Below are positions 1 through 42,832 of a DNA stretch of 42,832 nucleotides, one piece after another. The notes beneath the pieces were generated by a model. That model worked only from the letters and a program-made list of their open reading frames with translations, was not told the DNA's origin and made no database searches. Both the position numbers and the translations under genes were made by a program. The number at the start of each line of letters is the position of its first letter. The stretch's first letter is position 1. The stretch covers positions 1-42,832 of the forward strand of contig DWWX01000008.1 of NCBI GenBank assembly GCA_019119495.1. Reading direction: 5' to 3'. Source of the stretch: Candidatus Gemmiger stercorigallinarum (lineage in GTDB: Bacteria; Bacillota; Clostridia; Oscillospirales; Ruminococcaceae).

Positions 1-113
1 CGCACCTGGCCGCTCTCCAGGTCCACCTCCATGTCCTCCACATATCCGAACCGGCTTCCGTCCCGCAGGCCGATTACCTCTTTCCAGCGCAGCTCCGCGA
101 TCCGCGTCTCCAT
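1..113 (-). CDS. YlmC/YmxH-like sporulation protein, 5' part only
   Basis: The first 37 codons of a minus-strand gene run off the left edge. The visible protein begins METRIAELRWKEVIGL and continues with a D-G-S-R-F-G-Y-V-E-D segment typical of the small PRC-barrel proteins annotated YlmC/YmxH in spore-formers. The start at 113 is supported by a purine-rich AGAAAGGGGG about 8 bases upstream. An ATG at 120 lies in another frame and is not used. Family proteins are about 80-90 residues, so roughly half is missing. The precise function is unknown even in the family; the sporulation link is established annotation, not seen here. Confidence 0.7.
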   Translation of the reverse strand, partial: METRIAELRWKEVIGLRDGSRFGYVEDMEVDLESGQV

Positions 114-173
114 GGAGCATGCCCCCTTTCTATGGCTGTCTTATGGATATGCGGGGGAGGAGCTGTCCTATAC

Positions 174-212
174 GAAAAAACGCCCCAGCGCATCGATAAA
201 TGCGCTGGGGCG
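174..212 (-). terminator. Intrinsic terminator of the amino-acid ABC operon
   Basis: A perfect 13-bp stem (181-193 paired with 200-212, six-base loop) is followed on the minus strand by six T residues (180-175). It lies 15 bases past the stop of the ATPase gene. On the plus strand the stem is followed by GGTTTT, so it may also work weakly the other way. Confidence 0.85.
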
Positions 213-226
213 GGGTTTTGCCTATT

Positions 227-943
227 TTACAGGACCTTGCTGAGGAACAGCTGGGTGCGGGGGTTCTGGGGGTGGTCGAACAGCTCGCTGGGGGAGTTCT
301 CCTCCAGGATCTTGCCGCTGTCCATGAAGATGACCCGGCTGGCCACCTCGCGGGCGAAGCCCATCTCGTGGGTGACCACCGCCATGGTCATGCCCTCGTG
401 GGCCAGGTCACGCATCAGGTCCAGCACCTCGCCCACCATCTCAGGGTCCAGGGCGGAGGTGGGTTCGTCAAACAGCAGGACCTCCGGGTCCATGGCCAGG
501 GCGCGGGCGATGGCGATGCGCTGCTTCTGCCCGCCGGACAGCGAGCTGGGGTAAGCGTCCGCCTTGTCCGCCAGGCCGATGCGTTCCAGCAGTTCCATGG
601 CGCGCTTGTCGGCCTGGTCCTTGGTCATGCGGTGCAGGCGGGTGGGCGCCAGCGTGATGTTGCGCTTGACCGTCAGATGCGGGAACAGGTTAAAGTGCTG
701 GAACACCATGCCCATCTTGGCGCGGGTCTTGTCGATGTCCTTCTCGGTGACCTCGACGCCGTCCAGGTAGACCTTGCCGCCGGTGGGCTCCTCCAGCCGG
801 GTCAGGCAGCGCAGGAAGGTGGACTTTCCGCAGCCGGAAGGCCCGACCAGGCAGACCACGTCGCCCTTGTTGACGGTCAGGCTGACGCCCCGCAGAACGT
901 CCAGGCCCTCGTAGCTTTTCTGCAGATTTTCAGCGACGATCAC
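227..943 (-). CDS. Polar amino-acid ABC transporter ATPase
   Basis: Cytoplasmic ATPase of an amino-acid importer, 238 aa, the usual length for GlnQ/HisP-type subunits. Walker A is GPSGCGKST near residue 34, the ABC signature is [15 protein letters not shown], and Walker B with D-loop is [14 protein letters not shown], followed by the switch His in VVTHEMGF. It energises the permease encoded immediately upstream; the start codon lies inside the end of that gene (14-nt overlap), so translation is probably coupled. Third and last gene of an operon that reads binding protein, permease, ATPase and ends at the terminator at 174-212. The exact amino-acid substrate cannot be read from the sequence. 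Confidence 0.95.
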
Positions 944-1703
944 TCTGCCTCAGCCTCCTTTCCAGTTTGCCCAGCAGCCAGGTAAAGATCATGACCAGCA
1001 CCAGATAGATGGCCGCGGTGCCCAATAGCGGGAACATGGCCTCGTAGGTGCGGTTCATAACGCCCTGGGCCGCGTACAGCAGCTCCTTGCCGCCGATGAC
1101 GGTGATCAGCGAGGTATCTTTAAGCAGGATGATGAACTCGTTGCCCAGCGACGGCAGCACCGACTTGATGGCCTGGGGCACCACCACCAAAAACATCGTG
1201 GTAGTGTAGTTCAGGCCCAGACTGCGGCCGGCCTCCATCTGGCCGGGGTCCACCGCCATCAGGCCGCCGCGGATGATCTCGGACACATAGGCGCCGGAGT
1301 TGATGCCCAGGCTGAGCGCGCCGATCAGCGTGAAGTCACGGCTGGAGGCAAACACCACCATGCTCATGATCAGCAGCTGCACCATCATGGGGGTGCCGCG
1401 GATGACGGTGGAGTAGACCTTGCAGATCAGGTTGAAAAAGCCCAGCACCGGGTTTTTGTGCCCGACGCGCTGCTGGTCGTGAGTGACGCGCACCAGCGCC
1501 ACCACGCTGCCCAGGATAACGCCCAGAGCCAGCGCCGCCGCCGTGACCACCAGCGTGGTGCCCACGCCTTCCAGGTATTGCAGCCAGCGGTCGGATTCGA
1601 TGAATGCCTGGTAGAATTTGACGAAGAAATCCTGCCAGAAGGTCAACTCGCCGCCGCTGCGGGCCAGTTCGGACAACGCCTCAAACTGTGCGGCCAGGTC
1701 CAT
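930..1703 (-). CDS. Polar amino-acid ABC transporter permease
   Basis: Integral membrane permease of the HisM/GlnP family, about 257 aa from the ATG at 1703. The GTG at 1715 is an alternative start four codons earlier; GGAGGTGG sits just before the chosen ATG. Several hydrophobic helices are clear, for example [18 protein letters not shown] and the C-terminal [15 protein letters not shown]. The EAA loop that docks the ATPase is visible as [16 protein letters not shown]. An extra 50-residue polar N-terminus precedes the first helix. It sits between the binding-protein gene (206-nt gap) and the ATPase gene (14-nt overlap). Confidence 0.93.
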
Positions 1704-1908
1704 GTCCACCTCCACCTTTCTGAACGGTCGATTTTATTTTCCTGCCGGCAGCCGCCGGCGGGTCGGTTTGGGGATTTGGGGGAAGATACAGCAAAAGGAG
1801 AGCGGCCCTGCTCCGGCGTCTGCCGGAAAGCGCAGGCCCATGCCTGCCAGACCGCCCCCCTGCTGTGCTTATGCGCAAACGCCTGCGCGTCCCGCACAGG
1901 GCCGCCGA

Positions 1909-2778
1909 TCACTCAGCGGAGATGTACTTGTCGATGATGGCCTGAGTGGTGCCGTCGGCCTCCATCTCGGCCAGGATGCTGTTGATGGCATCCAGCAGCT
2001 GGGTGTTGCCCTTGGCCACGCCGATGGCGTAATCCTCGTCCGCAAAGGCGGTGTCCAGGATCGTCAGGCCGGGGTTGGCCGCCACGTACTCCTGGGCGGG
2101 GGCGTTGTCGATGACCACGGCGTCCACCTTGCCGGAGACCAGGTTCTGCACGGCGGTGTTGCCGTTGTCAAAGGGAGCCACGGCGTCCTCGCCAAACTCG
2201 TCGATGCAGAAGGTATAGCCGGTGGTGCCGCGCTGCACGCCGACCAGCTTGCCGGCCAGGTCGTCGGGGCTGGTGATGTCGGAGCCTTCCGGCACGATGA
2301 CGGACTGCACACCGTTGGCATAGGTGTTGGAGAAGTCCATGTTGACCAGGCGGTCCTCGGTGATGGTGATGCCGGCCATGGCGATGTCGCTCTTGCCCTG
2401 CTGCACCGCCAGCAGAGCGGCGTCAAAGTCCATATCGTCGATCTGCAGCTCCAGGCCCAGGCGCTTGGCGATCTCGCCGGCCATCTCCACGTCGATGCCC
2501 TCAAACTCGCCGGCGTCGTTGGTCATCTCGTACGGCGGGAAAGCGGCGTTGGTGGACATGATCAGCACGCCGTCCTCGACGGTCTCCACGTCGTAGGAAG
2601 CGGTCTCGGCGGAGGCGGTGCTGGAGGCCTCCTCGCTGGAAGCCTCGCTGGAGGTGTCCTCAGCGGCGGAGGAGCTTTCGGGCGCGGTGCTCTCCGAGCT
2701 GCTGGAATCGGTGCCGCTGCAGGCGGCCAGGCTGAACGCCATGGCGGCGCCCAGCAAAAGTGCAGTCAGTTTTTTCAT
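1909..2778 (-). CDS. Amino-acid ABC transporter substrate-binding lipoprotein
   Basis: Extracellular solute-binding protein family 3 lipoprotein, about 289 aa. A short charged N-terminus (MKKLTALLLG) and hydrophobic stretch lead to lipobox SLAAC, then a Ser/Glu/Ala-rich linker of about 40 residues. The mature domain starts near VLIMSTNAAFPPYEM and contains GEFEGIDVEMAGEIAKRLG, a family hallmark that places the ligand among polar amino acids. The start at 2778 is chosen over the upstream in-frame start at 2826 because AGAGGG lies 7 bases before it and the signal peptide begins there. First gene of the importer operon, preceded by a near-consensus promoter at 2874-2902. Confidence 0.93.
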   Translation of the reverse strand: MKKLTALLLGAAMAFSLAACSGTDSSSSESTAPESSSAAEDTSSEASSEEASSTASAETASYDVETVEDGVLIMSTNAAFPPYEMTNDAGEFEGIDVEMAGEIAKRLGLELQIDDMDFDAALLAVQQGKSDIAMAGITITEDRLVNMDFSNTYANGVQSVIVPEGSDITSPDDLAGKLVGVQRGTTGYTFCIDEFGEDAVAPFDNGNTAVQNLVSGKVDAVVIDNAPAQEYVAANPGLTILDTAFADEDYAIGVAKGNTQLLDAINSILAEMEADGTTQAIIDKYISAE

Positions 2779-2873
2779 GTTGTTATCCCTCTTGTTTCTT
2801 CTCAAAACTTTTCCATGACTTTTCATGTGCAGCCACCGGGCCGGACCCTCCCCGGCTATCCGGCGACCTTACC

Positions 2874-2902
2874 AGTATGCTGCATAAAACCTGCATTGTC
2901 AA
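2874..2902 (-). promoter_or_regulatory. Sigma-A type promoter of the amino-acid ABC operon
   Basis: Minus-strand -35 TTGACA (2902-2897) and -10 CATACT (2879-2874) are separated by exactly 17 bases. This is about 96 bases before the binding-protein start. Apart from this and the divergent promoter at 3021, the stretch 2779-3288 contains only the two leaders; I see no gene in it. Confidence 0.8.
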
Positions 2903-3020
2903 TGTATATTTTGCATTTTCGGCGTTTTGTGTACCCCTTTTGCGGGTGGGCGTCCTTTTTTGTGCAGTTTTTGAGGCCCGCGGCCGCCGCGCCCCGGCCG
3001 CAGATTTTGCCCCGCCGGTA

Positions 3021-3049
3021 TTGACACCCCCACATGTCGATGCTACACT
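3021..3049 (+). promoter_or_regulatory. Sigma-A type promoter of the feo operon
   Basis: Plus-strand -35 TTGACA (3021-3026), a 17-base spacer and -10 TACACT (3044-3049). The transcript would carry a GC-rich leader of about 230 nt before feoB. I could not recognise a classical Fur box overlapping the promoter, so iron regulation is expected from biology but not shown. Confidence 0.8.
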
Positions 3050-3288
3050 GATTCAGTAGGAATTTGTCATGGAATGTGCGGCGGGGCAGGCGCTGCCGGC
3101 GCCGGGGAAGCCGCCGCACAAAAGCAAGCGCCCGTGCGCCGCCTGCTGTAAACGCCGGGGCCGCTGCTTTGCCTTTTGCGAGAAAGTTGAAATTCAGGAG
3201 AAAATGCTCCCCTGTGCCGGGCTGCGGCATGGGGCTGTGCGTCTGCGCCGGCCCCTGCGTCCCGCCGGGGAGCGGGGGGTTGTGAACT

Positions 3289-5667
3289 ATGACATTGGCA
3301 GAACTTGCCATCGGCCAGGATGCGCGCATCCGGTCGGTGGGCGGGCAGGGCGCGCTGCGGCGGCACCTGCTGGATATGGGCCTGACGCCCGGCATTGAGG
3401 TGACCTTGCGCAAGGTGGCGCCCATGGGCGACCCCATCGAGCTGGAGCTGCGCGGCTATGAGCTGACGCTGCGGCTGGATGACGCCAAACAGATCGAGAT
3501 CGAGGGTGTGCACGACACCGACCGCGCCGCCCGGCCCCAGACCCGCCACACGCCCACGCCCCACCCCGGCCACGGCGAGGTCCGCCAGGCGCCCAGCTAC
3601 CACGACCACAAGGCGGGCGACGCCATCCCCAAGGGGCAGCCGCTGACCTTTGCGCTGGCCGGCAACCAGAACTGCGGCAAGACCACGCTGTTCAACCAGC
3701 TGACCGGGTCCAACCAGCATGTGGGCAATTTCCCCGGCGTGACGGTGGACCGCAAGGACGGCCAGATCCGCGGCCATGCCGAGGCCACCGTCACCGACCT
3801 GCCGGGCATCTATTCCCTCTCGCCCTATTCCAGCGAGGAGATCGTGACGCGGGACTTTCTTTTGAAAGAAAAGCCCACCGGCATCATCAACATCGTGGAC
3901 GCCACCAACATCGAGCGCAACCTGTACCTGACCATCCAGCTGATGGAGCTGCAGATCCCCATGGTGCTGGCGCTGAACATGATGGATGAGGTGCGGGCCA
4001 ACGGCGGCACCGTCATCGTCAATGAGCTGGAAGCCCTGCTGGGCATCCCGGTGGTGCCCATCTCGGCCGCCCGCAACGAGGGCATCGACGAGCTGATCGA
4101 CCATGCCATCCATGTGGCCCGCCACCGCGAGACGCCCGGCCGCATCGACTTCTGCGAGGCCGGCGGCGACAACGACCCCCGCGGCGCGGTGCACCGCTGC
4201 ATCCATGCCATCGTCCACCTGATCGAGGACCACGCCCGCCGGGCCGGGCTGCCGCCCCGCTTTGCCGCCACCAAGCTGGTGGAGGGCGACGCGCCGATTT
4301 TGGAGCAGCTGGACCTGGACCAGAACGAGAAAGAGACGCTGGAGCACACCATCGTCGAGATGGAGCACGAGACCGGCACCGACCGGGAGGCCGCTTTGGC
4401 GGATATGCGCTTCCGCTTTATCGAGGGCGTCTGCGACCAGACGGTGGTCCACCCGGTGGAAAGCCGCGAGCACAAGCGCAGCGTGGCCATCGACAGGGTG
4501 CTGACCGGCAAATACACCGCCATCCCCTGCTTTATCGCCATTCTGGCGCTGGTGTTCTGGCTGACCTTCGGCGTGGTGGGCGTGGCACTGTCCGATCTGA
4601 TGGAGCTGGCCATCGGCGCCGTCACCGACTGGGTGGACGCCGGCCTGACCGCCTACGGCATCAACCCGGTGGTCCATTCGCTGGTCATCGACGGCATCTT
4701 TGCCGGCGTGGGCAGCGTGCTCAGCTTCCTGCCCACCATCGTCACGCTGTTCTTTTTCCTGTCCATCCTGGAGGACACCGGCTACATGGCCCGTGTTGCC
4801 TTCGTCATGGACAAGCCGCTGCGGCGCATCGGGCTTTCCGGCCGCAGCTTTGTGCCCATGCTGATCGGGTTTGGCTGCTCGGTGCCGGCCATCATGGCCA
4901 CGCGGACGCTGTCCTCCGACCGGGACCGCCGCATGACGGTGCTGCTGACGCCGTTTATGAGCTGCTCGGCCAAGCTGCCCATCTACGGGCTGTTCACCGC
5001 GGCGTTTTTCCCGCGGGGGTGGCAGCCGGTGGTGATGGTCGCCCTTTACCTGATGGGCGTGGTGTTCGCGGTGGTGTATGCGCTGGTGCTGAAGCACACC
5101 CGCTTCCGCGGCGAGCCGGTGCCCTTTGTGATGGAGCTGCCCAATTACCGCCTGCCCAGCCCCAAAAGCGTGGGCCAGCTGATCTGGGACAAGGCCAAGG
5201 ATTTTATCACCCGTGCCTTTACCATCATCTTTGTGGCCACCGTCATCATCTGGTTTTTGCAGAGCTTTGACGCGCGGCTGAACGTGGTCGATTCGCCGGA
5301 TTCCAGCCTGCTGGCCATGATCGGCGGATGGATCGCCCCTGTCTTTGCCCCGCTGGGCTTTGGCGACTGGCGGGTGTCCACCGCGCTGATCACCGGCTTT
5401 ACCGCCAAGGAGAGCGTCGTCTCCACCCTGACGGTGCTTTTGGGCGGCGATACCGCGCTGCTGGGCAGCCTGTTCACCCCCTTTACCGCCTTTGTGTTTT
5501 TGACCTTTACGCTGCTGTACACCCCCTGCGTGGCGGCCATCGCGGCGGCCCGGCGGGAGCTGGGCTCCGCCAAGGCGGCGGCCGGCGTGGTGGTGGCCCA
5601 GTGCCTGATCGCCTGGGCCGCGGCCTTTGCCGTGCACGCCGTCGGCCTGCTGCTGGGTCTGGCCTGA
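3289..5667 (+). CDS. feoB: Ferrous iron transporter, FeoA-FeoB fusion
   Basis: Inner-membrane Fe(II) transporter of 792 aa. Residues 1 to about 73 are a FeoA-like SH3 domain (MTLAELAIGQDARIRSVGG; HLLDMGLTPGIEV). A His-rich linker of roughly 40 residues follows, with His near 75, 87, 92, 95, 105 and 107. The G domain then starts with G1 GNQNCGKTT (about 125-133), G3 DLPGIYSLSPYS and G4 NMMD. The C-terminal part has the Nramp-like Gate motifs typical of FeoB, including LIGFGCSVPAIMATRTL and FTAKESVVSTL. FeoA fused to FeoB is common in Clostridia; the His-rich connector is less usual. Co-transcribed with the small Cys-rich gene downstream. Confidence 0.96.
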   Translation: MTLAELAIGQDARIRSVGGQGALRRHLLDMGLTPGIEVTLRKVAPMGDPIELELRGYELTLRLDDAKQIEIEGVHDTDRAARPQTRHTPTPHPGHGEVRQAPSYHDHKAGDAIPKGQPLTFALAGNQNCGKTTLFNQLTGSNQHVGNFPGVTVDRKDGQIRGHAEATVTDLPGIYSLSPYSSEEIVTRDFLLKEKPTGIINIVDATNIERNLYLTIQLMELQIPMVLALNMMDEVRANGGTVIVNELEALLGIPVVPISAARNEGIDELIDHAIHVARHRETPGRIDFCEAGGDNDPRGAVHRCIHAIVHLIEDHARRAGLPPRFAATKLVEGDAPILEQLDLDQNEKETLEHTIVEMEHETGTDREAALADMRFRFIEGVCDQTVVHPVESREHKRSVAIDRVLTGKYTAIPCFIAILALVFWLTFGVVGVALSDLMELAIGAVTDWVDAGLTAYGINPVVHSLVIDGIFAGVGSVLSFLPTIVTLFFFLSILEDTGYMARVAFVMDKPLRRIGLSGRSFVPMLIGFGCSVPAIMATRTLSSDRDRRMTVLLTPFMSCSAKLPIYGLFTAAFFPRGWQPVVMVALYLMGVVFAVVYALVLKHTRFRGEPVPFVMELPNYRLPSPKSVGQLIWDKAKDFITRAFTIIFVATVIIWFLQSFDARLNVVDSPDSSLLAMIGGWIAPVFAPLGFGDWRVSTALITGFTAKESVVSTLTVLLGGDTALLGSLFTPFTAFVFLTFTLLYTPCVAAIAAARRELGSAKAAAGVVVAQCLIAWAAAFAVHAVGLLLGLA

Positions 5668-5718
5668 CCGCCCGGCAGGCGCCCATTTGCCTTTTGCCGC
5701 AAAAGCGGCTGCATTTTT

Positions 5719-5741
5719 GCCCGGCGCACACCGCGCCGGGC
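5719..5741 (+). other. Intercistronic hairpin between feoB and the Cys-rich gene
   Basis: A perfect 9-bp GC stem (5719-5727 with 5733-5741) with a five-base loop lies just before the ribosome binding site of the next gene. A smaller GCCGC-AAAA-GCGGC hairpin followed by TGCATTTTT lies about 20 bases earlier and looks like a weak attenuator. Together they could lower expression of the second gene or stabilise feoB mRNA. Confidence 0.45.
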
Positions 5742-5761
5742 CGGACAGGAGGGATCTTCCC

Positions 5762-5953
5762 ATGTGGAACCTGCAAAGTTTTATCGTGCTCGTGGTGATT
5801 TTTGTGCTGCTGGCGCTGGCGATCCTGTTCATCGCCAACAACGGCGGCTTCAAGTCCGGCTGCACCGGCCACTGCGCCAGCTGCCAGCAGCGGTGCAGCA
5901 CCCCCAAACCGGCCAAAAAGCCGGAGGAGGACGACGGCGCGCCCAAAGCATAA
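5762..5953 (+). CDS. FeoB-associated Cys-rich membrane protein
   Basis: A 63-residue protein with one N-terminal membrane helix (FIVLVVIFVLLALAILFIAN) and a Cys-rich tail holding the pattern C-T-G-H-C-A-S-C-Q-Q-R-C, then a charged Lys/Glu/Asp end. This matches the small family found directly behind feoB in Firmicutes. The start is set by AGGAGGG 8 bases before the ATG. The Cys cluster could bind iron, but that is inference; the established fact is the genetic linkage to feoB. Confidence 0.88.
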   Translation: MWNLQSFIVLVVIFVLLALAILFIANNGGFKSGCTGHCASCQQRCSTPKPAKKPEEDDGAPKA

Positions 5954-6009
5954 GCCGCCGGACACAGGGAAAGGATGTGGCCTTTGTGACAAAACTCAAC
6001 CAAGCATGG

Positions 6010-6048
6010 CTCCATGCAAAGCCAGTGGACTGCGACGTTTGCATGGAG
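6010..6048. repeat. 11-bp inverted repeat upstream of the CD3324 gene
   Basis: CTCCATGCAAA (6010-6020) and TTTGCATGGAG (6038-6048) are perfect inverted copies separated by 17 bases. A third partial copy, GCATGG (6004-6009), abuts the left arm. It lies about 100 bases before the CD3324 start and has no T-run, so an operator or a structured leader is more likely than a terminator. Confidence 0.45.
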
Positions 6049-6147
6049 TGACCTTCGTCGCAAAAACGGGCGCTGCCCCGCCTAAGCAGGGACGCCCGGA
6101 TATGCTGGCTTTGCCGCCTGACGTGTTTACGCAAGGAGGGAGCCTGC

Positions 6148-6411
6148 ATGAGATACATCAACGCAAGCGCGCTACTTCCCGATGCGCTGGTCAAAGAGCT
6201 GCAGGGCTACGTGCAGGGGGCATACATCTATGTGCCCGTTGCGCCGGCGCAGCAGAAGCATTGGGGAGAGGCATCCGGCTACCGGCAGGAGCTGCGGCAG
6301 CGCAACCGCCAAATCACCGAGGCTTACCGCCAGGGGACCCCGGTGGAGCAGCTGGCGGAACGCTACTGCCTGTCCGTCCATGCCATCCGGAAGATCATCT
6401 ATCAAAAATAA
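6148..6411 (+). CDS. CD3324 family small helix-turn-helix protein
   Basis: An 87-residue protein beginning MRYINASALLPDALVKELQG, with G-A-Y-I-Y-V-P, then W-G-E-A-S-G-Y and the Arg/Gln-rich segment RQELRQRNRQITEAYRQG. The C-terminal ERYCLSVHAIRKIIYQK is a clear helix-turn-helix second half. This arrangement matches the CD3324 family of Clostridia, distantly like Mor transcription activators. It is probably a DNA-binding regulator, target unknown. RBS AAGGAGGG sits 7 bases ahead. It is monocistronic: a long hairpin follows within 25 bases. Confidence 0.8.
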   Translation: MRYINASALLPDALVKELQGYVQGAYIYVPVAPAQQKHWGEASGYRQELRQRNRQITEAYRQGTPVEQLAERYCLSVHAIRKIIYQK

Positions 6412-6432
6412 CCGCCGCACAGCGGCGGCATA

Positions 6433-6471
6433 AAGCAGGCGGCAGAGGTTTTTGACCTCTGCCGCCTGCTT
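6433..6471 (+). terminator. Long perfect hairpin after the CD3324 gene
   Basis: A perfect 17-bp stem (6433-6449 with 6455-6471) with a five-base T-rich loop follows a smaller CCGCCGC/GCGGCGG hairpin. There is no strict T-run, only GCTGTCTCT, so termination efficiency is uncertain. Confidence 0.6.
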
Positions 6472-6518
6472 GCTGTCTCTGCCGGTTTGTACTGCTTGCT
6501 TCGGTGCCGAATGGTGGC

Positions 6519-6547
6519 TGGAAACCGCGCCGGGCCGGCGGTACAAT
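6519..6547 (+). promoter_or_regulatory. Candidate promoter of the hydrolase/acetyltransferase pair
   Basis: -35 TGGAAA (6519-6524), 17-base spacer, -10 TACAAT (6542-6547), about 40 bases before the hydrolase start. Confidence 0.5.
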
Positions 6548-6591
6548 GGAGAAAAGAGACCACCTGCATCCGCAAAAGAAAGGAACCCACC

Positions 6592-7296
6592 ATGTGCACA
6601 CGGTTTGTCCACCGGGGCGGCAGCGTCCTGACCGGCTTCAACTTTGACATCGACCTGGCGGTGTGGGACCACCGGCTCGTTCTGGAGCCGGACCGGTTTG
6701 GCATCGGCATCCTGCGGCCGGACGGGCTGCGGCATATTTATCACGGCGTGCACCGAAACGGCAACGCCGGCACCCTGCTGTATGTCCACGGCAGCGCGGC
6801 GGGGGCTTTCCGGGAGGGCGGCGGCTGTATGACCGTCGCCGACCTGACCGAGCGGTTTATACAGGGCAGGCTCCGCTTTGACGAGGCGCTGCTCATCGTC
6901 GCCACCCGGCCGATCGTCTACGCCCCCGACGCCACCATGCAGGCCGTGCTGTCCGACCGGCAGGGCCGCACGCTGATCGTGGAGCCCGGCCGCGGCTGGC
7001 GGCTGGACCGCGGGGCCTTCTCGCTGATGACCAACTATTCGCTGCTGGACCCCGAAAGCACCCGCCCCTTTGTGGTGCCGGGCGACGACCGCCTGGAGCG
7101 TGCCGGTCCGATGCTGCGCAGCTTTGGCGGGCGGCTGACCGTCGCCGACGCCTTTGCGGTGCTGCGCGCCGTCCGGCAGGAGGGGCCCTGGGCCACCAGG
7201 GTCAGCTTTGTCTACGCCGCAGACGAAAACGCCGTCTACTACGCCCAAGATAACGATTTTGCCCACATCCAAAAGCATCGGTTTGCCGCGCCGTGA
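6592..7296 (+). CDS. Ntn hydrolase, linear-amide C-N hydrolase type
   Basis: A 234-residue protein starting MCTRFV, so removal of Met would expose Cys2, the nucleophile of N-terminal nucleophile hydrolases such as bile-salt hydrolase and penicillin V acylase. The next element, GFNFDID, matches the G-x-x-x-D region of that family, and MTNYSLLDPES resembles the loop carrying the later catalytic residues. It is shorter than the usual 320-residue bile-salt hydrolase, so a minimal member with another linear amide substrate is likelier. The start at 6592 is preferred over an in-frame upstream start because AAAGGA precedes it and because Cys2 makes functional sense. Likely co-transcribed with the acetyltransferase 17 bases downstream. 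Confidence 0.7.
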   Translation: MCTRFVHRGGSVLTGFNFDIDLAVWDHRLVLEPDRFGIGILRPDGLRHIYHGVHRNGNAGTLLYVHGSAAGAFREGGGCMTVADLTERFIQGRLRFDEALLIVATRPIVYAPDATMQAVLSDRQGRTLIVEPGRGWRLDRGAFSLMTNYSLLDPESTRPFVVPGDDRLERAGPMLRSFGGRLTVADAFAVLRAVRQEGPWATRVSFVYAADENAVYYAQDNDFAHIQKHRFAAP

Positions 7297-7313
7297 CCGG
7301 CAGGGAGGAAACC

Positions 7314-7943
7314 ATGGACCCGAACAAAATATACCCCCGCTCCACCGACCGCCAGACGGTCTATCTAAAAAACGTCATCCACGACCCCGGCATCCAGGTG
7401 GGCGATTTTACGATCTACAACGACTTTGTCAACGACCCGCGGCAGTTTGAGAAAAACAATGTGCTGTACCGGTATCCCATCAACCGCGACAGGCTGGTGA
7501 TCGGCAAATTCTGTTCCATCGCCTGCGGGGCAAAGTTCCTGTTTACCAGCGCCAACCACACGCTGACATCGCTGTCCACCTACCCCTTCCCTCTCTTTTT
7601 TGAGGAATGGGGGCTGGATATCCGGGAGGTTCCGTCGGCCTGGGACAACAAAGGCGGCATCACCCTGGGCAGCGACGTTTGGGTGGGGTACGAGGCCGTG
7701 ATCCTGTCCGGCGTCACGGTCGGGGACGGCGCAGTCATTGCCGCCCGCGCCGTGGTGACCGGGGATGTGCCGCCGTACACCATCGTCGGCGGCGTGCCCG
7801 CCAGGCCGATCCGCAAACGCTTTCCCGACCAGGTGATCGCCGCTTTGCAGGCGGAGCGGTGGTGGGACTGGCCGGCGGAGAAGATCCGCCGGCACATGGG
7901 CGACATCCGCGCCGGCCGGTCCGACCGGCTGGTGCGGCCCTGA
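7314..7943 (+). CDS. Vat/CatB-like xenobiotic acetyltransferase
   Basis: A 209-residue left-handed beta-helix acyltransferase with hexapeptide repeats (IGKFCSIACGAKF; LGSDVWVGYEAVILSGVTVG). The sequence ANHTLTSLSTYPF matches the active-site loop of Vat/CatB enzymes, where the His of ANH is the catalytic base, and the C-terminal RWWDWPAEKI is also a family signature. Known members use acetyl-CoA to acetylate streptogramin A or chloramphenicol, but many chromosomal homologues have no proven drug substrate. The start at 7314 has GGGAGG 6 bases upstream. Its neighbour is the Ntn hydrolase; the pair may act on one amide or amine metabolite. Confidence 0.8.
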   Translation: MDPNKIYPRSTDRQTVYLKNVIHDPGIQVGDFTIYNDFVNDPRQFEKNNVLYRYPINRDRLVIGKFCSIACGAKFLFTSANHTLTSLSTYPFPLFFEEWGLDIREVPSAWDNKGGITLGSDVWVGYEAVILSGVTVGDGAVIAARAVVTGDVPPYTIVGGVPARPIRKRFPDQVIAALQAERWWDWPAEKIRRHMGDIRAGRSDRLVRP

Positions 7944-7984
7944 CCGGCCCGCCGCCGGGCGCCGCGCCAGAACAGACCATCCCG

Positions 7985-8240
7985 GCAAAGCGGAGTAAGC
8001 GCAAGGAAGCTGTGGTTTTGCCGCGCAAGCGGCAAAACTGCGAAGCACCGAAAAAATCGCAAAAGCAGGCCGGTGGCAAGGCGCCGGAACGCCGGCGTCC
8101 TTTGTGGACGCCAAGCGACGGCAACGCAGCCAACGGCCTGTTTTTGTTAGAGTTTGCGGCAAAGCTTCCTTGTGCGCACTCCGCTAAAGCAGAGCGGGCG
8201 GCAGTGAGGGTTCTCGCCGCCGCCCGCTCTGCGCGTCTGC
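7985..8240. repeat. Structured palindromic element with terminator, convergent spacer
   Basis: The 353-base gap 7944-8296 holds no gene. It contains imperfect inverted ends (about 7986-8012 and 8155-8186, both carrying GCGGAGT...CAAGGAAGCT), a perfect inner hairpin GTTTTGCCGC/GCGGCAAAAC (8015-8024 with 8029-8038) and further nested arms. It looks like a foldable MITE-like intergenic unit. Immediately after it a perfect 14-bp stem (8189-8202 with 8219-8232) is followed by TTTCTTTTT and could terminate the plus-strand transcript. Confidence 0.55.
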
Positions 8241-8296
8241 GTTTCTTTTTCAAATCGCCAGGGGGCCGGCCGTGCCGGAAGCGCCCGCCGGGGACC

Positions 8297-8791
8297 TTAC
8301 AGCCGGCTGCGGATGGCGGCGAACACCCGGCGCAGCGGGCGGTAGACCACCAGCGTGATGACAAAGTTGCCCGCACAGTGCACCAGGTCGGTGGGCAGGC
8401 CGGCCACCCACCAGGCAAACGCCCCCGCAGGCCCCACCGTGAACAGGTAGACCGGGGTGCACAGCGCGCCGAACGCCAGCCCGTACGCCCCGCTGACCAC
8501 CGCCCAGCCCGGCGCCGAGTCCATGCGGCGCAGCCGCCGCACCAGCCAGTGCAGCAAGAACCAGACGTACAGGTACATCCAGCTCCACAGGCCAAAACCG
8601 TACAGCACAAACTCCAGCAGCACAAAGGCGGCGATGGCCCAGGGCGCGACCGCCGGCAGCTCCAGCGTGTACAGCAGGATCAGCGGGGTCACCGGCTCGC
8701 CGGGCAGCACGGCCAGGGCTTCTTTCAGCGCCATCAGCAGCGCGCCCATCAGCCCGGCCAGCACCGTCTCGCGGGTGGTCAGGCGGCGCAT
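8297..8791 (-). CDS. ECF transporter S component, probably for cobalamin
   Basis: A 164-residue, very hydrophobic protein with about five or six membrane helices, the size and pattern of energy-coupling-factor S subunits. The N-terminus MRRLTTRETVLAGLMGALL and a Pro/Gly-rich middle fit that fold. S subunits bind the vitamin in the membrane and share an energising module encoded elsewhere; none is in this window. The ATG overlaps the TGA of the upstream DUF4430 gene by one base (TGATG), so the pair is translationally coupled. The upstream cobalamin riboswitch makes vitamin B12 or a precursor the likely substrate, a CblT-like role. That substrate is inference from regulation, not from the protein. 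Confidence 0.72.
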   Translation of the reverse strand: MRRLTTRETVLAGLMGALLMALKEALAVLPGEPVTPLILLYTLELPAVAPWAIAAFVLLEFVLYGFGLWSWMYLYVWFLLHWLVRRLRRMDSAPGWAVVSGAYGLAFGALCTPVYLFTVGPAGAFAWWVAGLPTDLVHCAGNFVITLVVYRPLRRVFAAIRSRL

Positions 8792-9207
8792 CAGTAGCCC
8801 TCGGTCAGGGTGATCTCAAAGGCGTCGCCGTCGGCAATGGGGGTGCTGTCCACCCCGGTGGCCAGGCTCTCGCCGCCTTTGGTAAAGCACCACCACTGCT
8901 CCTTGCTGTCGTCGGCGGTCACACCGTTGACTGTGGTGACAAACAGGCCGTACTCGCTCTCATCGCCCGCGATCATATTCTCCTGTTCCAGCGCGCCGCG
9001 CAGGTATTCCTCCCCGGTGGTGATGGTGGTGGTCGTCTCGCTGCCGTCCAGCATCACCACGTCAACGGTGATGGTCTTTTCGCCGGCGCTGCCCTTGGGG
9101 GCAAAGGCAAAGTAGATGCCCAGCAGCACGGCGGCGGCAGCGATCAGGGCGATGACGCCCCACAGGATCTTTCTGCTGCCGGATCTTGCGTTTTTCTGGT
9201 TTTCCAT
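8791..9207 (-). CDS. DUF4430 (transcobalamin-like) membrane-anchored protein
   Basis: A 138-residue protein with a basic N-terminus (MENQKNARSGSRKILWG), one membrane helix or signal anchor (VIALIAAAAVLLGIYFAFA) and an extracellular DUF4430 domain. Diagnostic pieces are the segment ending TTTITTGEEYLRGALEQEN and EQWWCFTKGGES, with the end DGDAFEITLTEGY. DUF4430 resembles the C-terminal domain of transcobalamin, which contacts corrinoids. It probably captures cobalamin at the surface for the coupled ECF S component. AAAAGGAG lies 9 bases before the ATG. Expression should be governed by the riboswitch and terminator upstream. Confidence 0.82.
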   Translation of the reverse strand: MENQKNARSGSRKILWGVIALIAAAAVLLGIYFAFAPKGSAGEKTITVDVVMLDGSETTTTITTGEEYLRGALEQENMIAGDESEYGLFVTTVNGVTADDSKEQWWCFTKGGESLATGVDSTPIADGDAFEITLTEGY

Positions 9208-9260
9208 TGGGTTACGCTCCTTTTCTCCCGGCCTGTGCCGGGCGGTAAAAATCGTGCTGC

Positions 9261-9302
9261 AAAAAACGGCCGCGCCCTTCTGCATCTGGCAAAAGGGCGC
9301 GG
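9261..9302 (-). terminator. Riboswitch expression-platform terminator
   Basis: On the minus strand a GC stem (9302-9289 with 9283-9270, one mismatch) is followed by six T residues (9266-9261). It lies between the cobalamin aptamer and the DUF4430 start, the position expected of a B12-responsive terminator. A second hairpin ending in GATTTTT lies just upstream of it and may be an additional stop or part of the antiterminator. Confidence 0.75.
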
Positions 9303-9379
9303 AAAAATCGGGGCGTCCCCGCCCGATCCCCGGCGCTTTGGATCGGGCAGATGCCCCCGGCCACCGGGCGGCAAAAGGG

Positions 9380-9540
9380 CCCGGCGGGCGGTATTTCCTG
9401 TGCGTACCCTTCCCCATCGCTCGTGGAGACGTACCTTCCAGCCGCCCGGCGATCTGACTGTGACAGTAGCGGGACTGTGAGGGACTTTCACCCTGCTTCT
9501 CCGGTGGGCGGCCCGGCCAGTGCCGGTCCGCCCCTGCGGC
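9380..9540 (-). ncRNA. Cobalamin riboswitch
   Basis: The minus-strand leader carries the conserved core of B12 aptamers. GGGTGAAAGTCCC is followed by CACAGTCCCGCTACTGT near 9492-9460, then a GATGGGGAAGG segment, then a degenerate B12 box (CAGGAAATACCGCC, about 9402-9387) able to pair with an upstream GGGCGG. A promoter lies about 110 bases upstream and a terminator downstream. Boundaries are approximate. Confidence 0.8.
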
Positions 9541-9649
9541 CTGGAATACAAAAGAGCGTGCTGCTTTTTGCACCGCGCATGACGCCATGCGCATTCAAAG
9601 ACGGCTGCCGGCCCGGCATAAGCCAAACCGGCCGCGCCGCCTTGCGGCT

Positions 9650-9678
9650 ATTATACCATACCCTCCCCCGCCGCACAA
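9650..9678 (-). promoter_or_regulatory. Promoter upstream of the cobalamin riboswitch
   Basis: Minus-strand -35 TTGTGC (9678-9673), 17-base spacer and a perfect -10 TATAAT (9655-9650). Confidence 0.75.
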
Positions 9679-9777
9679 GCCGGTCCCGCCGCTGCGCGAA
9701 TGCGGCGGGATGCCAAACCGGGAGCGGCAGGCATAGCGGGCGGATGACGGTCGTGGAGCGCCGCCCCGCTGAGTAAG

Positions 9778-10524
9778 GGCCTGGCGGAAGGCTGGCGTTT
9801 ATACGTTGCCGCCCGCTTCCGGCCGCAATGTAGGGCGGGCGATCTCGCCCGCCGCATGGGGTTTGCGATATCGCAGGGTTTGCGGGACGATGCGAGCATC
9901 GTCCCACCGACGGGCCTGGCGGAAGGCTGGCGTTTATGCGTTGCCACCGCTCCCGGCCGCAATGTAGGGCGGGCGTTTTCGCCCGCCGCATGGGGTTTGC
10001 GGCGTTGCAAGGTTTCCGGGACGATGCAAGCATCGTCCCCTACGGATGCAGGGCAAGGCTCTGCCGGGCTTTGCAGGATATCTCCAGCGCAAAGCGGCAA
10101 TGCACCCCTCCGTCTGCGCCTTGCGGCGCATCCACCGTCCGGTTTGCGGTGCCCGCATCGCACGGCGCGCGCTAAAGCACGCTTGTGCTCTGCGACCGCT
10201 GCACCTGCTCCGTCTCGCTTTCTCCGCCGCAGGCGGCGCTCAACTCCGCAGCCCCTTGCAGGGGAGGCTTTATAAAGTGCCTGCCACCCGGAAGGCTCCC
10301 CTGTAAGGGGAGCTGGCGGCGTCAGCCGACTGAGGGGTGCGGTGCGGTGCCTTGCCCTGCCAATATCCTTCCGAACCTCCGCAAGGCTCCCCGGCGGGCG
10401 ATCTCGCCCGCCGCATGGGGTTTGCGGCATCGCAGGGTTTCCGGGACGATGCAAGCATCGGCCCGCCAACGGGCCTGGCGGAAGGCTGGCGTTTATGCGT
10501 TGCCACCCACTCCCGGCCGCAATG
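9778..10524. repeat. Cluster of structured ~130-bp intergenic repeats
   Basis: Between the riboswitch promoter (9678) and the sugar-transporter terminator (10549) I find no gene. Instead a unit starting GGGCCTGGCGGAAGGCTGGC occurs at 9778-9905 and 9912-10039 and in permuted order at 10389-10524. Each copy contains GGGCGGGCG..CGCCCGCC and GGGACGATGC..GCATCGTCCC palindromes. A separate palindromic element occupies about 10240-10335. Open frames here are repeats read through and lack ribosome binding sites. Confidence 0.75.
10240..10335. repeat. MITE-like palindromic repeat
   Basis: Two inverted arms, AGCCCCTTGCAGGGGAGGCT near 10250 and AAGGCTCCCCTGTAAGGGGA near 10291, enclose a short centre and are followed by the sequence ending CTGAGGGGTGC. 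I recognise this kind of short repeat as common in gut Clostridia, but cannot count genome copies here. Confidence 0.55.
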
Positions 10525-10548
10525 CCCCCAAACCAGGCGCGGCAAAAC

Positions 10549-10601
10549 AAAGCGGCCCTCAAAGGAAAGCTTACTCTGCTTTCCTTTGAGGGCCGCTTTT
10601 T
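10549..10601 (-). terminator. Bidirectional terminator of the sugar ABC operon
   Basis: A perfect 22-bp stem (10549-10570 with 10578-10599) with a 7-base loop has TTTTT on the plus side and TTTGTTTT on the minus side. It lies about 120 bases past the stop of the binding-protein gene and is likely its terminator. Confidence 0.8.
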
Positions 10602-10719
10602 GTGCTGCCACGCTGTTTGCGGGCAGGCAGCTTTGTCATGGCATATCTGGCAAAGCCCCGGCACTTTTGATGGATCGGATACACCCCAGGGCTCTCCCCC
10701 GTTTGCCGGGGCGTGCCGC

Positions 10720-12342
10720 TCAGCCGCCCTGTGTGCGGCGTTTGCGGCCGCGCCGCCAGCCGATCAGCAGGTAAAGCAAGATCAGCGCCCAGGCTGCGGC
10801 CAGCGCGGCCAGCAGCGCCACGGCGGTGGCGGGCAGCGGGCCCAGGTCGGCCTTGACCGCGCCGTTGGCCGCCACCGAATCCAGGTGGTAGAGCGCGGCA
10901 GTGTCGGCGTACAGGCTGTCGATATAGGCGTCGTCCACCGTCTGGCTGCGGCGCACGCTCTTGGTCACTTCCTCGATCAGCTGGCCGGCAGCGTCCCGCA
11001 GCGAGGTGGAGCCGTTGAACACCGGCGTGGTGAAGGTATCGTCCAGATGGTCCAGCAGCAGCCGGGCAGCCTGGATCTTGACCTTATAATGGGTGTCGGT
11101 GTCCTCGCCGGCGCGGGAGAGATAGTCCTGATATTCCGGGTCCTGCTGGGCCCTGGTGGTCACCGGCACGTAGCCCTCGGTCTGAGAGTAGGCGATCTGC
11201 ACAGAATCCGTCAGCAGGTATTGGGCAAACAGCCAGGAAGCCAGCACCTCCTGCGGGTTGTCCTTGTTGAAGATACAGACCGACGGCCCCTGGGAAATCA
11301 TCTGCGGGTCGTCCGGGTCAAACTGAGGCACCGGGTAGACGGCAGTCTCGAAGGGGACGATGTTTTCCTCGGCAATGTCCACCAGCGGGGCGTCGGTACC
11401 CATCCAGGTGGCGCCGGCGGTGGAATCCACCGCAAAGATGCACTGCCCGGCGTTCAAAAAGTTGGCCGGGTAGCCGGAGATCTTGAAGGTGGAGAAGCCC
11501 CCCCTGGCGGTGTGGTCCGCAATGTCCAGAAGCAGCGTTTTGGTGGTGTCGTTGAACAGCTGAATGTCCCCCGATGCGGTGGAATATCCCGCGTCCAGCT
11601 GCCGGAGCATCTGGATCATCATGTTGTCGGTGGATTTGTAGATGAAGGGCAGCAGCACTTCCTGCCCGTTGACGCCGTAGACGCCGTCGTCGCCTTTGGT
11701 GGCGGCCGCCGCCTCGGACACCTGCCAGACAAAGTCCCAGGTCAGGGTGTCCTCCGGCAGGGTAAAGCCCAGCGCCTCCACGTAGGTCTTGTTCACGTAG
11801 CAGGCCTCGGTGGAGCGCATGTAGGGCAGGGCGTAGTAGTGGCCGTTGACCCGGCACTCCTCCAGAAACTGGGGCACGATCTCGTCCTGCGCGGGGCCGT
11901 CAAAAGCCAGCTCGCTGCCGCCCAGGCCGTACTGTTCGTCGGCAAACAGCTCGTCCAGCGGCACCACCACGTTGTCGCCGGTCAGGTAGGTGGCGATGTG
12001 GTCGGGGTAGGTGATGCAGACGTTGGGGGTAGTGCCGGTGGAGATGTTGGTGATAACGTCGTTGTAGATGTCTCCGTAGTCGGTGTACAGCCGCAGCGTC
12101 ACCGTGATGTTGGGGTACAGCTCCTGGAAATCCTCGATGGCCTGGCGGTAGATCTCGGTCTGGGTGCGGTTGGTGTCGTTTTTGGCCCAGAAGGTGATCT
12201 CGTAATCCCGGCTGGCGTCAAAGCTGTCCGGCACGGCAAAGGCCGCCTGCTCCCGGCTGCCGTGGCAGCCGGTCAGCAGCAGCGCCCCCGCCAGGCAGGC
12301 GGACAGCAGCAGCGCGGCGGGGCGCAGACGATGGTGCTTCAT
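10720..12342 (-). CDS. Extracellular sugar/glycerol-phosphate binding lipoprotein with C-terminal membrane helix
   Basis: A 540-residue solute-binding protein family 1 member. The signal peptide ends in lipobox LLTGC, so it should be lipid-anchored. The body has YEITFWAKNDTNRTQTEIY and STGTTPNVCITYPDHIATYL, fitting UgpB-like proteins. Unusually the C-terminus adds a second anchor: a hydrophobic helix (ATAVALLAALAAAWALILL) followed by a basic tail WRRGRKRRTQGG. The ATG at 12342 overlaps the permease stop (ATGA), and this choice gives the lipoprotein signal. Last gene of a four-gene operon. The ligand may be a sugar, oligosaccharide or glycerol-3-phosphate ester; the sequence alone does not decide. 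Confidence 0.88.
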   Translation of the reverse strand: MKHHRLRPAALLLSACLAGALLLTGCHGSREQAAFAVPDSFDASRDYEITFWAKNDTNRTQTEIYRQAIEDFQELYPNITVTLRLYTDYGDIYNDVITNISTGTTPNVCITYPDHIATYLTGDNVVVPLDELFADEQYGLGGSELAFDGPAQDEIVPQFLEECRVNGHYYALPYMRSTEACYVNKTYVEALGFTLPEDTLTWDFVWQVSEAAAATKGDDGVYGVNGQEVLLPFIYKSTDNMMIQMLRQLDAGYSTASGDIQLFNDTTKTLLLDIADHTARGGFSTFKISGYPANFLNAGQCIFAVDSTAGATWMGTDAPLVDIAEENIVPFETAVYPVPQFDPDDPQMISQGPSVCIFNKDNPQEVLASWLFAQYLLTDSVQIAYSQTEGYVPVTTRAQQDPEYQDYLSRAGEDTDTHYKVKIQAARLLLDHLDDTFTTPVFNGSTSLRDAAGQLIEEVTKSVRRSQTVDDAYIDSLYADTAALYHLDSVAANGAVKADLGPLPATAVALLAALAAAWALILLYLLIGWRRGRKRRTQGG

Positions 12343-13211
12343 CCCTTGGTGCCCCCTCTCGAAACGCCTTCCATGATCTTGTTGCGGAAGGCCAGAAACA
12401 GCAGGATCAGCGGCACCGAGATGACCACCACCGCCGCCATCATGGCGGGGATGTTCTCGCGGCCGAAGCCGTTTTCGCGGATCTCCTGGATGCCGTTGGA
12501 GACGAGATAATAGGCCGGATCGTCGGTGATCAGCCGCGGCCAGACGTAGGAGTTCCAGCACTCGATCAGCTTGAGGATGGTGATGGTGACGATGGTAGGC
12601 CGGCAGATGGGGATCATGACCTTCCACAAATATTTCAGGTCGGAGGTGCCGTCCACCTTGGCGGCGCGGTACAGCTCGTCCGGCACCTGCTCAAAGTTCT
12701 CTTTCAGCAGGTAGATATAAAACACCGAGGTGATGGAGGGCAGAATCAGGCCGATAAAGCTGTTGCGCATGTCCCAGTTGGTGATGGTGACAAAGTTGGT
12801 GATGACCACCAGCTCGGTGGGGATCATCATCATGGACAAAAACAGCCCGAACAGCAGGTTTTTGCCGCGGAAGCGCAGCCGGGCAAAGGCGTAGGCCGCC
12901 AGCGTGCTGACCACCACCATGACGGCGGTGGTGATGACCGAGAAGATCAGGGTGTTCAGCAGATAGCCGCCCAGCGGCACCGCGGTAAAGGCGTTTTGGT
13001 AGTTTTCCAGCGTGGGTTCCAGCGTAAAGAACACCGGCGTGTGCTCGGCGTTGTAGGCGGCGTAGCTTTTCAGCGAGGTGAGCACCATCCAGTAAAACGG
13101 GAACAGCACCACCACGGCCCAAACGCTCAAAAACAAATAGGTCAGCGCCTTGCGCAGGTTGTCCCGGCGGTGCATGGCGCGCTGCTTTTTTTCATATTCT
13201 TCGTGATCCAC
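12339..13211 (-). CDS. Sugar ABC transporter permease, MalG/UgpE type
   Basis: A 290-residue inner-membrane permease with six predicted helices, the first being LTYLFLSVWAVVVLFPFYWM. The ATPase-docking EAA loop reads DELYRAAKVDGTSDLKYLWK and ends in the expected Pro. Its neighbours are the partner permease upstream (16-nt gap) and the binding protein downstream (4-nt ATGA overlap). It forms a heterodimeric channel with the MalF-type subunit. Confidence 0.93.
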   Translation of the reverse strand: MDHEEYEKKQRAMHRRDNLRKALTYLFLSVWAVVVLFPFYWMVLTSLKSYAAYNAEHTPVFFTLEPTLENYQNAFTAVPLGGYLLNTLIFSVITTAVMVVVSTLAAYAFARLRFRGKNLLFGLFLSMMMIPTELVVITNFVTITNWDMRNSFIGLILPSITSVFYIYLLKENFEQVPDELYRAAKVDGTSDLKYLWKVMIPICRPTIVTITILKLIECWNSYVWPRLITDDPAYYLVSNGIQEIRENGFGRENIPAMMAAVVVISVPLILLFLAFRNKIMEGVSRGGTKG

Positions 13212-13227
13212 AGCTCAAAGCGCCTCC

Positions 13228-14118
13228 TTACGCCGGGGTACGCTTGCGGGTGACAAGCAGATTGATGCAGGTGATGGTCAGCACGATGACAAACAGGATG
13301 ATGGCCGCCGCCGACGCGTAGGACGGGTAGCCGCCGCTGTCGCCGTAGAGCATATCGTAGACATAGCCCACGATGGTGTTCATGCCGGCGGCGTTCAGGT
13401 CGGTGCCGAACAGCGCCACCGCGTCGCTGTACGCCTTGAACGCGCCGATAAAGCCGGTGATGACCAGGTAGACGATCATGGGCGAGATCATCGGCAGCGT
13501 GATGCGGAAAAAGATGCGGGTGCGGCTGGTGCCGTCCACGCGGGCAGCCTTGTAGTACTCGTCGTTGACCGAGGCCAGCGCGCTGGTCAGCACCAGGATC
13601 TTGAAGGGCAGCACCACCCAGATCGTGTAAAAGCACAGCACAAACATCTTGGCCCAGTGGGGGCCGTTGATGAAATCGACCGGCCCCGCGCCGAACCATT
13701 CCAGCATCAGGTTGACAAGGCCGTCGGTGTACTCGGTGCGCTGGAACAGCACCATGAACACCAGCCCCACCGCCAGCGTGTTGGTCACGTAGGGCAGAAA
13801 ATAGACAGTCTGGTACAGCTGCCGCAGCGGTTTGATGGAGGACAGCGCGGTGGAGATGACCAGCGCCAGGATGGTCGAGACCGGCACCGTGATGATGACC
13901 AGCACAAAGGTGTTTTCCACCGCCTGCAGAAAGTAGGGGTCGTGCAGCACGTAGGAAAAGTTGTACAGCCCGATGCCCTGGTAGCTTTGGGAGGCAAAGT
14001 TGTAGCACTCCTCCACCGAGTAGACGGCTACGTCGATGAGCGGGTAGACCAGAAACAGCCCCAGCAGCACGATCGACGGCAGCAGGTAGAGCCAGGCTTT
14101 TTTGGAATTGCGGTCCAT
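13228..14118 (-). CDS. Sugar ABC transporter permease, MalF/UgpA type
   Basis: A 296-residue permease beginning MDRNSKKAWLYLLPSIVLLG, the classic short N-terminus and first helix of UgpA/LacF-like subunits. The EAA motif is seen as DEYYKAARVDGTSRTRIFFR, followed by ITLPMISPMIV. It lies 15 bases after the ATPase gene and 16 before the second permease, so all four genes are one transcript. Confidence 0.93.
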   Translation of the reverse strand: MDRNSKKAWLYLLPSIVLLGLFLVYPLIDVAVYSVEECYNFASQSYQGIGLYNFSYVLHDPYFLQAVENTFVLVIITVPVSTILALVISTALSSIKPLRQLYQTVYFLPYVTNTLAVGLVFMVLFQRTEYTDGLVNLMLEWFGAGPVDFINGPHWAKMFVLCFYTIWVVLPFKILVLTSALASVNDEYYKAARVDGTSRTRIFFRITLPMISPMIVYLVITGFIGAFKAYSDAVALFGTDLNAAGMNTIVGYVYDMLYGDSGGYPSYASAAAIILFVIVLTITCINLLVTRKRTPA

Positions 14119-14133
14119 GCCTTGCGCCCCCCT

Positions 14134-15243
14134 TTACGCCGTTGTGCCGCCGAAACGGATGCGCTGGCCGGCGGCGCGGTCAAACAGGAACACTTTTTCG
14201 GGCTTGAGGGCAAAGCGGACGGCGCTGCCCATGGGGCCGGAGAGCTGCTCCGGCCGGACGACGGCCCGCAGCGTGTCCGCCTGGCAGGCGGGGTGGGTGC
14301 AGACGATGCTGGTATCCCTGCCCAGCACCTCCACCCGGTTCAGGCCGCATTCCACCGGGCCGTCGGCGGCGGGCACAAAGCCCTCCGGCCGCACGCCGGC
14401 CCAGACCTCGCCGTCCGGCGCGCCGGGCACCGCCAGCGCCTTCTGGCCGGCCAAAAGCAGCGTGCCGGACTTTACCTCGCCGGCAAAGACGTTGATGGGC
14501 GGCGTGCCCAGGAACTTGGCCACAAACAGGTTGGCCGGGTCGTCGTAGACCTGCTGGGGCGCGCCCTGCTGCATCAGCACGCCGTCCTTCATCACCACGA
14601 TAAAGTCCGAGATGCTCATGGCCTCCTCCTGGTCGTGGGTGACGAACAGCGTGGTGATGCCGGTCTTTTTCTGGATCTTGCAGATCTCCTCCCGCGTCTG
14701 CAGGCGCAGGCGGGCGTCCAGGTTGGACAGCGGCTCGTCCAAAAGCAGCACCCGCGGTTCCTTGACCAGCGCGCGGGCGATGGCCACCCGCTGCTGCTGC
14801 CCGCCGGAAAGCTCCTTCGGCCGCCGGTCCAAAAGCTCCTCGATCTGGACAAGCTTTGCCGCCTCCAGCGCCCTGTCCCGCATCTGCTGGCGGGTGGGGC
14901 GGGCCGCGCCTTTCAGGTTTTCCAGCGGGAACAGGATGTTCTGCAAAACGGTCAGGTGGGGGTAGAGGGCGTAGTTCTGGAACACCATGCCCACGCCGCG
15001 CAGCTCCGGCGGCAGGGCGGTCACCTCCTCACCGCCAAAAAAGATCTTGCCCGCGGTGGGGGTCTCCAGCCCGCAGATCATGTTCAGCGTGGTGGACTTG
15101 CCGCAGCCGGAAGGCCCCAGCAGCCCCACCAGCTTGCCATCCGGGACGGTAAAGGTCAGGTCCTGCACCGCGGTGGTCTCGCCCTTGGCTTTGCGGCCGC
15201 GGGCGGGGAACCGCTTGGTCAGACCCTGCAATTCGATATTCAT
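14134..15243 (-). CDS. Sugar ABC transporter ATPase, UgpC/MsmK type
   Basis: A 369-residue ATPase. Walker A is [12 protein letters not shown] (about 44-55), the signature ELSGGQQQRVAIARAL, Walker B VLLLDEPLSNLDARLR and the switch His in FVTHDQEEAM. A C-terminal extension of about 130 residues with VWAGVRPEGF is a TOBE/regulatory domain, as in MalK and UgpC. The start at 15243 has GGGAGATGG upstream; an in-frame start at 15300 would place the promoter -10 at the gene. First gene of the operon, which is unusual in having the ATPase first and the binding protein last. Confidence 0.93.
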   Translation of the reverse strand: MNIELQGLTKRFPARGRKAKGETTAVQDLTFTVPDGKLVGLLGPSGCGKSTTLNMICGLETPTAGKIFFGGEEVTALPPELRGVGMVFQNYALYPHLTVLQNILFPLENLKGAARPTRQQMRDRALEAAKLVQIEELLDRRPKELSGGQQQRVAIARALVKEPRVLLLDEPLSNLDARLRLQTREEICKIQKKTGITTLFVTHDQEEAMSISDFIVVMKDGVLMQQGAPQQVYDDPANLFVAKFLGTPPINVFAGEVKSGTLLLAGQKALAVPGAPDGEVWAGVRPEGFVPAADGPVECGLNRVEVLGRDTSIVCTHPACQADTLRAVVRPEQLSGPMGSAVRFALKPEKVFLFDRAAGQRIRFGGTTA

Positions 15244-15304
15244 TGATCCATCTCCCTGCAAATGCGTTGCCGGCCATGCGGCAAGGTGCAAACGATACAC
15301 TACG

Positions 15305-15333
15305 ATTATAGCCGATTTTGGCCGGTATCACAA
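15305..15333 (-). promoter_or_regulatory. Promoter of the sugar ABC operon
   Basis: Minus-strand -35 TTGTGA (15333-15328), 17-base spacer, perfect -10 TATAAT (15310-15305), about 60 bases before the ATPase start. Confidence 0.8.
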
Positions 15334-15379
15334 GAGAAAGCTGCGCGCAAAGCCGCCCGCCGCACTTTATGCGGATCTG

Positions 15380-15420
15380 GCCGCATCCCGGCAGGCCATG
15401 CGCGGGATGCGGCTGTTTTT
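15380..15420 (+). terminator. Terminator-like hairpin upstream of traX
   Basis: An 11-bp perfect stem (15380-15390 with 15403-15413) is followed by TGTTTTT on the plus strand. No plus-strand gene precedes it, so it would only stop a leader or antisense transcript arising opposite the sugar-operon promoter. Confidence 0.55.
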
Positions 15421-15447
15421 ACAATTTGGATGCAGGACCGATACACT
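15418..15447 (+). promoter_or_regulatory. Candidate promoter of traX and the VanX-like gene
   Basis: -35 TTTACA (15418-15423), 18-base spacer, -10 TACACT (15442-15447), directly behind the terminator-like hairpin. Confidence 0.5.
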
Positions 15448-15609
15448 GCTGTGCCCTTTTGGATACACACCGGTGGTATCACTGAGAAAAGGGGACCCGG
15501 CCGCGCGGGCGGCCAAAGCCCCGGCAGGAAAGGAGCACAGAGAATGCACGCACTGCAGGCCCCCGGCCGGACGGCTGTTTTGACGGCAATTTCAGTGAAA
15601 GGACTTCCC

Positions 15610-16314
15610 ATGGACAGAAATCGGCAGGGCGGGCTGACCACCCGCACCCTCAAGAATATCGCCATCACGGTCATGTTCTTTGACCATTTTGTCTCGGTCT
15701 TTGCGGCGGGGCTGCCGGTGTGGGGGCATCTGCTGCGCCTGCCCGGCCGGCTGGCCGCGCCCATCATGTGCTACCTGATCGCCGAAGGCTTTGCCCATAC
15801 CTCCAACCTGCCGCGGTATCTGGGGCGGCTGTTTGTGTTTGCGCTGCTGTCCCATTTTCCCTATGTGTGGTATTACGGGCTGGACCCCCTGCACGCCACC
15901 AGCGTTATCTGGTCGCTGTTTCTGGGCCTGCTGGCGCTGGCGGTGCTGCATGGCCGCCTGTTGGGGTTTGGCAAGCTGGCGTTTGTACTGCTTTGCTGCC
16001 TGCTGGCCTGGCCGGCGGACTGGAATTACATCGCGGTGTTGTGGATCGTCTGGTTCGGGCTGACGCGGGGGCGGTTCCGGCTGCAGATGGCCGGGTTTGC
16101 GGGCATCGGGGTGTTTCTGTTTGTGCTGCCCGCCATTGTGCGGGAGGGCTGGGGCCAGGCGTTCCAGCTCGGCATCCTGCTGGCCGTCCCGCTGCTGGCG
16201 CGGTACAACGGCCGTCTGGGCCGCCGGTCAGCACTGAGCAAGTGGGGCTTTTATCTGTTTTACCCCGCCCACCTGCTGGTATTGTGCGCGCTGCGGCTGG
16301 CGCTGGGGGTGTAG
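15610..16314 (+). CDS. TraX family membrane protein
   Basis: A 234-residue multi-spanning protein. The TraX signature region appears as TLKNIAITVMFFDHF near the N-terminus, then LLRLPGRLAAPIMCYLIAEG with the conserved Arg and Pro, and a C-terminal YLFYPAHLLVLCAL. TraX of F plasmids acetylates pilin, but chromosomal TraX homologues in Firmicutes have no settled substrate and no conjugation genes are near here. AAAGGA precedes the start by 6 bases. The next gene begins three bases after the stop, so the two are almost certainly co-translated. Confidence 0.85.
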   Translation: MDRNRQGGLTTRTLKNIAITVMFFDHFVSVFAAGLPVWGHLLRLPGRLAAPIMCYLIAEGFAHTSNLPRYLGRLFVFALLSHFPYVWYYGLDPLHATSVIWSLFLGLLALAVLHGRLLGFGKLAFVLLCCLLAWPADWNYIAVLWIVWFGLTRGRFRLQMAGFAGIGVFLFVLPAIVREGWGQAFQLGILLAVPLLARYNGRLGRRSALSKWGFYLFYPAHLLVLCALRLALGV

Positions 16315-16317
16315 GCA

Positions 16318-17493
16318 ATGAAGCTCAGCAAAGAGATGCGGGCCGCCCTGGTCCTCAGCGCGGCGATCCTGGCCGCGGCGGTGCTGGCGGTGCCGCTTGT
16401 CCGCAGCGGGCCTTTGCGGTCCGCGTCTGCGCCGGCCCCCACGGCAGCGGCGGTCCCCACACCCACGGCGGCCCCTGCGCCCACCACAACGCCGCAGCCC
16501 ACGCCGGCACCGCTTGTCTGCGACGGCCCGCTGGAACTGCCGGTGCAGGGGGCCACCGGCTACGCGGCCACCGGCATCCCGCTGTATGCCGCCCCCGGCC
16601 CCGATGACGAGCCGCTGGCGACTCTTCCCGCCGGCACGCCGTTCACGATTCTCGAAGAATCCGGTTCCTGGTGGCGGGTGGAGGCCGCGGCGGGCGAAGG
16701 CTGGGTGCGGCATGATTTCTGCCTCATCAACCTGCCGGACGTGATCCCCTCCCTCGTCTACCGGGACACAAACAGCGAAGCCTCGCTCTTCCGCGCTTCC
16801 GGCTGCGAGATCCCCGGCGTCACCGGCCAGGCACTCTATGACGCCCGCAGTTATAACGCCCGGTTCGGGCAGGAGATGGACAACATGGCGGTGCTCTACG
16901 CCACCGCCAAAAAGCTGGCCGACGTGCAGGCCCGCACCCTGGCCGACGGCTACACCCTTGTGCTGTACGAGGGCTTCCGCCCCTACCAGACGCAGACGGC
17001 GGTGGCCCAGGCTTTGCAGGCCCTCGCCGCCGAAAACGAGACGGTGCGCGCCGGCATCGATACCGAGCCGTGGAGCATCGGGTGGTTCATCGCCGGCGGC
17101 GTCTCCAACCACCAGCAGGGGTATGCGGTGGACGTCTCGCTGGCGCGGGTGACCGGCACGGCTGACGAGACCTGCGGCCCCTACGCCTACACCCGCGTGA
17201 CCGGGTATGAGGAACTGGCCATGCCCACCGCCATGCACGAGCTGAGCGCCGCCGCGGCCAGCCTGGCCGAGCCGGTGGCCAGCCGCGACCCCGACGCCTG
17301 GCGGCAGGCGAACCCCGCCCCTGCCATGACCGAGGGGGCGCTGCTGCTGCAAAGCTACTGCACCGCCGCCGGCCTGACGCCGCTGGCCTCCGAGTGGTGG
17401 CATTTCAACGATCTGGACCGCCTGGCCGTGGTGGACAGCAGCTGGCGGGGAGAGTTTGCCCTGGCGGAAAACGTCAGCCGGGCACCGGAATGA
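16318..17493 (+). CDS. Membrane-anchored SH3b + VanX-like D-Ala-D-Ala peptidase
   Basis: A 391-residue exported protein: N-terminal signal anchor (about 8-28), a Pro/Thr/Ala-rich linker to about residue 65, an SH3b-type wall-binding segment (GIPLYAAPGPDDEPLATLPA; WWRVEAAAGEGWVRHDF), then an M15 zinc peptidase. Catalytic elements are LYEGFRPYQ, SNHQQGYAVDVSL (the S-x-H-x-x-G-x-A-x-D metal motif) and EWWHFND (E-x-W-H). This matches D-alanyl-D-alanine dipeptidases and carboxypeptidases of the VanX/VanXY group. With its wall-targeting domain it more likely trims peptidoglycan or released D-Ala-D-Ala than confers vancomycin resistance, since no vanHA genes are present. Confidence 0.87.
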   Translation: MKLSKEMRAALVLSAAILAAAVLAVPLVRSGPLRSASAPAPTAAAVPTPTAAPAPTTTPQPTPAPLVCDGPLELPVQGATGYAATGIPLYAAPGPDDEPLATLPAGTPFTILEESGSWWRVEAAAGEGWVRHDFCLINLPDVIPSLVYRDTNSEASLFRASGCEIPGVTGQALYDARSYNARFGQEMDNMAVLYATAKKLADVQARTLADGYTLVLYEGFRPYQTQTAVAQALQALAAENETVRAGIDTEPWSIGWFIAGGVSNHQQGYAVDVSLARVTGTADETCGPYAYTRVTGYEELAMPTAMHELSAAAASLAEPVASRDPDAWRQANPAPAMTEGALLLQSYCTAAGLTPLASEWWHFNDLDRLAVVDSSWRGEFALAENVSRAPE

Positions 17494-17820
17494 GAGGCGG
17501 GCGGCTTTCTTAACTAAAAAACTCGCAGGCAAAAAATGAACTTTGAGGAACCGGCAGGTTGCCAGGACAAGAATGGCCCCCGGAAGCGATGCCGGCATGA
17601 TCGGCTGCGCATCGTGGCACCCCCATTGATGAACAAAAGTGCATTGCGCCGGACTTGCGGCAGGCAATGTCACAGGTTCCCGGCTGTGCTGCAGAGATCT
17701 GGCAAAGCAGGTGCCGGACGGGGCGGGAGGTGATTGGCCGCCCGCATCGAAAAAGCAAACAGGCCCCGCTTCCTCTCGGGGCAGAAAATGCCCCGCTTCC
17801 TCTCGGGGCAGAAAAGACAA
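17494..17820. other. Intergenic stretch without a gene
   Basis: Nothing coding is supported between the peptidase stop and the DUF4317 promoter. The only structure I see is the tandem hairpin repeat at 17763-17816. Confidence 0.6.
17763..17816. repeat. Two tandem 27-bp hairpin repeats
   Basis: Two adjacent 27-base copies (17763-17789, 17790-17816) differ only at the last base. Each folds as GCCCCG, an eight-base loop, CGGGGC, followed by AGAAAA. They lie just upstream of the promoter at 17821. Confidence 0.85.
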
Positions 17821-17849
17821 CTGACAGCCGGCCCAGAATATGGTATACT
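17821..17849 (+). promoter_or_regulatory. Promoter of the DUF4317 gene
   Basis: -35 CTGACA (17821-17826), 17-base spacer, -10 TATACT (17844-17849). The leader to the start codon is about 185 nt. Confidence 0.75.
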
Positions 17850-18042
17850 ATTGTTTGTTTCCTGGGGTATATCTGAAAAAACAGCACGGTCGAATCCTTC
17901 CGGGGCAGCACCTGCCGCGTTGCGGCGCCCTGGAATACAGCGTATTTCCGTGGTTTCGCACCTTACATCCGCCTTTGTGCCTGGGCACTTTTGATTTGTC
18001 AGATATCCCCTGTTTCCACACCGCCAATGATCGAGGTATCCC

Positions 18043-19176
18043 ATGAACAAGAAAGAAATCAGCGAACTGCGCCGCCGGTTCAGCCCGGACAAAAACTCCA
18101 TCGGCCACATCTACGGCTGCTACGTCAACACCAAAAAGGAGATCATCGCCTATCTGGATGAATCCCTCGCCGCCATGCCGCCGGAGGAGGCCGAGAAGTA
18201 CCTGGGTCTGCTCAAAAAAGCCCTCTCCGGCACCCAGGGCAAGAACCTGATCGACATTGTGTTCTCTACGCAGCAGGTGGCGGACAGCCCCGAGCACAAG
18301 CTGCTGATGTCGCTGCGGGAAACGGAACTGAAAGACCCTGCGGTACGCCAGGCGTTTTACGACAAGGTCATCGAATCGCTGGACATGGACGACAGCAATT
18401 ACCTGGTTCTGCTGGCCCACGACGCCTACGACGTGCCCTTTAAGGCCAAGGACGGCCTGACCTTCGACCAGGTCTCCGACACGATGTTCCATTACATGGT
18501 CTGCTGCGTCTGCCCGGTCAAGGAGGGCAAGGCCGCGCTGGGCTTCTACTCGGCCCAGAACGAATTCCACAGCTACGGCACCAACCAGATCGTCGGCCAG
18601 CCGGAACTGGGGTTTGTGTTCCCGGCCTTTGACGACCGGGCCGCCAACGTCTACAACGCCCTGTTCTACACCCGCAAGCCGGACCAGATCCACCAGGAAT
18701 TCATCGACGGCGTCTTCCGTGTGGAGCCGCCCATGTCCGCCGCCGAGCAGCGGGAGACCTTCGAGACCATCCTCGCCGAAAGTCTGGGCGACGCCTGCAC
18801 CTTGCAGCTGGCCCGGAACCTGTACGAGTGGGTGCGGGACAAGGTGGAAGAGCACAAGGAGGCCCGCGAGGCGGAACCCCTGACCGTGACCGCCGCCGAC
18901 CTGGCCGCCGTGCTGATGGACAGTCAGGTGCCGGAGACCCAGGTGGAAGCTTTCGCCGCCCGGTTTGCCGAGAACTTCGGGAAATCCGCCGCCCTCAACC
19001 CGGCCAACCTGGTCGGCACCGGAAAATTTGAGCTGGAAGCCGGCGACGGCGCGGCCAAGGTCTCGCTGGCCCCCGAACAGGGCGGCCGGATCGAGACCAC
19101 CGAGATCGACGGCCGCAAGTATCTGCTGATCCCGGCAGAGGGCCTGACGGTGAACGGCCTGGCTGTCTACGGGTGA
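18043..19176 (+). CDS. DUF4317 family protein
   Basis: A 377-residue soluble protein. The N-terminus MNKKEISELRRRF, then IGHIYGCYVNTKKEIIAYLD, is the recognisable DUF4317 signature; the family is widespread in Clostridia and has no assigned function. It contains GLTFDQVSDTMFHYMVCCVC and the segment around GFVFPAFDDRAANVYNALF. No signal peptide or membrane helix is present. Carried alone on its own promoter. Confidence 0.85.
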   Translation: MNKKEISELRRRFSPDKNSIGHIYGCYVNTKKEIIAYLDESLAAMPPEEAEKYLGLLKKALSGTQGKNLIDIVFSTQQVADSPEHKLLMSLRETELKDPAVRQAFYDKVIESLDMDDSNYLVLLAHDAYDVPFKAKDGLTFDQVSDTMFHYMVCCVCPVKEGKAALGFYSAQNEFHSYGTNQIVGQPELGFVFPAFDDRAANVYNALFYTRKPDQIHQEFIDGVFRVEPPMSAAEQRETFETILAESLGDACTLQLARNLYEWVRDKVEEHKEAREAEPLTVTAADLAAVLMDSQVPETQVEAFAARFAENFGKSAALNPANLVGTGKFELEAGDGAAKVSLAPEQGGRIETTEIDGRKYLLIPAEGLTVNGLAVYG

Positions 19177-19301
19177 TCAGGCCGCAAAACAAGTCCGGGT
19201 ATCCCCGCCGCTTCTGCCCGCGCCAGCCCCTCTGGCAAAACGCTCCGTCGGTTTCGGAACCCCTGTGTCAGAGTACGGCATGGCTGTTTGCAGTCTGCCC
19301 T

Positions 19302-19352
19302 GCCGGGCACGGCCGCCGTGCCGCTTTGCGCTGTGCCCGGCCTGCGTTTTTT
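19302..19352 (+). terminator. Possible attenuator in front of HPr
   Basis: A 9-bp stem (19302-19310 with 19333-19341) competes with an inner GGCACGGC/GCCGTGCC hairpin; six T residues (19347-19352) follow five bases after the stem and directly precede the HPr ribosome binding site. It may terminate DUF4317 read-through or attenuate HPr. Confidence 0.4.
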
Positions 19353-19369
19353 GGAAAGGACCCTGCTTT

Positions 19370-19627
19370 ATGAAAACCTTCCTCTACACCATCACCGACC
19401 CCATCGGCATGCACGCCCGCCCGGCGGGACTGCTGGCCCAGGCGGCCGCCGCTTACCAGAGCCTGACCATGCTGCACAGCGGCCTGCACACGGCGGACGC
19501 CTGCGACGCCGCGGCTGTGCTGCGCATGGGCCTGCGCTGCGGCGACACCATCACCGTCACGGTGCAGGGCCCGGACGAAACCGCCGCGGCCGCCGTGCTG
19601 GAACAGTTTTTCAAGGCCCGGCTGTAA
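19370..19627 (+). CDS. HPr-family phosphocarrier with Asp at position 46
   Basis: An 85-residue HPr fold protein. The phosphorylated His15 lies in the canonical IGMHARPAG. Ungapped alignment to B. subtilis HPr puts Asp at residue 46 (A-C-D-A-A-A-V-L), where Gram-positive HPr normally has the Ser phosphorylated by HPr kinase. The surrounding KSIMGVMSLG patch is also replaced (DAAAVLRMGLRCGD). It could still carry phosphate from enzyme I, or act as a permanently P-Ser-like regulator of the Crh kind. GGAAAGGA lies 8 bases before the ATG. No PTS enzyme I or II gene is near. Confidence 0.85.
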   Translation: MKTFLYTITDPIGMHARPAGLLAQAAAAYQSLTMLHSGLHTADACDAAAVLRMGLRCGDTITVTVQGPDETAAAAVLEQFFKARL

Positions 19628-19641
19628 GCCTGCGGCCCGCG

Positions 19642-19690
19642 CCAAAACACAAAGCTCCCGTACCCTGCCAGGGCGCGGGAGCTTGTTTTG
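19642..19690. terminator. Bidirectional terminator between HPr and birA
   Basis: Perfect stem AAGCTCCCG/CGGGAGCTT (19652-19660 with 19676-19684), flanked by CAAAACACA on the left and GTTTTGTG on the right, so it serves both converging genes. Confidence 0.75.
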
Positions 19691-19711
19691 TGCAAATCTT
19701 TGCGGCGGGGT

Positions 19712-20527
19712 TCAGCCGGGGTCCGGGGCCAGGCGGATGCTGATCTCGCCGGTGGACAGGGCCTCGCGGCGGCCGTCCGGGTACTGCACCAGCAGGCGGC
19801 AGTCGTCGTCCACATCCAGCGCCAGCGCGCTGCGCTGCCCGGCGGGGGAGATCACCCGGATCTGCCGCCCCACCACCAGGCTGCGGCGGCGGTACTCCGC
19901 GGCATAGGGCGCGCCGGTATAGCAGGCCCACAGGTGGCCAAGCACCGCGGCGGCCAGGCGGTTTTTGGCGTCGGGCAGGGGCGTGTCAAACACCGCCCCC
20001 GCCACGCCGTCCAGCTCCGGCGGAAAGCCCCCCGCCGGCGGGCAGACGTTGACGCCGATGCCCACCACCGCCCAGTCCAGGCAGCCGGCCTGGGCGTTCA
20101 GCGCGCTCTCGGTCAAAATGCCGCAGACCTTGCGGCCATGCAGGAACACATCGTTGACCCATTTGATCTGCGCCGGGCCGCCGCCCAGTTCCTCGATGGC
20201 GCGGCAGACCGCCACCGCCGCCATGGTGGTGATGTGCACCGCCCGGTCCAGCGGCAGCGCGGCGGGGCGCAGCAGCAGGCTGAGGTAAAGCCCCGTCCCT
20301 TCCGGCGAGTAAAACTGCCGCCCCAGCCGCCCGCGGCCGGCGGTCTGGGCGTCCGCCAGCAGGGCGGTGCCCTCCGGCGCGCCCTGCTCCGCCTGCCGGC
20401 GCAGCAGCAGGTTGGTGGAGGTGACCTGCGGCTGTACCTGCAGCCGCAGCGCGGCCCGGCAGGCCGGCGAAAGATGCTGCGCCACGCCCTGCGGGTCCAG
20501 GGCGCCGGCAGAAAAAGCAGCGGACAT
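19712..20527 (-). CDS. birA: Biotin--[acetyl-CoA-carboxylase] ligase
   Basis: A 271-residue biotin protein ligase. Visible motifs are TSTNLLLRRQAEQG, the biotinyl-AMP loop AGRGRLGRQFYSPEGTGLY, IKWVNDVFLHGRKVCGILTE and GIGVNVC. There is no N-terminal helix-turn-helix, so it is the monofunctional type that does not repress biotin genes. The start at 20527 is set by GGGAGG 7 bases upstream. It lies 76 bases behind the TlpA gene and may share its transcript. Confidence 0.93.
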   Translation of the reverse strand: MSAAFSAGALDPQGVAQHLSPACRAALRLQVQPQVTSTNLLLRRQAEQGAPEGTALLADAQTAGRGRLGRQFYSPEGTGLYLSLLLRPAALPLDRAVHITTMAAVAVCRAIEELGGGPAQIKWVNDVFLHGRKVCGILTESALNAQAGCLDWAVVGIGVNVCPPAGGFPPELDGVAGAVFDTPLPDAKNRLAAAVLGHLWACYTGAPYAAEYRRRSLVVGRQIRVISPAGQRSALALDVDDDCRLLVQYPDGRREALSTGEISIRLAPDPG

Positions 20528-20603
20528 AAACAACGCCTCCCATTGGTGCGGCCGGCGCGGGAAAAAGCCGCCGCTTCCCCGTGCGGCCGGCGGTTTTATG
20601 CGG

Positions 20604-21260
20604 TCACTCCTGCGGCAGCAGCATGTCGATGCCGGTCTGCAGTGTCTCGGCATTCAGCGCGCCGCGGGCGTAGGCCACCAGATCCCCCTCGCTGTCGATA
20701 AAAAAGGTGGTGGGCAGGCCGGTGACGCCGTAGGCGGTGGACGCCTCGAAATCGGTGTCAAAGTAGGCGGGGAAGGTGTAGCCGTTGTCGGCCAGGTAGG
20801 CCGAGGCGGTATCCACCGTCTCGCGGGAGCCGTCGGTGGAGTTGACCATCATAAAATGGATGTCCCCGCCGTATTGGGCGCAGGCCTCCTCAAAGTCGGG
20901 CATCTCGCTCTTGCAGGGGCCGCACCAGCTGGCCCAAAAGTTCAAAATCACCGGCTTGCCCTCCAGGTCAGAGAGCTTCACCGCGCTGCCGTCGGCGTCG
21001 TACACGGTAAAATCGGGCGCTTCGGTGCGCGGTTCCTCGGCGCCGCTCTCGCCGGTGGCGGCAGCGGCTTCCCCGTCGGGGGCGGCGGAACTTTGCGGCG
21101 CGCCGCCGGCGCTGCTGTCGGCGGTCGCGGCGGCGCTGCTGTCGGCAGCGGCCAGGCCGGGGCCGGCATTGCCGCCCAGGTTCTGGTACAGCAGCCAGGC
21201 GCCGCCCAGCACCAGCACAAAGGCGGCCAGCAGGGCCAGGGTGGTCAGTTTGCGCTTCAT
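20604..21260 (-). CDS. TlpA/ResA-like membrane-anchored thioredoxin
   Basis: A 218-residue exported thiol-disulfide protein: N-terminal helix (LTTLALLAAFVLVLGGAWLL), an Ala/Ser/Glu-rich linker of about 50 residues, then the thioredoxin-like domain with APDFTVYDADGSAVKLSDL and active site NFWASWCGPCKSEMPDF, and the cis-Pro in VTGLPTTFF. It would reduce disulfides of exported proteins with electrons passed by CcdA, encoded 15 bases upstream. No cytochrome c maturation gene is visible, so other exported thiol proteins are likely clients. Confidence 0.93.
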   Translation of the reverse strand: MKRKLTTLALLAAFVLVLGGAWLLYQNLGGNAGPGLAAADSSAAATADSSAGGAPQSSAAPDGEAAAATGESGAEEPRTEAPDFTVYDADGSAVKLSDLEGKPVILNFWASWCGPCKSEMPDFEEACAQYGGDIHFMMVNSTDGSRETVDTASAYLADNGYTFPAYFDTDFEASTAYGVTGLPTTFFIDSEGDLVAYARGALNAETLQTGIDMLLPQE

Positions 21261-21275
21261 CGCAGGCTCCTTTCC

Positions 21276-21938
21276 TCAGCTCAGGTAGGTCAAAAAGCGG
21301 CCCAGCAGGCCGGTGGCCATCAGCACACCCACCAGCACCAGCAGCACGCCGCACACCAAGTTGACAACGCCGTAATGCCGCTTGATCCAGTCAAACGTGG
21401 ACTTGAGGCGGTCGATCAGCACGGCGCTGAGCAAAAACGGCACGCCCAGCCCCAGCGAGTAGCACAGCAGCATGACCATGCCCTCCCCCACGTGCCCCTG
21501 CTGGGAGGCCAGCATCAGCGCCGAGCCCAGAAACGCCCCCACGCAGGGCGTCCACCCCACCGAGAACACCACCCCGAACACAGCCGAGGAGAAAAAGTTC
21601 AGGTTGCTGGTGTCCACGCTGCGCCGCCCGCCGCGGAACAGCTCGAACTTGAGCACGCCCAAAAAGTTCAGGCCGAACAGGATCACCACCAGGCCGCACA
21701 CCAGGTTGACGGCGGTCTGGTAGCGGTTGAAAAAGCTGCCCACCGTGCCGGCCAGCGCCCCCATGGCGACAAACAGCACGGTAAAGCCCAGCACAAAGCC
21801 GCAGGCGCAGGTCAGCGTGCGCCGGGTGCTGCGCTGGCCGCCGCCCGCAAAATAGGTCAGGTAGATGGGCAGCATGGGCAGCAGGCAGGGAGAAATAAAG
21901 GTGATGATGCCTTCCAGAAACGAGATCAGATATTGCAT
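21276..21938 (-). CDS. ccdA: Cytochrome c biogenesis protein CcdA (thiol reductant transporter)
   Basis: A 220-residue, six-helix membrane protein that carries reducing equivalents across the membrane. The two redox Cys motifs are visible: ITFISPCLLPMLPIY near the N-terminus and SVGWTPCVGAFLG in helix 4. AAGGAG lies 6 bases before the ATG at 21938; longer upstream frames are not supported. Coupled in one operon with the TlpA-like protein, its natural electron acceptor. Confidence 0.94.
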   Translation of the reverse strand: MQYLISFLEGIITFISPCLLPMLPIYLTYFAGGGQRSTRRTLTCACGFVLGFTVLFVAMGALAGTVGSFFNRYQTAVNLVCGLVVILFGLNFLGVLKFELFRGGRRSVDTSNLNFFSSAVFGVVFSVGWTPCVGAFLGSALMLASQQGHVGEGMVMLLCYSLGLGVPFLLSAVLIDRLKSTFDWIKRHYGVVNLVCGVLLVLVGVLMATGLLGRFLTYLS

Positions 21939-21968
21939 GGCAGACTCCTTGCAGTGGAATATGCCGCC

Positions 21969-21997
21969 ATTATACCAGACGGCCGGGCGGGGGACAA
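21969..21997 (-). promoter_or_regulatory. Promoter of the ccdA-tlpA-birA operon
   Basis: Minus-strand -35 TTGTCC (21997-21992), 17-base spacer, perfect -10 TATAAT (21974-21969), about 30 bases before ccdA. Confidence 0.8.
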
Positions 21998-22059
21998 GGG
22001 GCGGCCTGCCGGTCCGCACCGGGGCCGCCGCGGCGGTACAAAAAAATATCGAATAGGGC

Positions 22060-22088
22060 TTGATTCCCGGCGCAATACTGAGTATGAT
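22060..22088 (+). promoter_or_regulatory. Promoter of the enolase gene
   Basis: -35 TTGATT (22060-22065), 17-base spacer, -10 TATGAT (22083-22088). Confidence 0.7.
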
Positions 22089-22093
22089 AAATA

Positions 22094-23558
<1,465 letters not shown>

Positions 23559-23598
23559 CCCCCGGCAGGGGCCGCCGCAAAAGCCAGGCATTCCCCGC

Positions 23599-23646
23599 AG
23601 GCGCGGGACCCAACGGCCGGCAGGCCGGGCGGTCCCGCGCCTTTTT
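23599..23646 (+). terminator. Terminator of the enolase gene
   Basis: A 12-bp stem (23599-23610 with 23631-23642) followed by TTTTT (23642-23646), about 40 bases past the stop. Confidence 0.8.
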
Positions 23647-23662
23647 GGCGGCCCGCGGCGGC

Positions 23663-23702
23663 AAAAAAGCCCCGCGGCGGGACAGACCGTCCGCCGCGGG
23701 GC
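23663..23702 (-). terminator. Terminator of the minus-strand lipoprotein gene
   Basis: Perfect 12-bp GC stem (23669-23680 with 23691-23702) followed on the minus strand by TTTTTT (23668-23663), 26 bases past the lipoprotein stop. Confidence 0.85.
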
Positions 23703-23727
23703 AGAGAATGCAAATGCCGAAGGGGGA

Positions 23728-24567
23728 TCACTCCGCCACGGTCACGCTGGTGATGTGGGGGTTGACGCCCTCGTACCAGTACAGGAAGCCTTCGCAGTCG
23801 ATGGTCTGGCCGACTTCCAGGTTCTTGACGGCGCTGTAGACGTCGGTGGTGCTGTCGCACAGGTAGCTCTCCACCACAAAGGTGTAGGTCTCACCGTTGT
23901 ACGAAACATTGAAGTACAGGTCGTCGCCCTCGGAGCCGGAACCGTCGTAGTTGTACAGGAAGGCGTACTCGGTATCGTCGCCCTCAATGGTGCTGGCGGC
24001 AACGGTCAGGCCGGTGAAGCTGACAAACTCATTCTGGTGGTCGATCAGCTCGTCGGTGCCCAGCAGTTCCGTCATATCGGCGGGCTCGGCAACGAAGGTG
24101 TCGCCGCCCTCAACAAACTCAAAGCTGCCGTCCATGATCTCGACTTCGCCGGACCACTCGCTCTTGTAGCCGGTCACGCGGATGAGGGTACCGGGGGTCA
24201 GCAGGTCATAATCCTCCTCGCTGCAGGCCATGTCGTAGGCGAAATAGGCGCCGTCCTGATCCTGCAGGTAGACGGTGGCGGTCTGCTGCTCGGCATAGTA
24301 GGCCTGCTTGGCCTGGACGTAGGCTTCAATGGTGACCTCGGTGTCCAGGTCGGCAGCCATGTACTCGTCATAGCTCATCACAGTGCCGGCGGCAGCCTCG
24401 CTGGTGGCGTTCTCCTCGCTGGAAGCCGCGCTGGAGGTCTCCTCCGAGGTGGCGGCGGAGGAGCTTTCCTCCGCCGCGGTGCTCTCGCTGGAGGAAGCGC
24501 CGCCGGCGCAGGCGGTCAGGGCGCCGGCCAGGCACAGCGCCAGCACGGCAGAAACAAACTTTTTCAT
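23728..24567 (-). CDS. Uncharacterised lipoprotein, possible OB-fold
   Basis: A 279-residue exported lipoprotein of unknown function. The signal peptide MKKFVSAVLALCLAGALTAC ends in lipobox LTAC, followed by a Ser/Glu/Ala linker of about 45 residues. The rest is acidic and beta-rich, with TATVYLQDQDGAYFAYDMAC, LLTPGTLIRVTGYKSEWSGE and VGQTIDCEGFLYWYEGV. The phrase G-x-x-I-x-V-x-G-Y, seen twice in variant form, resembles OB-fold lipoproteins, but I do not assign a domain firmly. The start at 24567 has AAAGGAGA upstream. Single-gene transcript with clear promoter and terminator. Confidence 0.8.
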   Translation of the reverse strand: MKKFVSAVLALCLAGALTACAGGASSSESTAAEESSSAATSEETSSAASSEENATSEAAAGTVMSYDEYMAADLDTEVTIEAYVQAKQAYYAEQQTATVYLQDQDGAYFAYDMACSEEDYDLLTPGTLIRVTGYKSEWSGEVEIMDGSFEFVEGGDTFVAEPADMTELLGTDELIDHQNEFVSFTGLTVAASTIEGDDTEYAFLYNYDGSGSEGDDLYFNVSYNGETYTFVVESYLCDSTTDVYSAVKNLEVGQTIDCEGFLYWYEGVNPHITSVTVAE

Positions 24568-24676
24568 GGGTGATTCTCCTTTGTATGTACATCGTGGGGC
24601 GGCAGGACGGCCGGCCCGGCGGCTTTGCGCCGGCAGCGGCCGGGGACGCCGCGCCCGGTTTGGGATGGACATCCCT

Positions 24677-24704
24677 ATTATACCGTCAATCGCCCAAAAA
24701 TCAA
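24677..24704 (-). promoter_or_regulatory. Promoter of the lipoprotein gene
   Basis: Minus-strand -35 TTGATT (24704-24699), 16-base spacer, perfect -10 TATAAT (24682-24677). Confidence 0.75.
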
Positions 24705-24902
24705 CTGCCCGGCGGCCCAAGCGGAGATTTCGTTACCAAATTGGAAAGAATTTGCGCCGGGGGACGAGGCTTTCCTGCCCTAATCTTCACGCAAACGTCG
24801 GCAGGCATAACTTTTCATTATAGAAAAGCCGCCCGCAGGCGGTCCATTCGCATTAACACGATATTTTCGCGATATTTCGACAAAACTTCGTGCTTGTGCG
24901 GA

Positions 24903-24932
24903 TGGACAGGCCAGGCGGTGGTCTGGTATTCT
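24903..24932 (+). promoter_or_regulatory. Candidate promoter of the 24972 operon
   Basis: -35 TGGACA (24903-24908), 18-base spacer, -10 TATTCT (24927-24932). Upstream (24807-24885) is an AT-rich patch with a CTTTTC-ATTATA-GAAAAG palindrome and a repeated CGATATTT, perhaps regulatory. Confidence 0.5.
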
Positions 24933-24971
24933 GTGTGACGGGCCCGATCTCAAATCACAGGAGGAACCATC

Positions 24972-25400
24972 ATGCACAACACGCTGCAAGAACTGGCTCT
25001 GTCGCGGTTCAAGCTTGTGCCACCGCCGCAACCCTGCCGGGAGGTCTACCGGATCCAAATCGACAAAAATGACTTGCTGCGGCAGAACGACGCTTTTCGC
25101 AAGAGGCTGCAGGGAAAAATGGAGTTTCAGCTGCGGCTCCACGACGACGGCACGCATCTGCTGCTGCTCCCCGACGAGTCGCCGAACCTGGTGTTCTCCC
25201 GCCGGGGCGTGGTGACCCATCATCTGTTTGGAAATATCTTGCGCAAGCTGGGCCTGGAACCGCCGCTCTCCTTCCAGATGACGTGGAACGAGCAGAACCA
25301 CTGCTGGGTGGGCGAGTATGAGGGAATCACCGCTCCGCCGCCGGCCGTGACCTGCCCTGTGGGGCGGCGCAAGCACCGGACCAGGAGGTCCGCTGTATGA
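24972..25400 (+). CDS. Hypothetical protein, partner of the sigma-like gene
   Basis: A 142-residue soluble protein that I do not recognise. It starts MHNTLQELALSRFKLV, has a charged middle (QNDAFRKRLQGKMEFQLRLH) and a central GVVTHHLFGNILRKLGLEPP, with tryptophans in MTWNEQNHCWVGEYEG. The C-terminus is a basic tail (GRRKHRTRRSAV). AGGAGG lies 8 bases before the start. It overlaps the next gene by four bases (ATGA), so the two products are likely made together and may act together. Confidence 0.7.
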   Translation: MHNTLQELALSRFKLVPPPQPCREVYRIQIDKNDLLRQNDAFRKRLQGKMEFQLRLHDDGTHLLLLPDESPNLVFSRRGVVTHHLFGNILRKLGLEPPLSFQMTWNEQNHCWVGEYEGITAPPPAVTCPVGRRKHRTRRSAV

Positions 25401-25909
25401 GGCGCCGCCGACATCTGACCCCGCTGGAACTGGACTGGGCGCGGCAGGCGGTGCATCAGCTGTGCCTGGCCAACCATCTGAAACCTGGCGACGAAACCTA
25501 CCTGTCTGCCGGTCTCCAGGCTTTCTGGGAGGTGTACACCGCCCGGCCGTCGGTGTCCGGCCAGGATTTCTGGCCCTGCGCTTTCCGCAAGATGGAGGAA
25601 GCGATCCTGGCCGAAAAGCGGGAAAACGACCGCTGGAATTACGCCCGCTCGCTGGATGCGCCGGTCGCCCCTGACCGGGAGGCCACGTATTTTGATCTGC
25701 TGCGGGCCAGGCAGGGGGACTTTACCAACAGCATCGCCCTGTTTGATTACCTGGACCGCCTGCCGCCGGAGCAGTCCCGGCTGGCCCGCCGTCTGCTGGC
25801 GCAGGACACGCTGGAGGAAGCCCGCAGCGCCTTGGGCTGGGATACCCCGCAGCTCTGCCGTGTGCTGGAGCAGCTGCAGGCCGAACTGACCCGTTACCTG
25901 ACGGAGTAA
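25397..25909 (+). CDS. Sigma-70-like protein (divergent)
   Basis: A 170-residue protein with the layout of a small sigma factor. Residues about 30-70 (DETYLSAGLQAFWEVYTARP, then FWPCAFRKMEEAILAEKREN) resemble sigma region 2, followed by the linker YARSLDAPV seen in many sigma factors. The C-terminus YLDRLPPEQSRLARRLLAQD, then TLEEARSALGWDTPQLCRVL, resembles the region 4 helix-turn-helix. It diverges too far to be sure of polymerase binding. It could be an alternative sigma factor, with the upstream gene product as partner or anti-sigma. A short AGCCGCC/GGCGGCT hairpin follows the stop. Confidence 0.5.
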   Translation: MRRRRHLTPLELDWARQAVHQLCLANHLKPGDETYLSAGLQAFWEVYTARPSVSGQDFWPCAFRKMEEAILAEKRENDRWNYARSLDAPVAPDREATYFDLLRARQGDFTNSIALFDYLDRLPPEQSRLARRLLAQDTLEEARSALGWDTPQLCRVLEQLQAELTRYLTE

Positions 25910-26130
25910 GCCGCCGCGTCAGGGGGCGGCTGAATAGAAAATAGCATTCGGTTGCAGCCACCGGTCAAGGCGGGTCCCGGCTTAGCTGCACAGAATTCTG
26001 GGGATTTTTTGTGAAAATTCCACACGGGCAGTCCGCACGGCCGGTTTATTTGGCGGCGGGCAGCCAGCGAAAGGAAAAAAGGAGTAAACCGTTGAAGATG
26101 GCAAATTTGAAACGGCGCAAGCGCGTCGCC

Positions 26131-26339
26131 CGTCGATGCTGACCAACTCATAGCTGCGGCTGCCGAGGCCGATGGCCTCGGCGTGTTCGAGGGTGTGCAG
26201 GCCGCTCCGGCTCTCGATGCGCTCAAAGCGAACCGCCCCACATGCTGCCACCGGTGCCGCCGGAACGGATGTGGGACTTCCCCTCCGACGAGGCAATGCC
26301 GATGGAGATATTCTTGATGGCCCTGCCGTACCCGGCCAT
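26131..26339 (-). pseudogene. DUF362 protein remnant
   Basis: Two pieces of a DUF362 domain protein are joined out of frame. From 26339 the frame reads MAGYGRAIKNISIGIASSEG, then K-S-H-I-R-S-G-G-T, a central part of DUF362 proteins. After about 26225 a different frame reads RFERIESRSGLHTLEHAEAI followed by GLGSRSYELVSID, the characteristic C-terminus. The N-terminal part and more than 100 middle residues are missing. The first piece starts at an ATG overlapping the flavodoxin stop (TAATG), so the intact ancestor was probably the last gene of the redox cluster. Nothing else is supported in 25910-26130. Confidence 0.7.
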
Positions 26340-26875
26340 TATACAGAGATGGCGGACAGCCCCCCGCAGGCCGTCAGCCAGGCGTCCAGTTTGGCGGCAA
26401 GGTCATCCTCATCCGGGCGGGCCGCAAAGACCGGGGCCACCTGCGCCTTCGGGCAAAGGCTGCGCACCGCACCGGCAATATTGCCCGGCTCCCCGCCGCA
26501 GTGGCTGTAAAGCGGCAGTACAGTCTTGCCGGCCAGCCCGCCGTGCTGCCGCAGCCAGGCCGCCAGCGGCGGGGCGATGCTGCCGCACCAGTTGGGGGTA
26601 CCGACAAAAACGATGTCGTACCTGGCAGGCGATTCGCTGACCGGCAGCAGTCGCGGGTAGTGGTGGCTGTGGATCTCCCGCCGCACCTGCTCCAGCAGTT
26701 CCGGGAAGCGGGAGGGGTACGGCTGGCTTGGGTAGAGCCGGGTCAGCGTGCCGCCGGTCAGCCGCTGCAATTCCTCCGCCAGCTTGCCGGTGCTGCCGCT
26801 GTAGGTGTAATAGGCGATCAGGATGCGGGGCGGGGCGGAAGTTTCCGGGCGCGGCGTTTCGTACACGGCGCTCAC
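26339..26875 (-). CDS. Flavodoxin family protein
   Basis: A 178-residue cytoplasmic flavodoxin. The FMN phosphate loop is ILIAYYTYSGSTGKLAEEL, the isoalloxazine loops are VGTPNWCGSIAPPLAAWL and YSHCGGEPGN. Length is typical. Its start overlaps the flavin reductase stop by four bases (ATGA). It probably shuttles electrons for the neighbouring flavin reductase or membrane components; its natural partner is not known. Confidence 0.88.
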   Translation of the reverse strand: MSAVYETPRPETSAPPRILIAYYTYSGSTGKLAEELQRLTGGTLTRLYPSQPYPSRFPELLEQVRREIHSHHYPRLLPVSESPARYDIVFVGTPNWCGSIAPPLAAWLRQHGGLAGKTVLPLYSHCGGEPGNIAGAVRSLCPKAQVAPVFAARPDEDDLAAKLDAWLTACGGLSAISV

Positions 26876-27429
26876 CCTTTCTGCTCCTGCTTGCCGAAGG
26901 ACATGCAGGGGGCGATGACCTTGCCGGTGCGCAGGTACTGGTAGGTGGGCATCTCGAACAGCACCGGCTTGAGTTTGGTGTAGTCGAGTTTGCCGTCGGC
27001 GGTCAGCATCGCATCATCGGCCCAGGTGGCGGAAATTTTGCAGATAAAGCTCTCAAAGTTCGGCGTCTTATAGACGTCGTCCACCGTGCACTCCATCGAG
27101 ACGGGAGCCTTTGTGATCATCGGCACGCCGGCGTCGCTGACCACATAGTCGAACAGCTCGCTCTTATCGGTTTTTGCGCCGCTGACGCAGCCGGCGCGGT
27201 CGGCTTTCGGCAGCATGGCCTCGTCCACGATGTTGATGGAGAGGGCACCGCTTGCCCGGATTCCCTGGTTCGAGTAATGGGCCGAAGCCAGGCTGACCAT
27301 GACCCGGTCATGCCCGATGATGCCCAGATGCCCCACCAGCACCCAGTTGGGCTTGCCGTTCACCATCGTGCCGACGACGACTAGCGGGGTGGGATAGAGG
27401 GCGATGGCGTTTCCGATATTCTTTTTCAT
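26872..27429 (-). CDS. Flavin reductase family protein
   Basis: A 185-residue FMN-binding split-barrel protein. It starts MKKNIGNAIALYPTPLVVVG and includes NWVLVGHLGIIGHDRVMVSL, ANDSINIVDEAMLPKAD-like SINIVDEAMLPKADRAGCVS and the C-terminal PVLFEMPTYQYLRTGKVI. Relatives reduce free flavin or act as flavoredoxins passing electrons from ferredoxin. AAGGAGG precedes the ATG by 7 bases. Coupled to the flavodoxin downstream and separated by 53 bases from the mini-lipoprotein upstream. Confidence 0.87.
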   Translation of the reverse strand: MKKNIGNAIALYPTPLVVVGTMVNGKPNWVLVGHLGIIGHDRVMVSLASAHYSNQGIRASGALSINIVDEAMLPKADRAGCVSGAKTDKSELFDYVVSDAGVPMITKAPVSMECTVDDVYKTPNFESFICKISATWADDAMLTADGKLDYTKLKPVLFEMPTYQYLRTGKVIAPCMSFGKQEQKG

Positions 27430-27482
27430 GGGAATTCCTCCTTGAGATTTATCCTAAAGACTGTTCTTTCTATGAACGGCAC

Positions 27483-27689
27483 TCACTGCGCCGCGTTCAC
27501 ACCGTTGGCGGCCAGCCAATCGGCCACATCCTGCGGCATACTGTCGCCGCCGGAATAGTTGATCGCCAGCCCTTCGCCCAGCGTTGCATCGGGTACCAGC
27601 TTGGCAATAGCGGAAGAGGACGATGCCGAGCAGCCTGCCAGAGAAGCAAGAATTGCCCCAGACAGAGCCAAACTCAAAAAGCGTTGCAT
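27483..27689 (-). pseudogene. Mini-lipoprotein: internal-deletion remnant of a secreted flavodoxin
   Basis: A 68-codon frame with a complete lipoprotein signal (MQRFLSLALSGAILASLAGC) joined directly to LVPDATLGEGLAINYSGGDS and DVADWLAANGV. The second part matches the C-terminus of secreted flavodoxin lipoproteins, compare APGATILEGLHVSGSS and EVAEWIAELGL in the intact copy at 29376. The whole FMN-binding core is missing, yet GGAGTG ribosome binding site, start and stop are intact, so a short lipoprotein may still be made. It is called a pseudogene because the flavodoxin fold cannot form. Confidence 0.65.
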
Positions 27690-27711
27690 GAAATCACTCC
27701 AGTTATTTCTG

Positions 27712-28629
27712 TTAAACGATCAGGTTGACGACCAGCCCGGTGACAAGCGAAAAGGCCATCACAAAGCCGATATAGGTGGCAAAATGCTTGACGCCCAGCA
27801 CGATCTTGAGCGCGCCGAGGTTGGTAATCTTGGTGGCCGGGCCGGTGATCATGAAGGCTGTGGCCGCGCCCATGCTCATACCGTCGGCGAGCCAGGCCTG
27901 CAAAAGCGGAATGGTGCCCCCGCCGCAGGCATAGAGCGGCACACCGATGGTGGCGGCCATCAGCACGCCAAAGCCCTCGTTCTCGCCAAAAAGAGTGGCG
28001 AAGCCATCCGCCGGAACATACCGCTTGAACGCAGCCGAGAGCAGCACGCCCAAGAGAAACATCGGCGCGGTGGCGCGGATGTTGCGGCCGAGGTTTTTGG
28101 CAAATCGTAAAAACAGGTTCGGGTCGGTGTCGCGGCTGGCGCGTTCCGAGAAACCGGTGAAATTGAAATAACCGTGTCCATCCCGTCGGCAGAAAACCCG
28201 CATAGCCAGCCCGGCCGCGCCCCCGCAGAGAAAGCAGGAGACCAGCCGGATCAGTAGCGCCGGTACCCCCAGCGCCGCGCTGTAAATCAGCAGCTGCGGG
28301 TTTAACAAAATGCTGCTCATCATAAAGGCGGCCAGCAGGTCATCCCGCATCCCTTTTTGGGAGAAGGAGGCCGCGATCGGGATGGTGCCGTACATACACA
28401 GCGGCGAGGCGATGCCCAGCGCGCTAGCAGCCAGTACCGCCCCCACGCCGCCGCACCCGCGGCCCAGCGCCCCCACAGCCGCGTGGATGCGGCTTTTTCC
28501 GAATACCGAGATGGCCGATCCCAGCATCATGCCCAGCACCCACCAGCCGAAGATCTGCTCCAACTGGACGCTGAAATAGTACCAGAGGTAGATGAATTCC
28601 CGGCGCAGGACGGTCAAAATTTCGGGCAT
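27712..28629 (-). CDS. Predicted permease, ArsP_1/DUF318 type
   Basis: A 305-residue membrane protein with about eight helices. Signature segments are ASALGIASPLCMYGTIPIA, MSSILLNPQLLIYSAALG and GVPLYACGGGTIPLLQAWL, fitting the predicted permease family that includes the organoarsenical exporter ArsP. The conserved Cys in SPLCMYGT and YACGGG may bind metal or metalloid. Substrate unknown. I chose the ATG at 28629; a GTG start 13 codons earlier is possible and overlaps the upstream gene. It follows the DUF4405 gene by five bases. Confidence 0.82.
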   Translation of the reverse strand: MPEILTVLRREFIYLWYYFSVQLEQIFGWWVLGMMLGSAISVFGKSRIHAAVGALGRGCGGVGAVLAASALGIASPLCMYGTIPIAASFSQKGMRDDLLAAFMMSSILLNPQLLIYSAALGVPALLIRLVSCFLCGGAAGLAMRVFCRRDGHGYFNFTGFSERASRDTDPNLFLRFAKNLGRNIRATAPMFLLGVLLSAAFKRYVPADGFATLFGENEGFGVLMAATIGVPLYACGGGTIPLLQAWLADGMSMGAATAFMITGPATKITNLGALKIVLGVKHFATYIGFVMAFSLVTGLVVNLIV

Positions 28630-28633
28630 CGGG

Positions 28634-29327
28634 TCACCGGCTTTCGTTTGACTTTTTTGAAGTGGCACGGCGCAGGAGGCTGCCCAGCCAGTGGGCCAGG
28701 AAGATGCAAGTTCCCATCATGGCCAGATAGTCGAGGTAGAATAGCGGGATCGGTTCGCTGTAATCAAAAAAGACAAAGTGGGTCTGCACAAACAGATAGG
28801 TGGGCAGGCCGCGGCGGACAAAGGCCACAAGGCCATAGACCGCGACAGCAGCGCCCAACACGTTGCCGGCAATGCGCCGTGTTTTGCCTGCAGGCTTGCC
28901 GCCGGCGGCGCGGCGCGCCATGCCGAGGATCATGTTCCAGTGCAGCCCCAGGTGCAGCGACATGAGCACAAAACCCCAGTAGGCCGACGCCATGTGCAGC
29001 AGCCGTGCGAAGGACATCCCGCCCGAGATCGGCAGAAACGCGAACACATGATTGGATAACATAACGCCGCTGACCATCAGCCCCAGCATCGCCGGCAGCA
29101 CCAGCAGATCGATGACCAGCTGAAACACCCGGGCGGGGGTGTATCGCCCTTTGCCCAGGCTGCGCCACCAGCCGGCGTTGAGGATGTGGGGCGATGAACA
29201 GTGCGAACATCCCCGTGCCCGCCCATTCGTGGGCGACATCGCCCCACCAGGGGTAGCCCATCAAAAACAACAGGGCCAGCGTCATGGCCACGTCCAGGAC
29301 GATTTTCAGTTTGGCTTTGGCGTTCAT
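28634..29327 (-). pseudogene. DUF4405 membrane protein, frameshifted
   Basis: The N-terminus ([20 protein letters not shown], from the ATG at 29327 with AAGGAG) and the C-terminal part ([20 protein letters not shown] to the stop at 28634) lie in different frames. The switch falls near 29185-29193, where FALFIA should run into a H-H-I-L-N motif. About two bases are missing, or one is extra. The family is a four-helix membrane protein with His residues in helices ([20 protein letters not shown]), reminiscent of cytochrome b-type heme proteins. It would be the membrane link between extracellular flavodoxin and cytoplasm. A sequencing error is possible but the rest of the operon is also damaged. 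Confidence 0.75.
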
Positions 29328-29375
29328 TGCGTACTCCTTGATCGAAACGGGGGTTGAAGGCGGGGCAAAGGGCGT

Positions 29376-30086
29376 TTACAGCCCCAGCTCCGCGATCCAT
29401 TCGGCCACTTCCTCGCCGGAATCGGCGGCACTGCTGCCCGAGACGTGCAGACCTTCGAGGATCGTCGCGCCGGGGGCGGAATCGGGCAGGCGGTCGAGGC
29501 TGCGGCCGAACCCGCTGCCGCCGGAGGTGCAGAACGGCACCAGCGTTTTTCCCGTCCAATCGTAACTTTCGAGGAAAGAGTAGATGACCATCGGCGCGTC
29601 GCTCCACCAGTCGGGGTAGCCGACGAACACCACGTCGTAGCTGTCCCAGTTCTCGACCGAGGCGGCCAGCGCAGGGCGGGCGTCCTCGGCCTGCTCCTGC
29701 TGGGCCACGTCCAGCAGGGCGTCGTAATCGTCGGTGTAGGGGGTGGCAGGGGCAATTTCAAACAGTGTGCCGCCGGTCTGTTCGGCGATGAGATTTGCCA
29801 TCGCCTCGGTGTTGCCCGACCAGGAGAAGTAAGCGACGAGGGTGTTGGAATCCCCGGTGGTCTCGGTGGCCGCGTTGGTCTCTTCGGATCTGTCGGCGGC
29901 CGGGGCTTCGGCGGCTTCGCTGTCCGCCCCATCAGCCTCGGATTCAGCGGGCGCTTCGGTCGGGGCCTCGGTGGCGGCCGGTGGCTCGGTGGGCGCTGTT
30001 TCGGCGGTGGAAGAAGCCGCACCGCCGCAGGCGGAAAGGCTCAGGGCCATAGCGGCAGTCAAAAGCAGGCTGATTCTCTTTTTCAT
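29376..30086 (-). CDS. Secreted flavodoxin-like lipoprotein
   Basis: A 236-residue lipoprotein from the ATG at 30086; a GTG three codons earlier is possible, and the AAAGGA site is too close to the GTG and rather far from the ATG. Signal MKKRISLLLTAAMALSLSAC is followed by a Thr/Glu/Ala-rich linker of about 60 residues, then a flavodoxin fold: TLVAYFSWSGNTEAMANLIA (FMN loop), VGYPDWWSDAPMVIYSFLE and CTSGGSGFGRSLDRL. It should carry flavin outside the membrane. It follows the FMN reductase gene and precedes the DUF4405 gene. Confidence 0.9.
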   Translation of the reverse strand: MKKRISLLLTAAMALSLSACGGAASSTAETAPTEPPAATEAPTEAPAESEADGADSEAAEAPAADRSEETNAATETTGDSNTLVAYFSWSGNTEAMANLIAEQTGGTLFEIAPATPYTDDYDALLDVAQQEQAEDARPALAASVENWDSYDVVFVGYPDWWSDAPMVIYSFLESYDWTGKTLVPFCTSGGSGFGRSLDRLPDSAPGATILEGLHVSGSSAADSGEEVAEWIAELGL

Positions 30087-30138
30087 AGTTGTCACATTGT
30101 CCTTTCGTTTGTGGTGCGCGGTGTTATGGTGTGTGGGC

Positions 30139-30672
30139 TTACAGGCTGCGCCCCAGTTCGTAGGCTTTTTGCGGGTATGGCGACCGCCGGGTCATGCCCG
30201 GCGTGCCGCAGCCGTAGCCCAGCACCCGGCCCCGGTCGGTGAGGTTCAGGTACCGCAGCAGAGTGTTGTAGTGGTCTTCCAGCGCCTCAAAGGTCCAGTC
30301 GTCCGCGTTCCAGGCCACTGTCAGCAGGGCGGCCTGCATGTACTTATGCTGGATGCTGGAATTAAAGGCGCAGAACCGGTCGATCAGCGTCTTGAGCTGG
30401 GCCGACATCCCATAATAGTACAGCGGCGTGACAAACACCATCATGTCGGCGTCCAATATCTCGCAGCGGAACCGCTCCATGTCATCCTTCTGCACGCAGG
30501 GCCCCTCGTACCCGCAGCGCACGCAGCCGGTACAGGGGTGGAGGTTGGCGTGGGCGGCGTCGATGACGGTGCAGCTGTGCCCTGCCTCCTGCGCGCCGCG
30601 GATAAACTCGCTTGCCAGCAGATTGGACGAGCCGTTTTTGTTGGGGCTGCCCTCCAGTACGACAATCTTCAT
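30139..30672 (-). CDS. NADPH-dependent FMN reductase / iron-sulfur flavoprotein-like
   Basis: A 177-residue flavodoxin-fold reductase. FMN loop GSPNKNGSSNLLASEF, then the Cys-rich stretch PCTGCVRCGYEGPCVQKDDM typical of this clostridial family, and PLYYYGMSAQLKTLIDRF. The three to four Cys could bind a metal or Fe-S cluster. GAGGAGAG precedes the start. It is the first gene after the promoter at 30743-30771 and so leads the redox operon. Confidence 0.88.
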   Translation of the reverse strand: MKIVVLEGSPNKNGSSNLLASEFIRGAQEAGHSCTVIDAAHANLHPCTGCVRCGYEGPCVQKDDMERFRCEILDADMMVFVTPLYYYGMSAQLKTLIDRFCAFNSSIQHKYMQAALLTVAWNADDWTFEALEDHYNTLLRYLNLTDRGRVLGYGCGTPGMTRRSPYPQKAYELGRSL

Positions 30673-30742
30673 GTTCTCTCCTCCGGTTGAATTTGTTGTC
30701 TCTGTTTATTCGGATTTATCAGACACACCCTGCTTTGTCTCC

Positions 30743-30771
30743 ATTATAAAAAAGTTCCCGCCGTATGTGAA
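30743..30771 (-). promoter_or_regulatory. Promoter of the flavin/redox operon
   Basis: Minus-strand -35 TTCACA (30771-30766), 17-base spacer, perfect -10 TATAAT (30748-30743), about 70 bases before the FMN reductase start. The LysR regulator encoded upstream is the obvious candidate controller. Confidence 0.8.
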
Positions 30772-30850
30772 ATACTTATTCTTTATCGTTTGCCATACGA
30801 AAAACAGATACCCGTGCCGCACTCCTGGCTTACAGCTCGTACCGTAACAA

Positions 30851-30898
30851 AAGAAAAAATCCATGTGCGTTTCCCTATCCAGGGGCTTGCACATGGAT
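30851..30898 (-). terminator. Terminator of the lysR gene
   Basis: Perfect 10-bp stem ATCCATGTGC/GCACATGGAT (30898-30889 with 30868-30859 on the minus strand) followed by TTTTTTCTTTT. Confidence 0.85.
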
Positions 30899-30912
30899 GA
30901 TCGTGTTTGCTT

Positions 30913-31830
30913 TCAGGTTCCTGCCGGACCGTAGACTTCCGCCGGGGCGGCGTCCTCCCGCAGCACCTGCAAACTCTGAATAAACAGCGACGTTGCGGTG
31001 TTGAACACCTGGTTTTTCTTCCAGACCAGCACGCTGCGGGTGGTGCGTTCCGGCACCAGCGGCACAAACCGCAGATCGGGGCTGGCGTGCAGCGAGAGCG
31101 CGCCGTCCATGCAGACGGCTACCCCCATCCCCTGCTCCACCAGCAGCGCGATGTTGGACAGCAGGTTGTACCCCACCAGGATGTTGAGCCGGTTTTCCTC
31201 GCAGCCGATCCAGTTCAAAATCTCCCGCCGGGCGCTGGGTCGGCTGGGCAGCATCAGCGGCTGGTCGATCAGCTCCCGCACCGCGACCTGTGCGCGGCCG
31301 GCGAAGGGATGAGACCTGTGCACCAGCACGCCCCAGCGTTCCCGCACGGCCAGCCGGATAAACTCGTACCGGGTGGTATCCACCGGTTCCAGCAGCAGGC
31401 CTAAATCCAGCGCACCCTTGTCGATGCGCTCTTTCAGCAGATCCGCCATGCCGTTATACAGCTCGAACCGCACGGCCGGGTACTGCTGCGAAAACCGCCG
31501 GATAACTTTGGCCAGGTCGTGGCCTCCCAGCGCCTCGGTCGCGCCGATGGTGACGGTGCCGGCCACACTGTCCCGTTTGCCGGCAAACTCGTGCTCGGTG
31601 CGGTCGGCCAGTTCCACAATGTCCTGCGCCCGCTGGCGCAGCAGCGCGCCGTCCTCGGTCAGCTCGATGCTGCGCTTGCCGCGGATAAACAGCGTGGTGC
31701 CCAGTTCCTCCTCCAGGTCACCGATCTGGCGGGAGAGGGTGGGCTGGGTCACATGCAGGATCTCGGCAGCACGGGTGATGTTTTTTTCCTGCGCCACGGC
31801 CAGAAAATAGCGCAGCGTCCGCAGTTCCAT
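30913..31830 (-). CDS. LysR family transcriptional regulator
   Basis: A 305-residue LysR regulator. The winged helix is MELRTLRYFLAVAQEKNITR and AAEILHVTQPTLSRQIGDLE, followed by ELTEDGALLRQRAQDIVELA and an effector domain starting GTVTIGATEAL. The start at 31830 has AAAGGAGG 6 bases upstream. LysR genes next to flavodoxin and reductase genes usually control them. Here the gene is co-directional with the operon and separated by its own terminator and the operon promoter, so regulation in trans is inferred. Confidence 0.93.
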   Translation of the reverse strand: MELRTLRYFLAVAQEKNITRAAEILHVTQPTLSRQIGDLEEELGTTLFIRGKRSIELTEDGALLRQRAQDIVELADRTEHEFAGKRDSVAGTVTIGATEALGGHDLAKVIRRFSQQYPAVRFELYNGMADLLKERIDKGALDLGLLLEPVDTTRYEFIRLAVRERWGVLVHRSHPFAGRAQVAVRELIDQPLMLPSRPSARREILNWIGCEENRLNILVGYNLLSNIALLVEQGMGVAVCMDGALSLHASPDLRFVPLVPERTTRSVLVWKKNQVFNTATSLFIQSLQVLREDAAPAEVYGPAGT

Positions 31831-31880
31831 AGGGGCCTCCTTTCCGAAACAGAGCAAGCTGCTCCAAGCCTTTTAAGTCA

Positions 31881-31909
31881 AGTGTAAAGAATGCAGCCAC
31901 ACCTGTCAA
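31881..31909 (-). promoter_or_regulatory. Promoter of the lysR gene
   Basis: Minus-strand -35 TTGACA (31909-31904), 17-base spacer, -10 TACACT (31886-31881), about 50 bases before the start. Confidence 0.8.
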
Positions 31910-31950
31910 GCTGTCCCCCTCTCTGGTCGGCAGTCGGCCGCTTTTACAGA

Positions 31951-32105
31951 TAAACCGGCATTTCCCAAGTTTCTGCGCAAAAACGGGCTGCAAAAAGCAC
32001 TTTCACGATGCACGGCACAGCTGCGCCAGCCTGCTGCTCAAGCAGGGCGTGTCCATGAAGCAGATTCAGGAATGGCTGGGCCACAGTGACATCGCCACCA
32101 CCCGG
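31951..32105 (+). pseudogene. Tyrosine integrase, C-terminal remnant
   Basis: A plus-strand fragment reads FPKFLRKNGLQK in one frame and, after a one-base shift near 31994-31998, HFHDARHSCASLLLKQGVSM then KQIQEWLGHSDIATTR. These are the R-H box (H-x-x-R-H) and LGH box of phage-type tyrosine recombinases. Sequence identity to the family stops at about 32105, before the catalytic Tyr, and runs straight into the 3' end of the zeta-toxin remnant. No start or ribosome binding site is present. It is the relic of an older mobile element at this site. Confidence 0.8.
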
Positions 32106-32107
32106 AA

Positions 32108-32567
32108 GCCGTTGTCGTTGTCATAGAAGGTCGCCTCATTGCACAGCGGCAGCAGCTTGCCCAGGTCACAGAAACGCCGGGCAAACCAGCGCTCCACATC
32201 CCGGGTCGGGATGTCGTGGCCGCCGCGGGCCACCCGGTTGGCGATGCGGCGGACCGATTCCTCGGCGGTATCCAGCCCCACATAGTACAGCCGCACGGTA
32301 TAGCCCTTGTTCCGGGCCGCGCAGGCCATCTTGCGGAAGAAGCTGCCGGAGAGGGTGCTTTCCTCGGTGAAGTCGATACCCTGGGCCAGGCAGTCCTGCA
32401 GCTTGGCAACAGCCGCCTGGCCCCCGGCGTATTCATCGCCGCTGTGCTGGGCAATGATGCGATCCGGGTCCACGACCATGCCGAGCATGGCGAACACCCG
32501 GACAAAGCGCCGGACAAGCTGCCTTGCCAACGCCGTTGACGCCGCCGATCAGAGTAAAGACAGGCAT
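32108..32567 (-). pseudogene. Zeta-toxin/AAA kinase family gene, frameshifted and truncated
   Basis: The start at 32567 (AGGGAG upstream) gives MPVFTLIGGVNGVGK, a Walker A N-terminus of the zeta-toxin-like family. Immediately after the Lys the frame breaks; the continuation VDPDRIIAQHSGDEYAGGQA, then GIDFTEESTLSGSFF, YYVGLDTAEESVRRIANRVA and GGHDIPTRDVERWFARRF, is in another frame. The C-terminus is cut after FYDNDNGFRVVA where the integrase fragment begins. Family members phosphorylate small molecules or act as toxins; this copy cannot make an intact enzyme. No antitoxin gene is near. Confidence 0.8.
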
Positions 32568-32591
32568 ATCGCGTCTCCCTTCCAAGTATAC

Positions 32592-32623
32592 AAAAATCCC
32601 CCTCAAGCAGTTAAGCTGAGGGG
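32592..32623 (-). terminator. Terminator behind the tRNA-Ser fragment
   Basis: Stem TGAGGGG/CCCCTCA (32599-32605 with 32617-32623) followed on the minus strand by GATTTTTG. It lies 6 bases behind the CCA end of the tRNA fragment and is probably the native terminator of the original tRNA gene. Confidence 0.75.
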
Positions 32624-32628
32624 AAAAA

Positions 32629-32688
32629 TGGCGGAGCATCAGAGATTTGAACTCTGGCGGCGCTGTTAACGCCCTATCGCATTTCGAG
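32629..32688 (-). repeat. attachment-site remnant: 3' 60 bases of a tRNA-Ser
   Basis: On the minus strand this stretch reads from an anticodon loop CTCGAAA (anticodon CGA) through a long variable arm (GGCG...CGCC), a T-arm containing AGAGTTCAAATCTCT and an acceptor end GATGCTCCGCCA. That is the 3' half of a serine tRNA. The matching 5' half (which should begin GGAGCAT) is absent upstream; the anticodon-stem partner is wrong. This is the expected product of integration into the 3' half of a tRNA gene. Confidence 0.78.
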
Positions 32689-33071
32689 TCCCGCGAGCCA
32701 TTGGCAGATTGGTGCCCGCGGCGGTCAGAACAGGCCGGTTCGTCCCCGATTTTTCGCGGCGGTCAGCCGTATTTCGGTCGAAATGCAAAAGTATCCTCGA
32801 TGGTACGAATCGTTTTAAAGCGCCCGTTTTGCCTCGGTTTTGCACGCATTTTTGGAAAAATGCAAGATGGGATGCAAGATAAGAGGGAGCCTGCCAAGCC
32901 GCATGGAGACTGGCCTGGCGCGGATATGCCTGCAGACCGACCCCGGAAGATGCGAGATTTGAACCCGATTTTGCGTACTAATTTACGAAAATATTCCGTT
33001 TTGTATAATTCACAGCTGTTCTCCGGCGATGGAAGTTTCACAATACCCATGCCAAAAAGGAGAACACGATC
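32689..33071. other. Island edge, non-coding
   Basis: No gene is supported. The stretch carries a second T-arm-like sequence (32944-32967) and the promoter at 32982-33009. Confidence 0.55.
32982..33009 (+). promoter_or_regulatory. Promoter of the tandem-HTH gene
   Basis: -35 TTTACG (32982-32987), 16-base spacer, perfect -10 TATAAT (33004-33009). Confidence 0.65.
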
Positions 33072-33686
33072 ATGGCAAACACGACCCAAAAGCGCACAAC
33101 TGAGCTGGAAAAGGAGATCGCGGCCGCCTTGGCCGCCTATCCCGACCCCATGTCCCGCACCGATTTCCGCAAGGTCTGCCACATTGGTACCCGGACGTCC
33201 ATCTACCTGCTGCAGAGCGGCCTGGTGCCCTGCCACAACACCGGCAAGCGCACCCGCTGCTACCGGATCGCCAAGGCGGACGTGGCCGACTATCTGCGCC
33301 GCCGCGCCGCCGACCCGGCACGCTATACACCGCCCAGCGGCTGGTACAAAAACTACCCCAACCACAAGCCGCCGGAAAACGCCCTGGTCCGCCGCCTGGA
33401 GCTGACCGGCCCCCGCCGCAAAAAGCTGCGCAGCCGCCTGGCCAAACAGCTGGCCAAGGCGCCCGATGTGCTGACCTTGCAGCAGATCTGCGACATCACC
33501 GGTTACAACCGCCACACGGTCAGCCGCTGGTGTACCGAGGGGCGGCTCAAACCGATCATGAAAACGCCTACCTTCCGGGTGCCCAAGGTCTGGCTGCTGG
33601 ACTTCCTGTGTTCGGTTGATTACAACAACATCTGCCGCAAAAGCCGGAAGCACAACCAGATGGTGCGGGAGATGCAGGAATTGTAA
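33072..33686 (+). CDS. Tandem helix-turn-helix DNA-binding protein
   Basis: A 204-residue basic protein with two excisionase/MerR-like helix-turn-helix units. The first (about 28-75) reads RTDFRKVCHIGTRTSIYLLQ, then GLVPCHNTGKRTRCYRIAK; the second (about 138-185) reads TLQQICDITGYNRHTVSRWC, then GRLKPIMKTPTFRVPKVWL. Both share the order helix, helix, G-L/R-x-P, basic wing, D-Y/F-L. The middle is Lys/Arg-rich. AAAAAGGAG precedes the start. As first gene inside the island edge it may be a recombination directionality factor or a regulator. Confidence 0.72.
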   Translation: MANTTQKRTTELEKEIAAALAAYPDPMSRTDFRKVCHIGTRTSIYLLQSGLVPCHNTGKRTRCYRIAKADVADYLRRRAADPARYTPPSGWYKNYPNHKPPENALVRRLELTGPRRKKLRSRLAKQLAKAPDVLTLQQICDITGYNRHTVSRWCTEGRLKPIMKTPTFRVPKVWLLDFLCSVDYNNICRKSRKHNQMVREMQEL

Positions 33687-33706
33687 GGGACGCAAATGAA
33701 TAACAG

Positions 33707-33755
33707 AGCGGCCTGTCCCAATGCCGGAGGTGGCGTGTGGGGCAGGCCGCTTTGG
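33707..33755 (+). terminator. Terminator of the tandem-HTH gene
   Basis: A 14-bp stem (33707-33720 with 33738-33751, one G-T pair) followed by TTGGGTT. Confidence 0.65.
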
Positions 33756-33788
33756 GTTGCGAAGGAAGGGGGAGCGAAAAAACTTTCT

Positions 33789-33827
33789 AATAACATATTT
33801 TATGTAAGGATTCAATAATATGTTATT
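33789..33827. repeat. AT-rich 11-bp inverted repeat
   Basis: AATAACATATT (33789-33799) and AATATGTTATT (33817-33827) are perfect inverted copies with a 17-base loop, in an AT-rich pocket between converging genes. It could be a weak terminator for the antitoxin transcript or a protein-binding site. Confidence 0.6.
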
Positions 33828-33921
33828 TTGCGCTCTTTTTAGTTTCACAGTTTGCTTACAGGTGAACATCGTGTCCAAACTCTGAACCGTGTGGCTGGTA
33901 AAGCACAGGGCATACGGTTGC

Positions 33922-34182
33922 TCAATACGCATACTTCGCCCTCATCGCGCGAAACACGTCGCCAGCCTCCAGCAGATCGCCACGAGCCATATTCCCCTCA
34001 GCTTCGAGGAGTTTGGGATATACCTCCTCTCGCGTACAGCGGCGCTCAAACTCTTCAATGCTCATAGCGACCAAATCCCGCCATCCATTTTTGGTGATCA
34101 AGACCGGTCCCGCCGTTGTATGGCACAGTCGGGAGATGGCACTCGTATCGCGCAGATCGCGCATGGAGCGAATTTCAGGCAT
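33922..34182 (-). CDS. Phd/YefM family antitoxin (orphan)
   Basis: An 86-residue protein beginning MPEIRSMRDLRDTSAISRLC, then GPVLITKNGWRDLVAMSIEE, the DNA-binding fold of Phd/YefM antitoxins that repress their own operon and neutralise a partner toxin with their C-terminal tail. GAGGTG precedes the start at 34182. No toxin gene (RelE, Doc or Fic type) lies downstream or upstream, so it is an orphan, a solitary regulator, or the relic of a lost pair. Confidence 0.85.
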   Translation of the reverse strand: MPEIRSMRDLRDTSAISRLCHTTAGPVLITKNGWRDLVAMSIEEFERRCTREEVYPKLLEAEGNMARGDLLEAGDVFRAMRAKYAY

Positions 34183-34227
34183 ATAAATCACCTCTTGGGC
34201 GCAGTGTAGCACGATTGTGTCACGCTG

Positions 34228-34350
34228 TCACTTTCGCTGTCGGATGATATAGGCCTTGCCCACCTGGCGCGCCCCGTCCACCAACAGGATGCGCGGGTCC
34301 TGAGTGCGCAGATGGTCGGCAATCAGGCGGGGAATTTTTCGGTACAGCAT
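34228..34350 (-). pseudogene. AAA/DUF4143 ATPase, N-terminal fragment
   Basis: A 40-codon frame reads MLYRKIPRLIADHLRTQDPR and ILLVDGARQVGKAYIIRQRK then stops. It is the N-terminus and Walker A region of the ATPase family represented intact at 34599, but belongs to a different subgroup. The Thr/Ser after the Walker Lys is Ala. The remaining 350-400 residues are absent, apparently replaced by the antitoxin region. Confidence 0.72.
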
Positions 34351-34368
34351 GGCGTACACCCCCATCCA

Positions 34369-34419
34369 AATGACTTTTCAATAGAACTGCACATCGATTC
34401 TAATGACATTTCAATAGAA
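34369..34419. repeat. Two direct repeats before the ATPase fragment
   Basis: AATGACTTTTCAATAGAA (34369-34386) recurs as AATGACATTTCAATAGAA (34402-34419), one mismatch in 18, spaced 33 bases, about three helical turns. Nothing else is seen in 34351-34598. Confidence 0.6.
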
Positions 34420-34598
34420 TGAGACCGCCTGTTTCATAACTTATCAATGATTCTCTAAGTGTACGCATCACAGCTTAGGCAATGACCAAGTCGTGATAAT
34501 GTTTGTTTGGTCAATGGTTTCGCTGCCGAGCAAGCACTTTGGTACCGCGTGAAACAGCCTGTTTTCCCGTACAAAATAGAAAGGTATCGTTGGCAACA

Positions 34599-35891
34599 TC
34601 AGAGCAGTTCTTTTGTCTTTCGGGCCAAATAAAGCGGGATGCTCGTGATCTCGCCGTCCTTCCGATACCCGCGCTTTGAAAAGCGGATGGCGTGTTCCGG
34701 GTGATGCTGCGCAATATACCGCTTAAAGGATGGTGCTGATTTGTCCTCGCCACCTTTTGCCTCAACGGGGATGATTTCTATACCGCGCTGCAGCACAAAA
34801 TCGATCTCCCCGGATTTGTCCGAGTAATAGCGAGGTTCTACCTCAAACTGCCCGCGAAGCTGCTGAAGTACATAATTTTCGGTCAGTGGGCCTTTGAACT
34901 GATAGTTGGATTTCAGCAAAATGGCGCCGTTGTCAATGCCCGCCATGTGTTTGAGCAATCCCGTGTCAAACAGGAAGAGCTTAAACTGATCGAGCTTGTC
35001 AAATGCGGAAAGCGGATGCTCCATCTTGGAAACATTGCAGATGCGGTTGAGTATACCGGCTGATACCAGCCATTCGATCGCTTCCTCAAAATCCCGCGCC
35101 CGGCCGCCCTGCCGGACAGCGCCGTAGATGAACTTCTCGTTGGACTTGGCAAGTTGAGAGACAATGCTGCGGAAGACCATCAGGATGCGCCCGCTGTTTA
35201 CCTTGCCGTTGTGCTTGGAAAAGTCGTTCTCATAAATTTCCACGAGCTCGCGCTGGATCCGGGAAACCGCTGCCGGGTCTTTGTGGTTGACCCACGAAAC
35301 CACACATTCCGGCATGCCGCCGATGATCAAATAGTTGTTGTAGCCTTCCAGCAGGCGGTTGTGGAAGATCTCCTCGATCACCTGCCCTTTCTGAATACTC
35401 TCGTAGTAAACAAAAAGCGCCGGGTCGGTCGCCTCCAGAAACTCGTCAAAATAAAGCGGATACAGATTGAGCAGGTTGACCATGCCCACCGGGTAGGACT
35501 TGGGCTGCGCGAGCAGCGTGCCCAGCAGGCTTCCCGCGGCGATCACGTGGTAGTCGTTTGCCTTTTCTTTGAAGTATTTGAGGGTGTTGAGCGCCTCCGG
35601 GCATTCCTGAATCTCATCAAAAATGATGAGGGTCTCCCCGGGCAGTATCTTTTCCCCGGCGATCAGGGAAAGCAATTCAATGATCCGCTGGGGATTTTTG
35701 TTCGTCTCAAAAATGGATTTCAGTTCATCTTCCTCATCAAAGTTGAAATAGGCAAAGTTTTCATAGCATGTCTGCCCGAACTCCTTCATGAGCCAAGTCT
35801 TGCCGACCTGGCGAGCGCCGCGAATGATCAGCGGCTTGCGCTCGGGATCATTTTTCCATTTTATAAGTTCCGAAATTGCATTGCGTTTCAT
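34599..35891 (-). CDS. AAA family ATPase with DUF4143 domain
   Basis: A 430-residue cytoplasmic ATPase. N-terminal AAA_14 domain with Walker A PLIIRGARQVGKTWLMKEFG and Walker B TLIIFDEIQECPEALNTL; a sensor region VIAAGSLLGTLL; then the C-terminal DUF4143 nuclease-like domain with SGEIDFVLQRGIEIIPVEAK, which holds the D...E-x-K pattern of PD-(D/E)xK folds. The family is frequent on mobile islands and its role is unknown, possibly defence or toxin-like. The ATG at 35891 is chosen over a GTG three codons earlier. Its GC content is clearly lower than the left half of the window, consistent with transfer. Confidence 0.9.
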   Translation of the reverse strand: MKRNAISELIKWKNDPERKPLIIRGARQVGKTWLMKEFGQTCYENFAYFNFDEEDELKSIFETNKNPQRIIELLSLIAGEKILPGETLIIFDEIQECPEALNTLKYFKEKANDYHVIAAGSLLGTLLAQPKSYPVGMVNLLNLYPLYFDEFLEATDPALFVYYESIQKGQVIEEIFHNRLLEGYNNYLIIGGMPECVVSWVNHKDPAAVSRIQRELVEIYENDFSKHNGKVNSGRILMVFRSIVSQLAKSNEKFIYGAVRQGGRARDFEEAIEWLVSAGILNRICNVSKMEHPLSAFDKLDQFKLFLFDTGLLKHMAGIDNGAILLKSNYQFKGPLTENYVLQQLRGQFEVEPRYYSDKSGEIDFVLQRGIEIIPVEAKGGEDKSAPSFKRYIAQHHPEHAIRFSKRGYRKDGEITSIPLYLARKTKELL

Positions 35892-35900
35892 GTGCCCCAC

Positions 35901-36192
35901 CGCCTTATCTTAGACTATAACCAGTGTAACACATTTTTCCGGGCTTTGAAAGCATAAATTTGCACATTTTTCCAGCTTTTTAAATGGCAAAAATCACGTT
36001 TTTCCAAATCTATGCGAAATGGAAAATGAATGGGGCCAAAAGCCTTTTCTCAATACAATGTTACAGACTTTTCCTTTTTTGCAATTTTGCGATGTTTTGA
36101 AACAGAAATATGAAATTCGTTCCAATGGTTTTCAGTTCAAACGGAATGATGGGAATGGAGTCCGTTTAGCCTCCTCTCCGCGCTCAGCGGTC
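35901..36192. other. AT-rich spacer without a gene
   Basis: No supported gene between the ATPase and the arsenate-reductase promoter. A 65-codon plus-strand frame at 36019 lacks a ribosome binding site and family resemblance. Confidence 0.55.
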
Positions 36193-36237
36193 TATACATC
36201 TCGCAAGCCCCAATGATATAATAGGCATATAGCCTAT
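36193..36237 (+). promoter_or_regulatory. Promoter with palindromic operator of the DUF5714-ArsC gene
   Basis: -35 TATACA (36193-36198), 18-base spacer, perfect -10 TATAAT (36217-36222). The -10 runs into a perfect palindrome ATAGGCATATAGCCTAT (36221-36237) covering the expected start site. A repressor bound there would block initiation; an ArsR-type repressor is the natural guess but none is encoded nearby. Confidence 0.7.
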
Positions 36238-36265
36238 AGAATACACCCGTCCCAGGAGGTCCCCC

Positions 36266-37387
36266 ATGAGCGAAGAATGTCTGATCTGCGGCGCGCCGCT
36301 GGAATATCTCGAACAGGATACGGTGATGGAGTGCGCCATCTGTCACAAAAAGGAGCCCAGCAAAACCCGCTGCGTCCACGGCCACTATGTCTGCAACAGC
36401 TGCCACACCCATGGGCTGGACGGCATCTTCGGGCTTTGTCTGGCGTCCGACTCCACCGACCCGATTGCCCTCATCCGGCAGATGATGGCGATGCCGTTCT
36501 GCCACATGCACGGCCCGGAACACCATGTGATGGTGGGCGCGGCGCTGCTGACTGCCTACAAGAACGCGGGAGGTGAGCTGGACCTGGAACCGGCCCTGCG
36601 GGAGATCGCCAGCCGCGGCCGTGCCGTGCCGGGCGGTGCCTGCGGATTCTGGGGCGCCTGCGGTGCTGGCGTCAGCGCCGGGCAGTACATGGCCATCGTG
36701 ACACGCTCGACGCCGCTGGCCGCCGAGCCCTGGGGCCTGAGCAACCGCATGACCGCCCGGGCGCTGGAAGCCATCGGCCAGGTGGGCGGGCCGCGGTGCT
36801 GCAAGCGGGATTCCTGGCTGGCAATTCTGGCCGCCATCGACTTCACACGGGAGCAGCTGGGCGTGACGATGAAGCGCAGCGTGCCCACCTGCGACTTTTG
36901 CGCCCAAAACAACCAGTGCATCGGCAAGCGCTGCCCCTTTGCGCCCGTCAACCGGCACAAGTCCAAACCGAAAGTGGCGTTTGTCTGCGTCCACAATTCC
37001 TGCCGCAGCCAGATCGCCGAGGCTCTGGGCAAAGCCCTGGCCGCCGATGTCTTCGAGAGTTACTCCGCCGGGACCGAGGTAAAGCCGCAGATCAACCACG
37101 ACGCCGTCCGCCTGATGAAGCAAGTCTACGGCATCGACATGGAAGCCACCCAACACAGCAAACTGCTGGCCGACCTGCCCGCCGTGGACATCGTCGTGAC
37201 GATGGGCTGCAATGTCCAGTGCCCGGCCCTGCCTTGCCGTCACCGCGAGGACTGGGGCCTTGATGACCCCACCGGGCAGAGCGATGCGGTGTTTTTGAAA
37301 CGATCGAGCATGTGGAAATGTTTTTTGCTTTCCGAGGGAGAAATCGACTCAAAGAAAGTGCGGCCGGGACGTAGGACAGAACTATAA
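36266..37387 (+). CDS. DUF5714-arsenate reductase fusion, frameshifted C-terminus
   Basis: A 373-residue protein with two parts. Residues 1 to about 230 form a Cys-rich DUF5714 domain: LICGAPLEYL, CHKKEPSKTRCVHGHYVCNS, GGACGFWGACGAGVSAGQYM, GPRCCKRDS and CDFCAQNNQCIGKRCPF. Residues 235 to about 345 form a low-molecular-weight-phosphatase type arsenate reductase: active site VAFVCVHNSCRSQIAEAL (C-x5-R), then TMGCNVQCPALPC with the shuttle Cys pair. A missing base near 37291-37297 shifts the frame after DPTGQSDAVF; the other frame reads ETIEHVEMFFAFRG, which looks like the original C-terminal helix. Activity may survive. AGGAGG precedes the start. Confidence 0.85.
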   Translation: MSEECLICGAPLEYLEQDTVMECAICHKKEPSKTRCVHGHYVCNSCHTHGLDGIFGLCLASDSTDPIALIRQMMAMPFCHMHGPEHHVMVGAALLTAYKNAGGELDLEPALREIASRGRAVPGGACGFWGACGAGVSAGQYMAIVTRSTPLAAEPWGLSNRMTARALEAIGQVGGPRCCKRDSWLAILAAIDFTREQLGVTMKRSVPTCDFCAQNNQCIGKRCPFAPVNRHKSKPKVAFVCVHNSCRSQIAEALGKALAADVFESYSAGTEVKPQINHDAVRLMKQVYGIDMEATQHSKLLADLPAVDIVVTMGCNVQCPALPCRHREDWGLDDPTGQSDAVFLKRSSMWKCFLLSEGEIDSKKVRPGRRTEL

Positions 37388-37530
37388 CCTGTCAAAGAAT
37401 GAAGATGCAAAAGTGCCGCAGTATCCGTCGGAAAAGTGAGCAGCGATTATAAAGGCGTTGAAGCATTTTCAAATGGCATAGAGTGGTTGTGTGGCTGACA
37501 GGCAGTGCATTCCGCACCGTCTGCCAGCTT

Positions 37531-38109
37531 TTATTGTTTTAAGCACCGTACCGTCAGACGTGTCTGCCCGCTGAGAGTACAGGTAAACAACGTCAAATCC
37601 CAGTCGCCGCCGGTCATCTCCTTGATGGCGGTGGGCTGCAAGACTTCGGTCTCGGCCACTGTGTAGGCGAACACGGTGCCCTCCACATCGGTGAACGTCA
37701 CCGTATCGCCGGGCTGCAAATTGTCCAGGCGGCCAAAGTGGCTGCGATAGTTGTGGCCGGCAATGACCAGGTTGCCCGCTGTGGTACCAGCGTACCGGCA
37801 GGGGGCGGTTTTCAGTTTGTCGTAGTCCCAGCTGGCCATGACCGGCAGGGTCAGGCCCAGAGTGGGAAAATCCAGCGTGCCGATATACTCGTTGCCATCA
37901 ATCATTATGGTTGGCATCTCGGCCGTTTCTTCCTTAAACGGTTCCTCCGGGGCAGCGGCGGTGTTCGGTATAGCGGCAAGCACCCCCTGCACGCTGGCCG
38001 CTGCCCGGTTACTATCCCACAAATTATAGGCGCACAGAAACAGGGCTGCTGCGATCAGCAGCAGCCCGATGGATGTCCATATACTGGTGTAGCGTGTTTT
38101 ATCCTTCAT
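37531..38109 (-). CDS. Sortase, housekeeping-like, last gene of the pilus operon
   Basis: A 192-residue membrane-anchored transpeptidase: N-terminal helix (WTSIGLLLIAAALFLCAYNL), then the sortase barrel with catalytic His in VIAGHNYRSHFG, catalytic Cys in LTLFTCTLSGQTRL and Arg three residues later. It lacks the C-terminal helix and the lid of class C enzymes, so it is probably the one that anchors finished pili to the wall. Class (B, D or E) is not decided. The ATG at 38109 lies within the end of the upstream LPQTG gene (11-nt overlap). Confidence 0.85.
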   Translation of the reverse strand: MKDKTRYTSIWTSIGLLLIAAALFLCAYNLWDSNRAAASVQGVLAAIPNTAAAPEEPFKEETAEMPTIMIDGNEYIGTLDFPTLGLTLPVMASWDYDKLKTAPCRYAGTTAGNLVIAGHNYRSHFGRLDNLQPGDTVTFTDVEGTVFAYTVAETEVLQPTAIKEMTGGDWDLTLFTCTLSGQTRLTVRCLKQ

Positions 38110-39025
38110 GGTCGTGCTTGCGTTTGCGGCGGGCGCGGAACCGGCCGACGCCCACACAGATCACACCCAAAATTACCAGCAGCGGCACCGGCCACCAAAG
38201 CTGCCCCGTCTGCGGCAGGGTGCCGCCGGTGGACGGTGTGCCGGGCACAGGCGTGCTGCCGGGCTGGCCGGGCTGTTCCGGCTGGCCTGGCTGCTGCCAG
38301 GTGTTGGTCACGGTAAAGGCCAGGCCGTCCTGCTCCACCGCCACGGCAAATCCATCGGGGACGTTCTGCTCGGCCACCTGCCACAGGTGGCCCGGCTCGG
38401 AGGTCCAGGTATAGCGCCAGCCGTTCAGTGCGTTCAGGGTCACGGTGCGGTCAGGCTGGCCATCACAGAGGAGCTGTACAGTCACGCTCAGGGGGCGCGC
38501 GTTCTCGCCGCCCTGCCAGACCTTGGCCACGGTGTATTCCACCGGCTCCGGTGTGACAGCTGTCTCTTCCGCCTTGATTGTCACCGCCGTGTCGCCCTGC
38601 ACATGGATCAGCACCGGCACCGGGATGTACAGCGTGTCGTTTTGCCGCACGGTCTCGCCGATGGCAAGGTACAGCCCCTCCTCCAGCGCGCCAAACTGCA
38701 CGCTGCCGGAGGCCACCCGCCCACTGGCGGCGGGGATTGGGGTATCCTGGGCAACATAGGCGGCCAGAGTCTCGGCGGCGGCGCGCCAGTCGGCGGCAGG
38801 GCTGTCCTCGTCGGGCAGGGTGACCGGGTAGGCAGCAAAATCATCGGTGGGCTGCCAGCCCGCGTCCGATGCCACCGCCACATGGTACAGGTCAAACCGG
38901 ACGTTTTCCCGCTCATGGTAGATGGTCAGGCCGGCACTGCCCGCGGCCATGGCCGGCAGGGCCAGCAGCAACGCCAGAACCAGCGCAAGCAGGGCGCTAA
39001 GATTTCTCTTGTTTGTGTTCCTCAT
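38099..39025 (-). CDS. LPxTG surface protein with Cna-B domain, minor pilin
   Basis: A 308-residue exported wall protein. Signal peptide (SALLALVLALLLALPAMAAG), a central region around residues 45-150, a Cna-B repeat (VEYTVAKVWQGGENARPLSV to AFTVTNTW, with VAEQNVPDGFAV as E-box), a Pro/Gly/Gln-rich stalk, then sorting signal LPQTG (270-274), hydrophobic helix and RARRKRK tail. It would be linked to the pilus tip or base by the sortases on either side. Overlaps the class C sortase gene by 29 bases. Confidence 0.88.
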   Translation of the reverse strand: MRNTNKRNLSALLALVLALLLALPAMAAGSAGLTIYHERENVRFDLYHVAVASDAGWQPTDDFAAYPVTLPDEDSPAADWRAAAETLAAYVAQDTPIPAASGRVASGSVQFGALEEGLYLAIGETVRQNDTLYIPVPVLIHVQGDTAVTIKAEETAVTPEPVEYTVAKVWQGGENARPLSVTVQLLCDGQPDRTVTLNALNGWRYTWTSEPGHLWQVAEQNVPDGFAVAVEQDGLAFTVTNTWQQPGQPEQPGQPGSTPVPGTPSTGGTLPQTGQLWWPVPLLVILGVICVGVGRFRARRKRKHDHEG

Positions 39026-39971
39026 GGTGTTTGGTCGATTCCTCCCGGGTCGGGTTGTTCTGGTTTCCCGCCTTGTGTTGTCGTTGTTTCAGCTGGCGTG
39101 CCCGCCGGATGATGCCCACAATGCCGTAAATCAGCAAAATCAGCGCGACAAGCAGCAGGGCCAGCAGGATGACACGCTCGGTCAGAGAAAGGCCGGAAGC
39201 CGTCCCCTCACCCGCCGCACTCTCGGCGGTGGCGGGGGTTTCGATGCGGTGGCCGCGCACCAGCAGGCGGTGGGTGTTGACACCGTAGGGCGTGCAGGTG
39301 TACAGCGTGACCAGGTCCTCGCCGGGAACGATTTGCAAGGGTTCCATCTCGTCCGGCAGGGTGACCAGGATCTGATCCACCTCGTAGGTCATCACACGGT
39401 CCAGCACCGAGAGGGTGAAGGTGTCGCCCTCCTCCAGCTGGTCGAGATCAGTGAACATTTTGGCTTTGACCAGGCCGTTGTGCGCCGTGATGACGCAATG
39501 GGTGCTGGGGCCGCCGGTGGGCAGGCTGGTGCCGATCCAGAAACCCGCGCCGGACTGCAGGGCCTTTTCCCCGGTGCCCTGGTAGATGGGCAGGTGGACA
39601 TTGATTTTAGGGATGTCGATATAGCCCATCATGCCGGTGCCGAGGGGGTTGAGGTACTGCGAGACATCCTGCAGATCCGCCGCATCCTCGTTCAGGACGG
39701 AGCCGGTAAAGGTGCCGGTCTCAGCCAGGCGGCGGTTGTAGGCCTCGGCGGCGGCCCACAGGTCGGAGTAGTCGGCCTGTTCGGCCTCGGCCACCTGGTT
39801 GTACTGGGCGATCTCCTGCACGGCCTGCCAGCGGGCAAACTGGTCGCTGATGGTTGGGTAGAGCAGCACGCCCAGCCCCGCCAGCATGAGCAGCACCAGG
39901 GCGATGGTGACCAGGCTGGGCCGCCGGGATTTTTTTGCGGGCTTTTGGGGTTGTGTGGTATCGTTTGGCAT
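38997..39971 (-). CDS. Class C (pilin) sortase
   Basis: A 324-residue pilus-polymerising sortase. Two membrane helices flank the barrel (SLVTIALVLLMLAGLGVLLY and RVILLALLLVALILLIYGIV), as usual in class C. Catalytic His is in VITAHNGLVKAKMFTDL, and TLYTCTPYGVNTHRLLVRG carries the Cys and Arg. It joins the major pilin through its IPETG signal. No strong ribosome binding site precedes the ATG at 39971, so the start is the least certain part; translation may be weak relative to pilin. Confidence 0.9.
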   Translation of the reverse strand: MPNDTTQPQKPAKKSRRPSLVTIALVLLMLAGLGVLLYPTISDQFARWQAVQEIAQYNQVAEAEQADYSDLWAAAEAYNRRLAETGTFTGSVLNEDAADLQDVSQYLNPLGTGMMGYIDIPKINVHLPIYQGTGEKALQSGAGFWIGTSLPTGGPSTHCVITAHNGLVKAKMFTDLDQLEEGDTFTLSVLDRVMTYEVDQILVTLPDEMEPLQIVPGEDLVTLYTCTPYGVNTHRLLVRGHRIETPATAESAAGEGTASGLSLTERVILLALLLVALILLIYGIVGIIRRARQLKQRQHKAGNQNNPTREESTKHHEEHKQEKS

Positions 39972-40034
39972 AGGCTTTGTGTACAAGATGGTGCCGGAAC
40001 GCCCGCCGGATGGCGGGGCTCGGCGGCACGGACA

Positions 40035-40126
40035 ACGCCGCAGGCGCAGTGCACGCCTGTGGCGAAGCCCCTGCCGCCGAAACATCAGGAAGGCGTCCCT
40101 GCGATAAGTAGTAGTTTCCTGATGTT
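40035..40126 (-). other. Intercistronic hairpins between pilin and class C sortase
   Basis: An 11-bp perfect stem AACATCAGGAA/TTCCTGATGTT (40081-40091 with 40116-40126, 24-base loop) and a second near-perfect stem CGCCGCAGGCG/CGCCTGTGGCG (about 40035-40063) occupy the gap of about 200 bases. Neither has a T-run. They likely lower or process the downstream mRNA so that pilin exceeds sortase. Confidence 0.55.
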
Positions 40127-40172
40127 CCGGGGCAAGATATGGAGTTGAACTAGCAGCTCACGTTAACAAATG

Positions 40173-41666
40173 TTAACGATCCTGCTTTTTACGGGATTTG
40201 CGGGAGACAACCAGCAGGATGCCGGCAATCACAACGATAGCCGCGCCACCGATGGAGTACATCATGGTGCCGGTGCCGCCGGTCTCGGGAATCGCAGCGT
40301 TGGCAAAGCTGGCATCCACAATGTAATCGACGCCTGCCGCCTCGTCATTGACCTCGATCTCCAGTTCCGTCTCACTGCACACATATCCGTCGGGAGCAGC
40401 AGCCTCTTTCAGATAATAGGTACCCGCATCCAGGCCATCGACACGAATGTAGCCCTCGGCATCGGTGGTCAGCGTGCCATGGTTGTTTATGAGATTTCCA
40501 TCGCTGTCCTTCTGATACAGTCCGAACACGGCGCCTTTCAGGCCTTCATTGGTCACCTGGTCATACTTGAACACACGGATAGCATATGTCTTGACCGTGA
40601 CGGTATCCATTGAGCTGCTCCCCTCAGGATAGCCAACCTGGGCTTTGTTCGTGTAAATACCAGCGGTAGTGTCCGCTTTCAGAGTCGCTGTATACGTGAC
40701 CGTAATGGCCGTAGCGTTTGCAATGTCATTGCTCTTGATGATGCCTGCTTCATACAGTTTGACCAAATCAAGGGTGATGCTAAACTCATGGGTGTTGCTC
40801 AGATCCAAGTTATACTGACCATCAGTCAGCATGGTATCCCCAATCTTGATCACGAAGTTCTTCGGGTCATCAAAGGCCGCATCCAGCGTATCAGCAAAGA
40901 CCAGCTTGTAGCTGCTAGCCGCCTTGGTTGTCGGCTCGTCTACGACAATATAATTGCGCAGGTTATCAGGTACATTGGATTCCAGCTCAAAAGTGACATC
41001 AGTCCCTGCGGCAGCCGTATCGCTTTCGAGTTTTTCATCACCGGCAATGATCCACTTGTTCAGACCAGGCTTGCTGATTTTCTCGCCGGGCTCCTCGGGC
41101 TTTTCGTCGGGATCCGTGGTGCCCGGGGCTGTGGCAGGGGCGCCGACGCTGCAAGTCGTGTTGACCGACTCATCCACAACAGTAGATCCATCGTAAGCTT
41201 TAATCGTAGCGGCAAAGGTCAGCTGGTCATCTTGAACATCAGTGGCGCTGAACGTCTTGGAAACATAGAAGTAGGTCGATGCCATATCTCTAGGGACATC
41301 ACCTATCACAGTGGTTCCCGTTTGCATCGGTGCAGCAGCGGTTTTACCAACCAACGTTGCATCGCCAATGTCAACGGAAAAGTAGGGGGTAACAGCTTCG
41401 TCATTCGGTTCCCCCTCAACGGTCACCTTGTACAGCAAAGTGACCTCCTCCCCATCGTCGAGATTAATGGGATCAGTCGAATAGGTGACACCGTCAAGAT
41501 CAAAAGCCACGAAAATTGCATCGTTGGGCTTATTGGTCACACGTTCAACAGCAAAGTCGGTGATCGTAGGCATCTCAGCAGCAAACGCTGTAACCGGCAG
41601 CATTGCGGCACACATTGCCGCCGCACAGACTGCGGACGCAATGCGTTTCAACCATGTTTTCATCAT
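40173..41666 (-). CDS. Major pilin subunit, IPETG-anchored
   Basis: A 497-residue sortase-polymerised pilin. Signal peptide IASAVCAAAMCAAMLPVTAF; N-terminal domain to about 180; Asp/Glu/Pro linker; D2 domain beginning KPGLNKWIIAGDEKLESD, where the early Lys is a candidate pilin-motif Lys; a C-terminal Cna-B domain (IRVFKYDQVTNEGLKGAVFG; E-box YYLKEAAAPDGY); sorting signal IPETG (459-463), helix and RKSRKKQDR tail. AAAGGAGG precedes ATG-ATG. GC content is visibly lower than chromosomal genes to the left. I could not fix a clear promoter in 41690-41775. Confidence 0.92.
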   Translation of the reverse strand: MMKTWLKRIASAVCAAAMCAAMLPVTAFAAEMPTITDFAVERVTNKPNDAIFVAFDLDGVTYSTDPINLDDGEEVTLLYKVTVEGEPNDEAVTPYFSVDIGDATLVGKTAAAPMQTGTTVIGDVPRDMASTYFYVSKTFSATDVQDDQLTFAATIKAYDGSTVVDESVNTTCSVGAPATAPGTTDPDEKPEEPGEKISKPGLNKWIIAGDEKLESDTAAAGTDVTFELESNVPDNLRNYIVVDEPTTKAASSYKLVFADTLDAAFDDPKNFVIKIGDTMLTDGQYNLDLSNTHEFSITLDLVKLYEAGIIKSNDIANATAITVTYTATLKADTTAGIYTNKAQVGYPEGSSSMDTVTVKTYAIRVFKYDQVTNEGLKGAVFGLYQKDSDGNLINNHGTLTTDAEGYIRVDGLDAGTYYLKEAAAPDGYVCSETELEIEVNDEAAGVDYIVDASFANAAIPETGGTGTMMYSIGGAAIVVIAGILLVVSRKSRKKQDR

Positions 41667-41775
41667 TTACAGGATTCCTCCTTTAGTTTCTTCCAAGATT
41701 GTTGGTTCGGACAAAATAAATAGCCTGCATCCCCCCCTCTGCCTCTGGCAGCGTATTATCTCTATGTCTTGCTCT

Positions 41776-41804
41776 AAAAAGAGCTGCCGAAGCATTGCTT
41801 CAGC
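41776..41804 (-). terminator. Terminator of the recombinase-like gene
   Basis: Minus-strand stem GCTGAAGC/GCTTCGGC (41804-41797 with 41793-41786, three-base loop) followed by AGCTCTTTTT. It separates the recombinase-like gene from the pilus operon. Confidence 0.6.
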
Positions 41805-41836
41805 CAAGAGAATGTTTTGCAATTTGCCGCTTTGCG

Positions 41837-42658
41837 CTATGCACCGCGCTCCACCGTGGCGCTCTGCGGCCAGCCGATGGCCTCCTGCTCCATTTCCAGC
41901 ATCTGGTCGTACATCTGCTGGCGCAGGGCTGCAAGCTGGTCTTCCACCTGCTGCTGTGTTGCCTTGTACAGGTTGCGCAGGCTGCGCGGGTTGCCTTTTT
42001 CCTCCGGCACGCCGGCGGCCTGGCAGACCTCATGCAGCTGACGGAAGATGTTGGACCGGTTCCACGTCTGGCCCGTTCGCGTGATGAACACCGGGCCGCG
42101 GTAGATGCCGTTTTCTGCCATGTAGGCCAGCAGCTCCTGCTGCAGGGCGGGCGGACAGCGGAACCCGAAGGCTCCGTCACGATACTTCAGCGTACCGCTG
42201 CCCTGCTTGACCAGCTCGGCCGTGACCTGGTTCAGGCACTGGATTGGCACCCCAGTGGTGGCAAACAGCTTGATCAGCAGATAGATCCGGTGCTTGCCCA
42301 GGCTGCGCGCCGTGCGGAGCAGCTTTAAGTACTCGGTGCGGGTCAAAGTCGGCGACCGTTCCTGCTCCTCCGTGACCCTGGTGTGGCCCCGCAGCAGGTC
42401 GTACCGGCCACACCACTTGAAATAGTTGTTGGCTGCCGCAAGGTGCACATTGACCGCACTGCGCGTATACACCTGTTCCAGCGACTGCTCCCATTCGGCC
42501 ATTGTCTTTGGCGTGGGGACTCCGTGCTGCACCGTGAACGCCAGCAGGTCATGCAGGCAGTTGGTGTAGTAGCGCCGGGTGTCCGGGTTCCAGCCTTTGT
42601 TCTCCGTCGCCGCAAGGTAATCCGAGATGGAATAGCCTTGCAAGATTTCATCGTTCAT
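41837..42658 (-). CDS. Tyrosine-recombinase-like protein lacking the canonical catalytic residues
   Basis: A 273-residue protein with the two-domain layout of site-specific integrases: an N-terminal SAM-like domain (SISDYLAATENKGWNPDTRR; SAVNVHLAAANNYFKWCGRY) and a C-terminal domain starting TLTRTEYLKLLRTARSLGKH. In the first catalytic box T-G-L-R-I-x-E is replaced by TGVPIQCLNQ; the H-x-x-R box reads RSLRNLYKATQQQ; no LGH box or terminal Tyr motif is obvious. It may be inactive, a regulator, or a divergent subfamily. The start at 42658 is uncertain: a purine-rich GGGAAAGGGGG lies about 12 bases upstream, and the frame stays open to 42829. Confidence 0.7.
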   Translation of the reverse strand: MNDEILQGYSISDYLAATENKGWNPDTRRYYTNCLHDLLAFTVQHGVPTPKTMAEWEQSLEQVYTRSAVNVHLAAANNYFKWCGRYDLLRGHTRVTEEQERSPTLTRTEYLKLLRTARSLGKHRIYLLIKLFATTGVPIQCLNQVTAELVKQGSGTLKYRDGAFGFRCPPALQQELLAYMAENGIYRGPVFITRTGQTWNRSNIFRQLHEVCQAAGVPEEKGNPRSLRNLYKATQQQVEDQLAALRQQMYDQMLEMEQEAIGWPQSATVERGA

Positions 42659-42832
42659 GCGCACAGCAGGCCCCCTTTCCCGCAGCGGTATCGGTGCAGG
42701 TAACAGAAGCGCAGTTCTGTTCCCATAATTAACCCAGGTTAATAAGCCGTCGGCAGGCGGCAACGTATCTGCGTCCAATTTTAGCTTTTCGCAGCAAAAA
42801 AAGGCGCAAAGGAACAGCCGGGCAAACAAGAG

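Follow-up and report, generated by a model that had tools for sequence, protein, structure and literature searches.

A tRNA-Ser(CGA) Half in Candidatus Gemmiger stercorigallinarum as the Probable Scar of an Integrative Element That Splits and Replaces Its Target tRNA Gene

Introduction

The 42,832-nt stretch of Candidatus Gemmiger stercorigallinarum DNA analyzed here, referred to as the window, corresponds to an entire contig (C37; DWWX01000008.1) and contains the 3′ part of a tRNA gene without its 5′ part. This raises the question of which event left half a tRNA gene at this position, and where the other half and a functional tRNA of this kind are located in the genome. An earlier note had interpreted the fragment as the distal attachment (att) copy left by integration of a tyrosine recombinase element into tRNA-Ser(CGA), with an intact tRNA-Ser predicted to the right, beyond the window. 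The first of these statements stands: the sequence at 32629–32689 is the distal att copy left behind by an element situated to its right. With regard to the tRNA itself a different outcome emerges: very probably, an integrative element cut tRNA-Ser(CGA) in two and supplies a complete replacement, the fragment in the window being one of the two halves.

The tRNA Half and Its Surroundings

The half and the features belonging to it are the following:

32629–32689, minus strand: 3′ half of tRNA-Ser(CGA), spanning the anticodon loop through CCA; the displaced half of a split tRNA, identical over 61 of 61 nt to the 3′ halves of intact genes in congeners
32682–32689, minus strand: att core ACTCGAAA, the anticodon loop plus one base, common to the resident tRNA and the element ends and present at left and right junctions in relatives
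32597–32625, minus strand: hairpin of the split tRNA's intrinsic terminator, with a U-run behind it, a fold of −18 kcal/mol and a z-score of −3.45

Read from 32689 to 32629 on the minus strand, the half comprises 61 nt (ACTCGAAATGCG...TGATGCTCCGCCA); the limits of 32592 and 32688 previously assigned to it include the terminator and miss one base. Among 35 Gemmiger genomes, the window's own included, 25 are matched by the 61-nt query at E ≤ 0.001, and nine genomes other than the window's own show a match over all 61 nt (best E 1.0e-25), while the matches in G028 and G010 amount to 97% and 85%, respectively. Scanning of 13 matching loci with ARAGORN revealed four intact tRNA-Ser(CGA) genes, of which three (G019, G024, and G033) contain the fully identical sequence as their 3′ half and the fourth is that of G028, and gave no tRNA call at the other nine. 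In the window, ARAGORN called no tRNA at 32592–32689, and the DNA preceding the loop is 17 edits away from the nearest known 5′ half, in line with the earlier description of a fragment lacking its 5′ half. The terminator likewise lies directly behind the half as described, even though a simple terminator scan of 32400–32900 returned 0 sites, probably because of the bulged stem of the hairpin.

To the right of the half, the following features are found:

32690–33071, no strand: right end (arm) of the integrated element, with GGACGAAnCGGCCTGTT in common with most right ends of relatives (by eye) and TCTTGCAT repeats in common with left arms
32854–32879, minus strand: direct-repeat pair TCTTGCAT...TCTTGCATTTTTCC, probable arm-type integrase sites that align with element left arms
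33072–33686, plus strand: right-end DNA-binding gene of the element (Pfam HTH_17)
33922–42829, no strand: putative element interior or cargo up to the contig end, described by Pfam and gene calls and assigned to the element from its position only

The search pattern for the repeat pair was derived from the window sequence, where its match is by construction; in the element left arms the spacing of the pair is one base longer than in the window, and the repeats of the window arm are those of one integrase clade. The right-end gene shows 64–66% identity to the gene at the same place in seven other right ends, in addition to one partial match. An arm and a right-end gene in common with relatives thus corroborate the proposal of an element to the right of the fragment, of which only part lies on the contig. 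Its putative interior encodes a weakly Phd/YefM-like antitoxin (match below the Pfam cut-off), an AAA_14/DUF4143 ATPase, a DUF5714+LMWPc protein, two sortases and a SpaA-type pilin (Pfam). The two sortases and the pilin (37531–41666) represent pilus-like cargo inside the putative element. Elsewhere in the window, an AdoCbl-II (B12) riboswitch scores above the Rfam gathering score at 9439–9519 on the minus strand, and a 90-nt tRNA-Pro(CGG) called by ARAGORN on the same strand (7863–7952), which overlaps long open reading frames and is not listed by Rfam at gathering score, is possibly spurious.

The DNA to the left of the fragment, previously regarded as native, contains two remnants:

32104–32567, minus strand: decayed zeta-toxin-like gene (PF06414) at the left end of an older element, 89–91% identical over 132 aa to the zeta-like genes beside element tRNAs
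31950–32105, plus strand: tyrosine recombinase remnant of the older element, about 54 aa long (PF00589 positions 110–163)

The order of the zeta-like gene (32567–32104) and the integrase remnant (31950–32105) is that of element left ends, and the same order follows the inner 3′ half of G027 at 2978448. The sequence from 32567 to 31950 accordingly represents a decayed element left end, and the view that everything to the left is native was rejected. The split tRNA of the window is therefore probably itself element-borne, and as it adjoins an older element's decayed left end, the insertion is probably a later layer of a stack.

The Matching Half in the Same Genome

A search with up to three mismatches located the 5′ half in 14 of the 35 genus genomes, including the window's own, where it lies at C38:53246–53283. 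A matching 5′ half in the same genome is thereby established, on a contig that ends inside an element. This 5′ half is broken, with foreign sequence directly after the loop. At a distance of 240 bp from the loop stands a different, complete tRNA-Ser(CGA), and behind it a tyrosine recombinase gene of which the contig, ending there, retains only the 3′ part. The cognate tRNA of this genome thus sits on a contig other than the window, and restoration of the target tRNA, as the earlier note had assumed, did not take place: the resident gene remains broken at the 8-bp core and a different tRNA adjoins its 5′ half.

The 5′ half on C38 and the 3′ half in the window are identical to the corresponding parts of the intact G019 tRNA, and they form seven of seven acceptor and five of five anticodon stem pairs. 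This shows that both halves are of one tRNA type but does not prove that they flank one element, because several relatives have the same halves. C38 looks like the chromosomal site, as an open reading frame about 0.75 kb upstream of its half has a counterpart of 88–91% identity ahead of the split tRNA of both G010 and G021. The left arm on C38 lacks the TCTTGCAT repeats of the right arm in the window, and the two ends may consequently belong to different elements or stack layers.

Searching the assembly (44 contigs, 86.6% complete) yielded no intact tRNA with the window's 3′ half, contrary to the prediction of such a gene to the right beyond the window, although at this completeness the absence, taken alone, is weak evidence. 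The earlier note had regarded the lack of an intact tRNA-Ser with the same 60-nt 3′ end as an argument against an island; no such gene was found, yet the island reading survives because the tRNA was swapped rather than restored. The same genome contains tRNA-Ser(UGA) and tRNA-Ser(GCU) on C12 and a broken integrase of the first clade on C32.

Split tRNAs in Related Genomes

Relatives of the integrase were found 39 times in public genomes of Gemmiger, Fournierella, Anaeromassilibacillus, Ruminococcaceae, Saccharofermentans, and others. An intact tRNA-Ser(CGA) lies near the integrase in 32 of these, and a split 5′ half at −157 to −178 in 23 of the 31 testable loci, that is, those with enough upstream DNA. 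Seven relatives, mostly on short contigs, have no tRNA-Ser in the available DNA; one of the seven, L130 (integrase 85% identical), has 10 kb of sequence beyond the integrase. In a family sample, 60 of 297 genomes encode such an integrase at E ≤ 1e-90; 30 loci from this sample comprise 19 with tRNA-Ser(CGA), three with tRNA-Leu and eight with neither. One of the tRNA-Leu loci (L222; G075:C60) shows the same splitting and replacement with tRNA-Leu(UAA) and a Leu half next to a related integrase, and the other two show no split.

Pooling resulted in 59 distinct loci (three of them tRNA-Leu), 58 of them testable (all but L139), and a split half was found in 41, after two of 43 listed loci (L120 and L193) had been dropped by hand as not tRNA-like; the search for halves relied on the anticodon loop of the tRNA itself and would miss splits of other tRNAs. 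The number of split halves is one, two, and three in 30, 9, and 2 loci, respectively, so that 11 of 41 loci have two or three, and some of the counted 5′ halves are decayed (L135 and L137). A split 5′ half is present in 40 of the 51 testable loci in which an integrase follows the tRNA within 4 kb. Loci without an integrase nearby have one in a single case out of seven, namely L101, where the contig ends 693 bp past the tRNA, and in none of the other six. The integrase beside the tRNA (PF00589+PF14659), for which seven examples are 82–99% identical to the first, presumably performs the recombination.

The type of each half can be followed by its base pairing. Of 34 tRNA types, three tRNA-Leu and one lacking CCA were skipped; the remaining 30, all tRNA-Ser(CGA), keep 509 of 510 stem pairs, with many compensatory changes. 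Halves flanking an element form all seven acceptor pairs in six of six cases tested and all five anticodon stem pairs in four, with four of five in G010 and three of five in the inner element of G027; in four of the six, the sequences are the same and the pairing is uninformative on which 5′ half belongs to which 3′ half. Mixed pairs of different tRNA types reach 4–6 of 7 in the acceptor and 1–5 of 5 in the anticodon stem. At the left junctions, 125 of 270 anticodon stem pairs are kept, and 9 of 54 junctions keep four of five.

These junctions bear on the usual outcome reported for integration into tRNA genes, in which attP carries a 3′ half, one end of the element bears a rebuilt tRNA and the other a displaced copy (Islander; PMC4383910, as far as its accessible text describes). 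Such restoring integration would fit the 11 of 51 testable integrase-linked loci with an intact tRNA and no upstream half (of 17 such loci among all 58 testable). At the junctions examined, it is contradicted by a common core of only 8 bp, by arm sequence instead of a 3′ half behind the resident 5′ half in the 40 loci mentioned above, and by the misfit between the native 5′ half and the 3′ half of the element tRNA (type A, 4/7 acceptor and 3/5 anticodon stem pairs; type C, 5/7 and 4/5). It is therefore considered very unlikely.

Copy Number and Promoters

Each of ten genomes at least 98% complete yielded one intact tRNA-Ser(CGA), and in eight of them a split half lies directly upstream of this sole intact copy found. 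A single copy in all ten is compatible with the element tRNA being needed for viable integration. Codon UCG may also be read by tRNA-Ser(UGA).

In a scan for sigma-70 promoters counting scores of at least 9, 35 of 41 outermost split halves are preceded by a promoter. Element tRNAs have one in only 2 of 36 arms, compared with 3.2% of 1800 shuffled arms; L152 and L154, whose arms do carry a promoter, are the exceptions. Promoters of this score also occur in 12 of the 17 loci without a half (a set that here includes L118, with score 0, L120, and L193), and in several of these the tRNA lies directly behind a strong promoter. This distribution leads us to infer that the element tRNA is transcribed from the promoter of its predecessor.

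A role of phage tRNAs against anticodon nucleases or in codon supply has been proposed (PMC10264068; also mentioned in PMC10865867, both in the parts accessible), and by analogy the element tRNA might mainly serve such a purpose, with the split of the resident gene being incidental. The element tRNA is, however, of the very kind that is broken, Ser(CGA) or, together with a Leu half, Leu(UAA) at L222, in a search that used the tRNA's own loop, and it is the only intact Ser(CGA) found in the eight genomes just mentioned, which renders this explanation highly improbable.

Stacked and Nested Elements

Replacement of the broken gene by an element tRNA is further illustrated by genomes in which both ends of an element can be followed. 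Complementary halves lie 16–69 kb apart with an integrase beside the tRNA, and the junctions are found at the anticodon loop. In the single contig of G034, halves at 1683927 and 1705642 flank an element, and the single contig of G027 contains two nested elements in an onion-like order: native 5′ half, hybrid type-A 5′ half and intact type-A tRNA are followed by the type-A 3′ half and, outermost, the native 3′ half. Two human-fecal records (L191 and L192) show two stacked halves each. In addition, one combination of arm and tRNA occurs behind different resident 5′ halves, depending on the genome, which suggests that insertion has repeatedly used the same position in the loop.

Half-tRNAs could alternatively be decayed copies arising from tRNA duplication or homologous recombination, and the hybrid 5′ half of G027 indicates that recombination among copies does occur. 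Neither process accounts for junctions placed at the anticodon loop, for the spacing of complementary halves with an integrase beside the tRNA or for the association of halves with the integrase (40/51); in a stricter test halves were found at 37 of 55 tRNA-Ser(CGA) and at 0 of 26 other tRNAs serving as control (28 listed, two dropped for short upstream DNA), and this origin appears exceedingly improbable. The least probable explanation of all, a misassembly joining the fragment to the right part of the window, could invoke the 44 contigs and 86.6% completeness of the draft, the contig ending inside an element, and the C38 arm type unlike the window's right arm, but the same order of right arm, core, 3′ half, and HTH gene recurs in G027 and G034, each a single contig, and in four further genomes.

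Several further observations concern these loci. The hybrid of two tRNA types in G027 (C1:2952326–2952363) points to gene conversion between stacked halves. G008 has two 3′ halves (C22:85869 and 125367), one decayed and the other an additional copy of type A, that misfit a simple one-element reading. Several integrases (G027:C1:11713 and 2979157; G034:C1:1684904; G000:C32:7106, L207) share their point of interruption, at identical codons of the catalytic region between FHDLRH and SCASLL, and have similar foreign ends; the N-terminal part is present in G027 and on G000:C32, the C-terminal part in G027 and G034. This pattern would fit another mobile element with a preference for the motif.

Gene Content of the Elements and Candidate attP

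The element of G010 spans about 26 kb and contains the tRNA, a zeta-like gene, the integrase, a MobA/VirD2-type relaxase, an AAA_25 (RepA-like) ATPase, HTH genes, the BREX genes BrxA, BrxB, PglX, PglZ, and BrxL and the right-end HTH gene. The BREX phage-defense genes are carried as element cargo (L097/L098; G010:C9:35426–49854). Near-identical gene starts in the same order are found in G008 and G027; the G008 element apparently contains transporter genes (by eye) and the inner element of G027 a type I methyltransferase. No phage structural family was detected in the G010 element among the 12 of 15 called genes that were scanned, and the elements are described here as relaxase-bearing integrative elements, without a claim of lysogeny.

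Five related integrases stem from records filed as “Bacteriophage sp.” One record of this name, the human-fecal MT836946, joins a right-end HTH gene (36% identity to that of the window over 181 aa), core, left arm, tRNA and integrase, has no tRNA half and contains ParA/ParB-like genes (by eye). Its layout is as expected of attP, and the ends of the record do not overlap. A Gemmiger-type attP junction was found in none of the 35 genus genomes. In IMG/VR, the junction search returned four contigs with unrelated context by eye, none of them convincing, and an integrase scan gave three distant matches only (25–30% identical).

Discussion

The proposed mechanism may be summarized as follows. Recombination between attP and the tRNA gene, catalyzed by a tyrosine recombinase, would take place within the 7-nt anticodon loop. 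The tRNA would not be rebuilt, because attP has only about 8 bp in common with the gene, and the 5′ half with the promoter would thus stay at one end of the element and the 3′ half with the terminator at the other, an arrangement seen at the junctions in relatives and consistent with the presence of both halves in the window's own genome. The element would bring a complete tRNA-Ser(CGA), usually of different sequence and located 135–240 bp from the left end in relatives, which mostly lacks a recognizable promoter in the scan and would be transcribed from that of the broken tRNA. Since it has the same anticodon loop, the element tRNA can in turn act as the next landing site, with 5′ halves stacking on the left and 3′ halves nesting on the right, as observed in relatives. 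The wider interpretation, which we regard as moderately probable, is that of a self-renewing attachment site: elements of gut Clostridia break the host's single tRNA-Ser(CGA), capture its promoter for their own silent tRNA and pile up nested while older halves decay, leaving the host dependent on a horizontally replaced gene.

Splitting plus replacement is already known from some phages. In tRNA-dependent lysogeny of Actinobacteria phages (Guerrero-Bustamante and Hatfull, 2024; PMC10865867), as in the elements described here, a tyrosine integrase acts, or here presumably acts, within a tRNA gene, the tRNA is not reconstructed and a cognate tRNA is present on the element. In contrast to these phages, the carriers here are relaxase-bearing integrative elements of Oscillospirales. 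Moreover, the tRNA of phage Fionnbharth has its own strong promoter, whereas the tRNA near the element end here mostly has no clear one. Here the element tRNA also constitutes the next attB; the word “nested” is absent from the accessible text of PMC10865867. That text leaves open the occurrence beyond actinophages and urges a search there, with one Lactobacillus prophage as a suspect. In Sinorhizobium meliloti, a host tRNA gene is described as substituted by a phage-borne one and likened to tRNA-dependent lysogeny (PMC11476347; PMC12429752), so that such behavior has already been suggested outside Actinobacteria. These cases are prophages, and stacking and promoter use were not found described in the accessible parts of those two articles.

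Other known systems resemble the elements in part. Islander tDNA islands (PMC4383910) likewise combine an anticodon-loop crossover, a displaced 3′ fragment, and an integrase; as described in the accessible text, they restore the tDNA, which the present elements do not, and a search built on restoration would therefore mis-pair these elements. ICEMh1-like elements at tRNA-Leu (PMC6861422) share the anticodon-loop repeat but belong to other bacteria and use another recombinase, and splitting plus replacement is not given as an explanation in the part of that article available. Integrative and mobilizable elements share the combination of an integrase and a MobA/VirD2-type relaxase, as seen in G010, and none with a replacement tRNA was found in the literature searched, which included little subscription literature. 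Within the same literature, three features look new: carriage by relaxase-bearing elements in Oscillospirales, a replacement tRNA that mostly lacks a promoter, and serial nesting in the tRNA of the previous element.

The findings extend a behavior of actinophages, suggested also for Sinorhizobium prophages and one Lactobacillus prophage, to relaxase-bearing elements of Bacillota, and add two features unmatched in the literature searched, namely a replacement tRNA that is probably expressed through promoter capture, and renewal of the landing site with each insertion. They account for clusters of tRNA halves that resemble pseudogenes or restored islands, and they call for caution with island finders built on restoration. 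For the bacteria concerned, the elements provide a route for horizontal replacement of a tRNA gene. Finally, the existence of natural tRNA halves separated at the anticodon loop may be relevant to ideas on split tRNA genes, a link that we draw ourselves.
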